A stretch of 33,216 bases of DNA. Origin: Candidatus Parcubacteria bacterium (GTDB lineage Bacteria > Patescibacteriota > Minisyncoccia > Phycocordibacterales > CALRHW01). Both the position numbers and the translations under genes were made by a program. The notes under the pieces are model-generated. The model was not told the origin of the DNA. It searched no databases and saw only the letters and a program-made list of their open reading frames with translations. The stretch covers positions 1 through 33,216 of the forward strand of contig SICJ01000005.1 of the NCBI GenBank assembly GCA_009691505.1, written 5' to 3'. Shown here one piece after another: positions 1 to 33,216 of the stretch. Position 1 is the stretch's first letter. Each line of letters begins with the position of its first letter.

Positions 1-76
1 CTTGGAAACGTTTTTAGAAAGATCTTTCATAAGTGTTCCATTTTAACATAAAAAGTGTTATATTCTGTAAGTTTAT

Positions 77-148
77 GGCCCTATCGTCTAACGGTTAGGA
101 CAGTGCCCTTTCAAGGCGCAAACCCGGGTTCGATTCCCGGTAGGGTCA
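77..148 (+). tRNA. tRNA-Glu (anticodon TTC), no encoded CCA
   Basis: Cloverleaf read by eye: acceptor GGCCCTA/TAGGGTC, anticodon loop containing TTC, T-arm CCGGGTTCGATTCCCGG, discriminator A at 148. Confidence 0.95.
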
Positions 149-282
149 CAAAGTGAAACTTCATCCACGGTGCACAAACACCCCCCTGTGTATAACCATC
201 TACCCTCCCCGCTCACTTGGCGTATAATTATAGATAAGTACAAAGCGTACAGTAATTTTATTAATAAGTAACAAAATATAAT

Positions 283-513
283 ATGAAAGGACTTCACGCG
301 ATCGTGTTTTTGTTGGTTGTTATCGGAGGTTTAAACTGGGGACTTATTGGATTTTTTAAATATGATCTAGTTTCAAGTATTTTGGGTGATGAATCAATGC
401 TTACAAATGTTGTATTTGATCTAGTTGGTCTTTCAGCTCTTTACCTTGTTTTCACACACAAAAAGTCATGTAAAATGTGTGTTGGGAGTTCATCAACAGG
501 AGGATCAATGTAA
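283..513 (+). CDS. DUF378 family small membrane protein (YuzA-like)
   Basis: ORF MKGLHAIVFLLVVIGGLNWGLIGFF... matches the DUF378 pattern (VIGGLNWGLIG). Confidence 0.85.
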   Translation: MKGLHAIVFLLVVIGGLNWGLIGFFKYDLVSSILGDESMLTNVVFDLVGLSALYLVFTHKKSCKMCVGSSSTGGSM

Positions 514-547
514 TAAATTTGCACTATCTTTTTAGTGCCAAAGAAAT

Positions 548-567
548 CGCCGTCTGGCGGTTTTTTT
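548..567 (+). terminator. short rho-independent-like terminator after the DUF378 gene
   Basis: CGCC-gtct-GGCG stem followed by a run of T. Confidence 0.5.
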
Positions 568-604
568 GTGTAAAAATGCGTGGAGTGTTAATGTAAAAGA
601 ATAT

Positions 605-1945
605 ATGAAGATACTAGGAATAGAAACGAGTTGCGACGAGACAGCGCTTTGTGTCACAGAAGGATTTTCCGTGCTTGGCACTTCCCTTTTCTCGCAGGTA
701 AAAATCCATGAAAAATATGGCGGGGTTTTTCCAATGCTTGCAAAAAGAGAACATGCAAAAAATCTAATACTACTTTTCAAAGACTTAATAGAAAAAATTG
801 ATACGACAAAGCAAACGAAGTCCGCGAGTAAAACCGAAACCACAAAAAATCAGCCTGCGGTGTCTGCGGTGCGTGCGGTTTTTACAGACGAGCAAAAATA
901 TTTTACAGACATTCAAAAAGAATTTTTAGAAAAAATGCTTGAGCGCGAGCCAGAGCTTTTGGTAGCATTTTTAGAATACATACCTACAATAGAAAAACCT
1001 GACATTGACGCAATAGCGGTGACATACGGTCCAGGGCTTGAACCTGCACTTTGGGTTGGTATCAATTTTGCAAAAGCGCTTGGCTACATTTGGGGTCTTC
1101 CGATTATTCCAATCAATCACATGGAGGGTCATATCGTATCCGTGCTTGCGAGCACTCAAGTCACAGAAACAGAAAAAAATAACTCAGTCGCTTGTACCGA
1201 GATCACTTTTCCCGCGATTACTTTTCCCGCACTTGCATTGCTCATAAGTGGCGGGCACACAGAGTTGGTGCATATTTTAGATTGGACAAAATATGAAGTC
1301 ATTGGACAGACGCGTGACGACGCGGTCGGAGAAGCGTTTGATAAGGTGGCGCGTATGCTTTCTTTGCCCTATCCGGGCGGACCACACATTGGAGAACTCG
1401 CGGAAAAAGAACGCAAAGAACGTGCCGAGCAAAAAAGGAGTGGTGGTGGCGATGGCGAAAAAACTGGTGACGAAAGTGAAAAAAATCCTTTTATTTTTCC
1501 TCGTCCGATGATTCACAGCAACGATTTTGATTTTTCATTTTCAGGGCTAAAAACCTCAGTGCTTTATAAAATAAAAGAGTTGGGCGAATTAACACCTAAA
1601 ATAAAACAGCAAATAGCTTGCGCATTTGAAGATGCGGTTGTGGAGGTACTTTTAGAAAAAACAAAAAAAGCTATCATAAAATACGGTGCAAAATCGCTCA
1701 TTGTGGGTGGTGGCGTAATAGCAAATACAAAAATCCGTGAGAGTTTTCTAGGGCTTGAAAAAATTACAAAGGAAGAAGAATCTCCATCGGAGCGCGGATT
1801 AAAAGTATTTATTCCTGACCTTGCGCTCGCCACCGACAATGCCGTGATGATAGCGATGGCTGGATATATTCAGGCGACAAAAAATCCTTCTGTGCTAAAA
1901 ACAGATCCAAAGACAATCGTCGCACAGGGTAATTTGCGACTTTAA
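605..1945 (+). CDS. tsaD: tRNA N6-adenosine threonylcarbamoyltransferase TsaD
   Basis: MKILGIETSCDETALCV, YGGVFPMLAKREHAKNL, DAIAVTYGPGLEPALWVG, LLISGGHTELV, PYPGGPHI, SFSGLKTS, ALATDNAVMIA motifs. Start set at internal ATG 605; the track ORF starts at 566. Confidence 0.95.
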   Translation: MKILGIETSCDETALCVTEGFSVLGTSLFSQVKIHEKYGGVFPMLAKREHAKNLILLFKDLIEKIDTTKQTKSASKTETTKNQPAVSAVRAVFTDEQKYFTDIQKEFLEKMLEREPELLVAFLEYIPTIEKPDIDAIAVTYGPGLEPALWVGINFAKALGYIWGLPIIPINHMEGHIVSVLASTQVTETEKNNSVACTEITFPAITFPALALLISGGHTELVHILDWTKYEVIGQTRDDAVGEAFDKVARMLSLPYPGGPHIGELAEKERKERAEQKRSGGGDGEKTGDESEKNPFIFPRPMIHSNDFDFSFSGLKTSVLYKIKELGELTPKIKQQIACAFEDAVVEVLLEKTKKAIIKYGAKSLIVGGGVIANTKIRESFLGLEKITKEEESPSERGLKVFIPDLALATDNAVMIAMAGYIQATKNPSVLKTDPKTIVAQGNLRL

Positions 1946-1967
1946 AAAAATCGCGTTAAAGAAAACT

Positions 1968-3113
1968 CTAGTCGGTTTTTGAAGCCAAATTCACTTGTTC
2001 CTGCTCCAACATCTGAGAAAGTGTGTGAGAGTCTTCTGGTGAAAATTCTGACACAAACTCTTCTTCTGAAATCGCATCAAACATAGGTGCGGATGCGTGC
2101 ATCGATAACAAAAGCGACGATGGTATTGATGACGGTATTGATGATGGTATCTGAATAGATTTTTTTTCTTCTTTTGTAAAAATTTTTCTTAAAAACAGCG
2201 AACCAAAGATTAAAAATATAATAAAAAAAGGTATCACTAAATATTCTCTATTAAATACAGATACACATAAGACGGCTAAAATTGATCCCACTAAAAATAC
2301 TTGTGTGCGTCGGCCAATATATGTTGATATCACATTTAAAAGAAGTATCACTACGATAAAAAGTACAATCGCTTCAAATGCACTATCTCCGCGAGGCACT
2401 AAAAATACTCGCCCCACAAAACCTTTAGTTTTTTTATCTCCTGTAAACGAGCTGAAAGTATCAAATATTTTTCTATTTATCACCACGTCGTTGTTTGTAA
2501 AAAGTGGAACTGAATCAAGCACTGGCGAAGCGATCACGGGAAAAGTATTCGGCGAAATTTTTATCAATTCTGATTTTTCTGGCTGGAATGTCTTTGTGAT
2601 ATTTTCTTTTATAACTGTAGGTACTACCGCTTTGGTTTTTGTCACATTTGATACATTGGACAGACTAGCAATAAAAGCTGCCTTGTATGTATTTATTTCC
2701 TGATTTTCTGAATCGGTTAGTAAAATTTTTGTTCCACAAACAAGCTCATTTATTTTCTTTTTTGTTAAAAGATAGACAAAACCTGTCGGCTCGGTGTAGC
2801 CCCAAGGTTTTAAAATCTCGGCGGAATACTTTATTTGAAATGCCAAAACGGCGCTCAGGGTGAGCTGGTCAAAAACTCCAGTAATCACAACGTTCTTAAA
2901 TCCTTCGTGCTCTAGTAAAAACTGTTGAAGTTTTTTTACTTCGCTTGGGTTATTGACTGCGCCGATTTTCAGGGAACTTTGTAAATAATTACAATCTGTA
3001 CTTACAGGAGGTGTCTCTGCGAAAGCAAAACTAAAAGAAAAAATGCTAGATATTACAATGACACCACACAGGATGTATTTGCAAATTACTAAGAAATGTC
3101 GTCTAAATGTCAT
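1968..3113 (-). CDS. secreted/membrane protein with N-terminal peptidoglycan-binding-like domain
   Basis: Signal/TM N-terminus, then LQSSLKIGAVNNPSEVKKLQQFLLEHEGFKNVVITGVFDQLTLSAVLAFQ (PG_binding_1-like); later TM segments. Confidence 0.7.
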   Translation of the reverse strand: MTFRRHFLVICKYILCGVIVISSIFSFSFAFAETPPVSTDCNYLQSSLKIGAVNNPSEVKKLQQFLLEHEGFKNVVITGVFDQLTLSAVLAFQIKYSAEILKPWGYTEPTGFVYLLTKKKINELVCGTKILLTDSENQEINTYKAAFIASLSNVSNVTKTKAVVPTVIKENITKTFQPEKSELIKISPNTFPVIASPVLDSVPLFTNNDVVINRKIFDTFSSFTGDKKTKGFVGRVFLVPRGDSAFEAIVLFIVVILLLNVISTYIGRRTQVFLVGSILAVLCVSVFNREYLVIPFFIIFLIFGSLFLRKIFTKEEKKSIQIPSSIPSSIPSSLLLSMHASAPMFDAISEEEFVSEFSPEDSHTLSQMLEQEQVNLASKTD

Positions 3114-3464
3114 GTATTTTTTAATCAGATTACATTTTACTTTTACTTTATTTTCAAATATATGTCAACGTTTTTTTAAAATTAATCTTTGTAAATTGGC
3201 TAATTATTTGAACAAAATCGATGCAGTTTTAAAAATTGTCCTTTAGAATATACAAATGTCCTTTAGAATACAGATAGTTAAAATGACTTTCTGGAATATT
3301 TGTAGTTTGTGTGATATTTATAAATAAAAAATGTCTTTTATAAAATCAAACAATCCCAAAACAATCTACACAATAAATATAATTTTGAGCAACCTCTTAA
3401 AAATTATAAAAACAACCACATTGTGTTATTATTTAAAGAAAGAAAAAATAAAGAAATAGCAAAA

Positions 3465-5702
3465 ATGGACAAATTACTGAAACCCTACAATCCACAAGAA
3501 ACCGAGGATAGAGTATATAAACTCTGGGAAGACAGTGGTTTTTTTAATCCAGACATTTGTATAAAAAAAGGCGTCACTTCCCCATCTGCCGAGGCATTTA
3601 GCATAGTCCTTCCTCCGCCAAACGTGACAGGAACTCTTCATATTGGTCACGCGATGATGCTCGTAATAGAAGACATTATGGTGCGTTTTCATAGAATGCG
3701 CGGATACAAAACGCTGTGGATTCCTGGCACAGATCACGCCGCTCTTGCAACTCAATCAAAAGTAGAAGAAATAATGTTTAAAAAAGATGGCAAAACTCGC
3801 CATGACTTCAGCCGAGAAGATTTTCTAAAAGAAGTAGAAAAATTTGCGCAAGAAAAACACGACACCATCGTCGGACAAATAAAAAAAATGGGATCAAGCA
3901 CAGATTGGAGCCGAGAAGCCTACACGCTAGACGATGCGCGCAATCTCGCCGTGAGGACAGCATTTAAAAAAATGTACGATGATAAAATTATTTACCAAGG
4001 TCATCGCATCGTAAATTGGGATGCAAAACTTCAGACGACTGTTTCTGATGATGAAATAGATTGGAAAGAAGAAACGATTCCCTTTTATTATTTAAAGTAC
4101 GGGCCTTTTGTAATCGGCACATCACGACCTGAAACAAAATTTGGCGACAAGTATGTGGTGATGCATCCAGATGACGCGCGCTACACACAGCACAAACACG
4201 GCGACACTTTTGAGCTGGAGTGGATAAACGGTCCCATCACCGCGACTGTGATAAAAGACAAAGCGGTAGATATGGAGTTTGGTACGGGTGTTATGACCAT
4301 TACTCCTTTCCACGACAATGCTGATTTTGAAATTGCGGAAAGACACTCGCTTGATAAAGAACAGATTATTGATTGGAATGGAAAACTTTTACCTGTTGCG
4401 GGCGATTTTGCAGGACTTTATATAAAAAAAGCGCGACCGCTTATCGTTGCTCGTCTACAAGAAAAAAATCTCGTAGAAAAAGTGGACGAAAAATATACAC
4501 ATAATGTTGCAATAAATAGCCGTGGCGGTGCAGTGATTGAACCGCAAATAAAAAAGCAGTGGTTTGTGAGTGTTAATAAAAAATTTACACTCGCCGACTC
4601 AAAAATTGCAGGGATAAAAAGTGGTCAAGAAATCACGCTAAAAGAATTGATGAAACACGTGGTGGAAAGTCATCAGGTAGAAATAATTCCAGAGCGTTTT
4701 GAGCGTGTTTATTACAACTGGATTGATAATCTGCGCGATTGGTGCATTTCTAGGCAAATTTGGTTTGGACACAGAATCCCCGTCTGGCACAAGGGAAAAG
4801 AGCTTTATTGTGGCCTAGAAGCACCTTCTAACGCCGATGCGCCCGACGGCACAAGTGACGGCTGGGAGCAAGATCCTGATACATTAGATACTTGGTTTTC
4901 ATCTGGTTTATGGACCTTTTCTACGCTTGGCTGGCCAAATGAAACTGATGATTTTAAAACTTATCATCCTACAAATGTACTTGAAACTGGCTACGATATT
5001 ATTTTCTTTTGGGTAGCCCGAATGATTTTGATGAGTGGATATTTACTTGGTGATGTTCCATTTAAAAAGGTTTATTTGCACGGCTTGGTACTAGACGCAA
5101 AAGGCGCAAAGATGAGTAAGTCTGTCGGCAATATTATTGACCCACTTACGATGATAGAAAAATATGGCACAGATGCGACTCGCCTTTCGCTCATCATCGG
5201 CACCAGTCCCGGTAACGACAGCAAAATGTCCGAAGACAAAATCCGTGCATACAAAAATTTTGCAAACAAAATATGGAATGCTACGCGTTTTGTGCTGACA
5301 AATTTAGATGGATTTGATCCTGCGATTTTACCCGAGCTTACTGAAGACGACAGAAAAGATTTAGCCGAGCTTGAAGATATTACAAAAGAAATTACAGAAG
5401 ACATAGAAAATTATCGCTTTTATCTCGCGGGGGAAAAACTTTACCATTATTTCTGGCATACATTTGCAGATAAAATAATTGAAAAAAATAAAGCGCGACT
5501 TTCTGGTGTGCAAGCGAACGCGACTGAAAAAGCCGCGGGCGAAAAAGCGTCGGCACAGTACGTCCTTTTCACAATCCTCAAACGCTCGCTTATTTTACTT
5601 CATCCATTTATTCCGTTTGTGACAGAAGAAATCTGGTCACTTATGCCGTATAATAAAAACAGTTTACTCATGGTAGAGCCGTGGCCTACAAAAGAAAAAT
5701 AA
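3465..5702 (+). CDS. valS: valine--tRNA ligase
   Basis: PPPNVTGTLHIGHAM, WIPGTDHAALATQ, GAKMSKSVGN, class Ia anticodon-binding region to the C-terminus. Start set at ATG 3465. Confidence 0.95.
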   Translation: MDKLLKPYNPQETEDRVYKLWEDSGFFNPDICIKKGVTSPSAEAFSIVLPPPNVTGTLHIGHAMMLVIEDIMVRFHRMRGYKTLWIPGTDHAALATQSKVEEIMFKKDGKTRHDFSREDFLKEVEKFAQEKHDTIVGQIKKMGSSTDWSREAYTLDDARNLAVRTAFKKMYDDKIIYQGHRIVNWDAKLQTTVSDDEIDWKEETIPFYYLKYGPFVIGTSRPETKFGDKYVVMHPDDARYTQHKHGDTFELEWINGPITATVIKDKAVDMEFGTGVMTITPFHDNADFEIAERHSLDKEQIIDWNGKLLPVAGDFAGLYIKKARPLIVARLQEKNLVEKVDEKYTHNVAINSRGGAVIEPQIKKQWFVSVNKKFTLADSKIAGIKSGQEITLKELMKHVVESHQVEIIPERFERVYYNWIDNLRDWCISRQIWFGHRIPVWHKGKELYCGLEAPSNADAPDGTSDGWEQDPDTLDTWFSSGLWTFSTLGWPNETDDFKTYHPTNVLETGYDIIFFWVARMILMSGYLLGDVPFKKVYLHGLVLDAKGAKMSKSVGNIIDPLTMIEKYGTDATRLSLIIGTSPGNDSKMSEDKIRAYKNFANKIWNATRFVLTNLDGFDPAILPELTEDDRKDLAELEDITKEITEDIENYRFYLAGEKLYHYFWHTFADKIIEKNKARLSGVQANATEKAAGEKASAQYVLFTILKRSLILLHPFIPFVTEEIWSLMPYNKNSLLMVEPWPTKEK

Positions 5703-5717
5703 AATACCCTAAATTAC

Positions 5718-6440
5718 ATGTCTAGTGTATACATACTTATATTTGCATTACTCGCGGGTTTACTACCAGCGATTTTGTGGTTGTGGTTTTGGCTTCATGA
5801 AGACAATGCATCACCAGAACCACGCGGACTCATAGTAAAAACATTTATCGCTGGAATGCTCGTGGCACCATTTGTTTTACCTTTCCAATATTTAGCACAA
5901 CAATATTTTGCACAATACACAATCGTCATTTTTCTTCTGTGGGCTATTATAGAAGAAGTTTTTAAATTTGGAGCGGGCATGCTTGCGGTTTTTCATAGAA
6001 AAGAGGTGGACGAGCCGATAGACGTCGTGATATATCTCATCACAGCGGCACTCGGTTTTGCGGCTATGGAAAATATACTTTTTTTGGTGTCGCCGATTTT
6101 AGAGCATTATTTAAGTGGTGCAGGCGAGGTGGCTAGCATAAACAACATTTTGAGCACCATCATTACTGGCAATCTACGTTTTATTGGCGCAAGCTTGTTG
6201 CACATTATTACGTCTGCAACAGTGGGTATCTTTATGGCTTTTTATTTTTACGAGCAAGCAAAAACACGCCGTTTTTATACAATCTTGGGTTTAGTCGTTG
6301 CGGTGACATTGCATACTGTCTTCAATTTCTCTATAATAGATGATGCTGGTAACAACATATTCATCATATTTTTTATACTTTGGCTTGCAATAATAGTACT
6401 CATGCTATTTTTTGAAAAATTAAAAACATTAAAAAATTAA
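5718..6440 (+). CDS. PrsW family intramembrane metalloprotease
   Basis: Multi-TM protein with EEVFKF, AALGFAAMENILF, SLLHIITSATVG and LHTVFNF motifs of the PrsW/CAAX-like protease family. Confidence 0.85.
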   Translation: MSSVYILIFALLAGLLPAILWLWFWLHEDNASPEPRGLIVKTFIAGMLVAPFVLPFQYLAQQYFAQYTIVIFLLWAIIEEVFKFGAGMLAVFHRKEVDEPIDVVIYLITAALGFAAMENILFLVSPILEHYLSGAGEVASINNILSTIITGNLRFIGASLLHIITSATVGIFMAFYFYEQAKTRRFYTILGLVVAVTLHTVFNFSIIDDAGNNIFIIFFILWLAIIVLMLFFEKLKTLKN

Positions 6441-6464
6441 TATATTTTAAATAAAAAAACCTCA

Positions 6465-6932
6465 ATGAAAAGATCATTTTTTGAAAGATTAACTGGAGCG
6501 GTAAGAGTAGATGAGGATTTTGCTTTGGATACAAAAGATGTTAAAAAGATTTCTCTTCGCACAGATGAAGATAAAAAAGAGTGGAGCGTAGAAGATGCAG
6601 AGGGCGAGCTCACGGTAGATGTTTACCAAACGCCCACTGATATTTACATAAAAACAATGGTGGCTGGTGTGCGTCCTGAGGATTTAGACATTAGTATCAC
6701 TCGCGATATGGTAGTAATAAAAGGAAAACGCGAAAGTGAGCGACTTATTCGTGATGAAGACTATTTTCATCAAGAGCTTTATTGGGGAAGTTTTTCTCGC
6801 ACAATAATGCTTCCACAAGAAGTGTCTATAGATGAAAGTGAAGCGGTAGAAAAACACGGACTGCTCGTAATTAAACTTCCAAAACTAGACAAAACAAAGC
6901 AGACAAAACTACGCGTGAAAAATAATTCTTAA
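6465..6932 (+). CDS. Hsp20/alpha-crystallin family small heat-shock protein
   Basis: LTVDVYQTPTDIYIKTMVAGVRPEDLDISITRDMVVIKGKRE...YWGSFSRTIMLPQEVSIDESEAVEKHGLLVIKLPK. Confidence 0.92.
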   Translation: MKRSFFERLTGAVRVDEDFALDTKDVKKISLRTDEDKKEWSVEDAEGELTVDVYQTPTDIYIKTMVAGVRPEDLDISITRDMVVIKGKRESERLIRDEDYFHQELYWGSFSRTIMLPQEVSIDESEAVEKHGLLVIKLPKLDKTKQTKLRVKNNS

Positions 6933-6937
6933 AACAA

Positions 6938-6963
6938 AAAACCGCATCACTGCGGTTTTTTTG
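6938..6963. terminator. bidirectional rho-independent terminator between hsp20 (+) and tRNA-Phe (-)
   Basis: AAAAAACCGCAtcacTGCGGTTTTTTT, A/T tracts on both sides. Confidence 0.8.
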
Positions 6964-6967
6964 TTTT

Positions 6968-7043
6968 TGGTGCCGAGGGGCGGACTTGAACCGCCGACCC
7001 CATGCTCTTCAGGCACATGCTCTACCAACTGAGCTACCTCGGC
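6968..7043 (-). tRNA. tRNA-Phe (anticodon GAA), CCA encoded
   Basis: Reverse complement GCCGAGGTAGCTCAGTTGGTAGAGCATGTGCCTGAAGAGCATGGGGTCGGCGGTTCAAGTCCGCCCCTCGGCACCA folds as a cloverleaf. Confidence 0.95.
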
Positions 7044-7053
7044 ATATATTATA

Positions 7054-7161
7054 GATGTTAGTTGTGCTTGCTTTCGGAGCACGGATATTTTTTTGCTAAA
7101 AAATTCCTCGTGCTCGCACCGTCGTGCTCGCAAGTCTCCTCAAGTAAGCACAACCAACATC
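7054..7161. repeat. long-armed inverted repeat element (about 20-bp imperfect arms, GC-richer core)
   Basis: gatgttagttgtgcttgctt (7054-7073) vs reverse complement of aagtaagcacaaccaacatc (7142-7161), 18/20 matching; core has a repeated tcgtgctcgc. Confidence 0.75.
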
Positions 7162-7169
7162 ATTTTAAC

Positions 7170-7415
7170 TTATTGGAACAGACTGTTCACTTTTGCTGCA
7201 CCATCCTGAAAACCACTATACGCTGACAACAATTGATCAAGATACGGCTGAACAAAATAATATGCTCCCACGGATGCGCCGATAATAAGTAGCCAATAAA
7301 TAATCTGCATTGCCTGCCCTATGCGAGCAGACCTACGGATACTTTTGAGTATCTTATAATTTTCTTGCGAAACAGCAAGCGTTTCCTCTAATATTTCCCT
7401 TTCTTCTGGAGTCAT
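7170..7415 (-). CDS. small single-TM hypothetical protein
   Basis: MTPEEREILEETLAVSQENYKILKSIRRSARIGQAMQIIYWLLIIGASVGAYYFVQPYLDQLLSAY; start set at internal Met (7415), the upstream part of the track ORF reads through a terminator. Confidence 0.65.
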   Translation of the reverse strand: MTPEEREILEETLAVSQENYKILKSIRRSARIGQAMQIIYWLLIIGASVGAYYFVQPYLDQLLSAYSGFQDGAAKVNSLFQ

Positions 7416-7446
7416 ACAAAGAGGAGTATAGCAGAAAAAAAGAAAA

Positions 7447-7471
7447 GCCCCAAGCAGATTATGCTTGGGGC
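7447..7471 (-). terminator. rho-independent terminator
   Basis: GCCCCAAGCA-taatc-TGCTTGGGGC stem (minus strand) followed by TTTTC TTTTTTTC. Confidence 0.8.
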
Positions 7472-7488
7472 GGGAAACTGGGAATGCT

Positions 7489-7785
7489 TTACGTTTTTCC
7501 AATAATTACTGGATAGACGCATTCCCCCTTGTCATTGTAAATGTACATTTTTGCGATATTCCCCGCCTTTCTGCTTCTTGATATATGTCTCCTTGCGAAG
7601 AAAATGGTATCAAAGTCACGCTCTTTCCACGTTTCCCCAGTGGAATGATCCACTCCGACAAGACGGAATCTCCCTTTACGAGCCACCCGCGAAATCTCCG
7701 AAGGTCCTCCTTTGCCACTATCACCCCTTTTTTTGCGATTATTTTGCGATTTTGGAGGCGGTCTCTTGATTTTTGTACAAGTCAC
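7489..7785 (-). CDS. small basic hypothetical protein
   Basis: ORF with plausible composition (GRFRLVGVDHSTGETWKERDFDTIFFARRHI...KMYIYNDKGECVYPV) ending just before a strong terminator. Confidence 0.6.
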   Translation of the reverse strand: MTCTKIKRPPPKSQNNRKKRGDSGKGGPSEISRVARKGRFRLVGVDHSTGETWKERDFDTIFFARRHISRSRKAGNIAKMYIYNDKGECVYPVIIGKT

Positions 7786-7917
7786 GTCTGATTCCTTTCA
7801 GTTTGACATTTTTCTCCACCCAAACACGCTGTCTAGGTCAGACAAAAAAATATCATATTAAATATTTAAAGTCAAATTTTTGAATAAGGCCACCATTTAT
7901 GGGGTACAGATCACTAG

Positions 7918-7990
7918 TGCCACCAGCAGGAATCGGACCTACATCTATCCCTTAGGACGGGACTGTTCTATCCATTGAACTATGGCGGCA
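7918..7990 (-). tRNA. tRNA-Arg (anticodon CCT), no encoded CCA; non-canonical T-loop (TCC)
   Basis: Reverse complement GCCGCCATAGTTCAATGGATAGAACAGTCCCGTCCTAAGGGATAGATGTAGGTCCGATTCCTGCTGGTGGCA forms acceptor, D, anticodon and T stems. Confidence 0.85.
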
Positions 7991-7996
7991 AAACTT

Positions 7997-8236
7997 TTAA
8001 GCAGGAATTCCTAAAAGTTGCGCGAGGAGAGGTTTGTTGAAACCAATTACGATATCACTATCCACGATAATTACAGGCACGCCCATTTGACCTGACCTTT
8101 CAACCATCTCCTCCCTTTTTACAGAGTCTTCGGCGACGTTGAAGTTTTCAAACGCGACGTTGTTTTGCTTAAAATATTCTTTTGCAAGATTACAAAAATG
8201 ACAGGTTGGTGTGGAATATATTGATACTTTTTTCAT
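7997..8236 (-). CDS. glutaredoxin/NrdH-like thiol redox protein
   Basis: MKKVSIYSTPTCHFCNLAKEYF...GVPVIIVDSDIVIGFNK; CxxC and cis-Pro motifs. Confidence 0.9.
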   Translation of the reverse strand: MKKVSIYSTPTCHFCNLAKEYFKQNNVAFENFNVAEDSVKREEMVERSGQMGVPVIIVDSDIVIGFNKPLLAQLLGIPA

Positions 8237-8281
8237 ATGGTCAGTATATCAAAAATAAAAATAAAAGACTATTGAAACATA

Positions 8282-8668
8282 CTAAAAAACATTGACGAAC
8301 CAATTCCATATTTTACCAAAAAACCCAGTATTTGGAGCTGTTACGACGGCTGTTTGCGGAGATTCAACCACATACACCACTCCTTCGCCGGGCTTTGCCA
8401 CGTTAAACTTTTTACGAATTTCTTCTTCTGTCCCTTTTTCTGTATTGAGACGGGCGATTTCAGAATTGAGATCATCTTCGCGAGCACGAAGTGCGGTGAG
8501 TTGACCAGACACTCTATCAAAATCTTTTTGACTTAGAAGCTCAGTTTGAAACATACTCCAAGTCGCACGAGCAAAAATAACCACAGCAACCAGTAAAATA
8601 ACTACAGTGGTTTTTGAGTATATTCTACTGCGTATCTGTCGTTGCTTTTGAAATTCTCGCTTAATCAT
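8282..8668 (-). CDS. septum formation initiator (FtsB/DivIC-like) protein
   Basis: Short cytoplasmic N-terminus, single TM, coiled coil (VSGQLTALRAREDDLNSEIARLNTEKGTEEEIRKKFNVAKPGEGVVYVV). Confidence 0.8.
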   Translation of the reverse strand: MIKREFQKQRQIRSRIYSKTTVVILLVAVVIFARATWSMFQTELLSQKDFDRVSGQLTALRAREDDLNSEIARLNTEKGTEEEIRKKFNVAKPGEGVVYVVESPQTAVVTAPNTGFFGKIWNWFVNVF

Positions 8669-8707
8669 GGTAACTTATAGTATACTATCAATATTAATAC
8701 AAAAAAT

Positions 8708-8815
8708 ATGTTATTCCACAAAAAAAATAAAAAAGTGATTCAGATAGTTTGGATGGTGCTTTGTGTGGTCATAATCCTAAGTATGGTGATGCTTTATATA
8801 CCAACAGAGAGATAA
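8708..8815 (+). CDS. 35-aa single-TM small protein (not in supplied ORF list)
   Basis: ATG at 8708 gives MLFHKKNKKVIQIVWMVLCVVIILSMVMLYIPTER*; basic N-terminus plus one hydrophobic helix, followed within 10 bp by a strong terminator. Confidence 0.6.
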   Translation: MLFHKKNKKVIQIVWMVLCVVIILSMVMLYIPTER

Positions 8816-8824
8816 TAAGAAGAG

Positions 8825-8859
8825 GCCCCGCGCGCATGACAGTGCGCGCGGGGCTTTTT
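8825..8859 (+). terminator. strong GC-rich rho-independent terminator
   Basis: Perfect 12-bp stem GCCCCGCGCGCA-tgacag-TGCGCGCGGGGC followed by TTTTTC. Confidence 0.9.
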
Positions 8860-8872
8860 CTTTCCCTTTCTC

Positions 8873-10690
8873 CTACTCCGATTTCACCATTTTCAAAAAA
8901 ACATCATTCGGAATATTCACTTTTCCGAGCGACTGCATTTTTTTCTTTCCTTTTTTCTGCTTTTCACGAAGCTTCATTTTTCGTGTAATATCACCTCCGT
9001 ACATATGCTGAGTCACATCTTTTCGCATCGCAGTAAGCGTGCGAGAAGAAATAATTCTACCAAGAGCCTTACCTTGAATTTTTGTGGTAATCATCTGACG
9101 AGGTAAAATTTTAGAAAGTTTTTCTACAGCTTGCTCTGCCTCCACTTCCACTGTGCGTCGCGACACAACACGAGAAAAAGCAGCTATTGGCTCTTCTGCG
9201 ACGAGTATTTCAAGCTTGACCACATCAGCTGGACGCATGTCTTTCATTTCATAAGAAAGCGAAGCAAAACCAGACGACACACTTTTTATCGTATCAAAGA
9301 AGTTTTTCATTAGCTCGCGGAGGGGCATTTCCATGTGTATCTGCATTCTGTCATCACCAAAAGAATCTGTCTCGCCGACAACCGCTTCATGATCATAAAG
9401 AATTTGCAAAATCGGACTTAAATAATCTGCAGGTGTAATAATAGTCACATTTACCCACGGCTCCATCACACTTTCCACCAAATGTTCTTCTGGAAACTTT
9501 GCTGGGGAGTAAACCATTTCTTTTTTACCGTCACGATAAATAACTTCATAAGTAATACTCGGCGTTGCTACAACTAGATTTAAATTAAACTCTCTGCGTA
9601 GTCGCTCGGTAATAATCTCTAAATGGAGCATTCCTAAAAATCCACATCGAAAACCGCGCCCGAGTGTTCCCGACGATTCTTCTTCAAATGTAAACGATGA
9701 GTCAGAAAGACGGAGCTTGCCGAGAGCTTGTGAAAGCTCCATAAAGTCGTCTTGGCTTTCAGGATAAATAGAAGACCACACGACAGGTCTTGGGCTCATA
9801 TAGCCCGCAAGTGGTGCCAAGATGTCATTTTGTCCTGCGACAGTATCTCCGACAGAGGCGATGCCAGACTCTTTTATACCAGTCACAATGTAACCGATTT
9901 CGCCCGCATTTAAGGATTCGCACGGCGTTTGCGTTGGAGAAAATGTGCCCACTTCAATAGCGTTAAATTTTCCACCAGCAATTTTAAATTGAAGTGGGGT
10001 GTTACGCGACACACTTCCACTAATGACGCGGACATACACCACGACACCTTTGTGATTTGAATATTGAAAATCAAAAACGAGAGAGCGAAGATTTTTTGTT
10101 GACGATGCTTGCGCGAAATTTTGCATAGATTCTTCTGGAATTTTTGGCGGTGGAATAAGTCGCACTATTTCTTTAAGTAAATTCTCTACTCCTTCGCCAG
10201 TTCTTCCAGACACTTCAAGAATTTCTTCTTTCGGACAATTTAAAAGTTTTGCCACTTCTTCGCGGACTTTTTCTGGTTGAGCGAGTGGTGAGTCAATTTT
10301 GGTGAGGACGGGAATTATTTTTAAATGGGACTCGCGTGCCATACCAAGAGTCGTGAGTGTCTGAGCTTGCACGCCCTGAGTCGCGTCCACGAGAAGAAGC
10401 GAGCCCTCCACCGCTTTAAGTGCGCGCGACACTTCGTAAGAAAAATCAATGTGTCCTGGCGTATCTATAAGATTTAAAATATAATCCTGCCCGTCCAGCT
10501 TGTATTTCATTCTCACTGGTTGCATTTTTATAGTAATGCCTCGCTCACGCTCCAGCTCCATAGAATCAAGAACTTGATTCATCATTTTACGCTTTTCTAT
10601 AGTGTGTGTAATTTCAAGCATTCGGTCGGCAAGCGTAGACTTGCCGTGGTCAATATGAGCGATAATAGAAAAATTTCGGATGTGTTGCAT
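8873..10690 (-). CDS. lepA: elongation factor 4 (LepA)
   Basis: MQHIRNFSIIAHIDHGKSTLADRMLE...ERERGITIK...LNLIDTPGHIDFSYEVSRAL; LepA-specific C-terminal region (RKMKLREKQKKGKKKMQSLGKVNIPNDVF). Confidence 0.98.
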   Translation of the reverse strand: MQHIRNFSIIAHIDHGKSTLADRMLEITHTIEKRKMMNQVLDSMELERERGITIKMQPVRMKYKLDGQDYILNLIDTPGHIDFSYEVSRALKAVEGSLLLVDATQGVQAQTLTTLGMARESHLKIIPVLTKIDSPLAQPEKVREEVAKLLNCPKEEILEVSGRTGEGVENLLKEIVRLIPPPKIPEESMQNFAQASSTKNLRSLVFDFQYSNHKGVVVYVRVISGSVSRNTPLQFKIAGGKFNAIEVGTFSPTQTPCESLNAGEIGYIVTGIKESGIASVGDTVAGQNDILAPLAGYMSPRPVVWSSIYPESQDDFMELSQALGKLRLSDSSFTFEEESSGTLGRGFRCGFLGMLHLEIITERLRREFNLNLVVATPSITYEVIYRDGKKEMVYSPAKFPEEHLVESVMEPWVNVTIITPADYLSPILQILYDHEAVVGETDSFGDDRMQIHMEMPLRELMKNFFDTIKSVSSGFASLSYEMKDMRPADVVKLEILVAEEPIAAFSRVVSRRTVEVEAEQAVEKLSKILPRQMITTKIQGKALGRIISSRTLTAMRKDVTQHMYGGDITRKMKLREKQKKGKKKMQSLGKVNIPNDVFLKMVKSE

Positions 10691-10734
10691 AAAAGATATA
10701 GTAACAGAGTTGGGGTGACTTCACAAAAGAAAAA

Positions 10735-12414
10735 TTAGCTCACCTCAGGATCAGGACCTATCACTTTCGCCTTCCAGAATTTTTTGTGCAAAGCAGACCA
10801 TACTTCGTCCACCTCCTTATTTTTCAATAATTTAAGTAAAACTATTCCGCAGAAAATACCTATCAGTCCTGAAAAAAGTCCCTGCATAAAAATACCGAAA
10901 AGCGTGTTTATGTTAAAAATTTCATCAAAAATGTCTAAATATTTGTAAGTTACAAAACCCATGATAATTGATGCAGAAAAACTTTGAAACACGGTAGAAA
11001 GTACGGGCTGTGTAAAGCCTTTGAATTCTTTTTCAAATAAAATCCAATAAATAATAAAACCTATCCAAGAACCGAAAGAATACGCAAGAGGCATCATTAG
11101 CACTATACTTCCAGATAAATCAGTAACCTTGAAAAGTGACTCAACAAAAAATTGGAATACTGGAAATGTACTGAAAAGATAAGTGAATAAAAAACCAAAA
11201 AACACGATACACCCAGAGGAGAAAATGTTTACTGCGAGCGGAGTTTTTGTGTTTCCGCTTGAGTAATATGCGCGAATAAATAAAAGTAAAAGTGACTGCG
11301 GTATCAGTGATACTGCAAAAATAGCTAGACAAGCAGCGGTGAGCTTTGTATCAGTCCAGTTAAATTGCCCTGAACCCAAAATCGTACGCACAATCTGTGC
11401 ACGCAACACCACAAAAAGCATCATCACAGGCATCGAAAGAAAAATAACGTGCTGACACCCAGCGATCATTTGTTCTATAAATTTTTTTCTATCTCCAGAC
11501 ACAAAGTGTCGCGTCAAAATAGGCAGAGCTGCGAGAGAATAACTCACCGCAATAATACTAAGTGGCACTGATTGCAAATTGCTCGCAAAACTAAAAACGG
11601 AAATGGAGCCAGCGACCATAACACTTGCAAGAGCAACGAGCACCAAACGGGCTATTTCTGGTGCAGAAACAGTAAACGCTCGAGGTAAGGAGACAAGTAT
11701 GACCCGTTTTATTTCTGCAAAATGTATCTTGAATGTAAGTTTTGGAAAAAATCCATGAGAAATAATAAATGGAATTTGAATACCGACGTGAAGCAACGCT
11801 CCGATAATAACTCCAAACACTAAACCTTTTACTCCATAAATTGGCGACAAAAAAATCACACCAAAAATAATACCGATATTATAAAGTATTGGACTTAAAG
11901 CATAAATAAAAAAACGATTTGCCATCTGAGTAATACTCCCAAAAAAATTGGAAATGCCGAGCAAAATCGGAGACAAAAGCAAAATCCTACTTAGCTCTAT
12001 GAGCTGTGTCCTACTTTCCCCTACCGCAAATCCGGGAAAAAGGAAATCTACTAAATATGGAATTAGAAAAAAAACAATAACACACACAAATACAATTAAA
12101 AAGAAAAACGCAGAAAAAACAGAATCTATAAATTGTTTTGCTTCATCTTTACTGCGTGATACTTTTTCAATTAAAAATGGGACGAGTACAGAAATAGAAA
12201 CGAGTGAAGCGATGGTGACAAAAATAAAATCAGGAATTCTAAACGCCGTATAATACAAATCTAAAGCATGACTCGCACCAAAATGATTGGCAAAAAGTCG
12301 GTCGCGGACGAGTGCGAGTAGCTGAGAAAAAATCGCAAAAAATCCCAACAAATAAGCTGCTTCGTGAAGCGAGCTTATTTCCTTATTTAAAAAACGGAGT
12401 ATCTTGTGGACCAT
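10735..12414 (-). CDS. murJ: lipid II flippase MurJ / MviN family
   Basis: Polytopic; LVRDRLFANHFGAS..LDLYYTAFRIPDFIF, RAFTVSAPEIARLVLVAL, AVSYSLAALPILTRHF. Confidence 0.93.
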   Translation of the reverse strand: MVHKILRFLNKEISSLHEAAYLLGFFAIFSQLLALVRDRLFANHFGASHALDLYYTAFRIPDFIFVTIASLVSISVLVPFLIEKVSRSKDEAKQFIDSVFSAFFFLIVFVCVIVFFLIPYLVDFLFPGFAVGESRTQLIELSRILLLSPILLGISNFFGSITQMANRFFIYALSPILYNIGIIFGVIFLSPIYGVKGLVFGVIIGALLHVGIQIPFIISHGFFPKLTFKIHFAEIKRVILVSLPRAFTVSAPEIARLVLVALASVMVAGSISVFSFASNLQSVPLSIIAVSYSLAALPILTRHFVSGDRKKFIEQMIAGCQHVIFLSMPVMMLFVVLRAQIVRTILGSGQFNWTDTKLTAACLAIFAVSLIPQSLLLLFIRAYYSSGNTKTPLAVNIFSSGCIVFFGFLFTYLFSTFPVFQFFVESLFKVTDLSGSIVLMMPLAYSFGSWIGFIIYWILFEKEFKGFTQPVLSTVFQSFSASIIMGFVTYKYLDIFDEIFNINTLFGIFMQGLFSGLIGIFCGIVLLKLLKNKEVDEVWSALHKKFWKAKVIGPDPEVS

Positions 12415-12437
12415 TTGTCAGTATTGGTTTTTAGTTT

Positions 12438-14816
12438 CTACTGGTTTTCTGTGTCATCAATAGGCAATTTACTCCTTTTTTCTGGCTTGCCGTCTACTGG
12501 TGGTTTTGCATTTGTAAACGCATCTCTACCTGCATTTAGATTACCTAAAATCAAAGCGACTTCTGCGTTGTCTGGATTTAATACCGCTATATCTTTAAAT
12601 TGTTGTATCGCTTCTGCTTTTTTACCGATCTCATCTAGACTCAAACCGAGAAAATATTTCGCATTGGAATATTGTGGAATAATATTTACTGCTTTACTAA
12701 ATGTGTCTACCGCTCCAGCAAAATTTTTATTATTGTATTTAAGTAAACCTAGCTCAAAAAATACTCCTGCGTCACCGGGTGAAATAACTGATATATTTTC
12801 CATTGAAACAATTGCTCCTGCAACGTTACCTTCAGTGACTTCTATCTGAGAACGGAGAAATAATGCTTCACTATAATTTGGCTTTTGTGATAATGCACGA
12901 GATATATATTCTTTTGCTTTTACAAAATCCTTTTGTGGTGTTGAAAGACGTGCAAGAGAAAGATAAATCTCTGGATTTGAAGGGCTTCTTTTAAGTGCTT
13001 CTTCATAAGCTGAAACTGAGTTTTCAAATGCTTTGTCTACACCGAGCGGAGCAATCTCTTGATAAACTTTTGCGAGAGTTTCCCAATTTCGATAATTTGT
13101 ATTATCTATATCTATCGCTTGACCAGCACTTGCTATCGCGTTTCTTAGAACTGTTTGAAATTCGTTTTTTACTGCTTCTGACACTTGATCACTAGTAACG
13201 CTCGCAACAATTTTATTTAAATGAACAATCCCTAAACTAGCAAAACCTCTAAAATATAGGTCATTTTTATCAAGAGCGATGGCTTGTAACATATAATTTT
13301 CGGCGGTTACAATATCGCTATTTTGTGAAAAACCCACCACTGCTTTGTTGAAATAATAGGCAGACACAAATTTTTCTAATGCAGTATACCCAAACGCGAG
13401 AGAAGAAAACATCGCGAGTATTAATACAAGTATCATAGCAAAACTTGTGCGGGGATGGTGAGAAAAAACTATTTCTTTTGACTTTAAAAATTTTTCTTTA
13501 TGGAGAGAGGCGAAAAATAATCCCGTAAAAAAGAAAGTGAGGACAATGACTACATTACCAGGAACATATACAAAAGACATGGTCCAAAGATAAAGAGAAA
13601 CAAAGAAAGACGAAACTGTGAGATATTTCAAAAGACTGTTTTCAGTTTTTTGAAATAGTGAGACAAAACCTGCACGAAGAAAGAAAGCGAGAAAAACAAT
13701 CCATGCAAGAAAACCAAGGGCGCCAGAAGTCGTGAGAAACGTAGGAATAAAACCAATGGTGTTTGTGAAATGGGTGTTCCAAAAAGGTGTTGTGTTTATA
13801 CCTTCTGGCTTGGAAAGTTGCCACTGTGAAGAAAATCTATTTAAACCAATACCAAAAAGCGGGTTTTTCTCAAGAACCTCTTTAGAAATATCAAAAGTGG
13901 TGCTCCAAGATGGGCGCACCTCCATAATAGAAATATTTAATTTATTTGAAAAAGATTCGCTGAGATTTTTACCGAGAGGTAGAATAAAAGCAATAGATAC
14001 AAACATCACACAAAGGGCGACCACAGAAATGTTTCGCACCTTTTTATTTATTATTTTTCCAGCATAGAAGTTGTAGAAGAAAAACAAAACAGAAACAACG
14101 GCGAGAACCACCCAGTTTAAAGAAAAGTTTATAATAACAAGAAAAACTAAAGCTACCGCAAAAAGAGCGTAAAGAATTCTTTTAAAAACTTTATTAAGAG
14201 AAAACATTTCTATACTAATAATAGAAAGCAGGAGCACTGCTCCATATAAAATACCCAGATCGTATAGTTTTCCGAGAGGATTTGCATCAATAGAAGTGAA
14301 AAGCCCAAAAGATAACGCGCTTGATCCAAAAATAAATCTAACGAGCACAAAGAGGGTGAGTATTACCGTAGAAGCAAAAAATAAAATGTAAGAATAAAAA
14401 ATCCGCTGTTCTTTTTGGAAAAAAGCTCCAGTGAGAAACATCAGTAAAAACATAAACAGCAAAAAAGCAAAGGTATCGATTTCAAAACTATTTCCAATGA
14501 GTGACAAAAAAGGAGCCTGACTCACGATAGCAGAAACCAATAAAACAACTGGCACTAAAGCAGTGAAAAAATACGTCTTCCCCCAAGGCAGATTGAACCT
14601 TCCGTGCTTTAAAATTGAAATAATCACCAAACAGAAAGAAATCACCAGGACAGAAAAAACTAAAATTGTTTTACTAAATGGGAGTGTGAAAAAAAGAGAC
14701 GGGATAAAGAAAATCGGTGTAAAAAATACGATGAGCATAATGCCGATAAATGCTGAGTTTTCTAAACAGAAAAATGATTGGACGCTTTTATTTTTTATAG
14801 GTATGTTTTGTTCCAT
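12438..14816 (-). CDS. O-antigen ligase/Wzy-like polytopic membrane protein with C-terminal TPR repeats
   Basis: Multi-TM N-terminal half with NPLFGIGLNRFSSQW (Wzy_C-like), then TPRs (AYEEALKRSPSNPEIYLSLARL, AKEYISRALSQKPNYSEALFLRSQI, AVDTFSKAVNIIPQYSNAKYFLG). Confidence 0.85.
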   Translation of the reverse strand: MEQNIPIKNKSVQSFFCLENSAFIGIMLIVFFTPIFFIPSLFFTLPFSKTILVFSVLVISFCLVIISILKHGRFNLPWGKTYFFTALVPVVLLVSAIVSQAPFLSLIGNSFEIDTFAFLLFMFLLMFLTGAFFQKEQRIFYSYILFFASTVILTLFVLVRFIFGSSALSFGLFTSIDANPLGKLYDLGILYGAVLLLSIISIEMFSLNKVFKRILYALFAVALVFLVIINFSLNWVVLAVVSVLFFFYNFYAGKIINKKVRNISVVALCVMFVSIAFILPLGKNLSESFSNKLNISIMEVRPSWSTTFDISKEVLEKNPLFGIGLNRFSSQWQLSKPEGINTTPFWNTHFTNTIGFIPTFLTTSGALGFLAWIVFLAFFLRAGFVSLFQKTENSLLKYLTVSSFFVSLYLWTMSFVYVPGNVVIVLTFFFTGLFFASLHKEKFLKSKEIVFSHHPRTSFAMILVLILAMFSSLAFGYTALEKFVSAYYFNKAVVGFSQNSDIVTAENYMLQAIALDKNDLYFRGFASLGIVHLNKIVASVTSDQVSEAVKNEFQTVLRNAIASAGQAIDIDNTNYRNWETLAKVYQEIAPLGVDKAFENSVSAYEEALKRSPSNPEIYLSLARLSTPQKDFVKAKEYISRALSQKPNYSEALFLRSQIEVTEGNVAGAIVSMENISVISPGDAGVFFELGLLKYNNKNFAGAVDTFSKAVNIIPQYSNAKYFLGLSLDEIGKKAEAIQQFKDIAVLNPDNAEVALILGNLNAGRDAFTNAKPPVDGKPEKRSKLPIDDTENQ

Positions 14817-14887
14817 AATTTTCTATGTTATTTTCTACATTATATAGGAATAAAGCACCTATTTCAACGTATTTTTACACACAAAGA

Positions 14888-14909
14888 CCCGCTTTAGGCG
14901 GGCCTTTTT
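14888..14909. terminator. hairpin terminator at the 3' end of RNase P RNA
   Basis: CCCGC-tttag-GCGGG stem with A/T-rich flanks. Confidence 0.65.
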
Positions 14910-14919
14910 GATGTGTTTG

Positions 14920-15293
14920 TCTTGTGTCTATAAGCCGAATTCTGTATCTCTTGCGAGACGATGACTATTTATCTGTCCTGCTCGTTACCGAGCGGATCAA
15001 GCGGCACTCTCTGCTTTCGCAGAGCACGGCCTTGCATACAAGTAAGAATTTAGCCGTTGCAACTCACGCGTTACCGCGCGAGCTTATCCAAAAACTGACT
15101 GTGGCGCTTTCGCGACAAAACTAATTTTTGGATATCGCATCACTTTCGCTTTGCGACGTCTCTGTTCGCATCTCGTGGATTGCTCCAGACGGGCGTTACC
15201 CGCTACTCTTGCCCGCGAGCTGTGAAGCTCGCGGGCCATATGTTCGGACTTTCCTCTATAAGCTTACGCTCACAGCAATCATCCGACACAAGA
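14920..15293 (-). ncRNA. rnpB: RNase P RNA (bacterial type A-like)
   Basis: P1 pairing TCTTGTGTC/GACACAAGA; conserved GAGGAAAGTCCGAACAT, GGGTAACGCCCG, TGCAAGGCC, GCCGCTTGA and ACAGAATTCGGCTTAT on the minus strand. Confidence 0.95.
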
Positions 15294-15414
15294 CTGCCTA
15301 AAAAATACCACGTTTTGCTTAAAAATGCAAATTAGACATATTATTAGTGCGGATATGTTAGGACTTTATCACTTCTTTATAATTCCTTTATTCTTAATAA
15401 GTTAGTATGCACTA

Positions 15415-16056
15415 ATGCGTACCTACATTTTTATTGATGCATCAAACCTTTTTTATGGTTTTGATACTGAATATGGTTGGGAAATAGACTATAATAGACT
15501 TAGGAAATACCTCGTGGAAAAATATTTTGCAATCGAGATTCTTTATTTTGGTGGTATTGATACTGCTGTCGGCATTCAACCAAACAAAGAATACTTTCAC
15601 GATTACTCTGGCGATGAGACAGTAAATATAAAAAACTACGTTGCACACTTTGAAAACATCCTGACAACATATGAAAAACTTTCTCGTGCGCAAATCGCCC
15701 TAATAAAAAAATTTACTCAACAAGTAAAATTTTATCGAAAGATTGAGTCGTTTGGATATAAGTTGTTTTTGAAACCTGTTAAGCGGTTTGACACACAAAG
15801 AAAAGCGAACTGCGACGTGGATCTCACTATTAAGGCAATGGCAAATATTTAGCTATTTGATCGTGTCATAGTTCTATCTGGAGATGGTGACTTTCTTCCA
15901 CTCTACAAATACCTTGAAAGAGAGCACAAGGAGGTGTATGTGTTGGCTCGTAGTTCAAAGACTGCAAGAGAAGCAAAACGTCATTTAGTAGCTAAATTTA
16001 TTGAGATTCGTAAGCTGAAGAATCAAATAGAGTTCTTGGGCAACATCAAAATATAA
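15415..16056 (+). pseudogene. NYN/LabA-like (DUF88) domain protein interrupted by an in-frame TAG at 15850-15852
   Basis: MRTYIFIDASNLFYGF...KRKANCDVDLTIKAMANI*LFDRVIVLSGDGDFLPLYKYLEREHKEVYVLARSSKTAREAKRHLVAKFIEIRKLKNQIEFLGNIKI*; same frame on both sides of the stop. Confidence 0.85.
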
Positions 16057-16063
16057 ACAAAAA

Positions 16064-16090
16064 GAAAAGGACGTACGAAACGTCCTTTTC
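16064..16090. terminator. hairpin terminator after the NYN gene
   Basis: GAAAAGGACGT-acgaa-ACGTCCTTTTC, 11-bp stem. Confidence 0.75.
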
Positions 16091-16143
16091 AGATCTAGTA
16101 ATATAAATATATCAAACCTGTTTTTAATGTCAACACTTATATT

Positions 16144-19100
16144 TTAGTCTCCGCTTTCACCACTTATTTCAACAACACCTGGCGATATTCCCTCTGTTCC
16201 TGTATCTATTAATGGAGTGTCTGCGTCACTGGTTGTTTTTCCAGATTCGCTGTCGCCCGCGCCACCTCCGTCTACGCCACCTCCGCCATCAGTACGTCCG
16301 TCTACGCCACCTCCGCCATCAGTACCTCCGTCTACGCCACCGCTACCACCATCACCCACTCCACCGCCCGTAGTCTGCACCGCTCCACATTCCCCCGCAG
16401 TCGTTTTTGTATTTCCATTTGAAATACTCAAACAATGTGGCTCACCAGTCTTGTCGTCAAAAATAGTTATACCTGTTGGCTTTTCTTTACTTCCCACTGT
16501 GAGCGTTTCTGTTATAAGCTTTTTAAATCCAGCAAATCCTTGGCTGATATTTGCTCCGAGTGAACCCAGATGACTCAATATAGAATCCATAAATCCAGCA
16601 GAAGTCGCAGAAGTTGTGGTTGTCGCGGTCGTAGTTGCAAGACCAAAAGCTATATTTTCAAGAGCAGTAACACGCACATCCAAAGCGTCAAATTTATTTT
16701 GCAAAGATTTTACTCCACCGAGAGTCAAAGTGGCGAGCTTATAAATATCCACATTATCACCGCTTACAGAAAGTATTTCACTTGGCGCATTGTCAGAAAT
16801 AATTCCGAGACGTGACTCGCCTGATCCATCATCTTTATATTGATATGTTGAAATATTTATATTCCTAATTTCATCTAAATAAGAATTGTAATTTTCTTCT
16901 CCAAGTGTGACAACATTTTCCATCAAACTTCTTTTTGCTTTTGCAGTAAAACCAAATGCCTGCACATTACCTATCACGTCAAGTTTTGAAGATGGAGTAG
17001 AAGTGCCGATGCCCACATTGCCTTTATCGTCAGTTGAAATTGCATTTCCAGAATAATATTGAGGATTGAGCTCTACTATAATAGTGCCTTGCAACTCACT
17101 AGAAGCAAGAGCAGATAAAGCCCGCCCGATCACATATCCTGATCCAAGAGCTTTCATACCAATACCAGCAGACGATGAAGTCGTGACCAAATCCCCCACT
17201 TTTATTTTTCCATTTTCATTATTTACCAGCACATTTGCACGACCGTGCATAGCGACTCGTATTGTTTTTTCATTTTCATTTCCTAAAATCTGCGCCGAAC
17301 CGAGTGGATTGCCACCAACAACTCCAATAGTCAAACCGTCATATTTTTTATCCGATTTTTTTACTTTCATACTACTACTGTCATCAATAGATACTATTTC
17401 ACCTTCAGCATAACCCGAAGGTTCTCCGACAAGATATGCTGTAGAAATATTTCCGCCAGTTATTGCATCGTATGGCTGTGATGTAGTATCAAGTGAAGCT
17501 GGAGTACTTCGATTTGGTATTACTTGTCCATCCGGTGGATCGTCAACCCAAAGTCTTATAAAAGAAATTTCTAATTCTCTAGGTGTGAAAGCTACAGTCT
17601 GTGTTACTGCTACAGAAATCACCATAGACAGATTAACTCCTGTCGGAATATTGGTGGAGATAGTGCCAACCTCAGCATCGTTTATAAGAAATGTGGCGAG
17701 CGTTGGTGTGAGCTCTATTCTCATTTTTGCAAATGCGGTTGTAGATGTAGCTATGCCTGTATTAAAACTTGTTTCAACACCAGCTTTTCTAGCAACAGCG
17801 CGCCATGTATTTGTGGAAGATGCGGCAAAATATACACCACTGGTTGGATCAATGTTATACGAATTAGCCAAGGACGTAGGAATTGGATGATTGGTAAAAC
17901 CAATATAATACGCACTAGTAGAACCAGAACCAGCCACTATCGTTGGGGTTCTCACAGATGTTAACATCACTGGATTATTTTCTGGAGCTATAGATAGTGG
18001 ACCTGTTCTTATTGCGAAAGCCTCACCTGCAATAGCGGTGCTTGTGATACCTGCGCGGAGTGTACCATAAGATGGATTGGCGTTGGCTGTAAAAAGATAA
18101 CCTCCATCAAGTGTAGCTGTAGTATCTGTAGCAAATTGTCCGCAGATAGCACCTGTGGGTCTACTATTGGTGAGGGTGCGATCCGATCCAAACATGTCAC
18201 ATCGCAACTCTTTCCATGTAGAATAAATTCTTCCAGCAACTACAAATTGGTCACGGAGCCCAGCTGTTCCAGAATTGGTTGTGGTACCAATGCCGATTCG
18301 TACCCAGTCTAGATTGCCTGTGGTTGTTGAGGTTACATATATCAAAGGTGTTGCCCCCGTAGTCGTTGCAATGACAAGTTGAGGATAACTATCACCCACA
18401 ACAGACAAGTATGCCCACGGAGTGGTAGTACCGATACCGACATTTCCACCGTTTGCAACTATAAAATTTGTCGCAGTAGAAGAACCCACCACAAATTGTG
18501 GAACGCCTGTGGCGAGAGCGTCTGCATTTACTGAAAGGAGTCCCCAAGGAGTGGTCGTACCGATACCCACATTTCCTCCAGTAAACAGTGCGGAAAATGT
18601 AGAATTACTAAAGGTTTTTGTGCCTGTAAATGTTTGTGAGCCAGAGAGGAGAGCAATGTTTGCAGTGTCACTTAGATCACCTGAAGCAATAGTAGACCAA
18701 GCTGGGTTATTTGATGTGCCGGAGTTTTTAAGGAAAGAGTTTGCAGTGCCAGATTTTGTGAGTGCAGAGAATACATTTGATGCTGAGCCGAAAAGAATAT
18801 CACCTTGTGCGATTGTAGTAAGTCCTGTGCCTCCGTAAAGAGCTCCGATAGATGATGTTGCTGATACAAGTCCTGCATTTGCTTGAAGTGGACCGTTTAA
18901 ACCTGTCGCGAGTTGAAGACCACCTGTTCCAGAGACTGTAAGTGCAGTAGTAGAAGCATAAGGAAATGTAGAAGCGGTGGAGGTGGTGGCGGTGAAATAT
19001 GAAGCGACGACTTGTCCGACGACGGAGAGTTTGGCGTAGGGAGAGGTGGTGCCGATACCCACTTTCCCAAGATTTGTAGAAGCGAGTAAAATGTTGCCGA

Positions 19101-20181
19101 TGGCGCCAGAAGGTGAGGCGCCTGGATTTATATTTACATTTCCACTGGGACCGCCGGGAGAACTCGCACCTCCTGTGATTAACACATCTCCACCAGCAGC
19201 TACTTCATTTCCACCTAAACCGCCTTGGATAACAATAGCGCCGCCAGCTTCGCCTGAATCTGAACACAGCTCGCCTTCACACACTCCAGAGCCTCCTGTA
19301 AGAAATATTCCTTCTGTACTAACGCCACCTGATGGGTTAAATCGCTTTCCTTGCGCAGCAAATGTTCCTGAAGGAGATGTGGTTCCCACACCCACTCTTC
19401 CGCTGTTTGTTACGATGAGAACAGTTTTTGTAGAAGAACCGACAACAAATGCTGGACCAGAGCCGATAGCGTTTGCATTTACTGAAAGAAGTCCCCATGG
19501 CGTCGTCGTTCCAATTCCCACATTACCAGTACTCGCTATTGAAAGTCTAGACGCAGAACTCGGACCAAAAAATTCTGCGATTTTCCCTGCTCCGTTTTGT
19601 GTGAAAGTAAGAAATGTTGTAGCGGTGGAAGTAGCATTGACCGCATCATTTCGCAAAAATTGCTCACTTGAAATGTTATCTATTGTGTCTGCCACAAACG
19701 CTGCGGGCACTGCACCAAGTATTTTTCGTGGAGTCATTTCTCCGTCCCATGATGGTGAGCCACCAGACCCGCCTATTTCTACTCCCAAATAAAGTGTCTG
19801 GTTAAAATTAACACTTGTAAGCGCGGTGGAGCTTCCGAGCATTGCGCTAAAGAGTCCGTTGGTAAGAGTGATACGATTACCAGCTGAAGTGCTTCTGTCT
19901 TCTTCCCAAATGTTTGTGGTCGTCGCACTGGTCGCCGTAGTATATAGACGAAACGTCATGTGATAAATACCATCTGTGACCGCAACGTTGCTTGTGTTTG
20001 TAAGCTTGCCTTGATAATTAATTTGTTTATTAAATTGCGCTTGTGCAATATTTATTTGGTTTGAAAGAACAGAAACCGTTATCAAAAACACAACAAAAGT
20101 TCTCACGCAAAAACGTCGCGCTTTTTTACTTGAACGCATAAACGAGAGAGCTTTCGTTAAATTTTTAATATCAATAATCAT
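16144..20181 (-). CDS. large secreted fiber/adhesin-like protein with GNVGIGTTTP repeats, S74-chaperone-like C-terminal region and Gly-rich tail
   Basis: Signal peptide; repeated (G)NVGIGT(T/S)(T/S)PWGLLSVNA-type motifs; S74-like stretch near the C-terminus (NYNSYLDEIRNINISTYQYKDDGSGESRLGIISDNAPSEILSV...LQNKFDALDVRVTALE); GGGGVDGGTD tail. Confidence 0.8.
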   Translation of the reverse strand: MIIDIKNLTKALSFMRSSKKARRFCVRTFVVFLITVSVLSNQINIAQAQFNKQINYQGKLTNTSNVAVTDGIYHMTFRLYTTATSATTTNIWEEDRSTSAGNRITLTNGLFSAMLGSSTALTSVNFNQTLYLGVEIGGSGGSPSWDGEMTPRKILGAVPAAFVADTIDNISSEQFLRNDAVNATSTATTFLTFTQNGAGKIAEFFGPSSASRLSIASTGNVGIGTTTPWGLLSVNANAIGSGPAFVVGSSTKTVLIVTNSGRVGVGTTSPSGTFAAQGKRFNPSGGVSTEGIFLTGGSGVCEGELCSDSGEAGGAIVIQGGLGGNEVAAGGDVLITGGASSPGGPSGNVNINPGASPSGAIGNILLASTNLGKVGIGTTSPYAKLSVVGQVVASYFTATTSTASTFPYASTTALTVSGTGGLQLATGLNGPLQANAGLVSATSSIGALYGGTGLTTIAQGDILFGSASNVFSALTKSGTANSFLKNSGTSNNPAWSTIASGDLSDTANIALLSGSQTFTGTKTFSNSTFSALFTGGNVGIGTTTPWGLLSVNADALATGVPQFVVGSSTATNFIVANGGNVGIGTTTPWAYLSVVGDSYPQLVIATTTGATPLIYVTSTTTGNLDWVRIGIGTTTNSGTAGLRDQFVVAGRIYSTWKELRCDMFGSDRTLTNSRPTGAICGQFATDTTATLDGGYLFTANANPSYGTLRAGITSTAIAGEAFAIRTGPLSIAPENNPVMLTSVRTPTIVAGSGSTSAYYIGFTNHPIPTSLANSYNIDPTSGVYFAASSTNTWRAVARKAGVETSFNTGIATSTTAFAKMRIELTPTLATFLINDAEVGTISTNIPTGVNLSMVISVAVTQTVAFTPRELEISFIRLWVDDPPDGQVIPNRSTPASLDTTSQPYDAITGGNISTAYLVGEPSGYAEGEIVSIDDSSSMKVKKSDKKYDGLTIGVVGGNPLGSAQILGNENEKTIRVAMHGRANVLVNNENGKIKVGDLVTTSSSAGIGMKALGSGYVIGRALSALASSELQGTIIVELNPQYYSGNAISTDDKGNVGIGTSTPSSKLDVIGNVQAFGFTAKAKRSLMENVVTLGEENYNSYLDEIRNINISTYQYKDDGSGESRLGIISDNAPSEILSVSGDNVDIYKLATLTLGGVKSLQNKFDALDVRVTALENIAFGLATTTATTTTSATSAGFMDSILSHLGSLGANISQGFAGFKKLITETLTVGSKEKPTGITIFDDKTGEPHCLSISNGNTKTTAGECGAVQTTGGGVGDGGSGGVDGGTDGGGGVDGRTDGGGGVDGGGAGDSESGKTTSDADTPLIDTGTEGISPGVVEISGESGD
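16265..16354. repeat. 30-bp tandem repeat (about 3 copies) encoding the Gly/Asp-rich tail
   Basis: cctccgtctacgccacctccgccatcagta repeated at 16265, 16295 and 16325 (last copy diverged). Confidence 0.9.
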
Positions 20182-20184
20182 TTT

Positions 20185-21717
20185 TTAATTTTTCAGACAA
20201 CAACACTCTTTTTTGCGGAAAAATAAGATAATCAAAATCAGAATTATAAATAAAACACCGAATATATTTTTCCAAACAATAGATGGGTTTTGTGATTGAA
20301 GAAGAGGAACGATAGACACGATCACACCTGCGAGCTTTTTTAGACCTTGGTTTTTGTGATCTAGAATCGCAACACCAAATTTGAAATTGCCGTTTCTGCC
20401 GAGAGGGGCGATGGTCGCTTCATAAGCAGTCTTGTCTTTATTTACACGAAGCAAAAATGAAAAAGATTTTCCTTCGTCTTGTGGATCTGTCATCGTAATA
20501 GCAATCGTCTTTAAGATTTCTGGAATTTTTTTATAGTTTAGAGAAATTTGTAATTCCCTGTCTCCTGCGATATTTACTGTATTGTCTTTCACTTCTAGCT
20601 TTTTACCATCTTGGAAAAAATCTAAATCTGCTATTGTGAGCGCTCTGATTATCGGGTTTACTAGATTTGCAGACAATTCCACGATGTCTTCAAACAGACT
20701 TTTTTCATCTTTTATTTCACCCGTCTTACGAAGCTTATCTTTTGCCACAGCACCAGATGAATAATTTCCAAACTTATCTTTTGCAAACAATGTGTAGTAA
20801 TACATTTTTCCATACACCACATCTTTATCAACAAATTTCTCAGCACCGCCTTCATAGATCACTTCTCCGTCAAATAAATCTTTTGGATAAAATTTATCTG
20901 ATTTTACGATACGCACTTGGTCAAAATCAATTTTTGGATTATTCCATGTGAGAGTGATTACTTTGTCGTCCCCGACTGCTTTCAGATTTGTAACGTTGCT
21001 TGGCACTATTTTGTCTGAGAGAAACTTTGTCCAAAACTGCTGATTATTTAATATGAGTTTTCTTCCATATATATCAGTGATTTCAATTTTGAAATAATAT
21101 AGAGTGCCTGCAGTCAAACCTGTGATACTCGTCTCATGATTGGTTACAAAAATATCTGAAGTAATACTTCCTAGCTCATAATCAGGAGTGAGACCGAAAG
21201 AAACGACTGCCTGCGTATATATGTTTGTTTGAAATCTCAGGAGCACATTTGTGAGCCTAGTTTCCACAAAAAGATTTTGAAGCAAAAGTGGAATACTTCC
21301 ACCTGTCGTTCCATTATTGGGAGGGGTTATTGCTTCAGAAAGAGTCGTTGCTGTCGCAATATTTGATAATCCAGATATATTTACCGAAGCATCAAATGCA
21401 GAAACGGTATATGAGTATGCAGTGGAAGGACTGAGGCCTATGTCTGAATAAGTGGTTATCGTTGTCGTTGCAACAAAAACATTGTCTCTAAAAACTCTAT
21501 AACCCGTGACAGCCACATCGTCCGTTGAAGCATTCCATGACAAATTTATTTGCGAAGCAGAGATTGCTGTTGCAGTAAGATTTGCAGGAATAGACGGCGC
21601 AACTGTGTCGACACCTATCAACTGTTTAACTGTAAATTGATCTTCCGCTGCAAAAGTGACAAGTGTAACTGTCCACAGAAGAGCAATTGTTATAAATATT
21701 TTAGTAAAATATTGCAT
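20185..21717 (-). CDS. secreted fibronectin type III domain protein with C-terminal TM anchor
   Basis: Signal peptide, VAPSIPANLTATAISASQINLSWNASTDDVAVTGYRVFRD...YSYTVSAFD (FN3), further FN3-like stretch LKAVGDDKVITLTWNNP..., C-terminal FGVLFIILILIILFFRKKECCCLKN. Confidence 0.85.
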   Translation of the reverse strand: MQYFTKIFITIALLWTVTLVTFAAEDQFTVKQLIGVDTVAPSIPANLTATAISASQINLSWNASTDDVAVTGYRVFRDNVFVATTTITTYSDIGLSPSTAYSYTVSAFDASVNISGLSNIATATTLSEAITPPNNGTTGGSIPLLLQNLFVETRLTNVLLRFQTNIYTQAVVSFGLTPDYELGSITSDIFVTNHETSITGLTAGTLYYFKIEITDIYGRKLILNNQQFWTKFLSDKIVPSNVTNLKAVGDDKVITLTWNNPKIDFDQVRIVKSDKFYPKDLFDGEVIYEGGAEKFVDKDVVYGKMYYYTLFAKDKFGNYSSGAVAKDKLRKTGEIKDEKSLFEDIVELSANLVNPIIRALTIADLDFFQDGKKLEVKDNTVNIAGDRELQISLNYKKIPEILKTIAITMTDPQDEGKSFSFLLRVNKDKTAYEATIAPLGRNGNFKFGVAILDHKNQGLKKLAGVIVSIVPLLQSQNPSIVWKNIFGVLFIILILIILFFRKKECCCLKN

Positions 21718-21734
21718 TATTACTTAGAGCCTGT

Positions 21735-22499
21735 TTAGAGAGGTATCGCTGTGACAGTCGTTGTCGCAGTGTATTCTCCCGCTGGTTGAAGATGTAAAGC
21801 GCCCGATTGCGCTCTAAATTTTAGAGTCGTTGCTGTGCCTGACGATTGATTGGACGACGTGCTTCTGCTAATTGTTTTATCGGTTGTAGATAATGCGTCC
21901 CAACATGCGTTTACTGTGTCTGTTGATCCTGTATTGCAGTTGCTTGCTCCGTCGTCTTTATATTCTTGGACTATATGAGTGCCTTCTGGAGAAAATGCAA
22001 ACTCAGAATCTGAGGAAGATATTGAGAATGTGAAATCTGGGTTTGCTCCGGCTGGCGTATAATCTGCAAAACTATTTGCTCCAAAGATAAGTGCTGGAGA
22101 CGAGCTCGCTTTGATAAAGAGGACATAGCCAGAAGGACTATCTGTCGTCACTGTCACTACAGTTGAACCGTTTGATGTACCACCTGTAACTCCACCGATA
22201 CTTGGACTCATTACGACATCTGATACCGTAGCAATAGATATATAGACGTTGTGCATTTGTTGATAGCCCGCTGCAATATTGTAGTTTGTGCTTCCTGATA
22301 AACCTGTTGCGATTTCTCCCACGGTATCTTCAATACGATAATTTGTAGAGTTTGAAAGGTTTCCGGCAAAATTTACGCTGTCGCTCTGCACTTTGTAGCT
22401 AGTACTATTCATTTGAGCGAGTGTGATACGAGCAACAAAAGACGGCACTAAAAGCGCCGTTACAACAATTGCTCCAACATAAACTTTTATTTTAGACAT
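21735..22499 (-). CDS. secreted surface protein, paralogue of 23483..24157
   Basis: Signal peptide; SNSTNYRIEDTVGEIATGLSGSTNYNIAAGYQQM; then VVMSPSIGGVTGGTSNG...CNTGSTDTVNACWDALSTT...YTATTTVTAIPL. Confidence 0.75.
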   Translation of the reverse strand: MSKIKVYVGAIVVTALLVPSFVARITLAQMNSTSYKVQSDSVNFAGNLSNSTNYRIEDTVGEIATGLSGSTNYNIAAGYQQMHNVYISIATVSDVVMSPSIGGVTGGTSNGSTVVTVTTDSPSGYVLFIKASSSPALIFGANSFADYTPAGANPDFTFSISSSDSEFAFSPEGTHIVQEYKDDGASNCNTGSTDTVNACWDALSTTDKTISRSTSSNQSSGTATTLKFRAQSGALHLQPAGEYTATTTVTAIPL

Positions 22500-22501
22500 T
22501 T

Positions 22502-23473
22502 TTATTTCTTTCGAATTTCAAATCTAGTCAACACAAAGCGGAGAACAAATAGAAGAATGATTATCGCAAGAACAACAATAGCGAGAAGTTTGATTGGAAT
22601 GACCCAGAAACTAAACGACTTTGTGTCAATGATGTTGTCGTATCCTCTGTTGATGGAAGCGGTAGCTGTATATCTGCCCACAAGAAAAGAACTATCCCAA
22701 CGCACTTCGCGCAAACGAAGTGACCCCGGTAGTGCATACCAAGGTTCTACCTCAATATTTTTTACTTCTTCTCCGAGCATATTTTTAATGCTAATTTTTC
22801 CGTATGGATTTACATAAACACTGCCTTTATTTTCGTAGAGTAAACGAAAATCTATCGGGCCAGATGCGTAAATCTGCTTTCCGCCGTTTGTCTCAAACTT
22901 AGTCAGTTGTCCGTCGTGATTTACTGGTCCAGGAATTGTGATAAAAAGAAGTGTGCCCAGTCGTGCCACTATCGTGCTTGTTGGTCCAATTTTTTCTGCA
23001 TTGGGTTTTGAAGCTGTACTTGTAAGTAGACTTCCATAAAGTCCTCCGGGCTGTGCGTCTGTGGGAATAGAAACTGTTACTGGAACAGTGGCACGCTCGC
23101 CATTTTTAAGTGTAAAGCTCCACTCTGGAACTGATATGTAATCTTTTAGAGAATACGGTCCGCGCTCATCACCTAAAAGAACTGCTGTCTGTGTTATATC
23201 TTGTGAACCAGTAAAATCCTCAGTTTCAAAATTGAAAACTCTTTCATCTCCCATTCTGTTTGTAACTGTGATATTTACTGTTTTGCTTTCGCCTGGATTT
23301 ATTTCAAGTTCTACTTTGCCCGGGCCGATAGCAAAATCACCGTGTGTTGAGTTGTCTCCTGTGTTTTCTATTTTGTAGGCAAAGACTTTTGAAGCTCCCG
23401 CGAAACAAAAAACACAGAGAAACAAAAATACTCCCATTTTCCAGAATATGTAATTTTTTGGTTTTGCTGTCAT
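22502..23473 (-). CDS. secreted protein with C-terminal TM, DUF916/WxL-interacting-protein-like architecture
   Basis: KVELEINPGESKTVNITVTNRMGDERVFNFETEDF, PTDAQPGGLYGSLLTS, second beta-rich domain, C-terminal IPIKLLAIVVLAIIILLFVLRFVLTRFEIRKK. Confidence 0.65.
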   Translation of the reverse strand: MTAKPKNYIFWKMGVFLFLCVFCFAGASKVFAYKIENTGDNSTHGDFAIGPGKVELEINPGESKTVNITVTNRMGDERVFNFETEDFTGSQDITQTAVLLGDERGPYSLKDYISVPEWSFTLKNGERATVPVTVSIPTDAQPGGLYGSLLTSTASKPNAEKIGPTSTIVARLGTLLFITIPGPVNHDGQLTKFETNGGKQIYASGPIDFRLLYENKGSVYVNPYGKISIKNMLGEEVKNIEVEPWYALPGSLRLREVRWDSSFLVGRYTATASINRGYDNIIDTKSFSFWVIPIKLLAIVVLAIIILLFVLRFVLTRFEIRKK

Positions 23474-23482
23474 GTAGAGTAA

Positions 23483-24157
23483 TTAATTTATAATTGCTGT
23501 TTGTGTCATTGTCGCTGTGTATGTGTCCTCAATTGTAAGACCTCCTGAATTTAGGAAAGTGCTGAAATAAATACTTGATGTTGCACCAGAAGCTGATGTT
23601 GCTGCACTTGTAACGATTGTTGATGTTGCAACTGTTGATAGTCCCATCCAACATGAACCTGCACTAGTATCTGCACTGCCAGTGTTACAAGTATTTGTAC
23701 CGTTATCTTTAAACTTTTGTGCAAGATTTGCTGTTGTACTTGCTGAAACACTAAATCCAAACTCTGCACCTGCTGGCACTGAGAAAGTAAAGTCAGGAAT
23801 ACCTGTAGTCGCTGGAGTGTAATCAGCAATCGTTCCTGCAAACGCATCACCTACCATTGCTGGAGAAGAACTCGCGGCAAGTGTCATCGTAAAACCTGTG
23901 TTGTTGTTGGTCGTCACCACTGATGTAGATGTGCCGTATGAAGTACCTCCAGTAATACCCGCGATTGAGCCGTTCATAACGACGTCATTTGCGGGAGTTG
24001 CGAAAGTGATTTCGGCTGTGATCGTCTGTTTTACCGTGAACTGATCTTCTATTGCTTGCAAAAACGCGGGTTCTGCAAGACCATAACCAAAGGAAAGCAT
24101 CAGTGTGATGAGGAGGCTTGTCGCTGTGGCTTGTTTTAAATTTATATTTTTTAACAT
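23483..24157 (-). CDS. secreted surface protein, paralogue of 21735..22499
   Basis: Signal peptide followed by EDQFTVKQTITAEITF; VVMNGSIAGITGGTSYG...CNTGSADTSAGSCWMGLST...YTATMTQTAIIN. Confidence 0.75.
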   Translation of the reverse strand: MLKNINLKQATATSLLITLMLSFGYGLAEPAFLQAIEDQFTVKQTITAEITFATPANDVVMNGSIAGITGGTSYGTSTSVVTTNNNTGFTMTLAASSSPAMVGDAFAGTIADYTPATTGIPDFTFSVPAGAEFGFSVSASTTANLAQKFKDNGTNTCNTGSADTSAGSCWMGLSTVATSTIVTSAATSASGATSSIYFSTFLNSGGLTIEDTYTATMTQTAIIN

Positions 24158-24261
24158 AATAATTCTGATAATTTTGATAATTTGTCTCGACCTTATAGGC
24201 TTGTGCCTATCCTCGAAGCTCTTTTAATATTTTATAAAAAGCGCCGAGGATAAATGCAAAC

Positions 24262-25392
24262 TTATTCTGTTTTTTGTTCTGTGATTGGCACCATTACATA
24301 TAAATAATTTTGGTCAGATAATTTTGTAAACACCGGCTTGATTACACCAGAAGAACCCGTCTTGTCTGGAAAAATTTCTGTTTGGTCAGAAAAAGAATCT
24401 TTGATTTGCTGTTTTGTTTTCTCATCTTTAATTTCGTCTCCACTACTTGGCACTACAGTGATACCCATTTGAGTGTCGTTTTTGTAAACCGAGTTTACTT
24501 GTTCACTATCAAGAGTGGCGACCTTGTCTGCTGTTTCAAAATTAAAAAGACCAGAAACAAAACGATATGTTCCTGATGCTATATGACTAAAGAATGTTCC
24601 AAGAGAATCTTTGAACGCTCCACCTAAAGATGCTGAGTTATTTGTTTGAGTGGTTTGAGCTGTTTGAAAAGTGTTTTGATAAACGGGTGCTACGCGAGAA
24701 CTTAAGTTTTTGTTAGACGATATACTAAAAAATAAAACAGCTATTACGGCAAAAGAAATGGTAGGAATAAGAAAAGCGGGTTTTTTAAATAATGTTTTTG
24801 TTTTTAATATTTCATCTGTCTTTGGTTTTTGTGGCGCCAGTGGCGCCTCAATCTTTAATAAAACGGACTCTGGGGGTGTCTCAATTTTTGGTAAAACCGT
24901 AGGTGGAAAATAAATTACTCCACGTTCCTTTTTTGCAGTATTTTCTTTATGTTCTCGTAAAGATACCTCACTAATAAACCAACGCTTTCCGACTTGCTTG
25001 CAGTCTAGATTGTTACTTCTACAAAGCTGACCTATATAATCCTGTGTGTATCCGGTGATTTCAGAAGCTCGTTTTGCTGATACATAAAAAATCTCCTGTT
25101 CTGGTTTTAGACCAAGTATTGGGGGTGGGGAAAAATATGATGATGGAAGTATCTGGGTAGATGATTTAAGAGTAGGGGTTGGGACGGGTCTTTCGCTGGG
25201 TTTTAAGGTGCTGTTTTTTATGTGTTCAAGAAGTGAGTTTTCAGCCACAAACCATGCCTTACCAATACGTCTATTCTCAAGTTTTTTTAAACGGCAGAGT
25301 TGTCCGATATAATCCGCAGTATAGCCACTTATTTCGGAAGCTCGTTTTGCCGAGATGAATTTTTTTCCTGAAAAATAGAGCTCGTTGTTCAT
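24262..25392 (-). CDS. putative membrane-anchored regulator with two tandem HTH (MerR/excisionase-like) domains
   Basis: Two related blocks, FISAKRASEISGYTADYIGQLCRLKKLENRRIGKAWFVAENSLLEH and YVSAKRASEITGYTQDYIGQLCRSNNLDCKQVGKRWFISEVSLREH, then a TM segment (PAFLIPTISFAVIAVLFFSI). Start set at ATG 25392. Confidence 0.75.
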   Translation of the reverse strand: MNNELYFSGKKFISAKRASEISGYTADYIGQLCRLKKLENRRIGKAWFVAENSLLEHIKNSTLKPSERPVPTPTLKSSTQILPSSYFSPPPILGLKPEQEIFYVSAKRASEITGYTQDYIGQLCRSNNLDCKQVGKRWFISEVSLREHKENTAKKERGVIYFPPTVLPKIETPPESVLLKIEAPLAPQKPKTDEILKTKTLFKKPAFLIPTISFAVIAVLFFSISSNKNLSSRVAPVYQNTFQTAQTTQTNNSASLGGAFKDSLGTFFSHIASGTYRFVSGLFNFETADKVATLDSEQVNSVYKNDTQMGITVVPSSGDEIKDEKTKQQIKDSFSDQTEIFPDKTGSSGVIKPVFTKLSDQNYLYVMVPITEQKTE

Positions 25393-25712
25393 GGGTAAAT
25401 TATAGCTTCTCTCTCCACTCAAATACACGATTTTTTGTGGATAACCTCACGATTGTTTTTGAAGTGATTTTAAAGTGTAGATTTAATAGAAACACCTTGG
25501 GATATCTAAACGAAACCCGCTTTTACCTTGGTGTATTAATTTAGCTTAGAACCTGTCAGGACTTGTGGGTGGAAGTATGAAAATTGATCTGAGTATTCTA
25601 GAAAATTAGGAAAAGTGAGTTAGACATATCAACATATATAAACATTGATAAACTATACATATTAAACTATAATTTTATCAAGGTTTAATAATCTTTATCT
25701 AAGTTAAATTTA

Positions 25713-25955
25713 ATGAGTGATTCTTTTTTAACAATCAAACAAGCAGCAAAAATGTTAGGGGTTACGCCCTTAACTCTGCGTAACTGGGATAGGGCTGGAA
25801 AATTTGAAGCGACTAGACATCCAATAAACAACTACCGTGTATACAAAATAGAAGATGTAAATGCTTTTATAAAAGAGATGGGAGAAAAAAAACAAGACAC
25901 GACAAATCGCAAAAATCAAGTGAAGAAATTGAACATCCTACATCTTGAGGACTAG
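25713..25955 (+). CDS. small MerR-like HTH DNA-binding protein
   Basis: FLTIKQAAKMLGVTPLTLRNWDRAGKFEATRHPINNYRVYKIEDVNAFIKE. Confidence 0.85.
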   Translation: MSDSFLTIKQAAKMLGVTPLTLRNWDRAGKFEATRHPINNYRVYKIEDVNAFIKEMGEKKQDTTNRKNQVKKLNILHLED

Positions 25956-26094
25956 TGTTTAAAAAGTAAAAATAGAGTTTGTGTTTATAAATGACTCGCG
26001 CAGGCGAGGGCGGCGCCGAGCGGAGCAGAAACCGTAGCAACGATTTACGCGTGCATTTAGAAACACAAACTCTATTTTTACTTTTTAAACACTA
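25953..26094. repeat. 142-bp element with perfect 34-bp inverted-repeat arms and GC-rich core; possible bidirectional terminator
   Basis: tagtgtttaaaaagtaaaaatagagtttgtgttt (25953-25986) is the exact reverse complement of 26061-26094. Confidence 0.9.
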
Positions 26095-27537
26095 CTTCAA
26101 CAATGATATAAGAAGCTCTTTGAGCACTGTCGGATTTGCAGAACCTTTTGTTGCTTTCATTCCCTGCCCTACTAAAAATTGAAGCGCCGATTCTTTTCCA
26201 TTTTTGTAATCAGTGACTACTAGAGAATTTTCTTCAATGATTTTTTCAATAATAATTTTTAATGCTCCAGTATTACTTTCTTGTAACAAATGTTTTGATT
26301 CTGCAATATCTTGTGGACTTCCTCCATCATCAAACATAACCTTTAGAATATCTTTTGCGCCACGAGAAGAAACTCTGTCGTCCCCCACCATTTGCATAAG
26401 TGATGCAAAATTTGACGCTTTTATTTTTTCACCTAAATGTGAAAGTGTGTCGCTTGCATCATCACCTACAGATTTCACAAGTCCAAGTAAATCAGAAATA
26501 ATATAATTTGAAGTAAGGCGAATGAGTTTTTTGTTTCCATCAAATGAAGAAACCGCGAGCTCAAAATATGTACCGAGTGCGGTAAGACGCACAAACATTT
26601 CTGCGTCTTCTTTTTTCATCCCATATTTACTAATAAACCTCTCCCTTCTCTGCCAAGGAAGCTCTGGTAAACTTTTCGCGAGCGTGTCTTCCGAAAATTC
26701 GGAAATTTCGCTTATTTGAAGTTTTGGTAAATCTGGATCTGGAAAATATCTATAATCATGTGAATCTTCTTTTATTCGCTGAGAAAAAGTAACTTCTTTG
26801 TTTTCATCCCAACCACGAGTCTCCTGCACCACCTTTTCTCCTTTTGAAATAAGCTCAATGTGTCTTTTAGTCTCAAACTCAATCGCTTTCTCTACCGCCT
26901 TAAAAGAATTCAGATTTTTTACTTCTACTTTTGTGCCGAGTAAACCTTCTTTATCGCTCACAGAAATATTTGCCTCAACGCGCATTTCCCCTTTTTCCAT
27001 ATTTGCTTCACTTGCGCCGAGATATTGGAGTAAAAGCTGGAGCTCGCGCGCGAAAGTAGACGCTTGCTCCGCAGTGTGAATCACGGGCTCAGTCACAAGC
27101 TCCATCAAAGGCACACCCGCACGATTGAAATCAAGAAGACTAAAATCGCCCTTTTCGTGACTAGATTTTGCTGTATCTTCCTCTAAATGCACTCTCGTGA
27201 GGTTTATACCAGCCAAAGAGCCACCTTGCACCAAAGGATGCTTATATTGGCTGATTTGGTAGCCTTTTGGGATATCTGGGTAAAAGTAGTTCTTACGGTC
27301 AAACTCGGTAAAATCGGCTAGTTTTCCGCCTACCGCCGTGCCAAGCCGAAGCACCTGCCTGACCGCTTCTTTGTTTATCACAGGAAGAGTGCCCGGATGA
27401 CCCATACAGACTGGGCAGACGTTTACGTTTGGACGCTTCTCATGTGTGTCGTTTTTTGACGCACAAAACATCTTACTCTCCGTTTTGAGTTCTGCGTGAA
27501 TTTCTAGACCGACGGTCGTTTTAAATTGTGATGACAT
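26092..27537 (-). CDS. gatB: aspartyl/glutamyl-tRNA(Asn/Gln) amidotransferase subunit B
   Basis: TTVGLEIHAELKTESKMFC, FDRKNYFYPDIPKGYQISQYKHPL, DFNRAGVPLMELVTEP, GEMRVEANISV. Confidence 0.97.
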   Translation of the reverse strand: MSSQFKTTVGLEIHAELKTESKMFCASKNDTHEKRPNVNVCPVCMGHPGTLPVINKEAVRQVLRLGTAVGGKLADFTEFDRKNYFYPDIPKGYQISQYKHPLVQGGSLAGINLTRVHLEEDTAKSSHEKGDFSLLDFNRAGVPLMELVTEPVIHTAEQASTFARELQLLLQYLGASEANMEKGEMRVEANISVSDKEGLLGTKVEVKNLNSFKAVEKAIEFETKRHIELISKGEKVVQETRGWDENKEVTFSQRIKEDSHDYRYFPDPDLPKLQISEISEFSEDTLAKSLPELPWQRRERFISKYGMKKEDAEMFVRLTALGTYFELAVSSFDGNKKLIRLTSNYIISDLLGLVKSVGDDASDTLSHLGEKIKASNFASLMQMVGDDRVSSRGAKDILKVMFDDGGSPQDIAESKHLLQESNTGALKIIIEKIIEENSLVVTDYKNGKESALQFLVGQGMKATKGSANPTVLKELLISLLK

Positions 27538-27583
27538 AATCTTTATCTTTTCTTTATAATTATTTTATCATGTCTGTGAACGT

Positions 27584-28561
27584 CTAAAGAGTGTCGGCAG
27601 AGAGCATTTTCACTAAACTATCTTTGAGTATTTTTACAGATACGTCGTCAAGTACTGACACAGAAAGTATTTCTTTATTTAATTTTGTAAGAGATTTTTT
27701 TGCAGATTTTAAAATTTCAGGAGAGACTGCGTCTGTTTTTGTAAGAACAATTATTTCTTTTTTGTCGGCGAGTTCTTTGTTGTAGTCGGAGAGTTCTTTA
27801 CGAATTGTTTTATATGCTTTTACAACATCTTCATTTTCCAGTGAAATACAGTGCAAAATCATTTTTGTGCGTTTTATGTGGCGGAGAAATTTATGACCAA
27901 GTCCGCGACCTTGTGAAGCGCCTTCTATCAAGCCCGGAATGTCGGCAATAATAAAACCATACATGTCGCCGAGATTTGGTTCTAAAGTAGTAAACTCATA
28001 ACTCCCCACAGCAGCTTTTGCATTTGTGAGAGCGTTGAGTAGACTTGATTTACCAGCGTTTGGAAAACCCGCAAGTCCAAGGTCGGCGACGAGTTCCAGC
28101 TCAATATAAAAATCCGCACTGTCCCCTTCTTTTCCGCCAGTAAATTCTTTTGGACGCACATTTGTAGAAGCCTTGAAATGTTCGTTGCCGAGACCTCCAC
28201 GACCACCTTCAAGAATCATTATTTTTTCTCCGTCTTTTAAGAGGTTGTATTTTTTGCCGTTTACAAGATTGGTAAGCACGCTACCAATAGGCATTTCCAC
28301 TACCAAATCTTTTCCGTCTTTTCCGTGCATACTATTTTTCATTCCACCGCCCGCGTTTTCTGCGACGATTTCTTTTATGTGTTTGTATTTACGAAAAATA
28401 GCTAAGTCGCGCACCGCTTGCACATATATGTGACCACCTCTTCCACCGTTACCCCCAGCAGCGCCAGCTTTATCTTTACCCTTTTCCTGACGCCAACGCA
28501 CAACACCGCTTCCGCCGTTGCCCGCTTTTATATGTATTTTTAATTCATCTATAAATGCCAT
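27584..28561 (-). CDS. obg: Obg family GTPase
   Basis: MAFIDELKIHIKAGNGGSGVVRWRQEKGKDKAGAAGGNGGRGGHIYV; GFPNAGKSSLLNALTNAKAAVGSYEFTTLEPNLG; IADIPGLIEGASQGRGLGHKFLRHI. Confidence 0.97.
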   Translation of the reverse strand: MAFIDELKIHIKAGNGGSGVVRWRQEKGKDKAGAAGGNGGRGGHIYVQAVRDLAIFRKYKHIKEIVAENAGGGMKNSMHGKDGKDLVVEMPIGSVLTNLVNGKKYNLLKDGEKIMILEGGRGGLGNEHFKASTNVRPKEFTGGKEGDSADFYIELELVADLGLAGFPNAGKSSLLNALTNAKAAVGSYEFTTLEPNLGDMYGFIIADIPGLIEGASQGRGLGHKFLRHIKRTKMILHCISLENEDVVKAYKTIRKELSDYNKELADKKEIIVLTKTDAVSPEILKSAKKSLTKLNKEILSVSVLDDVSVKILKDSLVKMLSADTL

Positions 28562-28606
28562 TTACCTTGATACTATATTATTTTAGCTAGTTTTCAAGTC
28601 ATCTAT

Positions 28607-29497
28607 TCAATTTTCTAGTGCGATTTTTGCCAGAGCTAGTGCACCTTCTTTTGATTTTGCTACGGCGAGAAAAAGTTTATTGTGGCAAAAAAGTGCGTCG
28701 GGTACACCTGTGGTGTCTGCAAGTTCTTTATCCCTTTTTCCGGCCCAGCTTGCAGGAAGGTCTTTCCTATTTTTAAATACTTGAGAACCGTCACTTATTG
28801 CTTTTAGTCGCCACAAATCATTTACACCGTCTTGATAAATTACAAAAAGAGGTTCTGGATGTTTCATTAATCCATACCATGGATATTTTTGAGAAAAAAT
28901 TATAAGACGCTTATCCTCTGTAAGCTCATACTCTTTTCCCACCAAATCTTCAGCTTCTTTTAAATTAGTTAGAACGACAATTTCTCGCGTGATGATTTTT
29001 TTTGCCATCGCGACCATTTCAAGAAAAGTTTTATCAACTGACAGCAAATCTTCTTTCCATGTTGGGCGAAAGATATGCACTAAATCCTGAATTGTGTAAG
29101 GTAGAATATTTGGAAAAACTGGAGAATAAATATTTACGCCGTTATCATTTGCGTCAATATGGGTGACGAGTTTTTCGTCTATCATTTTTGCGATTTCTAG
29201 ACTACCGCATACGAGCTCGCCGTATTTTTTCCAAACAAGTCCGGCAGAAGCAAAAGGAATTCCGTTTTCGCGGGCGCCTGCGCCGCCCGCTTGATGGTGA
29301 TCAAATCTATTTTTTTCTACATCATTGATCCCGCCGATGTCCACCAAAAAATCCGCGGATGCAAATTGACTCGCGTCACGAGTGCGGACGATTTCTATCT
29401 GCGCTTCTTTTTCAAAAGCGAGCGAAAGTACCGCGACCGCAAATATGTCGTCGCTGTGAAAATCGCCATTGTGGGTAACTATTTTTAGGGTTTTCAT
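28607..29497 (-). CDS. MYG1 family (UPF0160) protein
   Basis: IVTHNGDFHSDDIFAVAVL, FDHHQAGGAGARENGIPFASAGLVWKKYG, HIDANDNGVN. Confidence 0.88.
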   Translation of the reverse strand: MKTLKIVTHNGDFHSDDIFAVAVLSLAFEKEAQIEIVRTRDASQFASADFLVDIGGINDVEKNRFDHHQAGGAGARENGIPFASAGLVWKKYGELVCGSLEIAKMIDEKLVTHIDANDNGVNIYSPVFPNILPYTIQDLVHIFRPTWKEDLLSVDKTFLEMVAMAKKIITREIVVLTNLKEAEDLVGKEYELTEDKRLIIFSQKYPWYGLMKHPEPLFVIYQDGVNDLWRLKAISDGSQVFKNRKDLPASWAGKRDKELADTTGVPDALFCHNKLFLAVAKSKEGALALAKIALEN

Positions 29498-29547
29498 AAG
29501 AGAAACATAACATGCAAAAACGCTGGTTGCAAACGAAATAAATTAGT

Positions 29548-32247
29548 TTATATATTTATTTTCTCTGGCTTCCGCGCTAAATATTTCCTAAACTCCTCCA
29601 CTATTATCACGGTTGTTGATATAGAAATTATCGCAAGCCACTCGGACAAGTTGAGTGGAGTCGTGTGAAGAACTTTTTGCATAAAAGGATTGTAAACAGC
29701 AAAAAACTGAAGAGCAACTACTATCACCGTCGCGCCGACCAGATAAAGATTTGAGAATATTTGGGCGGAGAAAATAGAATGACTTTCAGAACGACAATTC
29801 CATACGTTGAACCATTGAAGCACTGCGAGTGTGGTCAAAGCCATCGTAGAAGCCTTTGTAAAATCTACAGAATAAACAGCGACAAAAACATATAAAGTAC
29901 AAAACGTCATTACCGCGGCCATTATAATCATACGAATTAGAGCAATTCGGCTCATAAAAAATCTATTATGTGGCTCTACTCCATTTTGCCCGAGTTTTTC
30001 ACGAGGTTCCATTGCCATTGCAACAACAAGAAAACCGTCAGTCACAAGATTTAGCCAAAGAATCTGACTCGGTAAAAGTGGTAAAGGCAAGGTGAGCAAA
30101 AGTGCGCCGAGCACGACAAATAGCTCGCCTGCGCCCGTAGAAAAAAGATAAAGAATGACTTTTTTTATACTCGCATAAATATTTCTCCCCTCCTCAATTG
30201 CCGAGATAATACTTTTAAAATTGTCATCTAAAAGCACGATGTCCGCAGCTTCTTTTGTTACTTCCGTGCCGATTTTTCCCATCGCAATACCAAGGTCTGC
30301 CGCAACAAGTGAAAGAGCATCATTTACTCCGTCGCCCGTCATTGCAATAACATCTCCACGCATTTTGTACGCCTCAATAATTTTTAATTTGTGCTCAGGT
30401 GTAACGCGCGCAAAAACACTTACATTGTTTAGACGGTGCATGAGTTCGGAAACGCTCAATTCTTCGATTTCTTTTCCTGTCATTACAAGGTCGCCTTCGC
30501 GGAAAATTCCCACCTCACGCGCTAAAGCTTCGGCAGTCACTTTATGATCTCCTGTAATCATTACAACTCTTATTCCGCTTTCTTGTGTAATTTTTATGGA
30601 TTCAAAAACATCAGCACGAAGTACGTCACGCATTCCAAAAAACCCCACAAAACAAAGTTTTGGAAGAGCATCTAGTTTAATATCATTTCCTGCATTTTTA
30701 TTTATTGCGCAGGCAATCACACGCAGACCTTGACGCGACATGCTGTGGATTTGCAACTCCATTTTTTTTCTGTCGTCTTCGGTTATTTTTCGTACTTTTC
30801 CATCTTCCAAAATCAATTCTGCAAGTGAAAGTATTGTCTCTGGCACACCAGTAATCGTAAGAAACATTTTCTTTTTTGTGAGATGAAGAGTGGTGTGAAA
30901 TTTTGTTTTTGTATCAAAAGGAATGTCCATCACGCGTGGCTCCTCTTTTTCCAATTCGTCTTTATCAAAACCTAGCTTTTCACCAAGCACGAGTAACGCA
31001 GCTTCCGTAGGATCTCCCAACACTTTCCACACACCTTCTTTTTCTAAAAATGAAACTCGTGCGCCTGCGCAAAATGTGGCGATTTTCCCCATAAGTAGAA
31101 GCTCGGGGTGATTGGCTACGTCTATATCATTGCCCGACAAGCTCACCTGCCCTTTTGATTCATAGCCGTTGCCTGTGATTTTGAAAAGATTTCCAGAAGT
31201 AAAAACTCTTTCCACCATAAGCTCATTTTTTGTAATCGTACCAGTCTTATCCACAGCAATAACTTTTGCTTGACCGAGCGACTCTACCGCTTGAAGTTTT
31301 TTAACTAGAGCATTTTGTTTTGCCATTCTATAAACGCCTGTCGCAAGCACCAAAGTAATAACAATAGGAAGGCCTTCTGGAATAAGAGAAACCGCCACAG
31401 CAACCGTGGTAAAAAACATATCTCGCATAGAATTGCCAAAAAGAAGACCAACAAAAAATACGATAACACTCAAAACAAGAACTGTAATACTGAGAAATTT
31501 GGACAGCTTTTTTATATCTTTTTTGAGTGGCGCTTCAGAGTCTATAGTGAGTATTTTTTCAGAAATTTTGCCGATAATTGTGTTTATTCCTGTGGCGACC
31601 ACAATCGCACGCGCAACACCAGTAAGTACAAAAGTTCCTTTAAAAGCCATGTTGTGTTGGTCGGCTGTAGGCACATCTCTTTGCGACATCACCAAAGAGT
31701 TTTTGAAAACAGAGCCTGACTCGCCAGTCAAAGCAGACTCATCTATTTTTAGATTTGTTGATTCTATTATTCGCACATCACCAGAAACTTTATCTCCCCC
31801 ACGCAAAACAATGACGTCTCCTGGCACAAGCTCTGTGTCGGTTATTACTGTCTCACGCGCATCGCGTATAACAACAGCATCGGTCTTTGTAAAATTGGAA
31901 AGTGCCTTAAGTGTGTTTTGCGCTTTGCCTTCTTGTAAAAATCCGATGACTGCATTTGCAAGTAGAACAAATAAAATGATGTAAGAATCAGCGTGTTCAC
32001 CAAGAAAAAATACTATAACGCTCGCAATTAAAAGAATGTAGATAAGTGGACTTTGAAATTGGCGTAAAAAAAGAGTTGTCTTGGAGGTTACTTTTGCTTC
32101 CGTGAGCTTATTTTGCCCATATATAGAAAGTCTGTTTTCTGCTTCTGTTTGCGTAAGCCCGTGCGATGTAGAATTAAAAAAATCTAAAACATTTCCAATG
32201 TTTTGTCCGTACCATGACGTATTTTGTTTTGAAATACTTTCATTCAC
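29548..32247 (-). CDS. P2-type cation-transporting ATPase (Ca2+-ATPase-like)
   Basis: ESALTGES, VSLIPEGLPIVITLVLATG, VIAVDKTGTITKNEL, VVMITGDHKVTA, AMTGDGVNDALSLVAADLGIAMG. Confidence 0.95.
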   Translation of the reverse strand: MNESISKQNTSWYGQNIGNVLDFFNSTSHGLTQTEAENRLSIYGQNKLTEAKVTSKTTLFLRQFQSPLIYILLIASVIVFFLGEHADSYIILFVLLANAVIGFLQEGKAQNTLKALSNFTKTDAVVIRDARETVITDTELVPGDVIVLRGGDKVSGDVRIIESTNLKIDESALTGESGSVFKNSLVMSQRDVPTADQHNMAFKGTFVLTGVARAIVVATGINTIIGKISEKILTIDSEAPLKKDIKKLSKFLSITVLVLSVIVFFVGLLFGNSMRDMFFTTVAVAVSLIPEGLPIVITLVLATGVYRMAKQNALVKKLQAVESLGQAKVIAVDKTGTITKNELMVERVFTSGNLFKITGNGYESKGQVSLSGNDIDVANHPELLLMGKIATFCAGARVSFLEKEGVWKVLGDPTEAALLVLGEKLGFDKDELEKEEPRVMDIPFDTKTKFHTTLHLTKKKMFLTITGVPETILSLAELILEDGKVRKITEDDRKKMELQIHSMSRQGLRVIACAINKNAGNDIKLDALPKLCFVGFFGMRDVLRADVFESIKITQESGIRVVMITGDHKVTAEALAREVGIFREGDLVMTGKEIEELSVSELMHRLNNVSVFARVTPEHKLKIIEAYKMRGDVIAMTGDGVNDALSLVAADLGIAMGKIGTEVTKEAADIVLLDDNFKSIISAIEEGRNIYASIKKVILYLFSTGAGELFVVLGALLLTLPLPLLPSQILWLNLVTDGFLVVAMAMEPREKLGQNGVEPHNRFFMSRIALIRMIIMAAVMTFCTLYVFVAVYSVDFTKASTMALTTLAVLQWFNVWNCRSESHSIFSAQIFSNLYLVGATVIVVALQFFAVYNPFMQKVLHTTPLNLSEWLAIISISTTVIIVEEFRKYLARKPEKINI

Positions 32248-32284
32248 AAAATTTTATGAAGTTTTTATTATCTCTATATTACCT

Positions 32285-32830
32285 CTATTTTAACGACACG
32301 ATTTTTGACTGTTTTTTTGCGGCCACAAATGTCAAAATCATCATCAAAAATACTGTAAACGCCATCATTGGAATAGTAATATATCCAAACTCAAGCACAT
32401 ACATTTTTGAACACGCACCACCCACCGCCGTACACGGAGTAAAAGAACTACCGCCGAGCTGTGTAAAAGAATGATAAAGAGTAACTATTGCACCAAGAAT
32501 AGACAGCGAATATATGTAAGGAATAATATTTTTATCTTTACGCCAAAACGCAAGCCCAAGCAAAACAACTTGTGGATAAAGGAATATGCGCGCTACCCAA
32601 CACAAGACACAAGGTTCAAAGCCGACAAATTCAGAATAAAGCAGACTCCCCACTAGACCGCTGAGTACTAGTAAAAAAGATAACGTGAGGACGTTGCGTC
32701 CGACCCATGACACTATCTGATCTGCAATTCTATTTCTAATCAAAAGACAGAAAACAAAAATAACAATTATGATGTGTGCAAAAAGCGTTCCCCAAGAAAA
32801 AATTGATGTGATGAGTTCGCCAGAAGTCAT
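32285..32830 (-). CDS. disulfide bond formation protein B family
   Basis: Four-TM protein with EPCVLCWVARIFLYPQ (CxxC) and periplasmic Cys pair (CTAVGGAC). Confidence 0.88.
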   Translation of the reverse strand: MTSGELITSIFSWGTLFAHIIIVIFVFCLLIRNRIADQIVSWVGRNVLTLSFLLVLSGLVGSLLYSEFVGFEPCVLCWVARIFLYPQVVLLGLAFWRKDKNIIPYIYSLSILGAIVTLYHSFTQLGGSSFTPCTAVGGACSKMYVLEFGYITIPMMAFTVFLMMILTFVAAKKQSKIVSLK

Positions 32831-32835
32831 TTATT

Positions 32836-33204
32836 TTATGGGAGCTTACAGCCCGTAATACTTGCCAACTCTTCAAGAGAAAGCACTTGCGCCTTTCTTG
32901 TGCCGTCTTTAAAATCCCAAGTAGGATAACGTTTTATACCTTTGTCGGTACAACTTTGAAGCTGGCTGTTACCATCTGGCGCAGAACACTCCACATAAGG
33001 CAGGTTTTTTGCAGATCTACCAAAAAGAGCTTTCTCATCGCGACAATGTGGACACCAAAATGCTCCATAAAAAATCGCCCCGCTATCATTTATACATTGT
33101 GCAAAACCATCTAGCTTGTCGGGCTTTGATGGAGCGAGAGCTAAAAACACTGCCAAACCAATAAGTATAACGATAGCAACAATAGTAATAATTTTTCCTT
33201 TCAT
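32836..33204 (-). CDS. membrane-anchored thioredoxin-like protein
   Basis: N-terminal TM, AIFYGAFWCPHCRDEKALFG (CPHC), KGIKRYPTWDF cis-Pro region. Confidence 0.85.
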   Translation of the reverse strand: MKGKIITIVAIVILIGLAVFLALAPSKPDKLDGFAQCINDSGAIFYGAFWCPHCRDEKALFGRSAKNLPYVECSAPDGNSQLQSCTDKGIKRYPTWDFKDGTRKAQVLSLEELASITGCKLP

Positions 33205-33216
33205 ATAAGGGAATTA

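Follow-up and report, generated by a model that had tools for sequence, protein, structure and literature searches.

The window analysed here is a stretch of 33,216 nucleotides constituting one entire contig of a genome of 465,688 bp with an estimated completeness of 93.6%, belonging, as the initial annotation had recognized, to a CPR organism. Six consecutive genes are present on its minus strand (Table 1), the gap between the HTH gene and S1 being 104 bp and the subsequent ones, down to FIB, only 9, 2, 17 and 3 bp, in agreement with the spacing of 2–17 bp initially given for the last five. Each of these five products (5/5: S1, DUF916, S2, FN3 and FIB) has an N-terminal hydrophobic segment corresponding to a signal peptide, and hydropathy places a C-terminal TM segment in two of them, the DUF916 protein (296–314) and the FN3 protein (480–498), both features having been proposed beforehand.

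Table 1. Genes and predicted transcript end of the locus, with positions in the window.
Feature	Position	Strand	Description
HTH regulator	24262-25392	-	from ATG, 376 aa; an in-frame upstream GTG would give 388 aa
S1	23483-24157	-	ORF, 224 aa; putative secreted pilin-like subunit
DUF916 protein	22502-23473	-	ORF, 323 aa; WxLIP-like, membrane-tethered, two Ig domains
S2	21735-22499	-	ORF, 254 aa; putative PamT-like secreted subunit
FN3 protein	20185-21717	-	ORF, 510 aa; C-terminal TM, proposed membrane anchor
FIB	16144-20181	-	ORF, 1345 aa; giant secreted fibre-like protein
Intrinsic terminator (predicted transcript end)	16090-16064	-	11-bp stem, then TTTTTGTTTA (T run), just 3' of FIB

Gene order was compared over 57 loci retrieved from named genomes with the DUF916 protein family as the only bait, so that the neighbouring S1, S2, FN3 and FIB genes were not selected for; counts are given on 56 of these loci, the sister-species contig being left out, and denominators are the loci with room for the neighbour in question. 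S1 lies directly upstream of DUF916 in 50/51 loci and S2 directly downstream of it in 51/52, FN3 is found nearby downstream in 39/44, and FIB follows downstream in 17 of 28, being absent downstream in 11/28; several loci without a downstream FIB (L052-L054, L064) have a giant protein upstream of S1 instead. A regulator-type HTH gene is located upstream in 17/56 loci and between FN3 and FIB in 11/56. The hosts of the cassette include Kaiser-, Zambryski-, Nomura-, Taylor-, Yonath-, Campbell-, Falkow-, Buchanan- and Jacksonbacteria, and its genomic settings vary, the neighbours being gatB/obgE-, GAPDH- or rseP-looking genes and others. The FIB N-terminal domain and the DUF916 protein also co-occur in relatives from the same order (10/13, p=6e-5). 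Because the order is conserved across genomes, the six-gene observation is more than chance, and S1-DUF916-S2-FN3-FIB constitutes a real, conserved unit across many Parcubacterial lineages; the earlier view of these genes as one unit has therefore withstood the examination of co-conservation across genomes. One locus bearing a full Parcubacterial cassette (L080) is titled Burkholderiales, which probably reflects misbinning or mislabelling of the MAG contig.

The central DUF916 protein narrowly passes the Pfam cut-off for PF06030 (27.6 bits, cut-off 27.3), a model which is matched by 7/10 of its homologues at E<=0.1, and in a PDB sequence search the profile of its family leads to the solved WxLIP of E. 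faecium, EfmWxLIP1 (E=1e-8). Its AF2 model (pLDDT 94.4) includes a second beta domain at about 169–291 and a C-terminal TM helix at 294–317 (hydropathy 3.28), and Foldseek returns WxLIP as the best match (E 2e-12), followed by the pilus chaperones CfaA, CsuC, Caf1M and FimC, and also by RbmA. Sequence and fold thus both bear out the initial description of this product as DUF916/WxLIP-like. We propose that the DUF916 protein is a pilus chaperone or assembly factor.

Its two small neighbours, S1 and S2, are paralogous, as had been supposed (profile comparison, E 6.6e-52), and neither has a Pfam match at E<=1, WxL domains included. S1 is characterized by a conserved Cys pair (157/169), an N-terminal strand EDQFTVKQ and a C-terminal strand TYTATxTxTA, and was aligned by hhalign with the Pam pilin C-domain at P=97% and E=1.2e-10, the reversed control being null. 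S2 consists of a conserved N-terminal module (31–85) and an Ig-like pilin domain (83–254, with Cys188/199). The NCBIfam PamT model, NF058579, gives S2 of the window 37.8 bits, far under its cut-off of 240; it is matched by 10/10 of the S2 homologues tested and also scores weakly in three control genomes. With hhalign, S2 and PamT are related at E=1.2e-17, the signal coming mostly from the N-terminal module, and comparison of the C-domains alone gives P=9%. In the structural model of S2 the Ig-like core (83–254) is confident and the N-terminal module (29–82) is highly conserved yet of low confidence, a pattern as would be expected for a segment folding on binding. Foldseek matches of S2, each of them weak (E 0.03–0.15), are CfaB, the PapG pilin domain, PapE, CsuA/B, FimG, TasA and Pyrodictium cannulae, so the core fold may be said to resemble weakly the pilins of chaperone-usher and other donor-strand fibres. 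A BtpiA-like identity of S2 was discarded, the PDB match (E 0.011) being too weak to use.

For reference, loci of the recently named Pam pili were taken from genomes of the phylum having over-cut-off Pam pilins and were read gene by gene. PamT and PamR are encoded there together with several pilins and a DUF916-like TM protein, to which a giant protein is often added. Profile-profile comparisons relate the DUF916 protein to the DUF916-like TM protein of these loci (E=6e-61) and the FIB N-terminal domain to their giant proteins (E=4.4e-45), with null results for reversed and unrelated controls. At the level of profiles, remote homology is thus shown between S1 and Pam pilins, between S2 and PamT, and between the DUF916 protein and FIB N-terminus and the proteins occupying the same places in Pam loci. 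The locus described here resembles the Pam system in having a PamT-like protein, pilins, a DUF916-like TM protein and a giant protein whose N-terminal domain is the same, but differs from it in having an FN3 anchor instead of PamR, in a PamT score far below cut-off, in a fixed S1-DUF916-S2 order accompanied by a dual-HTH membrane regulator, and in genomic setting, as several Pam loci adjoin ATP synthase-looking genes. The best reading of these similarities is that of a Parcubacterial variant of Pam-type pili, apparently related yet distinct.

No gene of the locus reaches a curated NCBIfam Pam cut-off, and neither the Pam pilin C domain (NF058581) nor PamR (NF058578) finds a match anywhere in the genome; NF058580, considered as a further Pam model, is a lipase model. 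In the literature collection searched, nothing was found on PamT or the Pam pilus, the label "pilus" resting on NCBI family names. Among phylum genomes, over-cut-off matches were obtained in 15/287 with the Pam pilin model and in 9/287 with PamR; the DUF916 family is present in 112 of the 286 sampled phylum genomes, and in this sample 68/72 genomes with Pam-pilin-like proteins also have it (p=2e-30). The named Pam models are therefore narrow and the DUF916 family broad, current annotation missing most of the wider family. The initial statement that the assembly was not described as a unit holds in part: the related Pam pilus system does have NCBIfam models, none of which annotates this locus at its cut-off. 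The operon is real, conserved and pilus-like, a new variant akin to both Pam pili and WxLIP that current models leave unannotated at their cut-offs.

The commonest WxL cluster consists of one WxLIP-like protein and two small secreted partners, and a strand inserted by the WxLIP hairpin is predicted to complete the WxL sandwich (PMC10599100), which is the same principle as that of pilus chaperones. With the WxL clusters of Firmicutes the locus shares the homology and fold of its DUF916 protein, the pair of Ig domains, a C-terminal TM and the combination of one WxLIP-type gene with two small secreted proteins (PMC10599100). It could accordingly be imagined as a cell-wall scaffold of the WxL type, in which the DUF916 protein, whose closest solved relative is a WxLIP, would retain two secreted domains at the wall and present FIB without any polymer being formed. 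This we consider unlikely, as S1 and S2 have no Pfam WxL match and relate to Pam pilins instead, and the companion families are FN3 and FIB. Furthermore, the Firmicute WxLIP is composed of DUF916, DUF3324 and a TM, whereas DUF3324 has no Pfam match in the DUF916 protein or the homologues tested, and the NQIDKxxxYFDLK motif near the N-terminus is absent from their alignment, (G/N)DFxxxPxKxE being found in its place. WxL clusters are recognized by at least two WxL-domain proteins nearby, and here neither S1 nor S2 has a Pfam match. Since S1 and S2 appear related to Pam pilins and PamT, the unit seems to have more in common with a pilus locus than with a WxL cluster of the cell wall; of the WxL-like layout initially suggested, the WxLIP idea was right for the DUF916 gene, while S1 and S2 turned out not to be WxL proteins.

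In some more distant DUF916 loci (L036, L037, L043, L044) the DUF916 gene is paired with proteins whose terminal strands are TEAGSYTTTLTYVATANF-like. One of these loci, L036, also has a Dockerin_1 protein (over cut-off) and a Cohesin-like protein (just below) close by, and weaker dockerin-like tails are seen elsewhere; loci of this type are possibly a cohesin-dockerin-linked version.

Chaperone-usher pili (CfaA-CfaB, CsuC-CsuA/B, FimC-FimA) likewise combine a two-Ig chaperone-like protein with Ig-like subunits, the likeness being one of fold. The present locus differs from them in that its putative chaperone is membrane-tethered, in the lack of any outer-membrane usher candidate among the six genes, and in that PDB sequence searches detected no sequence homology to chaperone-usher proteins.

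The FN3 protein contains an fn3 domain (Pfam, 43.3 bits), and an NCBIfam match to CbhB probably reflects just shared FN3 repeats. Its identification as PamR, raised by its position and a 56% hhalign score, was rejected, P being 0.4% once the TM and signal were removed. After the signal, the mature N-terminus in this window begins EDQFTVKQTITAE in S1 and EDQFTVKQLIGVD in FN3, the latter (EDQFTVKQLI) resembling the N-terminal strand of S1. Across 41 loci the similarity of cognate S1 and FN3 N-termini is 27.2 vs 19.8 for shuffled sequences (p=1e-8), and it also exceeds that of non-cognate pairs (p=9e-4), an excess which may partly be due to shared locus ancestry or composition. This common N-terminal strand suggests that FN3 presents an S1-type strand and could seat the fibre.

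FIB has a conserved N-terminal domain, GIGTTTP repeats and no C-terminal anchor or TM, and its C-terminal region matches Peptidase_S74 below cut-off, so calling it "giant fiber-like", as was done initially, is fair. The fibre-like repeats and the weak S74 chaperone-like region would also suit a locus for a secreted trimeric adhesin, FIB acting alone and S1, S2 and the DUF916 protein being accessory folding or export factors. With FIB as the least constant member (17/28) and S1-DUF916-S2 nearly invariant, however, the core is independent of FIB, and we regard such a locus as highly improbable. An NYN-domain gene adjoins FIB at 15415–15852 of the window, and apparent relatives of it stand beside a giant-protein or fibre gene in two other loci (L028:330-860, L053:319-963).

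Given a chaperone-like DUF916 protein, pilin-like S1 and S2, no sortase over cut-off in the genome (a sub-threshold match at G000:C23:11061-11210 reaches 17.2 vs 26.6 bits) and an unanchored FIB, the most parsimonious model is that of a non-covalent fibre loaded from a membrane-tethered chaperone. A sortase-linked or type IV pilus locus would fit a pilus in a Gram-positive-like cell, and T2SS/T4P-type ATPases are encoded elsewhere in the genome; these are, however, outside the locus, inspection of S1 and S2 revealed neither an LPXTG tail nor a type III signal, and with the sortase score so far short of its cut-off this explanation is scarcely credible. We consider it probable that the operon serves a surface fibre held together non-covalently, a variant, in Parcubacteria, of the CPR Pam-type pilus. 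For such a fibre, S1 as the repeating subunit and S2 as a PamT-like specialised subunit would be Ig-like pilin domains exported via Sec and held by the DUF916 protein, which would be anchored through its C-terminal TM with its two Ig domains outside. The DUF916 protein would most likely lend a beta strand to S1 and S2, in the manner predicted for WxLIP and WxL, and hand the subunits on, and we infer that polymerisation would proceed by donor-strand exchange, the N-terminal strand of one subunit completing the next. As base of the fibre, FN3 would anchor it in the membrane, perhaps via its S1-like N-terminal strand, and FIB would be displayed as a tip or stalk protein or adhesin.

Cultured work on contact with partners has, to our knowledge, been concerned with Saccharibacteria and type IV pili. 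In a cultured Saccharibacterium, essential envelope proteins include dockerin- and FN3-domain proteins (Cell 2023, PMC10633639). By analogy, the product of the operon would likely attach the cell to a partner cell, and the surface assembly initially envisaged can be retained as likely. More tentatively, and with some doubt on our part, single-membrane CPR bacteria may assemble pili without an usher, the Ig-like pilins being loaded through donor-strand complementation by a membrane-tethered DUF916 chaperone; WxL clusters, Pam pili and this operon would then be branches of a single assembly principle, with the operon itself as a widespread Parcubacterial host-attachment fibre. A conserved, nameable operon provides a concrete Parcubacterial surface structure to look for, and Firmicute WxLIP, CPR pili and chaperone-assisted pilus assembly become linked in one testable mechanism.

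The HTH protein has two tandem MerR/excisionase-type HTH motifs (HTH_17, 27.6 bits, cut-off 27), a single TM (206–224) and an extracytoplasmic tail with the motif FSDxVxVxPDxxGxSGVIxPVFxxxxxxYxYVMVPV, and most proteins encoded upstream of S1 in related loci similarly combine an HTH, a TM and a conserved tail ending in YxYVMVPV. Conservation of the tail implies contact with an envelope partner, which, speculatively, could be the assembly machinery; the membrane-bound dual-HTH protein would then tune transcription to the state of the envelope or of assembly. At 25713–25955 there is a gene for an 80-aa MerR/excisionase-like protein, divergent from the operon and conserved as a neighbour of the regulator in the sister species (L027), and two other loci (L048, L068) have an 80–82-aa gene in a similar place. 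Between this gene and gatB, at 25953–26094, lies an element with 41-nt inverted-repeat arms (98%) and a 60-nt GC-rich core, which has 15 matches in its own 465-kb genome, 12 in the sister species and 0 in 19 other order relatives, and is thus a genus-specific dispersed small repeat.
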